Positions 1-44,109 of a DNA stretch of 44,109 bases are shown piece after piece (position 1 is the first letter of the stretch; every line of letters begins with the position of its first letter). The notes under the pieces were generated by a model. It ran no database searches, was not told where the DNA came from, and saw only the letters and a list, made by a program, of their open reading frames with translations. The stretch comes from Opitutaceae bacterium (GTDB lineage: Bacteria > Verrucomicrobiota > Verrucomicrobiia > Opitutales > Opitutaceae), in assembly GCA_016794665.1 (NCBI GenBank), contig JAEUHB010000154.1:1-44109 (forward strand). The letters run 5' to 3'. The position numbers were made by a program, and so were the translations under genes.

Positions 1-1041
1 CACATGGCGCGCGAGGACCTGGATCTCGTCGTCCACCTGGGTGACTACATCTACGAGGGCGCGGCCCGCGACGGCCATGTCCGCCGACACAATAGCCCCG
101 AGATCAAGACCCTCGAGGCCTATCGCGCCCGCTACGCGCTCTACAAGCTCGATCCCGCGCTGCAGGCTGCGCACGCGATGGCCCCGTGGATCGTCACCTG
201 GGATGACCACGAGGTCGCCAACAACTACGCCGGCGACATCCCCGACAAGCCCGTGCCGCGCGCCGAATTTCTCCTGCGCCGCGCCGCCGCCTACCAAGCC
301 TATTTCGAGATGATGCCGCTGCGCCGCGCCGCGCAGCCCACTGGGCCCGACATGCTGCTGCACCGTCGCCTCGGCTTCGGCCGGCTCGCGTCGTTCCACG
401 TGCTCGACACACGCCAATACCGCACCGACCAACCGCAAGGCGACGGCCGCAAGCCGTGGTCCGACGTGCTCCTCGATCCGCGGGGCACCCTCCTCGGGGA
501 AAAGCAACGGGAGTGGCTCTTCTCCGGGCTCGCACGGCCCTCCGCCAACTGGAACATCCTGGCCCAACAGGTCATGATGGCCCGCGTCGATCTCACCAAC
601 GGGCCCGCGCAGGAATACAGCATGGATCAATGGCCCGGCTACGAGTTCGAGCGGCGGCGCACGCTGCGCCATTTGCGGGACGCCCGCGTGAAAAACCCGG
701 TAGTGCTGACCGGCGATATCCATACCAACTGGGCGAACGAACTCGCGCCCGACTTCGATCAGCCCGACGCCCCGCCGGTGGGCGTCGAGTTTGTCGGCAC
801 CTCGATCTCTTCGGGCGGCGACGGCGTGGAGCTGCCGCGCGGCCGCGAGAAGACGATGGCCGAAAATCCCTGCGTGAAATTCTTCAACGCCGAGCGCGGC
901 TACGTCCGGTGCGACGTCACGCCGGAGCGATGGACGACCGACTATCGCACCGTGCCCTTTGTGACCCGCCCGGGCGCTCCGGTGAAAACCCGCGCGAGCT
1001 TCGTGGTCGAGAGCGGATCGCCCCGCCTGCAGCGCGCATGA
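1..1041 (+). CDS. PhoD-like alkaline phosphatase/phosphodiesterase, C-terminal part (5' end outside window)
   Basis: The frame is open from the first base, so the N-terminus (usually an immunoglobulin-like domain plus the first metal ligand) is cut off. The visible part carries the PhoD family metallophosphatase motifs in order: LGDYIYEG near the start, WDDHE about 65 residues in, and LTGDIHTNW about 235 residues in. These are the metal-binding Asp, Asn and His blocks of this calcineurin-like family, which usually acts outside the cytoplasm on phosphate mono- or diesters. The stop codon overlaps the start of the next gene (ATGA), so the three plus-strand genes here are probably one operon. 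Family assignment is firm; the substrate is not known. Confidence 0.88.
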   Translation, partial: HMAREDLDLVVHLGDYIYEGAARDGHVRRHNSPEIKTLEAYRARYALYKLDPALQAAHAMAPWIVTWDDHEVANNYAGDIPDKPVPRAEFLLRRAAAYQAYFEMMPLRRAAQPTGPDMLLHRRLGFGRLASFHVLDTRQYRTDQPQGDGRKPWSDVLLDPRGTLLGEKQREWLFSGLARPSANWNILAQQVMMARVDLTNGPAQEYSMDQWPGYEFERRRTLRHLRDARVKNPVVLTGDIHTNWANELAPDFDQPDAPPVGVEFVGTSISSGGDGVELPRGREKTMAENPCVKFFNAERGYVRCDVTPERWTTDYRTVPFVTRPGAPVKTRASFVVESGSPRLQRA

Positions 1042-1646
1042 CCGAGGATTCCACGGCCCGCGCCTTCTGGGATGTCCGCTACGAATCGCAGACCACGCCC
1101 TGGGATTTCGGCGGCGTGCCGGCGCCGCTCGCCCGCTACCTGGCCCGAGGCGCCCTGCCCCGCGGCGCGCGCGTGCTCATCCCCGGCTGCGGCTCCGGTT
1201 ACGAGATCACGGCCTTCGCCGCGGCGGGCTGCGACGTGACGGCAATCGATTTCAGCCCGCCGGCCGCGGAGCGCGCCCGCCGGCAAATCCGCGGCGCCGC
1301 CAACGCCCGCGTGATCACCGGGGATTTTTTCACCGCGGACTTTTCCGCCGCCCCGTTCGATTTCATCTACGAGCGAACCTTCCTCTGCGCGCTGCCACCC
1401 GCGTGGCGCGAGCGCATCGTCGCGCGCAGCGCGGCGCTGCTGCGGCCGGGCGGCATGCTGGCTGGCATCTGGTTTTTCGAGGAGAGTGAAGATGGCCCGC
1501 CGTTCGGACTCGCACCGGGTGCCGCGGCCGGACTCTACGATTCGTGTTTCCAAATCGTGCGCGACGAGCCGGTGGCGCCGGCGGAATCCCTGGAGTTCTT
1601 CCGCGGCCGCGAGCGCTGGCAGGAGCGCGTGCGGAGAAGCCCATGA
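1038..1646 (+). CDS. SAM-dependent methyltransferase, TPMT (thiopurine/thiol methyltransferase) family
   Basis: A 202-residue cytosolic methyltransferase. The N-terminal FWDVRYESQTTPWD stretch (residues 10-23) matches the Trp-rich cap of TPMT-family enzymes. It is followed by the SAM-binding glycine motif IPGCGSGYE (48-56), the acidic residue at the end of the second strand (AIDFS, 69-73), and a late LLRPGGMLAGIWFFEE block. TPMT relatives methylate thiols, selenium compounds or halides; the substrate here cannot be read from sequence. The ATG at 1038 is chosen because it lies in the upstream stop (ATGA) and leaves the complete domain; a longer in-frame extension would run antiparallel to nothing recognisable and overlap the phosphatase gene. 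The 3' end overlaps xdhC in the same way. Confidence 0.85.
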   Translation: MTEDSTARAFWDVRYESQTTPWDFGGVPAPLARYLARGALPRGARVLIPGCGSGYEITAFAAAGCDVTAIDFSPPAAERARRQIRGAANARVITGDFFTADFSAAPFDFIYERTFLCALPPAWRERIVARSAALLRPGGMLAGIWFFEESEDGPPFGLAPGAAAGLYDSCFQIVRDEPVAPAESLEFFRGRERWQERVRRSP

Positions 1647-2452
1647 GCGAAATCTACGAGCAGCTGGTCGCGTTGGAGCGCGAGGGCACGGGCTTCGTGC
1701 TGGTCGTGCTCGTCGAGTCGCTCGGGAGCACGCCGCAGGACACCGGGGCCAAGATGCTCGTCACGAGCGCAGGCCGGCACACCGGCACGGTGGGCGGTGG
1801 ACGCGTCGAGGCGCAGGCGATTGCCCACGCGCAAGCGCTGCTCGGCGGGGACGCACCGCCGGCCTTTGTGACATGGAGCCTCAAGGCCGACGTCGGCATG
1901 ACGTGCGGCGGGAGCGTGAAGCTGTATTTCGAGCTGCACGCGGCGCGCGGCGCGGCCTGGCCCATCGCGATTTTTGGCGCGGGGCACATCGTGCAGGCGC
2001 TGCTGCCCGTGCTGCTCCCGCTCCCCTGCTCCCTCACCGTCTGCGATCCGCGCGAAGAGTGGCTCGCGCAGCTGCCCCGCGCACGCAACCTCCGTGTCGT
2101 CCGTCGCGAGGTCCCCGCCGACCTCATCCCGGAGCTGCCCGCGCAGGCGTTCGTGCTGTGCCTGACCAAGGGCCACGCCACCGATCGACCGATCCTGCGG
2201 CGGGCGCTGGCGGAGCGTAATTTTCCTTTCCTCGGCGCGATCGGCAGCGCGGCCAAGGCCGCCGTGCTCCGCCGCGAGTTGATCACGGAGGGAATTCCGC
2301 CCGAGCGGGCCGCGCAGTTTCATTGCCCGCTTGGCCTCGATTTCGGCACCAATCACCCGCACGAAATCGCGCTCAGCATCGCCGCCCAGTTGGTGAGCGA
2401 ACGCGACCGACTCGCCCGCCTCACCCCGCCCGCGCCCGCAGCCGGGCCGTGA
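1643..2452 (+). CDS. xdhC: XdhC family molybdenum cofactor chaperone/sulfuration factor
   Basis: A 269-residue protein with the family signatures: SLGSTPQDTGAKM near residue 27, GTVGGGRVE (48-56), VGMTCGG (84-90), and a C-terminal Rossmann-like domain opening with FGAGHIVQAL (111-120) and containing a TKGHATD loop. XdhC proteins bind molybdenum cofactor and help insert its sulfurated form into xanthine dehydrogenase-type hydroxylases. No molybdenum hydroxylase is present in the window, so its client enzyme must lie upstream or elsewhere. The ATG at 1643 overlaps the methyltransferase stop (ATGA). The 3' end runs 32 bases into the end of the convergent gene on the minus strand. Confidence 0.85.
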   Translation: MSEIYEQLVALEREGTGFVLVVLVESLGSTPQDTGAKMLVTSAGRHTGTVGGGRVEAQAIAHAQALLGGDAPPAFVTWSLKADVGMTCGGSVKLYFELHAARGAAWPIAIFGAGHIVQALLPVLLPLPCSLTVCDPREEWLAQLPRARNLRVVRREVPADLIPELPAQAFVLCLTKGHATDRPILRRALAERNFPFLGAIGSAAKAAVLRRELITEGIPPERAAQFHCPLGLDFGTNHPHEIALSIAAQLVSERDRLARLTPPAPAAGP

Positions 2453-4097
2453 AGCTCCACAGCCCCTTCGCGTTTTGGATTTTGATCAGGAACTGGTTCG
2501 CACCCTTGCGCAACCGCAGGGCCACGACGTCGTCGTCGAGCCGGCTCGTGCGCTGCTGCCACTTGTCATTCACGAGCTCGCCGTTGTGCCAGACCTTGAG
2601 GCCGTCGTCGCTGCCGATGCCGAGCCACGCATCGGTCTCCTCGGGGACCTCGACCTCCGCCCACGCGTAACCCACGCAGTAGTCGTGGCTGTTGTAAGCC
2701 GCGCTCCCGAGGAAATCCACGAGCCCGTCGTGCGGCGTCATCGCCTTCCACGTGAGCGTCGTGCCGTCGACTTCCTGCTTCTGCCCGACGACCGGCCGCA
2801 CACTGGCCGCGCCGCCGGTCGTGGAAAACCAGTCGTCGTTGAACGCGTTCATCTGCGAGGCGGTGGAGACGCTGCCGGCTTTGCCCGCAGTCACGGCCTT
2901 GAGCATCACGACGCCATCCGGTCCCACGCGATCCACCGTCGTGAAGACTTGCTCGGGCACCCGGATCGGTTTCAGGGCCAGCCAGCGCTTGATCGGGATG
3001 GTGCGGCGTGCCTCGCCGTTGACCCATGCGGCGTCAGCGGCGAGCTGCTTGTCCAGCGGCGGAACGGTGAGGGTGTAGGCATGGCGACCGGCAACCGGCT
3101 GCCCCTGGGCGATCGCCGGCGCGAAAAAAGTGTTCCGCCGCAGTGCCTCCGCGAGTGGCGCGACGAGCGCCGGGGGCACGCCAGAGGCGGGCGCGAGGTC
3201 CACGGCCGCGGCCATCCCGTCGTCACCCACGGTGATCGTGGCTTCGATGCGTGTGACGCCGCGGGTCCGCAACGCGTCGACCCGGAGCGGATCCACGAGC
3301 AGCACCGGCGCCGCCTCACGATCAGCGAACTGCACCGGTCGCACCGCGCGCAGATAATGCGCCCGGTCGCGCGCCGTGCGGGGATTGGCCGGGTTGAGCT
3401 CCCAGAGAAAATCGCTCGCGCCGTCGACGAACTTCATCACGTCGAAGATCTCCTGGATCGCGTGCCCGAACAGCGGCGCACCCTCGCGCGTCATCAACAC
3501 GAAGGACATGCCCTGCGCCGGCGCGAAACGCGTCATGAGCTTGATGCCCCCGACTTTCGCCGGATCCGCGACGAGCCAGGAGCGCGCGGGCAGCCACCGG
3601 GAGTCCATGTTGGCTTGGCGCGACGGCAGGATCACCGTCTCCACGCGGCCCGGGTAAACGCGCCGCACGCGGCTGACGAACGGCGCGAGGTTGTCGAGCA
3701 GGTGGTTGATGCTGCCTTCGCGCTTCCCGATGAAGATCGCGATGATCATCTCCGGCTCCGGCGTCGCCGCAAAATCGATCGGCTTCAGCTCCCGGTTGTC
3801 GGAGCGCTTGAGCTTGCCCACGAGATCGGCCGTCGCCTCGCCCTTGGCTTCGCTCCAGCGCTCGGCCCGCGGCGCCCGCCCCGCGATGGCCTGGTGAAAA
3901 CGAACGCAATCCTCGGGCGACATCGCCCGCGTCGGCACAAAGCGCGTCGAGATGCTGCCGGTGCGAAACAGCGCCATCGGCCCGACAATCTCGACGGGCT
4001 CGCCGCGGAACGTCGCGCCCTTGGCGTCCTTCCACTCCGGAGTCGCTGCAATGAGGGGCGCGGCTAGCAGCGCAACCAGGGCCAAGCGGAGTGTCAT
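2421..4097 (-). CDS. exported protein of unknown function with SHD1-like N-terminus
   Basis: A 558-residue protein with a clear signal peptide (residues 1-17, ending LIA). The following 50 residues (WKDAKGATFRGE through VPTRAMSPEDCVRFHQAI) resemble the SHD1-like segment common in secreted planctomycete and verrucomicrobial proteins. A middle part around residues 270-340 resembles a TonB C-terminal fold (weak). The last 120 residues look like a beta-sandwich, with AWLGIGSDDGLKVWHNGE and GANQFLIKIQN, as in carbohydrate-binding or PA14-like modules that sense a 'wedge' ligand. I cannot name a function. The ATG at 4097 is chosen because it begins the signal peptide and overlaps the pxpA stop (ATGA), implying translational coupling to 5-oxoprolinase. 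Confidence 0.72.
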   Translation of the reverse strand: MTLRLALVALLAAPLIAATPEWKDAKGATFRGEPVEIVGPMALFRTGSISTRFVPTRAMSPEDCVRFHQAIAGRAPRAERWSEAKGEATADLVGKLKRSDNRELKPIDFAATPEPEMIIAIFIGKREGSINHLLDNLAPFVSRVRRVYPGRVETVILPSRQANMDSRWLPARSWLVADPAKVGGIKLMTRFAPAQGMSFVLMTREGAPLFGHAIQEIFDVMKFVDGASDFLWELNPANPRTARDRAHYLRAVRPVQFADREAAPVLLVDPLRVDALRTRGVTRIEATITVGDDGMAAAVDLAPASGVPPALVAPLAEALRRNTFFAPAIAQGQPVAGRHAYTLTVPPLDKQLAADAAWVNGEARRTIPIKRWLALKPIRVPEQVFTTVDRVGPDGVVMLKAVTAGKAGSVSTASQMNAFNDDWFSTTGGAASVRPVVGQKQEVDGTTLTWKAMTPHDGLVDFLGSAAYNSHDYCVGYAWAEVEVPEETDAWLGIGSDDGLKVWHNGELVNDKWQQRTSRLDDDVVALRLRKGANQFLIKIQNAKGLWSFTARLRARAG

Positions 4098-4843
4098 ACC
4101 ACCGCCTTGATCGCGATTCCGGCCGCTCGCAAGTCCGCGTTGAGCCGCCTGGCAAACGCGACGGCGTGGGGCCCGTCGCCATGGAGGCACACCGTGTCGG
4201 CGCGAATCGGCACGGCGGTGCCGTCCGTCGCGCGCACGCTGCCCTCGTGGATCATCCGCAGCACCTGCGCCACCGTCTGGGCCTCGTCGTGAATCAACGC
4301 ATCGGCCCGCGCGCGTGGCGTAAGCGAGCCGTCCTGTTGATAAGTGCGGTCGGCAAACACCTCTGCGACGACGCGAATCCGACCACTCGCCCGGGCGATA
4401 TTCTCGAGCTTGGAGCCGGCGAGGACGAAAAACGCGGGCACGGGATCAATCGTCAGGATCGCGCCCACCACGGCGGTGGCCAGCGCCGCGTCGCGCGAGA
4501 CCATGTTGTAGAGGGCACCGTGCAATTTGACGTGGGTCACGCTCGCACCGAGCGGCGCCGCCACCGCTTGCAGCCGCCGCACCTGTTCCACCACAAGCGC
4601 CGCCGCCTGCGCCGGGGTCACCGGCAGCTCCCGGCGGCCGAAATTCTCGCGGTCCGCAAAGCCCGGGTGCGCGCCGATCGTCACGCCGTGACGCTGCGCG
4701 AGCGCGAGGGTGGCACGCATGGTCGCCTCATCGCCGGCGTGCGCGCCGCACGCAATGTTGGCCGAAGTGATGAACGGCATCAACTCCGCGTCATGCCCCG
4801 CGCCTTCGCCGAGGTCGCAGTTGAGATCAATGACCGGGGTCAC
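4094..4843 (-). CDS. pxpA: 5-oxoprolinase subunit PxpA (LamB/YcsF family)
   Basis: A 249-residue protein of normal family length with the diagnostic IDLNCDLGEG start (residues 5-14), the NIACGAHAGD block, TIGAHPGFADRENFGRRE, VKLHGALYN, FADRTYQ and VCLHGDGP. With PxpB and PxpC it forms the ATP-dependent prokaryotic 5-oxoprolinase, which opens pyroglutamate to L-glutamate in the cytoplasm. The start is taken as GTG at 4843: it lies two bases after the stop of the fused PxpB-PxpC gene, and the conserved motif begins four residues later. Upstream in-frame ATGs would overlap that gene and add an unrelated tail. There is no strong Shine-Dalgarno, consistent with coupled translation. Confidence 0.93.
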   Translation of the reverse strand: MTPVIDLNCDLGEGAGHDAELMPFITSANIACGAHAGDEATMRATLALAQRHGVTIGAHPGFADRENFGRRELPVTPAQAAALVVEQVRRLQAVAAPLGASVTHVKLHGALYNMVSRDAALATAVVGAILTIDPVPAFFVLAGSKLENIARASGRIRVVAEVFADRTYQQDGSLTPRARADALIHDEAQTVAQVLRMIHEGSVRATDGTAVPIRADTVCLHGDGPHAVAFARRLNADLRAAGIAIKAVV

Positions 4844-4844
4844 G

Positions 4845-6470
4845 TCAGTGGAATTTCTGCGCCAGCCCTTCGCGCAACAAGCCGAGCGCCCGCTCCCGCG
4901 CAAGCAGCAGCCGGCGGGCTTCGTCATGCGCAATCGACGCAAACCGCACGGTGTCACCCGGCCGCAGTTGCGCGACGAGCGGCAAGTCCACCGTGATCAC
5001 ATGCGCGGCCTGCGGGTAGCCGCCGATCGTCTGGGCGTCGGCGAGCAACACGATCGGGGCGCCGTCGGGCGGCACCTGCACGGTGCCCGGCACCACCGGC
5101 GCGGAAACCAGTTCGCGCGCCGGACCGCGTCGTGGCAAACGGCCGGAGAGTCGCACGCCCATGCGATCGGACTGCGGCGCGACGGTGAACACATTTCCCT
5201 CCAGCGCCTCAAAATCGCCGGCCTGCGCGCCGGGCACCACCCGCACGGTGGGTGCGACGCTGTAGTGCGGGAGCGCGCGTTCGTCCACATGCCATCGGCC
5301 CACGGCCGTCATCCCCGTCGGGTTAAGCGGCAGCCGATCGCCGTCGCGGAGCGCCCGGCCGTCCAGACCGCCGAGGCCCGCCCGCACGCACGTGCTGCGA
5401 CTGCCCAGCTCGCGCGCCGTCCGGATTCCACCCGAGACGGCAAGATAGCCGCGGCATCCGCCGCGTTGCAGCGCTCCGACCGACACCGTCTGCCCCGCGC
5501 GCACGGCCAGCGGTTGCCAGCGGGCCAAGCCGGCCGCCTCGGCGCCACCCCACGCGATCATGGCATCGGCTTCGAAGCGGAGCTCGGGCCCGGTCAGCGT
5601 GCATTCAAGCGCGGCGGCATCCTCGCGGTTGCCCGCGAGCAGATTCGCCAGCCGCAGGGCCACGGGATCGGCTGCGCCGCCGCTGGCGACGCCCTCCGCG
5701 CGATGACCCACGCGGCCGAGATCCTGCACGGTCGTAAACTGCCCCGCCCGCAGCACCTCGATGCCGCGCGGCGTCGGAGGCGCGGCGATCCGCGGGTTCG
5801 CCTTCGCAAACATCTCCGCGCTCTCCGTGACGGCCCTGAAGCGCACCCGATCACCGGCATGCAACAGCGCCGCCGGCTCCCGACGCGCGTCAAACAACGC
5901 CAGCGGCGTGCGCCCAATCACGTTCCAACCGCCGGGCGTCGCGAGCGGGTAAACCCCGGTCTGCGCGCCGCCGATGCCCACGCTTCCGGCCGGCACTCGA
6001 CTCCGCGGTGTCCCGCGCCGCGGGGTGGCTAACCGCGGATCGAGACCGCCCAAGTATGGGAAGCCCGGGGCAAAGCCAATCGCGTGGACGAGGTAGTCAC
6101 CGGCCGCGTGCCGTGCGATCACCTCAGCCGGGGCAAGACCTGAGTGCCGCGCGACGTCCGCCAAATCGGGCCCATGGTCGCCGCCGTAGATCACCGGCAC
6201 CTCGACGACCCGCGCGGATTCGCCGCCGGACGGGCGCGCGCTTTCCGCCGCCGCCGCGAGTGCTTCCGCCACCTCCCCCGCGGGCGGCGCCTGCGCGGGA
6301 TCCAGACAAACAGCCACGCTGGCGAACGCCGGCACCACATCGAGCAGCCCCGGCACCCGCGCCCGGCGCAGCGCCGCCGCGATGGCCTGCACGCGCGCGG
6401 CCATTACCGCGTCGACCGGCCCATCAAGGTGCAACACCATGGCGGCGTCGCCCAGCGGGAGGATGCTCAT
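4845..6470 (-). CDS. pxpBC: fused 5-oxoprolinase subunits PxpB-PxpC (KipI-KipA fusion)
   Basis: A 541-residue fusion. Residues 1 to about 215 are the PxpB/KipI (AHS1) domain, with GFAPGFPYLGGLD at 132-144 and RVPAGSVGIGGAQTGVYP at 158-174. Residues from about 236 on are the PxpC/KipA (AHS2) domain, beginning GIEVLRAGQFTTVQDLGR and containing GGAADPVALRLAN and GYLAVSGGI. The two subunits are separate proteins in E. coli and B. subtilis, but fusions are common. Together with PxpA just downstream this is a complete 5-oxoprolinase. The ATG at 6470 lies only about 40 bases beyond the terminator of the preceding gene, leaving little room for a promoter. Confidence 0.93.
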   Translation of the reverse strand: MSILPLGDAAMVLHLDGPVDAVMAARVQAIAAALRRARVPGLLDVVPAFASVAVCLDPAQAPPAGEVAEALAAAAESARPSGGESARVVEVPVIYGGDHGPDLADVARHSGLAPAEVIARHAAGDYLVHAIGFAPGFPYLGGLDPRLATPRRGTPRSRVPAGSVGIGGAQTGVYPLATPGGWNVIGRTPLALFDARREPAALLHAGDRVRFRAVTESAEMFAKANPRIAAPPTPRGIEVLRAGQFTTVQDLGRVGHRAEGVASGGAADPVALRLANLLAGNREDAAALECTLTGPELRFEADAMIAWGGAEAAGLARWQPLAVRAGQTVSVGALQRGGCRGYLAVSGGIRTARELGSRSTCVRAGLGGLDGRALRDGDRLPLNPTGMTAVGRWHVDERALPHYSVAPTVRVVPGAQAGDFEALEGNVFTVAPQSDRMGVRLSGRLPRRGPARELVSAPVVPGTVQVPPDGAPIVLLADAQTIGGYPQAAHVITVDLPLVAQLRPGDTVRFASIAHDEARRLLLARERALGLLREGLAQKFH

Positions 6471-6509
6471 GGGCGAGTTATTTGCCCGGGTTCACTCCGC
6501 CGCAAAACG

Positions 6510-6540
6510 AAAAAGGCCCGGCGTCAGTGGACGCCGGGCC
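6510..6540 (-). terminator. intrinsic terminator of the CHRD gene
   Basis: On the minus strand there is a perfect 11-bp stem (GGCCCGGCGTC with GACGCCGGGCC) around a 4-base loop, directly followed by five Ts. It starts about 17 bases after the stop of the CHRD-domain gene. Confidence 0.93.
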
Positions 6541-6557
6541 GCAAGGCGGACGAAAAC

Positions 6558-7970
6558 TCAGCGCGTGGCGACCGCGGTGACCGGCAGCGGCGTCGCGACG
6601 CAAAGCTCGGGCGCGACCGGCTTGCCGCTCGCGGCCGCGACACTGCGCGTCGAAGCCGACGCCGGCACCACCGGATCGGTGGAGGCGATGGCGAGCGTCG
6701 ACGGCAGGTTGCGCAAATCGTAGGCCTCGAGAATTGCGACGCCAGTGCCGGCGGCGGACGAAACCTGAGCGGTATAATTGCCAGGCGGCAGCGTGACGAC
6801 GAGCGCGGACTCAAGCGGGTTCGTAGGCACATTCGGGATGCGCGCGAGTTCGGTGCCGACGGTCGGTGTGCCGACATCGTCATTGGCTGCGATCTGGTTG
6901 GCGCCCGAGAAGAGCGCGAGCCGCGGATTCGCGAGCGCACCGGCCACGCCAAACGCGGTGAGCGACGGGCCTTTGGCCGCAATGAGCACGCGCACCGGCT
7001 CGTTGCCCTGGATGCTGATCCCGCCGATCAATACCTGATCGCCCGCGCCGACGAAGCTGCGGACGGAGAGGTTGCCCATGCGGGTGTTGAGCGCCTCGGA
7101 CGAGACGGTGAGCTGGCCGCGCGCCTGCCCATTGGGAAACGCCTGGCTGTGGTAGTTGAGATAGCAGCCGCCGCTCAGCAGCGCCCTGATTCGGGCCAAC
7201 TGCTGATTGTCGGCAGGAACAAAAGGCGCGGGTTCATGGCTCGCGGTTATGAACCCCGTAGTGGCGCTGAAGTTCGACGCCAGCGCGCCCTGGAAGAGCT
7301 GCGTGATCACACCGCCGCTGACGCCGGGCGCGCCAATGTGGATATGCGCGTTGGTCAGTGTGCTCGTGTAGTTGAAAAGCGTGTGCCGCAGCGCGACGGT
7401 ATTGGCGACTGGATCGTAGATGACGACCGCGCCGCCAAATGTCGTGATGCCCGCGAGGTTTGCCGCCGGCATCGCCGCCTGCTCCTGCGCGACATCGATG
7501 TTGGCGATAAGTCGCACCGGCCGAGCAATCAACTGGCCACGGATCTCGCCGCCGGGAAACTGCGCCGAGTGGATGTTGTAATAAGCGCCACCTTGCAGCA
7601 GGCGCAGCGGATCGCCGCCGGCGTGGGAGATGTTGCGAAACGTCGCGGTGAGCGTGTCGCCAGTGCGGGTGTAGACGGCCTCGGGGCCAATATTGGTGAC
7701 AACCGGACCGTTGGCACCAGCCGCAGCCTCGTGGATGTGCGACAGGGTGATCGTGTTGGTCATGCCGCGAATCGAGACGATGAGGTCAAAGGTGTTAGCG
7801 TTGATGTCGTAGAGCATCACCGCCGTGCCGGAAGCGGGCGTCGTGACCGCGGGATTCTCCTGCGCGCCGTTGATGGTCGCGCGCAGCTCGATGATTTGGG
7901 CGCTCGCCGTGAGCGCGGCGGCGCAAAATGCGCCGACAAGGGACAACTGGCGGAGGGTGGTGAGTTTCAT
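6558..7970 (-). CDS. secreted protein with two CHRD domains
   Basis: A 470-residue protein with a signal peptide (residues 1-24, ending ASAQ). Two CHRD domains follow: one at about 26-146 with HIHEAAAGANGPVV and GEIRGQL, and one at about 155-290 with HIHIGAPGVSGGV and GQARGQL. CHRD domains were named from chordin, are frequent in secreted bacterial proteins, and have no settled biochemical role. The C-terminal part (about 295-440, from NLSVRSFVGAGDQVLIGG to GVAILEAYDL) is a beta-rich module that I recognise as recurrent in secreted proteins of Opitutaceae. The gene is single, with its own terminator, and diverges from the cytochrome c assembly operon. The final 30 Ser/Ala/Val-rich residues could be a surface-anchoring or low-complexity tail. 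Confidence 0.85.
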   Translation of the reverse strand: MKLTTLRQLSLVGAFCAAALTASAQIIELRATINGAQENPAVTTPASGTAVMLYDINANTFDLIVSIRGMTNTITLSHIHEAAAGANGPVVTNIGPEAVYTRTGDTLTATFRNISHAGGDPLRLLQGGAYYNIHSAQFPGGEIRGQLIARPVRLIANIDVAQEQAAMPAANLAGITTFGGAVVIYDPVANTVALRHTLFNYTSTLTNAHIHIGAPGVSGGVITQLFQGALASNFSATTGFITASHEPAPFVPADNQQLARIRALLSGGCYLNYHSQAFPNGQARGQLTVSSEALNTRMGNLSVRSFVGAGDQVLIGGISIQGNEPVRVLIAAKGPSLTAFGVAGALANPRLALFSGANQIAANDDVGTPTVGTELARIPNVPTNPLESALVVTLPPGNYTAQVSSAAGTGVAILEAYDLRNLPSTLAIASTDPVVPASASTRSVAAASGKPVAPELCVATPLPVTAVATR

Positions 7971-8187
7971 GGGGAGCGATCGGTGACAACACGTCGGCGC
8001 GCCAGAAGCGGCACGCTCGAAAAGGTAACGACTCCGCTAGCAAAGCGGATGCACCGTCCCGTTGATAGCCCAAAGTTCGCCTGCACGGCATCCCCGCACA
8101 ACCCGCCCCGGGGCGCACGAAGGTGAGTCCGGCGATGTGCCGGTTTGATTTGAATTTTCCCGCCGGCCCGCGACTGTCTGCGCTCCC
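7971..8187. other. divergent intergenic region, 217 bp
   Basis: This spacer must hold the promoters for the CHRD gene (minus) and the cytochrome c assembly operon (plus). The only structure I see is a short inverted repeat CCGCT-AGCAA-AGCGG at 8034-8048. No convincing -35/-10 pair is visible in either direction. Confidence 0.4.
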
Positions 8188-8826
8188 ATGTCTCCCCGCG
8201 TCCCCTTCGCGCTCGCCGCGGCCATGCTGCTTGGCGCCTGCAGCAAACCTGAAATCACCACTTATCGCGCACCCAAGGATCCGGAGCCTGCGGCCAAGGC
8301 TGGGGCTCCGCATGCTCACGCCGGAGCGGCACCCGCCGCGGCCCCCGCGGCGCCGGCCACCGGCGGGACGATGGCGGCCACGCCTGTCGCCACCGCAAGC
8401 GGCCCGGGCCTCGCGTGGAGCGCACCGGCCTCATGGACGGTGAAACCCGCCTCCTCAATGCGTCGCGGCAGCTACACGATCAAGGGCGACGGCGGGGAGG
8501 CGGACATGTCGATCACTGCGTTCCCCGGCGACGTCGGCGGCGATCTCGCCAACGTGAACCGCTGGCGCGGCCAGATCGGCCTCGCGCCAATCGCCCCGGG
8601 CGAGCTCGCGGCGACGGTGCAGCGCCTCGAGCGCAACGGCCTGAAGATGGGGGCCGTTGATCTCGGCGGCGCCACCGGGCCGAACCCGCAGCGCACGCTC
8701 GCCGCGATCGTGCCGCATGGCGGGAGCTCGTGGTTCTTCAAGCTCACCGGGCCCGACGCGCTCGTCGCGAAGGAAAAGGCCGCGTTCATGGCATTTCTCG
8801 ACACGATCAAGCCCACCGCGCCATGA
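8188..8826 (+). CDS. lipoprotein of unknown function, first gene of cytochrome c assembly operon
   Basis: A 212-residue protein with a lipoprotein signal peptide: lipobox LLGAC with the lipidated Cys at residue 18. A flexible Ala/Pro linker follows (about 30-70, including [16 protein letters not shown]), then a C-terminal domain of about 130 residues (WSAPASWTV, MRRGSYTIKG, GGDLANVNRWRGQIGL, WFFKLTGP). This domain is recognisable as a recurring uncharacterised unit of planctomycete and verrucomicrobial lipoproteins, with a pattern like PsbP/Mog1 folds (weak inference). The stop overlaps the resB start by ATGA, so it is translated with the System II cytochrome c machinery and may serve it in the periplasm. 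Confidence 0.8.
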   Translation: MSPRVPFALAAAMLLGACSKPEITTYRAPKDPEPAAKAGAPHAHAGAAPAAAPAAPATGGTMAATPVATASGPGLAWSAPASWTVKPASSMRRGSYTIKGDGGEADMSITAFPGDVGGDLANVNRWRGQIGLAPIAPGELAATVQRLERNGLKMGAVDLGGATGPNPQRTLAAIVPHGGSSWFFKLTGPDALVAKEKAAFMAFLDTIKPTAP

Positions 8827-10019
8827 ACGGCCCCCTCCGCACCGCGCGCGATTTCCTCGTCTCGCTGAAACTGACGGTGGTGCTGCTCGCGCTGGGGTTG
8901 ATCCTGGTGTTCGCCGCCACACTCGATCAGGTGAACCTCGGCATCTGGGGCATTCAGGAAAAGTGGTTCCGCACCTTCGTTGTAGTGCAGCCCATGGGAG
9001 CGGGCGGCACGTCCGTCCCGATTTTCCCCGGCGGCTACGCCATCGGCGGCCTGCTGCTGCTCAACCTCATCGCGTCGCATTTTTACCGCTTTGCCTTCAC
9101 GTGGAGGAAAGCCGGCATCCAGTTCACGCACCTCGGCGTGATCCTGCTCCTCATTGGCGAACTGCTGAGCGGGCTATGGCAGGAGGACTACCGGATGCAG
9201 CTCCACGAGGGCGAGACCAAGAACTTCTCCGAGCACCACCTGAACAACGAGCTCGCCATCATCGACACGACCAACCCCGCGCACGACGAGGTCGTCGCCA
9301 TCCCCGAGGAAATCATCGCGCGCAAGGAGGCGATCCAGCACGCGAAGCTGCCATTCCGAATCGTCATCAAGGAGTATTTTCCCAACTCCGATCTCGCGAT
9401 GCGCGACGCCGGGTCCACGCGCCCGCCGCAGGCCACGATGGGCATCGGCATGAGCGTCGCCGCCACCTCCCAGCCCCTCACCTACAAGCAGAACGAGCGC
9501 AACATGCCCGCCGCGTCGGTCGAACTCGTCGGCACGTCGGGGTCGATCGGCACGTGGCTGGTCTCGACCAGCTTCAGCCCCCACAGCCGCGCACCGTTCC
9601 TGCAAGCACCGCAGGCCTTCACCCACGAAGGCCGCACCTACCGCATCGCGCTGCGGTGGACGCGCAGCTACAAGCCTTTCAGCTTCCAGCTCCTCAAGGT
9701 CACGCATGATGTCTACCCCGGCACCGACACGCCGAAGAACTTTTCCAGCCGCCTCCTGCTGAAGACACCGGACGGCCGGGAGGACCGCGAGGTCCTCATC
9801 TACATGAACAATCCTCTGCGCTACGGGGGCTACACGTTTTACCAGCACCAGATGGACAGCGCCCAAGGCATGACTGGACTGCAGGCCGTCAAGAACCCGA
9901 GCTGGCTGCTGCCCTACGTCGCCTGCACGATGATGACGTTCGGCCTGCTCTGGCAGTTCATGATTCACCTCGCTGGCTTCATCGAGAGACGCCGCGCTGC
10001 TGCGGCCGCCAACCCATGA
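8823..10019 (+). CDS. resB: cytochrome c biogenesis protein ResB (CcsB/Ccs1)
   Basis: A 398-residue membrane protein. A first transmembrane segment covers about 15-35 (LKLTVVLLALGLILVFAATL), with further segments near 70-85 and 100-118. A long extracytoplasmic domain follows (about 120-350, with LHEGETKNFSEHHLNNELAI and NNPLRYGGYTFYQHQMD), then a final helix near 365-385. The 'NNPLRYxGYTFYQ' block is characteristic of ResB. With CcsA it forms the System II synthetase that moves haem across the membrane and attaches it to apocytochrome c. The start ATG at 8823 overlaps the lipoprotein stop, and its own stop overlaps the ccsA start. Confidence 0.92.
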   Translation: MNGPLRTARDFLVSLKLTVVLLALGLILVFAATLDQVNLGIWGIQEKWFRTFVVVQPMGAGGTSVPIFPGGYAIGGLLLLNLIASHFYRFAFTWRKAGIQFTHLGVILLLIGELLSGLWQEDYRMQLHEGETKNFSEHHLNNELAIIDTTNPAHDEVVAIPEEIIARKEAIQHAKLPFRIVIKEYFPNSDLAMRDAGSTRPPQATMGIGMSVAATSQPLTYKQNERNMPAASVELVGTSGSIGTWLVSTSFSPHSRAPFLQAPQAFTHEGRTYRIALRWTRSYKPFSFQLLKVTHDVYPGTDTPKNFSSRLLLKTPDGREDREVLIYMNNPLRYGGYTFYQHQMDSAQGMTGLQAVKNPSWLLPYVACTMMTFGLLWQFMIHLAGFIERRRAAAAANP

Positions 10020-11905
10020 AAAAAATCGCTCCCCTCCTCGCCCTGCTCCTCGTCGCCCTTTACGTCGGCTCGACGCTCCGCGCGCCGAAGAACTCCGCGG
10101 AGTTCGACACCGTCGGCTTCGGCAAGCTGCCCGTCCTGCTCAACGGCCGCTTCAAGCCGATGGACACCGTCGCGCGCAGCTCGCTGCTGCAATTGCAGGG
10201 ACGGCAGACCGTCACACGCGCCGACGGCACCAAGCTCCAGCCCACGGAGTGGCTGCTCGACGTCTCGTTCCGGTCCGAGCGCGCGGACGCCTACCAGACC
10301 TTTGAGATCACCCACCCCGAGTTGCTCGCGCTGTTTGACCTCAAGATCGAGGACGGCGCGGGCAAGAAGCGATTTTCCTACAATCAGCTCTCGCCGAAGT
10401 TCGGCGAACTCGACCGGCAGGCCAAACTCGCGCGGGCCGTGGAGAGCGCGGCGCGCACCACCTTCCAGAGCGCCGTCGTCCAGCTCTACGGCAACCTGAT
10501 CCACTACCAGCGCCTGCGTCACGCTCTCACCGCGCCGGGGCGCGCCGATTTCCTCGGGGACTTGCTCCGGCTGCAGGAAAACGCGGAAAAGTGGCGGATC
10601 GCCGTCAAGGCCAAGCTCGACAAGCAGCCGCACGACGAGGCCGCCGCCAACGCCGCGATGGAGCTTGGCGAACGCTTCGCCGACATGGCCAACATCAGCG
10701 GCCCCTACCTCGTCGTGCCGCCCGCCCCGGGCGCCGACCCCACCGACTGGAAACCCGTCGGCGCCGCGCTTCTCGAGACCTTTCGCTCCGGCCGCGTCGA
10801 CTCCACCGCGCTCGCCTACGCCGGATTCGCCCGCACCTGGCGCAACGAGGAGCCGACGCGCTTCAATGAGTTGCTGCGTCTCTACCGCGCCGACTTGGAG
10901 AAGCGTTTTCCGGATCGCTTGGGCAAGAGCGACGCCGAGACGCGCTTCAACGCCGCGCAGCCCTTCTACACCTGCTCGATTCTCTACGGGCTCGCGTTCT
11001 TCCTCGCGCTTGCCTCGTGGCTGGCGTGGCCGGCCCCGCTCCAACGCGCGGCGTTCTGGATCACCGGGCTCGCGTGGCTGCTCGCCACCGGCGGCATCCT
11101 CACCCGCATGTGGCTCGAAGGCCGGCCACCGGTCACGAACCTCTACTCGTCGGCCCTCTTCGTCGGCTGGGGCGCCGTCCTCCTCTGCCTGATTCTCGAG
11201 AAGTTCTTCAGGAACGCCATCGCCAGCGTCGCCGCCGGCGCCATCGGCTGCTGCACGCTCATCATCGCGCACCATCTCTCGCTCAGCGGCGACACGCTGG
11301 AGATGATGCAGGCGGTGCTGGACACCAACTTCTGGCTCGCGACCCACGTCGTGATCGTGACGGCCGGCTACTCCGCGACATTTCTCGCGGGCTTCCTCGC
11401 CATCATCTACGTCGCGCGCGGCCTGCTCACGACCTCCCTCGACAAGGCCACGGCCGATTCACTCGGCCGCATGACCTACGGCATCCTCTGCTTCGCCACC
11501 CTTTTCAGCTTTGTCGGGACTGTGCTCGGCGGCATTTGGGCCGATCAGTCGTGGGGCCGTTTCTGGGGCTGGGACCCGAAGGAAAACGGCGCGCTCATGA
11601 TCGTAATCTGGAACGCGCTGATCCTGCACGCCCGCTGGGGCGGCATGGTGAAGACGCGCGGCATCATGGTGCTCGCCATCGCGGGCAACATCATCACCGC
11701 CTGGAGCTGGTTCGGCACCAATATGCTGGGTGTCGGCCTGCACAGCTACGGCTTCAAGGATGCGGCGGCCTTCTGGCTCATAACCTTCGTCGGGAGCCAG
11801 CTGCTCCTCATCCTCATCGGCCTAATCCCGCTCGAGAAATGGCGGAGCTTCCGCCGCAGCGCCGCGCCCACTCCCGCCGGCAAACCCGTCCTCGCCTCGC
11901 GCTAG
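10016..11905 (+). CDS. ccsA: cytochrome c biogenesis protein CcsA with N-terminal extracytoplasmic extension
   Basis: A 629-residue protein. Residues 1-20 form a membrane anchor. Residues about 30-320 are an extracytoplasmic extension that includes the GKLPVLLNGRFKPMDTVAR block, as in the central part of Bacteroidetes-type CcsBA fusions. The C-terminal half is a multi-helix CcsA/CcmC-like domain with the haem-handling WWD segment (WADQSWGRFWGWDPKE, about 507-522) and candidate ligand histidines in IAHHLSLSG, ATHVVIV and GLHSYGF. It pairs with ResB to form the System II haem delivery and ligation complex. The gene ends four bases from the convergent recN stop, with no terminator between them. 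Confidence 0.93.
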   Translation: MKKIAPLLALLLVALYVGSTLRAPKNSAEFDTVGFGKLPVLLNGRFKPMDTVARSSLLQLQGRQTVTRADGTKLQPTEWLLDVSFRSERADAYQTFEITHPELLALFDLKIEDGAGKKRFSYNQLSPKFGELDRQAKLARAVESAARTTFQSAVVQLYGNLIHYQRLRHALTAPGRADFLGDLLRLQENAEKWRIAVKAKLDKQPHDEAAANAAMELGERFADMANISGPYLVVPPAPGADPTDWKPVGAALLETFRSGRVDSTALAYAGFARTWRNEEPTRFNELLRLYRADLEKRFPDRLGKSDAETRFNAAQPFYTCSILYGLAFFLALASWLAWPAPLQRAAFWITGLAWLLATGGILTRMWLEGRPPVTNLYSSALFVGWGAVLLCLILEKFFRNAIASVAAGAIGCCTLIIAHHLSLSGDTLEMMQAVLDTNFWLATHVVIVTAGYSATFLAGFLAIIYVARGLLTTSLDKATADSLGRMTYGILCFATLFSFVGTVLGGIWADQSWGRFWGWDPKENGALMIVIWNALILHARWGGMVKTRGIMVLAIAGNIITAWSWFGTNMLGVGLHSYGFKDAAAFWLITFVGSQLLLILIGLIPLEKWRSFRRSAAPTPAGKPVLASR

Positions 11906-11909
11906 GCGA

Positions 11910-13574
11910 TCAGCCCTTCCCCAGCAGTTCCTCCGCGTGCGCCAGCGCGCTCTTCGCGCTGCGATCACCGAGCATGCGCGCAAGCTCGGCCACGCGTGCC
12001 TCCCGGCTTCCCTGGATGGGAGCGATGGTCACCACCGCCCGATCCTTCGACTGATCCTTCGTCACCACGAGGTGACACGCCGCCTGCGCGGCCACTTGTG
12101 GCAGGTGCGTCACGCAGAGCACCTGGTGCTCGCGCGCAATGCCCGCCATCTTCTCGCCGACCACACGCCCGATCTCACCGCCCACGTTGGCGTCGACTTC
12201 GTCGAAGACGAGGAGCGGCACCTCGTCGAGATCCGCGAGCACGGTCTTCAGGGCCAGCATCACGCGCGCCAGCTCGCCGCTCGAGGCGATGCGGCCGAGC
12301 GGCAACGGCGCCTCGCCCACGTTGGGCGAGAACAAGAACTCCGCGCCCGAGTCGCCCGCCGGCCCCAGTTCCGCGAGGGGCACCACGCGCACCTGAAAAT
12401 CCGCCCGCTTGAAACCGAGCTGGGCGATGCCCTTGGCCGCGACCTTGGCGAGTTCCTTCGCCGCCTTCTCGCGCCCAGCCCGCAGCACCTGAGCGAGCTT
12501 GCGCGTCCTTTTCTCCGCCTCGTTGATTTGCTTTTCCAGCCGCAGCAACGCGCCGTCGAGATCGCCCTGCACGTCGAGGCGCCGGCGCAGCTCCTCGCGC
12601 GCGGCGGCGACCGCGCGCACATCCCCGCCGTGGCGGCGCTTGAGTTCAAGCCAGGCGTTCATCTTCACGCCCAGCTCCTCCGCCTGCTCGGGATCAAACT
12701 GGAGTTGCTGGCTCAGCGCGGAGAACTCCGCCCCGAGATCGTTCAGCTCGACGGCGGCCGAAGCCAGGCGCTCCGCGAGCGGGCGGCTGGCGGCATCGAT
12801 GCCCTCGAGCTGGCGCGCCTGCCGCAGGAGCTCGGCTACGCGCCCCTGCAAACCGTCCTCCCCCGTCAGGCCCGCGGCGAGCGCCGAGCTGAGCTCGATT
12901 AGCTCCTGCGCGCGGCTCATGCGGGAAAAATCCCGCTCCAGCGCCTCGATGGCCTCGTCGGTAAGCGTGAGCGCATCGAGGCGCGCGAGCTGATTCTTGA
13001 GAAATTCAATCTGATCGGGCGCGAGCTTGGTCTCGGTCGCGATGCGCGCGCGCTCCGCGGTCAGATCACGCCAGACGCGGTAGGCCCCGGCATATTCCCC
13101 GCGGGCCGCGCCGGCGCGCCCGAAGAGATCGAGCAAGTCGAGCTGGCACTCCTCTTTCAACAGACGCCGTGGCTCGCTCGGCCCGTGAAAATCGATCCAG
13201 CGCTCGCCGAGGCGCTGGAGCGCGGCGAGCGTCGCCAGGCTGCCGTTGACGGTGATTTTCGGGGCCTTTTCGCGAGGCACGCTGCGCTTGAGGATAAGCA
13301 GGCCCTCCTCCGTAGGCGGCAGCTCGAGTTCGGCGAGCAGCGCGTCGATTCTCTTTGGGTCGGAAAAAAACACACTGGCCTCCACCTCGCACGCCAGTGC
13401 GCCCTGCCGTATAATCGTCTTATCCGCGCGCTCACCCGCGAGCAGGCTCAGCGCGCCGAGCAGGATGCTCTTGCCCGCTCCCGTCTCGCCGGTGACCGCC
13501 GTGAAGCCGGCGTCAAGGTCGAGCGAAACTTCCCCGAGCAGGGCCAGGTTGCGGACGCGAAGCGATTGCAGCAT
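11910..13574 (-). CDS. recN: DNA repair protein RecN
   Basis: A 554-residue SMC-like ATPase. The N-terminus has MLQSLRVRNLALLGEV and the Walker A motif GETGAGKS (about 29-36). The middle is a long Glu/Arg/Leu-rich coiled-coil region (about 155-365). The C-terminal half holds the ABC signature SSGELARVMLAL, Walker B LLVFDEVDANVGG and the switch histidine region VTHLPQVAA. RecN acts in recombinational repair of double-strand breaks. The start at 13574 is chosen over an ATG 33 bases upstream because the family begins at MLxxLxIxNxAL. Confidence 0.95.
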   Translation of the reverse strand: MLQSLRVRNLALLGEVSLDLDAGFTAVTGETGAGKSILLGALSLLAGERADKTIIRQGALACEVEASVFFSDPKRIDALLAELELPPTEEGLLILKRSVPREKAPKITVNGSLATLAALQRLGERWIDFHGPSEPRRLLKEECQLDLLDLFGRAGAARGEYAGAYRVWRDLTAERARIATETKLAPDQIEFLKNQLARLDALTLTDEAIEALERDFSRMSRAQELIELSSALAAGLTGEDGLQGRVAELLRQARQLEGIDAASRPLAERLASAAVELNDLGAEFSALSQQLQFDPEQAEELGVKMNAWLELKRRHGGDVRAVAAAREELRRRLDVQGDLDGALLRLEKQINEAEKRTRKLAQVLRAGREKAAKELAKVAAKGIAQLGFKRADFQVRVVPLAELGPAGDSGAEFLFSPNVGEAPLPLGRIASSGELARVMLALKTVLADLDEVPLLVFDEVDANVGGEIGRVVGEKMAGIAREHQVLCVTHLPQVAAQAACHLVVTKDQSKDRAVVTIAPIQGSREARVAELARMLGDRSAKSALAHAEELLGKG

Positions 13575-13619
13575 GGCCGCCATGCAGGCACGAAACGGCG
13601 CCGGCAATCAAGCGGGCGT

Positions 13620-14312
13620 TTACACGCCTGACGGGAAAAACAAGAACCGCGCGTAGCCATACGCGATGATCTCTCCGATTACGGAGCGCACGCCCTCGCT
13701 GTAGCGCCACCAACGGCTTGCATCGTAGTCGACGTGCGGCACCGCGATGATGCCGACTTCGACCCCCGGCCCAAGGGCCTTCTGAAACAGGAGCCGCGTG
13801 CGACGGGCATGCACGTCCTGCGTGAGCACATTGATGCGCGTGAGCTTAACGCCATTCGCCGCGCACCACTCCCGCAGCGCGACCGCCGAGACGTAGGTGC
13901 GATCGCGGGCGGTCTCGCGCGCGGGGGTCGATTGCACCTTGTCGGGCGGCAACCCCGCCTGTTTCAGCCGCGAGGCGCCAATGCCGGCCGAGGTGCTTTG
14001 GTCCGTCAGGTAGCTGCCGAGCCCCCGCACCGGTCCGCCGGTCGTAAACACCCGGTCGTAGCTGCCGCGACGATACTCCTCCACCGCTGCGCGCAAGCCG
14101 TGGATGTCGACCCATCCCTCAACCACGAGCACCTGCGTTGCCAAGCGATCCGTCACCGCGAGAAAGGGATAGGCGCCAAAAAGCACAAGCGCCGCTCCAC
14201 CCATGGCCATCCCGATCAGCACTAGCCAGCCGCGAAACGAGAGCCCCCAGCGCTCGCGCCGCGAGAGCAGCCCAAGGCACCTGCGTGTAACCGACTTGGA
14301 CGTGGAAGCCAT
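13620..14312 (-). CDS. YdcF/DUF218-type membrane protein (ElyC/SanA-like)
   Basis: A 230-residue protein with one N-terminal membrane segment (about 28-50, GWLVLIGMAMGGAALVLFGA). A DUF218 domain follows, showing LVVEGWVD (62-69), RVFTTGGPV (87-95), ARETARDRTY and LTQDVHARRTRLLF. Relatives (SanA, ElyC, YdcF) affect envelope integrity or peptidoglycan precursor metabolism, but their reaction is not settled. The start at 14312 (MASTSKSV) is inferred: earlier ATGs at 14357 would run into the tRNA terminator. The gene stands alone, between recN and tRNA-Val. Confidence 0.78.
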   Translation of the reverse strand: MASTSKSVTRRCLGLLSRRERWGLSFRGWLVLIGMAMGGAALVLFGAYPFLAVTDRLATQVLVVEGWVDIHGLRAAVEEYRRGSYDRVFTTGGPVRGLGSYLTDQSTSAGIGASRLKQAGLPPDKVQSTPARETARDRTYVSAVALREWCAANGVKLTRINVLTQDVHARRTRLLFQKALGPGVEVGIIAVPHVDYDASRWWRYSEGVRSVIGEIIAYGYARFLFFPSGV

Positions 14313-14359
14313 GCGGCAAGCGCACCGAGCCCAGGCTGCGGATGCAACCCTCCGCAAAC

Positions 14360-14384
14360 AAAAATCCCCTCGTTTTCAGAGGGG
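14360..14384 (-). terminator. terminator downstream of tRNA-Val
   Basis: On the minus strand there is a stem CCCCTC / GAGGGG with loop TGAAAAC, followed by ATTTTTG. It lies 10 bases after the CCA end of the tRNA and in front of the YdcF-like gene. Confidence 0.85.
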
Positions 14385-14393
14385 CTTTTCAAA

Positions 14394-14470
14394 TGGTGGA
14401 CCTTACTGGACTCGAACCAGTGACCTTTTCGATGTCAACGAAACGCTCTAACCAACTGAGCTAAAGGTCC
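14394..14470 (-). tRNA. tRNA-Val (anticodon GAC), CCA encoded
   Basis: Read on the minus strand, the cloverleaf is complete. The acceptor is GGACCTT / AAGGTCC, the D-stem is GCTC / GAGC, the anticodon stem is TTTCG / CGAAA around loop TTGACAT, and the T-arm is ACTGG-TTCGAGT-CCAGT. The discriminator is A, followed by a genomically encoded CCA. The loop centre gives anticodon GAC, which reads GTC and GTT valine codons. Confidence 0.96.
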
Positions 14471-14533
14471 CCAAATCTGAGGTCGGCGAGTAACGCGTCC
14501 CGCCCCCCTGCGCGCAAGGAAAAATCTTTCCGC

Positions 14534-15490
14534 CTACCTGTCGAAATACGCCCGCGCATCGTCACGGTCCCGCGCGATCTGGCCCTGCAGCGCATCGAGT
14601 CCCGGAAACTTCATTTCGGGCCGCAGAAACCGCAGCCACTCCACCTTCACGTGATCCCCTTCGCCGAGCGCGCACGGACCGAGCACATGCACTTCCAGCC
14701 GCGGCTCGGTCGCGGTTTCCACCGTCGGACGCACGCCGTAGTTGGCGACGGCCGGCAGCCAGCCGGACGTCGCCCCGGGCACCGTCGGAGCCGGTGCAAT
14801 CCGCACGACATACACGCCCAGCCGCGGCCGCAGGTCCGGCGCCCACGGCACATTGAGCGTGGGAAAACCGATCGTGCGGCCAAGCCGCTTGCCGGGAGCG
14901 ACGATCCCGTGGGCGAAATACGTGTAGCCGAGCAGCGAGTTGGACGCCGCCATGTCGCCCGCCTCCAGCCGCGCTCGGATTCGGGTGCTGCTGATCGGCT
15001 CGCCATCGAGGCTCACCCGCGGCGCGCTGAAGACCTGGACGCCCAGACGCTGGCCCGCAGCCACGAGCACCGCGACATCCCCGCGCCGACCGCGTCCGAA
15101 CCGAAAATTCGCGCCCACGTAAACCGCCGACACGTGCGGCAGCGCCCGCACCAACCAAGGGAGGAAGTCTTCCGCCTCGATGGCCGCCAGCCCGGGCCCG
15201 AACGGCTGGGTAATCACGACGTCGATTCCCAATCCAGCCAGCATGCGCGCCTTGGTGTCCGGCGGTTGGATGAGCCGGGTTGGCTGATCCGGCCGAAAGA
15301 GCGCGCTGGGATGCGGCCAAAACGTCAGCACGCCGCTCAACGCCCCGCCGGACCTCGCCGTCTGCACCGCCGCATCGATCACGGCCCGGTGCCCGCGGTG
15401 AATCCCGTCAAACATCCCGATCGCGAGGTGCAGCGGGCGCGGCGGCAGCGAGGCATTTTCCACGCCATTGATTTGGGCGGGCAGGTTCAT
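14534..15490 (-). CDS. ribF: bifunctional riboflavin kinase / FAD synthetase RibF
   Basis: A 318-residue enzyme of normal length. The N-terminal nucleotidyltransferase domain has IGMFDGIHRGHR (24-35), VGANFRFGRGRRGD (125-138) and the ISSTRIR block (166-172). The C-terminal riboflavin kinase domain has GRTIGFPTLNV (204-214) and NYGVRPTV (250-257). It converts riboflavin to FMN and then to FAD. It is the last gene of the nusA-to-ribF cluster, 29 bases after truB, an arrangement found in many bacteria. Confidence 0.95.
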   Translation of the reverse strand: MNLPAQINGVENASLPPRPLHLAIGMFDGIHRGHRAVIDAAVQTARSGGALSGVLTFWPHPSALFRPDQPTRLIQPPDTKARMLAGLGIDVVITQPFGPGLAAIEAEDFLPWLVRALPHVSAVYVGANFRFGRGRRGDVAVLVAAGQRLGVQVFSAPRVSLDGEPISSTRIRARLEAGDMAASNSLLGYTYFAHGIVAPGKRLGRTIGFPTLNVPWAPDLRPRLGVYVVRIAPAPTVPGATSGWLPAVANYGVRPTVETATEPRLEVHVLGPCALGEGDHVKVEWLRFLRPEMKFPGLDALQGQIARDRDDARAYFDR

Positions 15491-15519
15491 CGCAACATCG
15501 CGGCGCGCGCCGGCACCGC

Positions 15520-16245
15520 TCAGAGCGCGAGGCTCGGCACCGCGTCGCGCGGCGCGATCAGGCGCTTTTCGATCTCGGGCAACGTCATCGCCTGAATCTG
15601 ATCGAGCGTGAGCGCCCGCGAGACATGAAACTTGTCCGAGGCGGTGCGACGCAGCGCGGCGAGGTGCGCGCCGCAGCCGAGTTTCTGGCCGAGGTCGTGC
15701 GCCAGCGTGCGCACGTAGGTGCCCTTGGTGACCCGCATGCGGAAGTCGAAGCGCGGCACGCCGAACCGCGTGATTTCCCAGCTCATGACACGGATGAACC
15801 GCGGTTCGCGCTCAATCTCCTCGCCTTTGCGGGCGCTCTTGTAGAGCGGCACGCCGTCGATTTTCACGGCCGAATACATCGGAGGCATCTGGTATTGGTC
15901 GCCGTGGAATCCTTGAATCGCAGCCTTGAGCTCCGCCTCGGTCAGCGGCGGCACCGGGCGTGTCTCCATCGTCTCGCCCTCGGCGTCCTGCGTGTCCGTC
16001 ACTCTCCCGAGCTCGATGGTGCCCTCGTATTCCTTGTCCAGGCTGACGAGGTATTGCGAGACGCGCGTGGCCTTGCCGACGAGAATGATCAGGAGGCCGG
16101 TCGCCATCGGGTCGAGCGTGCCAGCGTGCCCGATACGCTTCATCTTCAGCTTGCCACGCAGCCGCGCGACGACGTCGTGGGACGTGTGGTCAGCCGGCTT
16201 GTCCACCAGGAGGACGCCCTCAAGTTCCTTCGGTTGCAGCAGCAT
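15520..16245 (-). CDS. truB: tRNA pseudouridine(55) synthase TruB
   Basis: A 241-residue protein. The catalytic motif [14 protein letters not shown] places the nucleophilic Asp at residue 45. Other family blocks are [17 protein letters not shown] (10-26), [29 protein letters not shown] and [14 protein letters not shown]. It makes pseudouridine 55 in the T-loop of tRNAs. It is short for the family: it ends soon after the catalytic domain, without a full PUA domain. It starts three bases after the nrnA stop, indicating co-translation. Confidence 0.95.
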
Positions 16246-16248
16246 GAA

Positions 16249-17262
16249 TCAGGTGTGCCCCACGGCGTCCACGGCGGCAAAGCGCTCGGCAAACGCCGCC
16301 ACCAGCCGCGCCCGAAAATCGGGCCCGCCGCTTTTCAGGCTCAAGCCCGCGGCGCAGGCGTGGCCGCCGCCGTGGAATTTCGCCGCGATCAGATCGACGC
16401 GCAGCGCGGGATCCTGGCCCCGGAGGCTGGCCTTCACGGAGCCGTCGGCACGGTGCTCGATGAGCGCGCCAATCTGCACGCCGTCGATGCTGCGGGCGTA
16501 GTCAACGAGACCCTCGGTATCCTCGGCCGTCGCCCCGACCTGCTCAAAAATCCCCGGCGCGAGGGTGCCGACGCACGCGCGCCCGCCGCACTCGAGCTGG
16601 AGCGTGGACAGATAGTGCTGGAGCAGGCGCAGCTTGCCGAATGATTCGCGTTCGAAGAGTTCCTGCCCCGCCTGTGCCGGCCGCGCGCCGCGCGCGACGA
16701 GCTCGCCCGCGAGCGCGAAGCACCGCGCCGAAGCCGAACCAAAACGGAACTGGCCCGTGTCCGTCATGATGCCCGTGAACAGGGCCTGCGCCGCGACGGC
16801 GTCGATCGCGAGGCCGTTGTCGAGGAACATGCCGGCGAGCATCTCGCAAGTCGCCGCGGAGCCGCTGTCGATCAGGTTGACCGCGGCGTAGCCGGGATTC
16901 GAGACGTGGTGATCGATGACCGCCGCCGGCGCCGGAAAGCGGGCCTTGAGCCGCTCGCCCGCGCGCGCGTGGTCCGCGCAGTCGACAAAGATGGCCAGGC
17001 GATCGCCCTCCGGGCCGAGCACGTCGTCGGTGCGGAGGAACGTCATGCCCTTGGTGAGAAACACGAGGCGGCGCGGCACGGCGTCCGGATTCACGCAGGC
17101 GACGTCGAGGCCTTGCGCGGCCAGCACACGGGCGAGCGCGACCTGCGAGCCGATGCAGTCGCCGTCGGGCCGCGCATGGCCGATCACGGCGAGGCGACGG
17201 CCGGCGAGCGACGCAAGCAGGCGGGCGAAATCCGCCGAGAGCTGCGGGTAGAAGTTCCCCAT
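16249..17262 (-). CDS. nrnA: DHH-family phosphoesterase, NrnA-like oligoribonuclease / pAp phosphatase
   Basis: A 337-residue protein with the DHH family motifs: [11 protein letters not shown] (29-39), IFVDCAD (91-97), the signature IDHHVSN (116-122), and the C-terminal DHHA1 block [11 protein letters not shown]. NrnA-type enzymes degrade 2-5 nucleotide RNA fragments and dephosphorylate pAp. Its position between rbfA and truB is a common genomic context for nrnA. The start at 17262 gives the family N-terminus; a longer frame upstream overlaps rbfA. It begins seven bases after the rbfA stop. Confidence 0.9.
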
Positions 17263-17269
17263 GGCGGCG

Positions 17270-17635
17270 TTACTTCCTCTCCTGCTCACCCGGCGCCGGC
17301 GGCGGCACGAGATCATCGATCAGCTTCAGCAGGTGCGCACCGCGCACGGCGGACTCGTCGAGCACGAACTCGAATCGCGGCATGTATTTGAGCACGATCC
17401 GGCGGCCAAGCTCATGGCTGATCGGGCCCGCCTTGCCACGGATCCAGTGCAAGCCCTTCTTCGCCGCTTCCTCATTGCCAATCACGGAGACAAAGACGCG
17501 GGCGTCGCGCAGATCCGGGGCGACGCGCACCTCCGTGACCGTGATGGCGACGGACTCCGCCTGGTAGCGCTGGCGCAGGATCGCGCTGATTTCGCGCTGG
17601 AGCAGCTCGTTGACGCGGACGGTGCGATTGCTCAT
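17270..17635 (-). CDS. rbfA: 30S ribosome-binding factor RbfA
   Basis: A 121-residue KH-fold protein. RVNELLQREISAILRQR at the N-terminus, VTEVRVAPDLRDARVFVSV in the centre and LKYMPRFEFVLDES near the end are the RbfA pattern. It assists 16S rRNA 5' end maturation and cold adaptation of the small subunit. It sits in the classical infB-rbfA-truB order, 84 bases after infB. Confidence 0.93.
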   Translation of the reverse strand: MSNRTVRVNELLQREISAILRQRYQAESVAITVTEVRVAPDLRDARVFVSVIGNEEAAKKGLHWIRGKAGPISHELGRRIVLKYMPRFEFVLDESAVRGAHLLKLIDDLVPPPAPGEQERK

Positions 17636-17638
17636 CGG

Positions 17639-17700
17639 GGTTTCGATTCTGGATTCTCAACCCTCGATTTCGCGTGCCGTCTTCCAGCCAATCGAAAACC
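17639..17700. repeat. imperfect inverted repeat with repeated TCGATT motif in the infB-rbfA spacer
   Basis: The 84-base spacer holds GGTTTCGATT (17639-17648) and, inverted, AATCGAAAACC (17690-17700). These arms match over 10 positions with one bulged base. Two further TCGATT/AATCGA copies lie at about 17664 and 17711. It has the look of a small intergenic repeat unit; its identity is unknown. Confidence 0.4.
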
Positions 17701-17719
17701 GGTGGTCTCAAATCGAAGA

Positions 17720-20260
17720 TCAGAGCGAGGCCCTGACCTTCTGGATCTCGAAGCACTCGATGATGTCGCCGGGTTGGTAGCCGTTGAAGTCGTCGAGCTT
17801 GATGCCGCACTCCAGGCCGGCGCGGACTTCGTTGGCGTCGTCCTTGAAGCGCTTGAGCGTGCCGACCTTGCCTTCGTGGAGGATTTCGCGGCCACGGCGG
17901 ATGCGCGCGGCGGCGTTGCGGTTGATCTTGCCCTCGGTGACGAGGCAGCCGGCGACGAAGCCCTTGGCGAGGGGGAACACCTGCCGCACCTCCGCTGCGC
18001 CCGTCTTGATTTCCTTGATGTCAGGATCGAGGAGGTCGGCCATCATCTCGCGGACCTTGTCGCCCATTTCGTAGATGATGTCGTAGGTCTCGAGGCGAAC
18101 GCCATGGTGCTTGGCGAGCGGCGTGACGCCGGTCTCGAGCTTCGTGTGGAAGCCGATCACGATGGCGCCGGTCGAGGCGGCCATGGTCACATCGTTTTTG
18201 GTCACGAGACCGACCTCGACCGAGACGATCTCGAGGGAGACCTTTGTGCTCTTGATGCCCTCGAGGATGGTGCGCACGGCCTCGGAGGAGCCAAACACGT
18301 CGGTCTTGATGATGACCTTGAGGACCTTGGCCTGCGTGGCCGCGATGTTGGCGAAGAGAGTCTCGACGGAGACCTCCTTCGGAACCGCGGCGGCAGTGGT
18401 GGCGAGCTTCTTGAGGCGGAGCTGCTCTTCTTCGGCGATCTTCTCGGCCTCGCGGGCGTTCTTCACGGCCTTGAAAGTCGCGCCGCTGTCGGGCGTGCCG
18501 GTCCAGCCGATCACGCGCACGGGTGTGCCGGGCGAGGCTTCCTTCACGTTAGCGCCCTGATCGTCGAACATCGCGCGGACCTTGGCAAAACTGGAGCCGC
18601 TGACGATGGCGTCGCCGACCTTCAGGGTCCCGCGCTGGACGATCACGGTGGCGAGCGGGCCGCGGCCAAAATCGATCTCGGACTCGATGACGAGGCCGCT
18701 GGCCTCCGCCTTGGGATTGGCCTTGAGCTCAAGCACGTCGGCTTGGAGCAGGATCATCTCGAGGAGTTCGGTGATGCCCTGATTCTTGATGGCCGCAACG
18801 GGCACCGTGATGGTGTCGCCCCCCCAATCCTCGGGCGCGATGTTGCGCTGCTGCATCTGGTTCTTCACCTGATCGAGGTTGGCTCCCTTCACGTCCATCT
18901 TGTTGACGGCGACGATGAGGGCGAATCGCTCGGGGTGGCTCTGCTTTTCGGCGAGGGCGATTTTCAGCGCCTCGTCGGTCTGCGGCATGAAGCCGTCGTC
19001 GGCAGCGACGACGAGGATCGCGATGTCGGTCACGCTCGCACCGCGGGCGCGCATCTTGGTGAAGGCGGCGTGACCAGGCGTGTCGAGGAAGGTGAGCTTG
19101 CGGCCGTTGAACTCGATTTGATACGCGCCGATGTGCTGCGTGATGCCGCCCGCCTCGCCGGCGGCGACGTTGGCCTTGCGGATGGCGTCGAGGAGGGAGG
19201 TCTTGCCGTGATCGACGTGGCCCAGGATGCAGACGACCGGGGGACGTGGCACCAAGTGCTTGGCCTCATCTTCGTCGGGCTTTTTCTCGGCCTTTTTCTC
19301 CTTGGCGGCCTGCTGGGTCGCGGCGTCGCCACGGTGCTTGATTTCAAGGATGAACCCGTATTTCTCCGCGACTTTCTGCGCCACTGCCTCCTCGATGGTG
19401 GAGTTCATCGCGGCAAAGCCGACGAGCTGGTTGAGCTCCGAGATGAGCTTGAAGGGCTTGAGCCCAAGGGCGACCGCGAAGTCCCGCACCACAATCGGCG
19501 GCTTCAGGTGCAGAATCTTGATGTCGCCCTGGATGGTGACATTGATGGCAGGTGCGGTGAGCGTCGTCGGCGGGATCGGCGGGGTGGTGCCCGGGAGCGG
19601 CGGGGGCTTGGGGGCCATCGTAGCCACTGCCGGCGGAGCGGAGACACGCGGCGGCGCGGGCGGCGGCGCAGCAGGAGCCTTGGCCACCGGCACGGGCACC
19701 GGCGGAGTCGTAGGCGACGAAGCAAAAGGCGCAGCGGTCGGCGCGCGGACCCCGGGGAAAGGAGCCGACGTGGCCGCAGCAGGCGGACGCGCCGCCACGG
19801 GCGGAGCCATGGGCGGCGTGGTGACCGGGCGCGGGGCGGGCGGCGGCATCGGCGGACGCGACACGGCCGTGGGGCGGGCTACCGGCCTGGCCGGAGGCGG
19901 CACGGGAGCCGGCACGACGGCCGGCTGCGCGGCCTTGAGGGCGGCGGCCTTTGCGGCGGCGGCGGCCTCCTTCTCGCGGTCGATGTCCTGCTTCGATTTC
20001 ACGAAGACGCCGGTCGGCAGGGAGACTTTGGGCGCGACGGGCTCGGGCGGGGGCGGCGGCACGGGGGCCGGCGCCGCAGGCGCGGCGGCGGCAATGCGCG
20101 ATGCAAACTCATCCCGCAACGCCGACGCGCTGATATTGTCCACCGTGCTCGAGGGGGACTTTACATCCGCGGCGATGATCTTTCGCTCCTTGAGAAGAGC
20201 GATGAACTCCTTGTTCTCAAAATTGAGTTCCTTCGCGAGTTCGTGGATGCGGATGCTCAT
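17720..20260 (-). CDS. infB: translation initiation factor IF-2
   Basis: An 846-residue protein. An IF2_N domain ([19 protein letters not shown], 2-20) is followed by a long Pro/Ala linker (about 57-240) and a second IF2_N domain (about 253-305, [20 protein letters not shown]). The GTPase domain has GHVDHGKT (347-354), DTPGHAAF (about 393) and NKMD (about 453), followed by the C-terminal beta-barrel domains ending in [10 protein letters not shown]-2 brings initiator tRNA to the 30S subunit and promotes subunit joining. It lies 40 bases after nusA on the same strand. Confidence 0.97.
19545..20092 (-). repeat. Pro/Ala-rich low-complexity linker inside infB
   Basis: About 180 residues composed almost entirely of Pro, Ala, Val, Arg and Thr (for example [18 protein letters not shown]), without a folded-domain pattern. 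Such linkers vary freely in length between IF-2 proteins. The region is low-complexity and will give false database matches. Confidence 0.8.
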
Positions 20261-20300
20261 GCAGCGGTGGCGTGGTCGGGCAAAAAATTCTCCGTTACTG

Positions 20301-21533
20301 TTACTGGTTGCGCGCGGCGACGCGCTGAATCACGTCGGTGGCCTCGGCGGCGCTGAAGCCCGCGCCCTCGAGATCAGCAGACTCCACCCCTTCGAAAAGC
20401 TCGAGTGAGACAAAGCCGGCCTTGACCAGGCGCAGCGCCAGATCCTCCGCAATCCCGAGCGCCGCGACGAGCTTGCGTTTCGCGTCGCCCTCCGGATCGG
20501 CGCCCACCGCGCGGAACTCCTCGATGTCGAGGCGCCAGCCGATGAGGCGGGACGTGAGGCGGGCGTTCTGGCCCTTGCGGCCGATGGCGACAGCCAAGTC
20601 CTCCGTGGCGACGCGCAGCAGGATCCGGTGAGTCTTTTCGTCGATGACGATCTCGCGCGGCACAGCCGGCTTGAGGGCCTCGATGATCATCTCGCGGGGG
20701 CCGGGGAAATATTTGACGATGTCGATCTTCTCGCCGCCGAGCTCGCGCACAATGGTCTTCACGCGCGCCCCGCGCGCGCCGACGCAGGCGCCCACCGGAT
20801 CGACCTTGGGATCGGCGCTCGTGACAGCGATCTTGGTGCGATAGCCGGGCTCGCGCGCGAACGCCTCGATTTTCACGGTGCCATCCGCAACCTCGGTGAC
20901 TTCGAGTTCGAAAAGACGGCGCACAAACTTGGGGCTCGCGCGGCTGAGGATAATCTCGGGCCCCCGGGGTGTGCTCTCGATTTCCATCAGCAGGCAGCGG
21001 ATGCGCTCGCCTGGCTGGTATTCCTCACCGGGGACCTGCTCCTTGCCGGGCATGACGGCCTCGGCCTTGCCGAGGTCGATGTAGAGGTCATTGCGCTCAC
21101 GACGACGAACGGTGCCGGTGACGATGTTTCCGACCTGATCCTTGAAGTCGTCGTAGATGCGATCTTTCTCAAACTGCCTCAAGCGCTGCATGACGGCCTG
21201 CCGGGCCGTCTGGGCGGCGATGCGGCCGAGCGTGGAGGGATCGATTTCCTTCTCCACCATCTCGCCCAAAGTTGCGCCGGGCTTCACGGCCTGGGCTTTT
21301 TCGATGTGCAGCTCGGTCTTGGGGTTCGAGACCGAGTCGACGACCTTCATGACGGCCCAAGCATGGAGCTGGCCGTTCTTGGGATTGATGTCGATCCGCA
21401 GTTCCTGACCGGAGTTGACGCCTTTTTGGGCGGCGGTCTTCAGCGCATTGGCAATCGTCGCGATCATGTCGGCGCGCGGAATGCCCTTCTCCTTCTCCAT
21501 GTATTCCAGGACGGATAGAATTTCGCTGCTCAT
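20301..21533 (-). CDS. nusA: transcription termination/antitermination protein NusA
   Basis: A 410-residue protein. The N-terminal RNA polymerase-binding domain covers about 1-125, the S1 domain about 135-200 ([21 protein letters not shown]), KH1 has [18 protein letters not shown] (248-265), and KH2 has [16 protein letters not shown] (315-330). A single C-terminal helix-hairpin-helix unit (about 352-405) is present. It is shorter than E. coli NusA (495 residues), having one acidic-repeat-like unit instead of two. NusA modulates pausing, termination and antitermination. rimP, usually just upstream, is absent, and so is ylxR. Confidence 0.96.
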
Positions 21534-21552
21534 TGGTCGGATGAAATATGGG

Positions 21553-21585
21553 AAAAAAAAAGCGGGCCGCAGGGCCCACTTTTTT
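21553..21585 (-). terminator. hairpin with U-tract in front of nusA (terminator or attenuator)
   Basis: On the minus strand the sequence is a run of As, then GUGGGCC, loop CUGC, then GGCCCGC and nine Us. Six A-U pairs extend the GC core, and one position is a G-U wobble that becomes an A-C mismatch on the other strand, so the structure fits minus-strand RNA best. It ends about 20 bases before the nusA ATG and starts 90 bases after the M20 stop. It may terminate the upstream operon, act as a nusA leader attenuator, or both. Confidence 0.85.
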
Positions 21586-21610
21586 GAAAGTGAGTGTGAT
21601 AGAGCCGAAA

Positions 21611-21639
21611 AACGTGCCGGTCGCGCAAATTGTTGTCAA
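21611..21639 (-). promoter_or_regulatory. candidate nusA promoter (consensus -35 only)
   Basis: A perfect TTGACA lies at 21639-21634 on the minus strand, between the M20 gene and the nusA leader hairpin. At 17 bases spacing the -10 position reads CACGTT, a poor match, so this is only a candidate. If real, transcripts would carry the hairpin in their 5' leader. Confidence 0.3.
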
Positions 21640-21675
21640 GCCCCCCGCCCGCCCGGGCTAAGCGCGCACCACCGT

Positions 21676-23112
21676 TCAGTCGCGGTAATCCAGCGCCGGC
21701 GGGCGATCGCCGAGGAGCGCGGAATATTTGAACTCGGCGCCGCGCTTACGCACAAACTCGGCTTTGGCCGCCGCAATCACCTCCGGTTTCCCAAACAGAT
21801 CGACGGTCGTGCCGGCGAGAACCTTGGCGGCAACGTTCATGCCCTTGAGGCCCATGGTGGTGCCGCCGCAAGCGACGGCCTGCCAGCTGTGCCCCGGCGT
21901 GCCGGGCGCCCAAGTCGCCGCCCGCAGGCCGACCGTGGGGACGACCCAGCTCACGTCGCCAACATCCGTGGAGCCTCCCCCACCTTCGCGGCGCTGACCA
22001 GACACGTAGGGCGCGATGAGGCCCGCGGTCTCGGGCGCAGGCGCCTGCCCAAATACGGTGCGGCCGATCTTCAGCGCGAACTCGCGCTCCGCGGGCGTGT
22101 AGGTGACGCCCCCGACCGCAGTGAAGTTGGCGTGCATGAGCTGGCCGAGCGTGTCGTTGATCAGCAGCTCGTGCACGCCGCCGGTGACCTCGACCTTAAA
22201 CGTCGTGCCGGTGCCGAGCGCGGCGCCCTGCGCGGCTTTCTCGATGCGATCCCAGACCTCGCGGACGATGTCGCGGCTAGGGCTGCGCACATAGTAGTAG
22301 ACCTCGGCGAAGGCCGGCACGACGTTGGGCGCCTCACCGCCGCGCGTGATCACGTAGTGGATGCGCGTGGTGTCGGGAACGTGCTCGCGCATGAGATTCG
22401 CCATGTGGTTCATCGCCTCGACGCCGTCGAGGGCGCTGCGCCCGCGCTCGGGCGCACCAGCTGCATGCGCGGCGACGCCGGTGAAGCGGAACTTGCCCGA
22501 CTTGTTGGCGAGCGAAGACGCCATGGTGATCTGGTTGCGGTCGCCGGCGTGCCAGTGGAGCGCGACATCGACCCCGTTGAAGAGCCCGGCGCGCACGAGG
22601 TAGACCTTGCCGGAGCCGCCCTCCTCGGCGGGGCAGCCGAAGACGCGCAGCGTGCCCTTCTGCCCGGTGGCCTGCATCCATTCTTTGACCGCAATCGCCG
22701 ACTGAACCGAGCCGGCGCCGAAAAGATGGTGGCCGCAGGCGTGGCCGGCTTTGCCGCCGGGACGCTCCTTTTTCTCCGGCACCGCTTCCTGCGAGACTCC
22801 GGGCAGCGCGTCGTATTCCGCGAGCACGGCGATGACGGGCGAGCCGCTGCCGTAGCTCGCGATAAACGCGGTGGGCATCCCCGCGACACCCGCCTCGACC
22901 GCAAAACCCGCCTCGCGCAGCTTGGCCTGCAACAGCGCGGAGCTCTTCGTCTCCTGGAATCCGATCTCGGCCCAGTCCCAGATCTTCATGGCGATCTCGT
23001 CGTAGGCGGGCTTGGTGGCGTCGATGCGAGCAAGGACGTCGGATTTCTTCGTCTGCGCAACCAGCGCGAACGGCGCGGCGAGAGCGAATGCGATGGCAGG
23101 GAGGCGGAGCAT
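21676..23112 (-). CDS. exported M20-family amidohydrolase (AbgB-like / amino-acid amide hydrolase)
   Basis: A 478-residue protein with a signal peptide (1-19, ending LVAQ). M20D-type motifs are AVLAEYDALPG (95-105), GHACGHHLFG (123-132, metal ligands), CPAEEGGSGK (160-169, catalytic Glu), the dimerisation domain with VAAHAAGAPERGRSALDG, and C-terminal GGSTDVGDVSW and PGHSWQ. The arrangement is closest to p-aminobenzoyl-glutamate hydrolase subunit B and related N-acyl amino acid amidohydrolases. Most relatives are cytosolic; the signal peptide puts this one in the periplasm. It lies 32 bases after a TonB-dependent receptor gene, suggesting it cleaves a compound imported by that receptor. Confidence 0.88.
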   Translation of the reverse strand: MLRLPAIAFALAAPFALVAQTKKSDVLARIDATKPAYDEIAMKIWDWAEIGFQETKSSALLQAKLREAGFAVEAGVAGMPTAFIASYGSGSPVIAVLAEYDALPGVSQEAVPEKKERPGGKAGHACGHHLFGAGSVQSAIAVKEWMQATGQKGTLRVFGCPAEEGGSGKVYLVRAGLFNGVDVALHWHAGDRNQITMASSLANKSGKFRFTGVAAHAAGAPERGRSALDGVEAMNHMANLMREHVPDTTRIHYVITRGGEAPNVVPAFAEVYYYVRSPSRDIVREVWDRIEKAAQGAALGTGTTFKVEVTGGVHELLINDTLGQLMHANFTAVGGVTYTPAEREFALKIGRTVFGQAPAPETAGLIAPYVSGQRREGGGGSTDVGDVSWVVPTVGLRAATWAPGTPGHSWQAVACGGTTMGLKGMNVAAKVLAGTTVDLFGKPEVIAAAKAEFVRKRGAEFKYSALLGDRPPALDYRD

Positions 23113-23144
23113 AGGTCTGCGATGAGGCGGGAGAGGCGCGACGG

Positions 23145-26100
23145 TTAGAGCTGCTTCGTGAGTTCGAGCGTCCAGGCGCGGCCTTGGAAGAGGCTGCCGT
23201 GGACGCCGGCGGAGTAGCCGATCTGGTCGGAGGTGTGCGGCGGCTCGCGGTCGGTGAGGTTGATGACACCGAGGCGAATCGAGGTGTTGCGCAGCACGCG
23301 CCCGGCCTCCTGCTTGAAGCGGTAGCCGACCGAGGCGTTAAACGAGACGACGTCGCGCACGACGTAGCGGTAGAGGTAGGTGCCGCTGTCGAATTGCCGC
23401 GAGATGTAGCGCGGAGAGCCGAGGGCGGTGTAGTTGGCGGCGGTGACGGTGGCGGTGTCGGCGAAGCGGCCGGTGTAGTAGGCGCCGAGATTGGCGTTCC
23501 AGTTGCCCTTGCGCCAGTTGACCGCGGTCGTGCCGCGCCAGCGGGTCGTGCCGTCGACATTGAGGCGCTCGATGAAGAGCGGGGCGGCGCCGGGGACGTC
23601 GCGGAGCTGGTAGGTGCGGATCATGTAGGACCAGTCGGCGTTCAGGGTGAAGCGGCCGATGGGGAGGTTGGGGAGGACGTAGTTGAGGCTGAGGTCGACG
23701 CCGCTCGCATAGCCCTTGGCCAGGTTTTGGAACTGGATGTTGCGGGAATCGATCCGGCCGACGACGGCGGCTTGCTGGGCGGCGGGGCGCGTGGCGTTGA
23801 ACGCGGCAAACTCGGCGATTTCCGCGGGGGTCGGGGCCAAGCGCTTGATGCCGGGGTCGCCCTTGTAGCTGGCGGTGCCGGAACCAAGGTCGATTTGCGC
23901 GATGGTGCGGCCGGCGGCGAGCTGGGACTGGGTGTAGGCGTTGAGCTTGGCGGCGTCGCTGTTGACGAGCTGCGCGTCGGAGTAGCTGCCGATCACGTTG
24001 GATTGGTCCACCTGCCAGTAGTCAGCGGTGAGGGAGAGGCCTTTGATCTTGGGCACTTCGAGCGCGAGGCCGACGCTCTTGCCAGTCGCGGTGACGGGCT
24101 TGAGCGCGAGGTTGCCGGTGGAGTAGCGCTTCATGACGTAGGTGCCATTGCCCACGGTCTGGGCGCGGTAGGCGTCGTTGGAGCCGGGGGCACTGTCCAC
24201 GATGAAACGGGTGGGTGCATAGAGCGTGGGCAGGTTGGGCGCGGAGAAGCCTTGGTTGAACGAGCCACGGATCATGAGGCCCGCGGTGGGTTTCCAATTT
24301 ACTCCAGCCTTGGGACGGGTGGTGGTGCCAAAGTCGCTGTAGTTCTCATGGCGCGCCGAGCCGCTGAGCTCGAGCGAGTGAACGAGCGGCAGGTTCCGCC
24401 GGGGAGCGACGACCGGGATGATCGTCTCGAGGTAGCCGCTGTAGACGACGCGGTTGCCCGTGGAATTGGGCGCGTAGGAAGCGACGAGGTAGTCGTTGTC
24501 ATCGACGTTGAGGCCGACGCCGGGGGGGTTGCTGCCGACGTAGGCGGGGCGGGTGTCGAGGTATTGTTCCTTGCGATATTCGACGCCGCCGGCGAGGGAC
24601 ACGGTGTTGTCCCAATAACGGAAGAGCGGTCCGGCGACGCGGGTGTCGGCGCTGGTGATTGCACTGAAGCCGTCGTGGCGCCATTTCTGGGAGAACGTAT
24701 CGAGGACGGATTTCGGATTGGTGTAGGGGCGGTCGGGCACGACGGCGCCGTTCGCGACGCGGAAGGTGTGGTAGAAGGGATTGAACGCGGTGGCGTCGGT
24801 GCGCATCACGGCGCGTTGGAACAAGGACTCGCGGGCGGCGTTGTTGGACACGTCGGCGGTGTAGGCGCGCGTATAGACGGCGGCGGATTCCCAGGTCCAG
24901 TCGTTGCCGATCTTGCCGCGCAGGCCGGCCACGCCGCGATAGACGCCCGAGTTGACCTCGACGGATTCAGCACCGAGTTCCTCGAGGAGGAGGGAGAGCA
25001 GCGTGATACCCTGCGGCGTGCCGGTGAGGCGGGGCGTGCCGTCGGCATTAGGCGCGCCGGTCGGGTGGTAGAAGCGCGAGCCATAGGGGTTGTAGGGATT
25101 GTCGACGCTGACGGGCGCGACCTGGTCCGCGCTGGGTCCGTTGATCTGCACGGGCTGGCGCTGCAGGTGGGAGGTCGAGTGGTAGACCGAGAAATCTCCG
25201 AACGCAGTGATGCGATCGGAGAGGTCGTATTCAATGTGCGTGAAGAAGTTCTTCCGGTCCGACTTACTTTGGCCGGTGTTCTGATACTGGTTGAGATTGG
25301 TGAAGGACTCGGGATTGGCCGCGCGATTGGCGGTGGGGTTGACGTTCGTGAACGCGAGCGTGCCGTTGACCGGCCGGAAATAATTAGTGGCCGTCGCGGC
25401 GCCGATGCGGAACGAAGGGTAAATGCTCACGACGGATCGATCGTCGAACTGGCCGCCGAGTGCATTGAAGCCGGCGGGGGCACGGGCGGTGCGGTTGCCG
25501 TTGGCGGAGAAGGAACGGCTCCGATAGGGAATCTCGTCGCGCTGGAGAAAGTCGAAGGTCGCGAGCACGCGGCCCTTGCCGCGCGCAAACTCGCGGCCGG
25601 TGGTGAGGGTGACCTGGTAGTTGCGACCCTCGCCGTGCTCGGGGACGCCGAAGCGCGTGCGCAGCTCCGTGCCGCGCAGGTCGCGCCGCGAGATGTAGTT
25701 GATCACGCCGGCGACGGCATCAGAGCCGTAGATGGCCGAGGCGCCGTCGCGGAGCACGTCGATGCGCTCGATGCCCTGCGTGGGAAGCTGGTTGACGTTC
25801 GTGTAGAAAGCCGGGACGCCGGCATCGTTGGAGGTGACAGGGTGCGGGGCGAGGCGGCGGCCGTTGAGGAGGACGAGGGTGTTGCCGGCGCCGATGCCGC
25901 GGAGGTTGACGTTGGCGTTGTCGCCGCGGGAGTTGGCGCCGCCGTTCTGGGACTCGTTCAGCGGGAGATTGGTCACCTGCGGAAGGGCGGTGAGCATCTC
26001 GACCGGCGTGAGGGCGTTGCGGGCCTCGATGTGGTCGAGGTTGAAGACGGTGACCGGCAGGACCTTTTCCTGGTCCAGACGCTTGATGTTGGTGCCAGTG

Positions 26101-26252
26101 ACGGAGAACGCCTCGAGCTTCACCACATCCTCCTTGGCGCCGGCAGTCGGCGGCGTGGCGGGGGCCGCTTGGGCGAAAAGCGGCAGCGGGATGGCGGCGG
26201 AGAATACCGTGGCAGCCACGGCGGTGATCAGGAACAGTCGGTGCGATTTCAT
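23145..26252 (-). CDS. TonB-dependent outer membrane receptor (paralogue 1)
   Basis: A 1035-residue protein with a signal peptide (1-29, ending LFAQA) and a TonB-box-like segment (DVVKLEAFSVTGT, 42-54). The plug domain has LPVTVFNLDHIE, NVNLRGIGAGNTLVLLNGRRLAPHP and IERIDVLRDGASAIYGSDAVAGVINYI. A C-terminal 22-strand-type barrel follows. It is expected to import a bulky or scarce substrate across the outer membrane using TonB energy. No SusD partner is present. The last residue is Leu (TLELTKQL), not the usual aromatic. The start at 26252 is set by the signal peptide. It shares long colinear motifs with the neighbouring receptor. Confidence 0.93.
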   Translation of the reverse strand: MKSHRLFLITAVAATVFSAAIPLPLFAQAAPATPPTAGAKEDVVKLEAFSVTGTNIKRLDQEKVLPVTVFNLDHIEARNALTPVEMLTALPQVTNLPLNESQNGGANSRGDNANVNLRGIGAGNTLVLLNGRRLAPHPVTSNDAGVPAFYTNVNQLPTQGIERIDVLRDGASAIYGSDAVAGVINYISRRDLRGTELRTRFGVPEHGEGRNYQVTLTTGREFARGKGRVLATFDFLQRDEIPYRSRSFSANGNRTARAPAGFNALGGQFDDRSVVSIYPSFRIGAATATNYFRPVNGTLAFTNVNPTANRAANPESFTNLNQYQNTGQSKSDRKNFFTHIEYDLSDRITAFGDFSVYHSTSHLQRQPVQINGPSADQVAPVSVDNPYNPYGSRFYHPTGAPNADGTPRLTGTPQGITLLSLLLEELGAESVEVNSGVYRGVAGLRGKIGNDWTWESAAVYTRAYTADVSNNAARESLFQRAVMRTDATAFNPFYHTFRVANGAVVPDRPYTNPKSVLDTFSQKWRHDGFSAITSADTRVAGPLFRYWDNTVSLAGGVEYRKEQYLDTRPAYVGSNPPGVGLNVDDNDYLVASYAPNSTGNRVVYSGYLETIIPVVAPRRNLPLVHSLELSGSARHENYSDFGTTTRPKAGVNWKPTAGLMIRGSFNQGFSAPNLPTLYAPTRFIVDSAPGSNDAYRAQTVGNGTYVMKRYSTGNLALKPVTATGKSVGLALEVPKIKGLSLTADYWQVDQSNVIGSYSDAQLVNSDAAKLNAYTQSQLAAGRTIAQIDLGSGTASYKGDPGIKRLAPTPAEIAEFAAFNATRPAAQQAAVVGRIDSRNIQFQNLAKGYASGVDLSLNYVLPNLPIGRFTLNADWSYMIRTYQLRDVPGAAPLFIERLNVDGTTRWRGTTAVNWRKGNWNANLGAYYTGRFADTATVTAANYTALGSPRYISRQFDSGTYLYRYVVRDVVSFNASVGYRFKQEAGRVLRNTSIRLGVINLTDREPPHTSDQIGYSAGVHGSLFQGRAWTLELTKQL

Positions 26253-26453
26253 GGTAGGTGGGTGGTCAGCGTCCGTCGCACTCCGGGAAACGGGGTGCAA
26301 ACGAAGCCGCCGCAAGTCGCGTCGAGTTGTGGCGCCGGGGTTGAGGCGGTCAACGGATTGCAGCGTGCGCCAACCTTCTTGGCCGGCGTGGCGCGCAGGA
26401 CGAGGAAATTATTGCTCGGCCCGCACCGCCCCGTCCGTGCTCGGGTCGGCACG

Positions 26454-29400
26454 CTAGAATTTCCGCGACACTTCCGCGTAGAACGCGCGGCCGCGTGGAT
26501 CGTGGCTGCCAAGGGCGGTCCCGGTGTTGTCCGCGGCGAAGGGTGGCTCGCGGTCGAAGACGTTGTTCATCCCGAGTCGCACGGTGGTGTCGCGCAGCAA
26601 ACCGTTCGTGAAGCGGCGAGCCAGGTGGGCGTTGAGCGTGAAGTCGTCGCGCACGATGTAGTAGCCGTCGCTGGAAAGATAGCTCGCCTTGATCGCCGTG
26701 GTGCGGAGGGCGCCATCGCGGTAGCTGCCGAGGTAGGAGCCAAAAAGCCCCCCGCTCCAAAGGTCCCGGCGCCACTGGACGGAAACGTTGCCCTTCCACT
26801 TCGCGCGGCCGTCGAGCCAGCGCTGGTTTTGGACCGGGGTGGCGGCATCCTGCCTGAAATCGTTTTTTCCGAGCCAGCTCGCCGCGACGTTGAAGTGAAA
26901 CTGCCCGGCCTCGAGCCGAGGCAGGCGGTAATCGACCGAGAGATCGATGCCCTGGAGTTCGCGGCCGGAGGCGTTGATGTAGGGCTCATTGATCACCCGC
27001 AGGCTGCCGATGGGTGCGCGTTGCTGCGCGGCCGGGCGCGTGGCGTTATAGGCGGCAAACGCATCCCGGTCGGCCTGCGTGACAGCGTTTCGGACGACGT
27101 AGGAATTGCCCGCCGCGGAAAGGTCGATTTGCGCCGGGGCGCGGCCGGCGGCGATCTGGCGGTTATTTTCCGCGAGGAGGCGCGCCGCGTCGTCGATGAG
27201 TGAGAGCGTGCCGGCGACGAGCGCGATGGAGTCGGTCTGCTCGATTTTCCACCAATCCGCACTCACGGAGAGCCCTTTCACCCCGGGCACGTCGAGCACC
27301 AGGCCGGCGGTGCGGGTCTCGGCATTCTCGGGCGTGAGGTTGCGATTCCCGGCGCGGATGCCCCGGCGGCGGCCGCCGGTGCCGTCATCGATGAGGCCGG
27401 TGACGGGGAAGCGATAGTTGTCCACCGCGTTCTGGAAAGCCCGCGTGACGTTGCCGGAAAAGAGCGACGCCAGGTTGGGCGCGCGGAAGCCCTTGTTGAA
27501 TGACGCGCGCACCATCAGCCGCGTCGCCGGCCGCCACGCGAGGCCGACCTTCGGCTTCGTCGTCGAGCCGAAATCGCTGTAGTTCTCGTAGCGTGCCGCA
27601 AACGTGACGTCGAGCGAGCGCGCGCCGGGCATGGCGTTGCGCGCGCCGAAGAGCGGCGCCGACAGCTCGACGAACGCGGCCTGCACGTCGCGGTGCGCGT
27701 CGGCGTTGTCGGTCGGGCTCTGCTGGAGGTAGTTGTTGTCGCCGACGAGCGAAGCGCGGTAGCCGAGGCGTTGCACGTCGGCCGCGGAAAGGCGGCCCGA
27801 CTCCGGATCACGGTAGTCGAGAAAAGTCTCGCGCCGCAGCTCGCCGCCCGCCGCGATCGCGAGCGGGCCGCCGGGCAGCGGGAACAGATCCCCGTTCACG
27901 CGCAAGTCCCAGCTGCCGAGCGTCGTCTCGCCTTCGTGCACAAACGTGCCGAGGAACCGATCGATGATCGCCTGCGGGTTGGCGACGACGTTGCCGGTCG
28001 GGCGGACCTGGCCGTTGACGATCGCGAAGGTGGTGTTGAAGGGATTATAGGCCGTGGCGTCGGTGCGCGCGACAGCATCGCGAAATTGATTTTCCTTCAC
28101 CGAATTGTCCTCGTGATCCTCGGTGCGCGCCGCCGAGTAGAGGAAGGCGCTCTCCCACCGCCACGCGCCGGTGAGATCGCCGCGGGCGCCAAGCACGGCG
28201 CGCCGGGCGTTGGAGTCGACGTTGATGACGCGCGGGGCGACGTCCTGCAACGTCTGCCGGCCGATAAGCACGTCGCTCGGCGCGCCGGTGAGGCGCGCGG
28301 TGCCGTCGGCGTTGGGCGCGCCAGTCGGCGAATAGAAGCGCGAGCCAAAGGGGTTGTAAGGGTTGTCGCGCGACACGAGGACGTTGTTGTCGACGAAATT
28401 GTCGACCCGCGTGCCTTCGCGCTGATTCCGGGACTTTGCCCGGTAGAGCGTGATGTCGCCGAAGAGCTGCACGCGGGCAGTGAGCTTGTAGTCGCCCGAT
28501 AGGTAGAGATTCTGGCGCTTCGATTCCGGCAGCAGCATCTGGTAGCGGTTGATGTCGTAGAAATGCTCGTAGACCGGGGAGGCCAGCGATTGGTCAGGCT
28601 GCGCAGCCTGCCAGGTGCGCGTCGGCGCGCCCGGCGCGGTCGGCACAAAATAAAACGTGCCGTTGGCCGCGATCGCCGCGGTGTCGAAGCCGCCCGCGGG
28701 CCGACCGCCGCCAAACGCGCCGTCCGCGCCGATTGTGCCGCGCTGGAAGCGGCCGAAGAATCCGTGCGCGCTGCGGAAATCCACCGCGGTGTCGGTCGTT
28801 GTGCCGTTCCACGGCGCGGGCGCGCGGCGACGCTGATCGGCGGTGCGCGAAAACGCGCGATCGGTGTTCAGCAACGCGGAGCGGTCGAACCAGTCGTAGA
28901 TCAGCACGACGCTGCCTGCGCCTTTCGCAAACGGCGTGCCCGTCGTCAGGGTGCCCCGCATCTCACGCGCGCCGCCATGCTGGGTGTCGGCGTAGCGCAG
29001 GCTGAGTTCCGTGCCGGTGACGTTGCGCCGGAGGAGCGTGTTGACGACCCCCGCCGAGGCGTCCGTCCCATAGATGGCGGAAGCGCCGTCACGCAGGATC
29101 TCGAGGCCGGCGACTGCCGCGGTCGGGATGACGTTGGTGTTGACCGAGAGAAACGGCGCGCCGCCCTCCGGGCCGGTGATCGGGTGGGGCGCGAGCCGGC
29201 GGCCGTTGAGAAGGACAAGGGTGTTGCCCGAGCCGAGCGAGCGCAGGCTCACGGTCGAGACATCGCCGCGGATGCCAGCGCCGCCGTTGCCGCTCTCGCT
29301 TACGGGGATGCGGCCGGCCTCAGGCAGAAAGGCGAACAACTCGGCCGGCGTCGACACCGCGCGAAGTTTCACATCGTCGCCCGACAGCACCGTGAGGGGC

Positions 29401-29570
29401 AGCGCCTTTTCCTGTTCGACGCGCTTGAGGAAAGAACCGGTGACCGAGACAGCCTCCATCTTCAAGGCAGGTTCGCCGGCCGCTGAGGGTGGCGGCACGG
29501 CCTGGCCGCGCAACGCGGCCGCGGAGGCAAGGAGCGCACAAGCACGGGCGAAACGGAGGGGAGTTTTCAT
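26454..29570 (-). CDS. TonB-dependent outer membrane receptor (paralogue 2)
   Basis: A 1038-residue protein with a signal peptide (1-23). The plug domain has LKMEAVSVTGSFLKRVEQEK, VSLRSLGSGNTLVLLNGRR and LEILRDGASAIYGTDASAGVVN. The barrel contains RYENYSDFGSTTKPKVGLAW and ends in the canonical aromatic Phe (AEVSRKF). It is clearly homologous over its whole length to the receptor downstream. Its start at 29570 lies 11 bases after the stop of the CapA-like gene, so the two are likely co-transcribed. The substrate is unknown. A much longer upstream frame runs antisense-free into the capA gene and is not used. Confidence 0.92.
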   Translation of the reverse strand: MKTPLRFARACALLASAAALRGQAVPPPSAAGEPALKMEAVSVTGSFLKRVEQEKALPLTVLSGDDVKLRAVSTPAELFAFLPEAGRIPVSESGNGGAGIRGDVSTVSLRSLGSGNTLVLLNGRRLAPHPITGPEGGAPFLSVNTNVIPTAAVAGLEILRDGASAIYGTDASAGVVNTLLRRNVTGTELSLRYADTQHGGAREMRGTLTTGTPFAKGAGSVVLIYDWFDRSALLNTDRAFSRTADQRRRAPAPWNGTTTDTAVDFRSAHGFFGRFQRGTIGADGAFGGGRPAGGFDTAAIAANGTFYFVPTAPGAPTRTWQAAQPDQSLASPVYEHFYDINRYQMLLPESKRQNLYLSGDYKLTARVQLFGDITLYRAKSRNQREGTRVDNFVDNNVLVSRDNPYNPFGSRFYSPTGAPNADGTARLTGAPSDVLIGRQTLQDVAPRVINVDSNARRAVLGARGDLTGAWRWESAFLYSAARTEDHEDNSVKENQFRDAVARTDATAYNPFNTTFAIVNGQVRPTGNVVANPQAIIDRFLGTFVHEGETTLGSWDLRVNGDLFPLPGGPLAIAAGGELRRETFLDYRDPESGRLSAADVQRLGYRASLVGDNNYLQQSPTDNADAHRDVQAAFVELSAPLFGARNAMPGARSLDVTFAARYENYSDFGSTTKPKVGLAWRPATRLMVRASFNKGFRAPNLASLFSGNVTRAFQNAVDNYRFPVTGLIDDGTGGRRRGIRAGNRNLTPENAETRTAGLVLDVPGVKGLSVSADWWKIEQTDSIALVAGTLSLIDDAARLLAENNRQIAAGRAPAQIDLSAAGNSYVVRNAVTQADRDAFAAYNATRPAAQQRAPIGSLRVINEPYINASGRELQGIDLSVDYRLPRLEAGQFHFNVAASWLGKNDFRQDAATPVQNQRWLDGRAKWKGNVSVQWRRDLWSGGLFGSYLGSYRDGALRTTAIKASYLSSDGYYIVRDDFTLNAHLARRFTNGLLRDTTVRLGMNNVFDREPPFAADNTGTALGSHDPRGRAFYAEVSRKF

Positions 29571-29581
29571 GTGGTGGATCT

Positions 29582-30718
29582 TCAGGGGAGAATGAGTCGC
29601 GCCGCCCCACCCTCGACAGAAAGCCGGGTGCCAAAGGCCGCGGACAGTCGCGCGAGTCTTTCGAGAACTGCCCGCGCCTGCGCGCCCGTCGCGGGCGAAG
29701 GCACGCCGCGCGTCTCGTAATAGCGCTTGTCCGGCGGCTCGCCCTCGCCCCGCTCGTTGAGCGCGATCGGGTGCAATGTGAGCGCAGTGACGCGCCCGCC
29801 GGAAAACTCCGCGCGCGCGATCGCCCCCTCCCACACCTCGGGCAAATAGTAACCGGGCGCCGTGATGGTATGGAAGACGAGCCCGCCCAGGTCGTAGAAA
29901 ATCGGCCGACCCCGGTGCAGCTCGATGCCGTGCAGCAGCGGCGCGCCGTGCGAGACAAAGACGGTCGCCCCCGCGTCGATGCACGCCTTGGCAAAGGGCC
30001 GCTTCCACGCCGGCGTCACGCGATTGTCAGGCTCCCAGTAGTGATCGTGCTGGTAGGCGATCACGACCTCGGCCGAGGTCGCGGCGGCGCGCAGCGCGGC
30101 GAAGACCCGTTCGGCATCCTCCCGCACGATCTCGCGCGATTTCTCGTCGAGTCGCACCTCGTTGAGACCCGCACGCGTTGCCGTCGCGGCGGCGCCCTCG
30201 CCGAGTTTGCCGGAGCCAAACGATACCAAGGCCACGCGCCCGCGCTTCGTCGTCAGGATCGCCGGCGCCGCGGCGGCGGCGAGCGTCGCACCCGTCCCCG
30301 CGTGGACGAAGCCGCGCTCGCGCACCGCGTCAATCGTGCCGAGCACACCGTCGGGGCCGAGGTCGAACGCGTGGTTGTTGGAAAGCGAAAGCAGGTTGAA
30401 ACCCCAGCTTTTCAGCGCGTCGACCACCGTCGGCTTGGTGGCATGGAAGAACTGCGTGGTGCGCGTGGGTTGGCCGCGCCCGTTGTCGATGGCGACCTCG
30501 AGGTTGGTGAAGACCGCGTCGGCCGAGCCGGCGTCGAGCAGCCCGCGGATGGCGGCGAACTTCTGCGGCGAGGACTCGCGCACGTCGTGCTTGATGAGGG
30601 CCTGGCCGGCGAGCACGAGCCGGAGCGGCTCGCCAGCGCGGGTGGCGCTCACCGCTGCGAGCACGAACGAAACGAGGGCAAACACGCGGGACACGACGCG
30701 AGGGCTGGCTCGGAACAT
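29582..30718 (-). CDS. CapA-family (PGA_cap) metallophosphatase-like exported protein
   Basis: A 378-residue protein with a signal peptide (1-28, ending SATRA). The CapA/PgsA fold is shown by FTNLEVAI (70-77), SLSNNHAFDLGPDGV (111-125), VIAYQHDHYWEP (219-230), VSHGAPLLHGIEL (255-267) and IFYDLGGLVFHT. In capsule proteins this family takes part in poly-gamma-glutamate synthesis, but the biochemistry is unresolved. Two usual metal-site blocks differ: the early GD is GQ (LAGQALIKHD, 36-45), and the GHHPH-type block is SHGAP. I recall the GQALI form as a recurrent subfamily. No CapB/CapC synthetase is nearby. It is the first gene before the two receptors. Confidence 0.8.
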   Translation of the reverse strand: MFRASPRVVSRVFALVSFVLAAVSATRAGEPLRLVLAGQALIKHDVRESSPQKFAAIRGLLDAGSADAVFTNLEVAIDNGRGQPTRTTQFFHATKPTVVDALKSWGFNLLSLSNNHAFDLGPDGVLGTIDAVRERGFVHAGTGATLAAAAAPAILTTKRGRVALVSFGSGKLGEGAAATATRAGLNEVRLDEKSREIVREDAERVFAALRAAATSAEVVIAYQHDHYWEPDNRVTPAWKRPFAKACIDAGATVFVSHGAPLLHGIELHRGRPIFYDLGGLVFHTITAPGYYLPEVWEGAIARAEFSGGRVTALTLHPIALNERGEGEPPDKRYYETRGVPSPATGAQARAVLERLARLSAAFGTRLSVEGGAARLILP

Positions 30719-30780
30719 GACCCGCAGCCGAGCACGAACCGCATTGGCTGACAACGCGTTTGTTTTCCCGTCCCGCCCCG

Positions 30781-33744
30781 CTACTTGCCCCCGCCGATGA
30801 TCCGGTTGATCAGCTCCGAGGCTTTCTCCGCGACGCCGCTTTTCTCGAGCGCGACCGCCGCAAAACGCCGGCTGAGTTCGCTGGCATCGGGCTGGCCGAC
30901 AGTGCCACCGACGCGAAAGGGCTCCGTGCACTCCGCGTAGCCGAGGCGGTCCACCTTGGGCCCGAGCAGGCCGAGGTATTTGAGCAACTCGGCCTGCCGG
31001 CCGCGGGCCCGGAGGCGGAATTCCATCGCAAGCTCGTCGTCGAGCAGGCCCGGGCCGGCCGCGGGCGTCGACGTGCCCGCGCCCGTGAGCCGGAGCTCGG
31101 GCGCGATCAGCGCGAGGTTGCGCAGCGTGGTGGCGCCCGCGGCATCACGCGTCAGCTGCATGCTCAATTGGTCGAACGCAATCGGGTTGAGCGCGCGCAC
31201 AAACTCCGCGACCGCCTCGGGCCGGCCCGCGATGGCGGCGCCGGCCTTTCGCCCTGTGATGCTCCCGATGGAGGCGAAGAAAGCCGCGAAGCCGCCGGTG
31301 TTTTCCGCCGCCTGCGCGACATTCACCGGAAGAACGCGGAAAAGCCCGCCCTTGCTCGTGAGTTGCGCCTCGAAGGCCGCTGCGGCCGGCAGTTCCGGCA
31401 AAGCCGCCGCGCCCGATGCAATCGCGCCTTCCAGATCAAAACGCCCTTCGACCGGCGCCGCGTCACCCTGGCCCGCCGGCCCCCATAACGGCGCCGGATC
31501 GATCTCCTTCAGCCGCAGGTCGACCGCAAGGGCGTAGGGCTGCGGGGCGGACGCGTCAAAGGTCACACGGCCGTCCGCATTCACCCGGCCCGCCTCGCCA
31601 AGGCCGGCCTGCAGGCCCTCGAGCTTCACCATCCCGGCGTCAAGCCGCACCCGGCCGGTGATGTTGCTGGCCTTGAGCGAGTCGGAAAAAACCAGTTCCC
31701 GCAGCCGCAAGCCAATCGCGCCATTGAGGCCAGACCACGGCGGGCCGGCCGTTACCTTCGGCACCGGCATGCCGCCAGGCGCAGCCGGGCCGGCCGCAAT
31801 CGCCGCCCATACCTGCGCATCCTCGACAAAAACCTGCGCGCCGCTCGCCAGCGCCTCGATGACCGGTGGCAAGCCGGCCGCGGGCGACAGCGTTCCAATG
31901 ATCGACAAATCCGACTTGCGCCCGTCGCGCTCGAGCAGCACCGGCGCACTGAATGCCACCACGTTGTCGCGGCCCGCGTCCATACGCAGGTCGATCGACA
32001 CCGTGGGCAGGCGCACCGCCTGCTCCGCGGCGCCCGCGGAGAGGTTGCGCGCAAACACCACCGCTTGCAGCTCGCGGCGCTCGGCGGCGCTTGCCGCGAA
32101 GGTGACCTCCAACTCTCCCGTGGCCAACGTCGCGCGCCCCGCGAACGCCGGCTGCGTGAGCACCCCCGGCAGGCTGGCGATGAGACGGCCCGTGGCCTTG
32201 AGCGGCTGCCCCGCGCCGGCAAGCCGCCCCGCGCGGGCCTCGAAGGTCAGCAGCGTGTCGCCGCCGGCTTTCAACGCCAGGCCGGGAATCTCCACCTGCC
32301 AGCCCTGCGGCGTGTAGTCGGCCGCGAGGCTCACGACGACATCGGCACCCTCGACCTGCCGGCGCCCTTCGTGCGCGAGGGCGAGCCCCGCGATCGCCAA
32401 GGGCGCCCGCGAGCGCAGCGTCACGCCGCCGTTGCGCGGCGTCGCGAAAAGCTCACCGCGCAGGCGGGCCGAGCCCGCATCCAGACCGCCGAGCCAAGGC
32501 CGTGCCCAGGCGAGCGGCGCACCATGCAGCGTGACGGACAGCAAATCGCGCGCGACCTCGGCGGTCCGGAGTTCGCGCGTGCCGGGATTGAACTCGAATT
32601 CCTGGAGGAGCCGGACGGTCGTGACCGGCCCGCCGGCACCGAGGCTCGCCTCAAACTGACGCGCCGCGATCACGCCGCCGCGATGCGCGAGATCAAAGGT
32701 GGCGTTGAGCGAGACCGGGCCCAGCACCTCGAGTTCGCGCCGAAGCACGGCGAGCCGATCGGCGCTGCCCTCGATCCGGCCTGCGAGGTGCGCGGCCGCG
32801 AAGCCGGCGTCGGCATCGAACGTCCCCTCCCCTTTCAGCGCGAACGCCGGCAGCGGCTTGCCGAGCGAAAACGGCGCGAGATCGGCGTCACGCGCCTGCA
32901 CGCGCCACGCGCCGTCGATGCGCTGCGCCCCAAGGGGGAAGCTGGCGGAGACGGTGAGCACCTCGCGGCCGTCGGTGACCACCACGGCCTCGTAGGTCTC
33001 GCCCGCGGCGCCACGCGCCGCGCGCGCATCGGCCCGCAGCCGTGCGCCGCCGGGAAAATCCGGGCCGGTCGCCGTGGCGTCGAGCCGCACGGCCAGCGCG
33101 TTGAACGACCGGGCGGTCGCCATCGAGCCCGTGAGCGTGCCGCCGATGGTGACGGACTGCACGTCGCCGCCGGTCAAAGCCGCCTCCGCGGTCACGTCAA
33201 ATCTCGCGTCGCGACCCGCCGCGAGCCCGCCGCCCTTGATCGCGACACGCACGCGGCCCCGCGACTCGGGCAAGATCACCTCGCCCTGCAAATCGACGCC
33301 GTCGACCGCGACATCAAGCGGCAGGTTGAGTTCGGCAAACACACCGACAAACGCCCGCACGGCCGCCTCGGCCGAGGCCGGCTGGGCGCCCGCCGGCGCC
33401 GGAGTCACGCCCACCGGGTTCGGAAACGACAGGGTCCAACCGTGCGCCGTGAGCCGCGTGACGATCGCCTTGCGCTGCCAGCCGGCGCTGAGCACGGGCA
33501 TCTCGATCTCGGCCCGCGGGATCGTCAGCGTCGCGCCCCGGAATTCCCCCCTCAGGTCGCGCAGCTCGGTGCGGTTGATGCCGGCGGAAACCTCGCCCAG
33601 CGACGCCTTCATGTCCGCGCGGCCGGCGAGCGCGCGGCGCGCCACCCAAGTCTGGAACGACGGCGTCAACGCGACCGCCACCAGCGCGAGGCACAGCAGC
33701 GCCCCGGCGCCGGCGAGCCAGAGGAGCAGCCGGAGACGTTTCAT
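30781..33744 (-). CDS. large AsmA-like membrane-anchored envelope protein
   Basis: A 987-residue protein with one N-terminal transmembrane segment (MKRLRLLLWLAGAGALLCLA then LVAVAL). A long, repetitive beta-rich exported region follows, with many 'LRGEF..ATLTIPRAEIEMP' and 'LTAHGWTLSF' type strands. The C-terminal part (ALNPIAFDQLSMQLTRD, RNLALIAPELRLTGAGT, PFRVGGTVGQPDASEL) resembles the AsmA/YhdP-type family of bridge-like lipid transport proteins. The assignment rests on architecture and these C-terminal phrases, not on a catalytic motif. The start at 33744 is placed at the membrane anchor. It lies between the efflux operon (120 bases upstream) and the CapA-like gene (62 bases downstream). 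Confidence 0.62.
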   Translation of the reverse strand: MKRLRLLLWLAGAGALLCLALVAVALTPSFQTWVARRALAGRADMKASLGEVSAGINRTELRDLRGEFRGATLTIPRAEIEMPVLSAGWQRKAIVTRLTAHGWTLSFPNPVGVTPAPAGAQPASAEAAVRAFVGVFAELNLPLDVAVDGVDLQGEVILPESRGRVRVAIKGGGLAAGRDARFDVTAEAALTGGDVQSVTIGGTLTGSMATARSFNALAVRLDATATGPDFPGGARLRADARAARGAAGETYEAVVVTDGREVLTVSASFPLGAQRIDGAWRVQARDADLAPFSLGKPLPAFALKGEGTFDADAGFAAAHLAGRIEGSADRLAVLRRELEVLGPVSLNATFDLAHRGGVIAARQFEASLGAGGPVTTVRLLQEFEFNPGTRELRTAEVARDLLSVTLHGAPLAWARPWLGGLDAGSARLRGELFATPRNGGVTLRSRAPLAIAGLALAHEGRRQVEGADVVVSLAADYTPQGWQVEIPGLALKAGGDTLLTFEARAGRLAGAGQPLKATGRLIASLPGVLTQPAFAGRATLATGELEVTFAASAAERRELQAVVFARNLSAGAAEQAVRLPTVSIDLRMDAGRDNVVAFSAPVLLERDGRKSDLSIIGTLSPAAGLPPVIEALASGAQVFVEDAQVWAAIAAGPAAPGGMPVPKVTAGPPWSGLNGAIGLRLRELVFSDSLKASNITGRVRLDAGMVKLEGLQAGLGEAGRVNADGRVTFDASAPQPYALAVDLRLKEIDPAPLWGPAGQGDAAPVEGRFDLEGAIASGAAALPELPAAAAFEAQLTSKGGLFRVLPVNVAQAAENTGGFAAFFASIGSITGRKAGAAIAGRPEAVAEFVRALNPIAFDQLSMQLTRDAAGATTLRNLALIAPELRLTGAGTSTPAAGPGLLDDELAMEFRLRARGRQAELLKYLGLLGPKVDRLGYAECTEPFRVGGTVGQPDASELSRRFAAVALEKSGVAEKASELINRIIGGGK

Positions 33745-33864
33745 GGACCGGGGGGACGACACCCGGCCGCGGGGCGAGTTGCAGGCATGGTTCCGGAAAA
33801 TTTTTGAACGCCCGCGCCGGACGGGCCAAGGCCACAGGGAAACCGGCCCCGGCCCGGCGGCAAA

Positions 33865-35205
33865 CTACTTCCGCACAAACTCGTCCGCCTGGCCCATGGC
33901 CTTGCGCAGCGCCGCGACCGCCACGTTGTGACCGAAAAAAGCCTGAATCTGGTTGTTGCGGGCCGTGGTGAGTTCCGTCTGCGCGGCCAGCAGATCGAGC
34001 TGCGTGCTCGTGCCGGCCTCGTAGCGCGCGGTGGCGAGGCGCACGGCCTCGGCCGCCTGCTCGACGACCTTGGCGGAGACCTCCGCCGTCTCGGCGGCCT
34101 GCTGCCACTGGGAATGCGCGCGCCGCACCTCGATCTCGATCGCGAGCTGGACCTCCGCGAGCGTAAGCCGCGTCTGCTCGAGCGCGGAGCGCGCCTGCGC
34201 GACCTTGCCGGCGGTGGCACGGCCGTCGAAGATGGCCCACTGCGACTGCACGCCGATGAGCCAGCCATTGTTGGAATCGCCAAAGCTGTCGGTCGGGCCC
34301 TTGCGCAGCGTCCAGCCGCCGAAAGCCGCGACATTCGGATAGTAGCCCGCCTTCGCCGCCGTGACGCCCTCGGCCTGCGCCGCGGTGAGCTTCGCGATGC
34401 GCTCCAGCTCCGGGCGGTGCGCGCGGGCGGCGTCGAACGCCGACTGAAGATCGAACACCTGGGGCTTGAACTCCAGCGCACCCGCGAATTCCGGCACCTT
34501 GCGCGCCTGATCCGCGGTGTTGGTGGTGAAGCCGAGCGCCTGCCGCAGCGCCTCGATGGCGAGGCGGAAATCGTTGCGCGCGGTGATGAGCGGCACCTTG
34601 GCGTTGGCCACCGCGACCTCGGCGCGGAGTTTTTCAAAGCTGGAGACCGTGCCCGCTTCGAAGCGATCGGTGGCGTTCTTGAGCTGTTGCTGGAGCAACG
34701 CGAGGTTGGACTCCTGCACCTTGATCTGCTCGCGGGCGAGCAGCACGCGGTAGTAGCCGGTGCGCACCTGCAGCAGCGCCTCGTTGATCACGGCCTGCAG
34801 GTCGAGCAGCGCGGCGTCGCGCGCAAGCCTGGCGCTCTTCACGGAAGCGCTGACGCCGCCGCCCGCGTAGAGCACCTGCGAGGCGGTGAGGTTGACCTGC
34901 CAGGCGCGGTCGCTGGCGGGGAAACCGTTGGAGATCTCGCGATCGTTGCGCTGATAGGCGGCATCGGCCGAGACATTGGGCACAGAGCGCGCGGCCACCT
35001 GCACGACCACGCCGTCCTGCTGGCGGATGCGCTCGCGCGCCTGGCGGATGGCGAAGTTGTTCTCCAGCGCGAAGCCGATCGCCGTCGGCAGATCAAGCAC
35101 ATCGGGCACCGGCTGCTGCGGCGCGGGCTGAGCGACGGCCGAGGCCGCCAGCACAAACGCCGCGAGCGGGCGCACCGGGGTGAAATGATTTCGGGTCAGG
35201 TGCAT
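33865..35205 (-). CDS. TolC-family outer membrane efflux channel
   Basis: A 446-residue protein with a signal peptide (1-25, ending SAVAQ). The TolC/OEP fold has two repeats of long helices: LPTAIGFALENNFAIRQARERIRQQ near the N-terminus, FEAGTVSSFEKLRAEVAVANA in the middle and RYEAGTSTQLDLLAAQTELTTARNN near the end. It forms the outer membrane duct of a tripartite pump. It starts four bases after the RND permease stop, so it is the last gene of the marR-adaptor-permease-channel operon. The start at 35205 is set by the signal peptide. Confidence 0.93.
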   Translation of the reverse strand: MHLTRNHFTPVRPLAAFVLAASAVAQPAPQQPVPDVLDLPTAIGFALENNFAIRQARERIRQQDGVVVQVAARSVPNVSADAAYQRNDREISNGFPASDRAWQVNLTASQVLYAGGGVSASVKSARLARDAALLDLQAVINEALLQVRTGYYRVLLAREQIKVQESNLALLQQQLKNATDRFEAGTVSSFEKLRAEVAVANAKVPLITARNDFRLAIEALRQALGFTTNTADQARKVPEFAGALEFKPQVFDLQSAFDAARAHRPELERIAKLTAAQAEGVTAAKAGYYPNVAAFGGWTLRKGPTDSFGDSNNGWLIGVQSQWAIFDGRATAGKVAQARSALEQTRLTLAEVQLAIEIEVRRAHSQWQQAAETAEVSAKVVEQAAEAVRLATARYEAGTSTQLDLLAAQTELTTARNNQIQAFFGHNVAVAALRKAMGQADEFVRK

Positions 35206-35209
35206 GGGA

Positions 35210-38200
35210 TTACTTGGCAAGGGCGGTGGCGGCTTCGGGCATCGAAGGCGCCGCGGGCTTCGGCACCGGCCCGGCGGAACGATCGTGCGAATGATCACGG
35301 GCGAGCAGCACGTAGAGGGCCGGCAGGATCACGAGGGTGAGCACCGTGCCGATTGCCATGCCACCGACGAGGACAAGGCCGATGCTGTTGCGGGCGGCGG
35401 CGCCGGCGCCGGTGACGAGCGTCAGCGGGAAATGCCCCGCCACCGTCGCGACCGAGGTCATCAGGATCGGGCGCAGGCGCACGAGCGTGGCCTCGCGCAC
35501 GGCCTCCACCTTGGACTTGCCCTGCTCCTGGAGGTGGTTCGCCCATTCGACGATCAGGATGCCGTTCTTGGCGATCAGGCCGATCAGCGTGACGAGGCCC
35601 ACTTGGGCGTAGATGTTCATCGTGGTGGTCCAGCCATCGGTCCAATACTGCATGTTGGGATTGGGCATCTTGAGCACCGTGAACACCAGCGCGCCGAAGC
35701 CCGCCAGCGGCACGGAGCCGCCGAGAATGACGAGCGGATCGCGGAACGAGTTGAACTGCACGGCGAGCACGAGGAAGATCAGCACGACGGCCATGATGAG
35801 CGAAGGCACAAACTTGCTGCCCTCCGTGCGCAGCTGGCGCGACTCGCCCGTGTAGTCGATGACCGTGCCCGGCGGCAGGATGCGGCGCGCCTCGTCCTCG
35901 AGGACCTTGAGCGCCATGTCCAGCGTGCGCGTGGTGACGCCGGAGAGCTTGACGGCGTTGAGCTGCTGGAGCCGGTTGAGCGAACGCGGCACGGTTTTGG
36001 TCTGAATCGTCGCGACGCTGCTGAGCGGGACGAGCTGGTTGTTCGGCCCCGTGACATAAAGATCGCGCAACTGCTCCGGGTTGAGCCGATCGGCGCGGAC
36101 GATCTGCGGGATGACCTTGTAGCTGCGGCCGTCGATGTTGAACCGGTTGACGAAGTTGCCGCCGAGCGCGGAGCCGAGGTCGGCGCCGACTTGGGCGAGA
36201 TTGAGGCCGAGGGTCGCGACCTTGTCGCGGTCGATCACGATCTCGGCCTGCGGCTGGTCCACCTTGAGATCGATGATCGGCGGGAAGGCGAAGACGCCGC
36301 TCATCATCGCCACGTCCACGAGCTTGTTGGCGTATTCGAGGAGGCGCTCCGCGTCCGCGGTGGAGGCGATGACAAACTCGACGGGGAAATTGCTGCCGCC
36401 AGGCAGGGCGGACGGGGTCGTCGCAAACACCTGCATGCCGGCGACGCCACCGAGCCGCTGCTGCACCTCGGGCATGATTTCAAAGACGGTGCGGCTGCGA
36501 TCCGACCACGGTTTCACGACCATGCCGCCGAAGCCATCCGCCCCGCCGACTGCGCCGGCCGCGCCGCCGAAGAGCAGCTGGAAGGTGAAGTCCATCTCCT
36601 TGGTCGCCATGAACGCCTCCTCAACCGCCTTGCCGGAGATCGCCTTTTGCTCGGCGGTGCCGTTGGCCGGGCCGTTGAGGATGCCGAAGATCACGCCCTG
36701 ATCCTCCGCTGGCGCGAGCTCGGCGGGCGACATCACAAACATGATCGGAGTAAGCGCGGCCAGGACGATCCAGGAGAGATAGGCGGCCGGCCGGTGCGCC
36801 AGCGAGAGATCGAGCACGCGCGCGTAGGCGTTGCGCAGCGCATCGAACCGACGGTTCACCCAGCCGGCGAAGCCCTGGTTCACGTGGGCGCTGTCGTTCA
36901 GGATCGTGGCCGCCATCATCGGCGAGAGCGTGAGCGCCACGATGCCGGAGATGAACACGGCGCCGGCGAGCGTCATCGCGAACTCCCGGAACAAAGCGCC
37001 CGTGAGGCCGCCTTGGAGCGCGATCGGCGCATATACGGCGGCAAGCGTGAGCGTCATCGCAATCACGGGGCCGACCAGCTCGCGCGCCCCGAGGAGGGCC
37101 GCATCGATGCGCGACAAACCCTGCCGCAGGTGCCGCTCGACGTTCTCGACGACGACGATGGCGTCATCAACCACGAGGCCGACCGAGAGCACGATAGCCA
37201 GCAGCGTCAGCAGATTGATGGTGAACCCGAAGATCTGCATCAGGAAGATGCTCCCGATGAGCGACACCGGGATCGCGAGGATCGGCACCAGCACGGAACG
37301 GACGGAGCCAAGGAAGAGGAAAATGACCACGACGACGATCAACAGGGTGTCGATGAGGGTCGTCGTGACCTCCTTGATGGCATTGCTGATGTATTTGGAA
37401 GCGTCGTAGCCCATGCGGGCCTGCAGGCCCGTGGGCAGGCTGCGCTTGATCGACTCAAGCTCGGCGCGGGAGCGATTGATGACATCAACGGTGTTCGCCT
37501 GCGGCAGCGGATAGATGCCCATGAAAACGGCGGTCTGGCCCGAGTAGCTGACCTGCGTGTCGTAGTCGTCCGCGCCAAGCACGACATCCGCGATATCCTC
37601 GAGGCGCACAATGGTGTCGTTGGCCTGCCGGATCACGAGGCGCTTGAACTCAGAGACGGAATGCAGGTCGGTGTTCGCGGTGAGGTTCACCTGCACGAAG
37701 GCGCCCTTGGTGTTGCCGATCGCGGCCAGGTAGTTGTTCTGCGCGAGCGCCGCGCGGACCTGCGCCGGGCTGATGTTGAGCGCGGCCATGCGCTCGGGCT
37801 TGAGCCAAATGCGCATGGCGAACGTGCGCGCGCCGAGAATCTCCGCGCGCTGCACGCCGGGCACCGCCGAGAGACGCGGCTGCACGACGCGCACCAGGTA
37901 GTCGGTGATCTCGCTCTGGTTGAGGATGTCCGAGGCGAAGCTCAGGTAGGCCGACGCGAACTGTGAATCCGCGGAAACGACGCTGATCGCGGGAATCTCG
38001 GCCTCCGGGGGGAGGTCATTGCGGACTTGGTTAACCTTGGCGCTGATTTCGGCGAGGGCCTTGGTCGGCTCATAGTTCAGCTTCAGGCGCGCACTGATGA
38101 ACGAGAAGCCCTGCAGGCTCTTGGACTCGACGTAGTCGATGCCATCGGCCGCGGCGATGACGCGCTCGAGCGGCGTGGTGACGAAGCCGCGCACGAGCTC

Positions 38201-38374
38201 CGCGCTGGCGCCGACGTAGACCGTCGAAACGGTGACCGTGGCGTTGTCGCTGCGCGGGTATTGGCGGACGTTGAGCGACCGGTAGGCCTGCAACCCCGCA
38301 ATGACAATGACGAGGTTGACGACGATCGCGAGGACCGGGCGCTTGATGAAGAGATCAGTGAACGACGATTTCAT
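35210..38374 (-). CDS. RND efflux transporter permease (HAE1 family)
   Basis: A 1054-residue inner membrane protein with the AcrB-type layout: first helix near 11-30 (PVLAIVVNLVIVIAGLQAYR), porter domains, and a helix block with the conserved VGLVVDDAIVVVENVERHL segment holding the proton-relay Asp pair. A second half repeats the layout (GLIAKNGILIVEWANHL). It exports hydrophobic or amphiphilic compounds using the proton gradient. MKSSFTD at 38374 is preferred to a GTG two codons earlier. The adaptor is 12 bases upstream and the channel gene 4 bases downstream. Confidence 0.96.
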   Translation of the reverse strand: MKSSFTDLFIKRPVLAIVVNLVIVIAGLQAYRSLNVRQYPRSDNATVTVSTVYVGASAELVRGFVTTPLERVIAAADGIDYVESKSLQGFSFISARLKLNYEPTKALAEISAKVNQVRNDLPPEAEIPAISVVSADSQFASAYLSFASDILNQSEITDYLVRVVQPRLSAVPGVQRAEILGARTFAMRIWLKPERMAALNISPAQVRAALAQNNYLAAIGNTKGAFVQVNLTANTDLHSVSEFKRLVIRQANDTIVRLEDIADVVLGADDYDTQVSYSGQTAVFMGIYPLPQANTVDVINRSRAELESIKRSLPTGLQARMGYDASKYISNAIKEVTTTLIDTLLIVVVVIFLFLGSVRSVLVPILAIPVSLIGSIFLMQIFGFTINLLTLLAIVLSVGLVVDDAIVVVENVERHLRQGLSRIDAALLGARELVGPVIAMTLTLAAVYAPIALQGGLTGALFREFAMTLAGAVFISGIVALTLSPMMAATILNDSAHVNQGFAGWVNRRFDALRNAYARVLDLSLAHRPAAYLSWIVLAALTPIMFVMSPAELAPAEDQGVIFGILNGPANGTAEQKAISGKAVEEAFMATKEMDFTFQLLFGGAAGAVGGADGFGGMVVKPWSDRSRTVFEIMPEVQQRLGGVAGMQVFATTPSALPGGSNFPVEFVIASTADAERLLEYANKLVDVAMMSGVFAFPPIIDLKVDQPQAEIVIDRDKVATLGLNLAQVGADLGSALGGNFVNRFNIDGRSYKVIPQIVRADRLNPEQLRDLYVTGPNNQLVPLSSVATIQTKTVPRSLNRLQQLNAVKLSGVTTRTLDMALKVLEDEARRILPPGTVIDYTGESRQLRTEGSKFVPSLIMAVVLIFLVLAVQFNSFRDPLVILGGSVPLAGFGALVFTVLKMPNPNMQYWTDGWTTTMNIYAQVGLVTLIGLIAKNGILIVEWANHLQEQGKSKVEAVREATLVRLRPILMTSVATVAGHFPLTLVTGAGAAARNSIGLVLVGGMAIGTVLTLVILPALYVLLARDHSHDRSAGPVPKPAAPSMPEAATALAK

Positions 38375-38386
38375 GGGCACTCGCGC

Positions 38387-39526
38387 TCACTTGTTCTCCG
38401 GCCTGGGGCTGAGCTTCGCGTCGGGCGCGAGCCGGTTGTCGATCACCACGGCGCCGCCGGGACGGAGCTTGAACGCGCCGGTCGTCACGACCTGATCGCC
38501 GAGCTTCAGGCCCTGCGTGACCGTGACAAAGTCCCCCCGCGCCGCGCCGAGGCGAATGAACTGCTGGCGAAGGATTTTTTCCATCGCCCCGGATTTCTCG
38601 TTCTTCTTGTCCTCAATCACGAAGACGGAGTCGCCATAGGGCGCGTAGAGCACGGCGGTGGCGGGAATCACAAGGCTTTTTCCGGTCGCCGGCAGGACGA
38701 CCGCCACCGAGGCAAACATGCCGGGGCGGAAATGCTCGGCCTTGTTCGCGAGCGTCGCCTGCACGCGGACGTTGCGCGTGACGGGATCAATCTCGGGCGC
38801 GATCGCGGTAATCTTGCCATCGGTGGACTCGCCCGGGAGCGCATCACTCGTCACGCGCACCGCCGCGCCGACGGCGAGCTGCCCAAGGCGCTGCTGGGGG
38901 ACCGAGAAGTTCACAAAGATCGGATCGAGGGTCTGGAGGGTGACAATCGCTTCACCGTCCTTCAGGATCTGGCCGACGTTCACGAGCCGGATGCCGAGGC
39001 GGCCGGCGAAGGGCGCCCGGATCGTTTTTTTCGCGATGACGGCGCGCAGGCTGTCGGCCGAGGCCGCGGCTTGTTTGGATTGGGCCTCGGCGATGTCGAG
39101 TTCCGCGGCGGAGTTGGTGTTCTGGGAGCGGAGCGCGCGGGCGCGGTCGAGGTTGAGCCGTGCCAGCTCCGCCGCGGCCTCGGCGGCGCGGAGCTGCGCC
39201 GTCTCGGTGCTGATATCGAGCTGCACGAGGGGCTCGCCCGCCGCCACGACGGCGCCGGCGGTGAAGAGGATCTTGTCCACCTTGCCGGGCACCTCGGCGC
39301 CGATCGTCACACCCTGCACGGCGGCGAATGAGCCGGTGGCCAGGATGGAGTTGTCCCAGGAATCCTCCACCACGGCGGCGGCGGTCACCGTGTCGGGCGG
39401 AGGCACAAATGCGGCGCCCGCCGCCCCCATCGCGGCGAACTGGCCGAACTTGATGCCGCGCAGGACAAGGAGGAGGCCGACGAGCGTGAGGATAGTCAGG
39501 GCGTAAACGAGGACTTTCTTGGACAT
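38387..39526 (-). CDS. RND efflux periplasmic adaptor (membrane fusion protein)
   Basis: A 379-residue protein with an N-terminal membrane anchor (about 5-23, VLVYALTILTLVGLLLVLRG). The lipoyl-like half (GTGSFAAVQGVTIGAEVPGKV type and KTIRAPFAGRLGIRLVNVGQIL) surrounds an alpha-helical hairpin (about 110-165). The beta-barrel and membrane-proximal domains follow (VPQQRLGQL, IDPVTRNVRVQATLAN). It links the permease to the TolC-like channel. It lies 35 bases after the MarR gene and 12 bases before the permease ATG. Confidence 0.94.
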   Translation of the reverse strand: MSKKVLVYALTILTLVGLLLVLRGIKFGQFAAMGAAGAAFVPPPDTVTAAAVVEDSWDNSILATGSFAAVQGVTIGAEVPGKVDKILFTAGAVVAAGEPLVQLDISTETAQLRAAEAAAELARLNLDRARALRSQNTNSAAELDIAEAQSKQAAASADSLRAVIAKKTIRAPFAGRLGIRLVNVGQILKDGEAIVTLQTLDPIFVNFSVPQQRLGQLAVGAAVRVTSDALPGESTDGKITAIAPEIDPVTRNVRVQATLANKAEHFRPGMFASVAVVLPATGKSLVIPATAVLYAPYGDSVFVIEDKKNEKSGAMEKILRQQFIRLGAARGDFVTVTQGLKLGDQVVTTGAFKLRPGGAVVIDNRLAPDAKLSPRPENK

Positions 39527-39561
39527 GGCGTGGAAACAGGCAGGGCTAGGATTCGCAGCGA

Positions 39562-40134
39562 CTAGGATCGCGCGGAAAGGACAAGGGCGGGGTTCTTCTC
39601 GGCATCCCCATCGCCCCTCGCGCGGGTGAGGACCTTGGTGAGGAGGCGGACAAAGGTTTTACGCTCCCCCTCGCCCAGCGGCTCCATGAGCCAGGCCATG
39701 CGGCGGAAGTGCGGCGGCAAGATGCGTTCGAGCAGTTTTTCCGCTCGCTTGGTGAGGCCCACGGACATCATCCGGCGATCCTCGGGGTGCGGCCGGCGCG
39801 TCACCAGGCCGGCCGCCTCGAGCGTGTCCACGAGGCCCGTGATCGTGGCGCGGGTGACACCCGTTCGCTCGGCGAGCTCGGCCGGCGTGAGCGCTCCGCC
39901 GGGAGCGCAGTCCGGCTGCTGGCAATTGCCCCAGAGCGCCATCAGCACGCCGAAGCGCCCCTGCGAAATTTCGTGCTGCGCCAGGTGTTCCTCGACCACG
40001 CGGAACGCCTCGTCGCCCGCGCGCAGCAGATGCAGGAACACCTCCGTCGCCGAGGGATCGAGGTCGGGAAACACCCGCGCCGCCTCGAGCAGGCACTCGT
40101 AGCGCGGAAGATCCTTCAACATCAGGTGCGGCAT
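39562..40134 (-). CDS. MarR-family transcriptional regulator of the efflux operon
   Basis: A 190-residue winged-helix protein. The DNA-binding part has LTPAELAERTGVTRATITGLVDTL (82-105) followed by the wing VTRRPHPEDRRMMSVGLT (111-128). Flanking helices provide the dimer interface. It carries Cys71 and Cys76 in GNCQQPDCAPGG just before the DNA-binding helices, a pair that could sense oxidants or bind a metal (speculative). As first gene of the pump operon, it probably represses its own operon through the palindrome just upstream and is released by a pump substrate. Confidence 0.9.
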   Translation of the reverse strand: MPHLMLKDLPRYECLLEAARVFPDLDPSATEVFLHLLRAGDEAFRVVEEHLAQHEISQGRFGVLMALWGNCQQPDCAPGGALTPAELAERTGVTRATITGLVDTLEAAGLVTRRPHPEDRRMMSVGLTKRAEKLLERILPPHFRRMAWLMEPLGEGERKTFVRLLTKVLTRARGDGDAEKNPALVLSARS

Positions 40135-40159
40135 CGGAAAAGAAGTAAGGCGCCGAATA

Positions 40160-40173
40160 GTTAGGCGGCTAAC
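40160..40173 (-). promoter_or_regulatory. putative MarR operator palindrome
   Basis: GTTAG-GCGG-CTAAC, a 5-bp inverted repeat (core TTAGNNNNCTAA), is centred about 33 bases before the regulator ATG. On the minus strand it overlaps a possible promoter, TTGCTT (40182-40187), then 16 bases and AACTAT. MarR proteins commonly bind such short palindromes across their own promoter. Confidence 0.5.
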
Positions 40174-40213
40174 GACAAAAGCAAGCCGCGCTTTGTGACA
40201 CTCCGGGCACAGT

Positions 40214-40232
40214 CGCGGGCGTTATGCCCGCG
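40214..40232 (-). terminator. GC hairpin after tpiA, possible terminator
   Basis: A perfect 7-bp stem CGCGGGC / GCCCGCG with loop ATAAC (read on the minus strand) lies 41 bases after the tpiA stop and before the MarR operator. No U-tract follows, so it is a weak terminator candidate. Confidence 0.35.
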
Positions 40233-40272
40233 CGGTCCGTGGCTAATGGCCCGCCCCCCAAGGGGCCGCGGG

Positions 40273-41043
40273 CTACTTCGCGGCGATGGCCGCGGTCACC
40301 AACTCGACGAAGCTGCGCGCCTCGAGGCTGGCGCCGCCGATGAGGCCGCCATCGATGTCCTTTTGCGCGAGCAGCTCCGGCGCGTTGGCCGGCTTCATCG
40401 ACCCGCCGTAGAGGATGCGGACCTTTTGCGCGACCGCGTCGGTGAAATGCCTGGCCAGCAGGCCGCGGATGAAGGCGTGGACCTCCTGCGCCTGCTCGGT
40501 GGTTGCCACCTTGCCCGTGCCGATGGCCCAGACGGGCTCGTAGGCGATGACCACGGAGCCCACCGAATCCTTGTTCACGCCTTCGAGGCCGCGCTCGGTC
40601 TGCGTCTGCACGACCTTGAGCGTCGCGCCGGCCTCGCGCTCCGCGAGCGTCTCGCCCACGCAGAGGATCGGGCGGAGCTGGTTCTTGAGCGCGGCGAGGA
40701 CCTTCTTGTTCACAAGCTCGTCCGTCTCGCCGAAAAGCGTGCGGCGCTCGCTGTGGCCGAGGATGACGTGGGTGGTGAAGATCGCCCGCAGCATCGGCGC
40801 CGAGATTTCGCCGGTGAAGGCGCCGCTGGCCTCATGGTGCATGTTCTGCGCCCCCAGCTTGACCGTGGAGCCCTCGAGCGCCTGGCCCGCAGTCTCGAGG
40901 CCGGTGAACGGCGGGCAGACGACGACCTCGACGTCCGTCTGTTTGCCGACGGCCGCGACGATGTCGCGCACGAGCGCGACCCCATCGGCGGGCGTCTTGT
41001 TCATCTTCCAGTTGCCGGCGATCAGTTTCTTGCGGGAGATCAT
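40273..41043 (-). CDS. tpiA: triosephosphate isomerase
   Basis: A 256-residue TIM-barrel enzyme of normal length. Active-site residues are all present: Lys13 in GNWKMN, His98 in ILGHSERR, Glu170 in IAYEPVWAIGTGK, and the phosphate-binding ILYGGSM and GGLIGGASL loops. It interconverts dihydroxyacetone phosphate and glyceraldehyde 3-phosphate in glycolysis and gluconeogenesis. The start at 41043 (MISRKKLIAGNWKMN) fits the family; an upstream extension in the same frame would overlap pgk. It lies 28 bases after pgk. Confidence 0.97.
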   Translation of the reverse strand: MISRKKLIAGNWKMNKTPADGVALVRDIVAAVGKQTDVEVVVCPPFTGLETAGQALEGSTVKLGAQNMHHEASGAFTGEISAPMLRAIFTTHVILGHSERRTLFGETDELVNKKVLAALKNQLRPILCVGETLAEREAGATLKVVQTQTERGLEGVNKDSVGSVVIAYEPVWAIGTGKVATTEQAQEVHAFIRGLLARHFTDAVAQKVRILYGGSMKPANAPELLAQKDIDGGLIGGASLEARSFVELVTAAIAAK

Positions 41044-41071
41044 GGGAGGAGGGGGTCGAGGCGGATGCGCG

Positions 41072-42328
41072 TCAGTTTTCGAGAAACGCCACCCCGGGCA
41101 GCACCTTGCCCTCGAGGTATTCGAGGCTGGCGCCGCCGCCGGTGGAGCAATGCGTGACTTTCTTGTGCACGCCGAATTTTTTCGCGGCCGTGGCGGTGTC
41201 GCCGCCGCCGACGACCGTGGTCGCGCCCTTGGCCGTGGCCTCGGCGATCGCGTCCGCCATCGCCTTCGTGGCGCCCGCGAACTTGTCGAACTCGAACACC
41301 CCCGCGGGGCCGTTCCACACGATGGTCTTCGAGGAGAGGATGGCCGCACGGTAGAGCGCGATGCTCTTGGGGCCGGCGTCCATGCCTTCCCAGCCGTCGG
41401 GAATGCCGCTCTCCATGGTGGCCGGCTGCGTGTTGGCGTCGGGGCCAAACTTGTCGCCGCACACGAAATCCACCGGGAAAATCAGCTCCACGCCACGGGC
41501 CTTGGCCTTCGCCTCGAGCTCCGCGACGATCTCGGCGCCGGCCTTGTCGAAGAGCGACGAGCCGATTTTCATCCCGCGGTTAACCTTGTGGAAAGTGTAG
41601 GCCATGCCGCCGCCGATGATGATCTTGTTGGCCTTCTCGAGGAGGTTGGTGATGAGCGGGATCTTGTCGGCGATTTTCGCGCCGCCGAGGATGGCGAGGA
41701 GCGGGCGCTCGGGGGCGTTGAGCACCTTGTCGAAGGCCTTCAGCTCGGCCTCCATCAGGAAGCCGGCCGCCTTCACCGGCAGGTTCACGCCGACCATCGA
41801 CGAGTGCGCGCGGTGTGCGGTGCCGAAGGCATCGTTCACGTAGACGTCGCCGAGCTTCGACAGGCTCGACCGGAACGCCGCTTCCTTCGCCGGATCGGCC
41901 TTGAGCTTGGTCTCCGTGCCGTCGGCGTTCTTGATCTTCACCTTGCCTTCTTCCTCGAGGTGGAAGCGCAGGTTCTCGAGCAGCACAACCTGGCCGGGCT
42001 TGAGCTGGGCGCACGCGGCCTCGACCGCGGGGCCGACGCAGTCGTCGAGAAACGTCACCGGCCGGCCGAGCAGTTTTTCCAATTCGGTCGCGACCGGCTT
42101 GAGCGAAAACTTGGCGATCTTCTGGCCATCCGGGCGGCCGAGGTGCGACATCAGCACCACGGAAGCGCCCGCCGCCAGCGCATGCTGGATCGTGGGCAAC
42201 GCCGCCGCGATGCGCGCGGTGTTGGTGATCGCGCCGGTCTGCTTGTCCTGCGGGACGTTGAAGTCCACGCGCATGAGCACGCGCTTCCCGCCCAGGTTGA
42301 GGTCACGGATGGTTTTGAATTTGGCCAT
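41072..42328 (-). CDS. pgk: phosphoglycerate kinase
   Basis: A 418-residue enzyme. Hallmarks are RVDFNVP (20-26), the SHLGRPDG loop (about 59-66), [34 protein letters not shown] and the ATP-site [13 protein letters not shown]. It interconverts 1,3-bisphosphoglycerate and 3-phosphoglycerate with ATP formation. A good Shine-Dalgarno AGGA stands eight bases before the ATG (42337-42340). A long inverted repeat sits just upstream of it, so pgk expression could be adjusted relative to gap. Confidence 0.97.
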
Positions 42329-42348
42329 GGAAAGAGTCCTAAAACAAT

Positions 42349-42418
42349 CGCCCGCGAATCACACGAATCAGCACGAATAGTTGAGGTTATTCGCGTGGAT
42401 TCGCGTGATTCGCGGGCG
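42349..42418 (-). repeat. REP-like inverted repeat (31-bp arms) between gap and pgk
   Basis: The left arm is 42349-42379, the spacer 42380-42387, and the right arm 42388-42418. The arms match at 27 of 31 positions. In minus-strand (operon) RNA two of the four differences become G-U pairs, giving 29 of 31 paired. Each arm is made of three tandem copies of a CACGAAT/CGCGAATC unit. The hairpin ends 20 bases before the pgk start and is followed by AUUGUUUU. Confidence 0.93.
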
Positions 42419-42432
42419 GGGAAATGCGGTGC

Positions 42433-43738
<1,306 letters not shown>

Positions 43739-44109
43739 TCAAGCCGCGCCCGCCCCGCCCTCGCCCGGATCGATCCACAGGCCACAGGCCAACGCGGGCA
43801 GCCAAAGGTCGGCCTCAACCGGCCGGTTCGCATGCTTACCGGCGGACAAATAGAACCGTTCCTCATCGGCCAGCAGGCTCCACGCCCCCGGCGCGGCGCC
43901 CGCGATGGTGGGGCCGACGGAGATTGTCGCGTCGGCCAGCGTGGGGTTGATGGCGAAGAGCAGGCGCACCGGGCCTTGCGACAAATCGGCATTCACCACG
44001 ACCGCGAGCGCCGGCGAGCGGTCGTCGCGCACAAAGTGGAAAAAACCCTCGCTCGGGCGCTCCCATTGCCGCAGGAGCCGGCCGTGCTCGCCGCGACGAA
44101 AGGCGATCC
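43739..44109 (-). CDS. C-terminal end of a probable glycoside hydrolase (start beyond window)
   Basis: The frame is open to the last base, so only about 123 C-terminal residues are seen. They begin AFRRGEHGRLLRQWERPSEG and continue FFHFVRDDRSPALAVVVNAD, then LLFAINPTLADATISVG and LWLPALACGLWIDPGE. The mixture of 'FVRDD', 'VVVNAD' and 'LLFAINPT' strands resembles the C-terminal beta-sandwich of GH13 pullulanase/amylase-type enzymes. This is pattern recognition only; the catalytic part is outside the window. It would be upstream of gap on the same strand. Confidence 0.4.
   Translation of the reverse strand, partial: IAFRRGEHGRLLRQWERPSEGFFHFVRDDRSPALAVVVNADLSQGPVRLLFAINPTLADATISVGPTIAGAAPGAWSLLADEERFYLSAGKHANRPVEADLWLPALACGLWIDPGEGGAGAA

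Follow-up and report, generated by a model that had tools for sequence, protein, structure and literature searches.

What is the long hairpin that separates gap from pgk in this genome: a regulatory element of these genes, a copy of a dispersed repeat, or a repeat serving as a regulatory element? The window, that is, the whole stretch of 44,109 nucleotides that was analyzed, carries the following features at this locus, listed from upstream to downstream on the minus strand:

42433..43479, minus strand: gap, type I glyceraldehyde-3-phosphate dehydrogenase, with the stop codon 14 nt upstream of the hairpin
42388..42418, minus strand: 5' hairpin arm of the mRNA, reading CGCCCGCGAATCACGCGAATCCACGCGAATA
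42414-42408, 42405-42399 and 42395-42389, minus strand: the three CGCGAAT words of the 5' arm
42380..42387, minus strand: hairpin loop, 8 nt between the arms
42349..42379, minus strand: 3' hairpin arm of the mRNA, with the plus-strand sequence CGCCCGCGAATCACACGAATCAGCACGAATA
42341..42348, minus strand: U-rich tract AUUGUUUU, immediately 3' of the 3' arm
41072..42328, minus strand: pgk, phosphoglycerate kinase, with the start codon (ATG, 42328-42326) 20 nt downstream of the hairpin
40273..41043, minus strand: tpiA, triose-phosphate isomerase, the next gene downstream of pgk

The gap and tpiA products exceed the NCBIfam cut-offs of the GAPDH-I and TIM models, while pgk matches the Pgk portion of a model for a Pgk/TIM fusion, the whole-protein cut-off of which is not reached. 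Read on the plus strand, the 3' arm contains the words CGCGAAT, CACGAAT and CACGAAT, starting at 42353, 42362 and 42372. The description given in the initial annotation holds in full at this level: the coordinates of the two 31-nt arms, their 8-nt spacing and their identity at 27 of 31 positions are exact, each arm contains three CRCGAAT words, the distance to the pgk start and the U-rich tract following on the minus strand are as described, and two of the four differences between the arms pair as G-U wobbles on the gap-pgk (minus) strand, whereas on the plus strand they are A-C. In two relatives sharing the words of the window, the position of the U-rich tract is occupied by AACTTTTTTT (G017) and AATTTTTT (G020).

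The G-U wobbles favour the mRNA strand. The minus-strand fold has an energy of -52.9 kcal/mol (z -9.4), with none of 200 shuffled sequences being as stable, whereas the plus-strand fold is weaker (-49.5 kcal/mol, z -6.3); the minus-strand ensemble energy (-53.7 versus the minimum of -52.9) indicates that the arms fold one way. No other inverted repeat in the window exceeds the scan threshold (score 19 versus maxima of 11-13 in shuffled sequences). A role at the transcript level on the gap-pgk strand is plausible, and the stable stem with the adjoining U tract has the form of an intrinsic terminator. A terminator scan also predicted a site at 42367-42351 on the minus strand, but this call is weak on its own, since the scan yielded three sites with 1.6 expected. 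A scan for sigma-70-type promoters found none between gap and pgk, and an Rfam search yielded nothing at the gathering score.

The element is not single in its genome. A query with the window element retrieved further dyads of 70-76 nt, and a general pattern, three CRCRRAD words with 1-3 nt between neighbours, has 80 matches in the 5.5-Mb genome versus one for the reversed pattern. These matches collapse to 50 elements: 42 have a complementary arm at most 140 bp away (control 0) and eight have no detected partner arm, so that the copy count asked for by the initial annotation comes to at least 42 paired hairpins with three-word arms. Twenty four of the 42 paired elements lie between co-directional genes, three between divergent and one between convergent genes, two at contig edges and 12 in ORFs; these contexts come from genome stretches and a crude GC-frame gene caller, and the 12 ORF placements are not trusted as intragenic. 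As 43 of 57 spaces of at least 60 nt at the same loci are co-directional anyway, the excess of paired elements in such spaces is modest. More telling is the close fit to the stop and start codons: many hairpins in tandem contexts fill the spacer, beginning 0-20 nt past the stop codon and ending 7-20 nt ahead of the next start. Examples are the copy at the gatA/gatB junction (L008) and the copy separating a pair of ORFs with matches to successive portions of MetH (L014). In the latter locus (G000:C252), the ORFs at 417-1499 and 1590-2381 match approximately positions 6-354 and 357-611 of the MetH profile, and a CACGAAA-word hairpin sits exactly between them. With a stop codon, a hairpin and a new start between the two parts, methionine synthase seems to be split at a domain boundary.

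The copies differ in their words. Thirty nine parsed elements fall into nine dialects: GAAA (nine elements), GGAT (seven), GAAT (five, including the window element), GGAA and AGAG (four each), AAAG, GGAG and AGAT (three each) and GAAG (one). The 5' arm matches its own 3' arm with a mean score of 20.2 and the 3' arm of another element of the same dialect with 18.8 (medians 20 and 20), versus 7.2, i.e. no pairing, for a 3' arm of a different dialect. Between elements of one dialect, loops resemble each other hardly more than by chance (5.1 versus 4.2 for shuffled loops), and the common internal sequence of a MITE is absent, loop scores of at least 9 occurring in two of 85 same-dialect pairs, one of them a local duplication. 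Hence pairing is kept across dialects and words are homogenized within a dialect, but no copying of whole elements is seen. Inspection of the flanks by eye revealed no evident target-site duplications at these copies.

Does the junction itself keep the hairpin? Thirty gap-pgk intergenic regions of the family have a median length of 109 nt, a median folding energy of -52.3 and a median z of -6.0. Significant fold stability (z < -3) was observed in 25 of them and a T-rich stretch (at least five T in eight bases) in 29; the exceptions include G034, which has no significant fold (z 0.0), and G032, which has no T-rich stretch. In most junctions with word hairpins the stretch starts a few nucleotides from the 3' arm, and in the TAGCGAG, CTGAAGG and TTCTAG junctions it lies inside the outer arms. 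The words differ between species: classes assigned by eye comprise CRCGAAT (the window, G017 and G020), TAGCGAG, CGCGAAG, CACAGAG, CGCGGAT, CACGGAA, CTGAAGG and TTCTAG, along with plain GC hairpins. On the tree of the gap and pgk proteins from 29 genomes, the word class changed at least 16 times, and nine times if all CRCRRAD dialects are merged. This comparison shows that the place of the hairpin has been kept among relatives while its letters were replaced repeatedly. The initial annotation was right about a dispersed intergenic family but missed this kept combination of a hairpin and a T-rich stretch with exchanged words.

The T-rich tail is found in two of 23 dispersed copies of the same genome, versus 29 of 30 family junctions, and so goes with the gap-pgk junction. 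Among the few genomes of the genus nearly devoid of word hairpins (1-3 copies) are those with a plain GC terminator at gap-pgk (G007, G009 and G015), but the link is not strict, as G028, G036 and G056 combine word triples elsewhere with a plain terminator after gap. In more distant relatives within the order, this place is often occupied by an ordinary GC hairpin and a T run, and in some members of the order gap and pgk are spaced by 15-23 nt with no hairpin, so the hairpin is dispensable outside the family. Two junctions have a composite structure. In G030 (L064), arms of TTCTAG-type words surround an intact ordinary terminator, as if they had been added around it, and in G031 (L072) there are two adjacent hairpins of different word classes, possibly a replacement intermediate.

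We consider it rather probable that this intercistronic hairpin, with a stem drawn from a dispersed repeat class, partly terminates transcription after gap and/or protects gap mRNA; we infer this from the sequence comparisons described above. On the gap-pgk-tpiA transcript, the stem and the U tract would constitute a partial intrinsic terminator, and/or the stem would be a 3'-end barrier shielding the gap segment against 3'-to-5' exonucleases. In either case gap mRNA would accumulate above pgk mRNA. If the stem and the U tract alone matter, a plain hairpin or another word class could substitute. Such a stem with a U tract could, on the other hand, be a full terminator. Stem-loops at the 3' ends of genes within operons set transcript ratios in Clostridium cellulolyticum (PMC4423207). 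The operon stem-loops of selective RNA processing and stabilisation, SRPS (PMC4423207, PMC8219983), resemble the hairpin studied here in being located at the 3' end of an upstream gene within an operon and in their proposed role of setting the transcript ratio; they are not known to be copies of a repeat family, unlike the gap-pgk stem, which is a dispersed repeat exchanged between species. If our reading is true, selection at gap-pgk maintains the position of a conserved regulatory hairpin, while dispersed repeats form the pool from which its sequence is repeatedly swapped.

The repeat class extends far beyond this genome. The suggestion that such palindromes are widespread in the phylum was borne out, since 67 out of 288 genomes from the phylum contain the CRCGAAT triple and none contains the reversed pattern. 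The CRCRRAD triple has 3651 matches in 37 family genomes versus 102 for the reversed pattern, with counts from 0-3 (G007, G009, G010, G015, G019 and G021) to 344 (G014). Within one genus the copy number ranges from about zero to more than 300 per genome, G004, G014, G016 and G018 each having more than 200. One member of the order, G043, has very many CRCRRAD matches, but its reversed control is also high (346), which points to a low-complexity effect, and this genome was set aside. A de novo scan for inverted repeats in 400 kb of each of three relatives identified seven, six and seven hairpins with periodic arms versus none in any shuffled sequence; not all of these belong to the present word class and some are within called genes.

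Among the matches listed, named genomes of many phyla contain the CACGAAT triple. In cultured genera there are 9-62 copies per genome (control 0) in 13 Flavobacterium, three Herpetosiphon and one Singulisphaera genomes, all chosen for having at least one triple. A complementary arm within 150 bp accompanies 61 of 108 triples from these genera and other loci (control 0), and for 47 no partner was found. In three Flavobacterium loci (L200, L203 and L177), a second word hairpin (CCACAGATTAAAAGGATTA...) is nested in the loop of a CACGAAT hairpin.

These data allow a broader reading, which we offer tentatively: a cross-phylum class in which each genome composes the hairpins at its operon junctions from a small vocabulary of seven-base words of its own, the arms being homogenized per dialect and the loops being unique. 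Such a class would provide functional sites, the gap-pgk terminator among them, with stems that can replace one another. In this reading, homogenized arms combined with unique loops mean that something other than transposition of whole elements makes or corrects the copies. By what route arms could be homogenized genome-wide while loops are not is a testable question. Were the reading true, it would point to a class of repeats, found also in cultured Flavobacterium, Herpetosiphon and Singulisphaera, that ordinary searches for sequence conservation would fail to identify as one thing. A literature search for word repeats, repeats of Opitutus and dispersed or intercistronic repeats found no description of the class, which is weak evidence of absence because subscription journals were mostly outside its scope; word hairpins of many bacterial phyla are apparently undescribed.

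Two known types of repeats are similar in part. Uptake sequences of Neisseria and Haemophilus are short genome-wide words that occur as inverted pairs after genes and can be used as terminators; their arms carry one word each and a species uses a single word, whereas an arm of a word hairpin is built of three tandem words and a genome uses several words. Cyanobacterial STRR are tandem seven-base words dispersed between genes, a feature common to both, but their sequence differs from that of the word hairpins and, to our knowledge, the heptamers are not organized as paired inverted arms.

The observations on copy number and location could also be explained without any function at gap-pgk: a mobile or copying process might fill short spaces behind stop codons with neutral or selfish repeats, gap-pgk being merely a frequent target. 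The 24 co-directional placements, many of them 0-20 nt from a stop codon, the variation of copy number in one genus and the high turnover at this single site are in line with such an explanation. However, it does not account for the T-rich tail that survives the exchanges at gap-pgk and is rare at other copies, nor for some hairpin being present there in nearly all family members, with a plain terminator in low-copy genomes. We regard the neutral origin as unlikely. Less likely still is an array acting at the DNA level, in which words spaced 8-10 bp bind a protein of the nucleoid or one concerned with topology or repair, the hairpin being a by-product. The words are indeed kept beyond the needs of pairing, as an arm fits any arm of the same dialect about as well as its own partner, and triples without a detected partner occur in this genome and elsewhere; but the spacing varies by dialect (8, 9 or 10), the words vary within one genome, and a complementary arm is close by for most of the genome's own triples. 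It is very improbable that the hairpin is a regulated pgk attenuator switching between termination and read-through by alternative word pairings, or a translational insulator blocking coupled gap-to-pgk re-initiation, for although the T run between repeated arms in the TAGCGAG class makes alternative stems possible and the genome's own hairpins often leave only a gap of the size of a start site ahead of the next gene, there is no Rfam match at the gathering score and the arms of the window have one fold.

Equally improbable is an origin suggested by the initial annotation, a REP-type family, here one with the GTAG tag, that is mobilized by a RAYT (REP-associated tyrosine transposase). GTAG- and CGTC-tagged REP/BIME elements (PMC3733652, PMC2817692) and word hairpins are both dispersed intergenic palindromes, multicopy and foldable as RNA, with a possible effect on mRNA stability or termination. 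The host group has true REPs as well: Opitutus terrae is listed among bacteria with many GTAG REPs in a study that also described transposases with other long terminal repeats (PMC3733652). Unlike REP/BIME, word hairpins have arms of about 29 nt with three tandem words, and several dialects coexist in one genome. The parsed elements of the genome studied here carry neither a GTAG nor a CGTC tag, their outer ends being mainly GCCC, ACC or AAGCGC before the first word. A transposase of the kind to be looked for according to the initial annotation does exist in the genome (NF047646, E 6e-24) but is not linked to word hairpins: the gene (L041:1267-1776, G000:C260) is flanked by GTAGG-type palindromes (GTAGGCCAGCTCGCTTGCGAGC-type), which represent the ordinary REP system of this genome. 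Given the unshared loops of same-dialect copies and the lack of a linked RAYT, the hairpin is not a REP by the defining test.

A linkage to RAYTs was considered because the numbers of Y1 transposases and word triples correlate (rho 0.66 over 49 genomes, 0.44 as a partial correlation controlling for genome size). It was rejected on the surroundings of 20 Y1 transposase genes from relatives: these contain only three word triples in 63.5 kb, with other inverted repeats present. Two of the relatives' Y1 transposase genes (L367 and L379) have long flanking inverted repeats with GGGGTC cores and resemble the TIRYT elements of PMC3733652.
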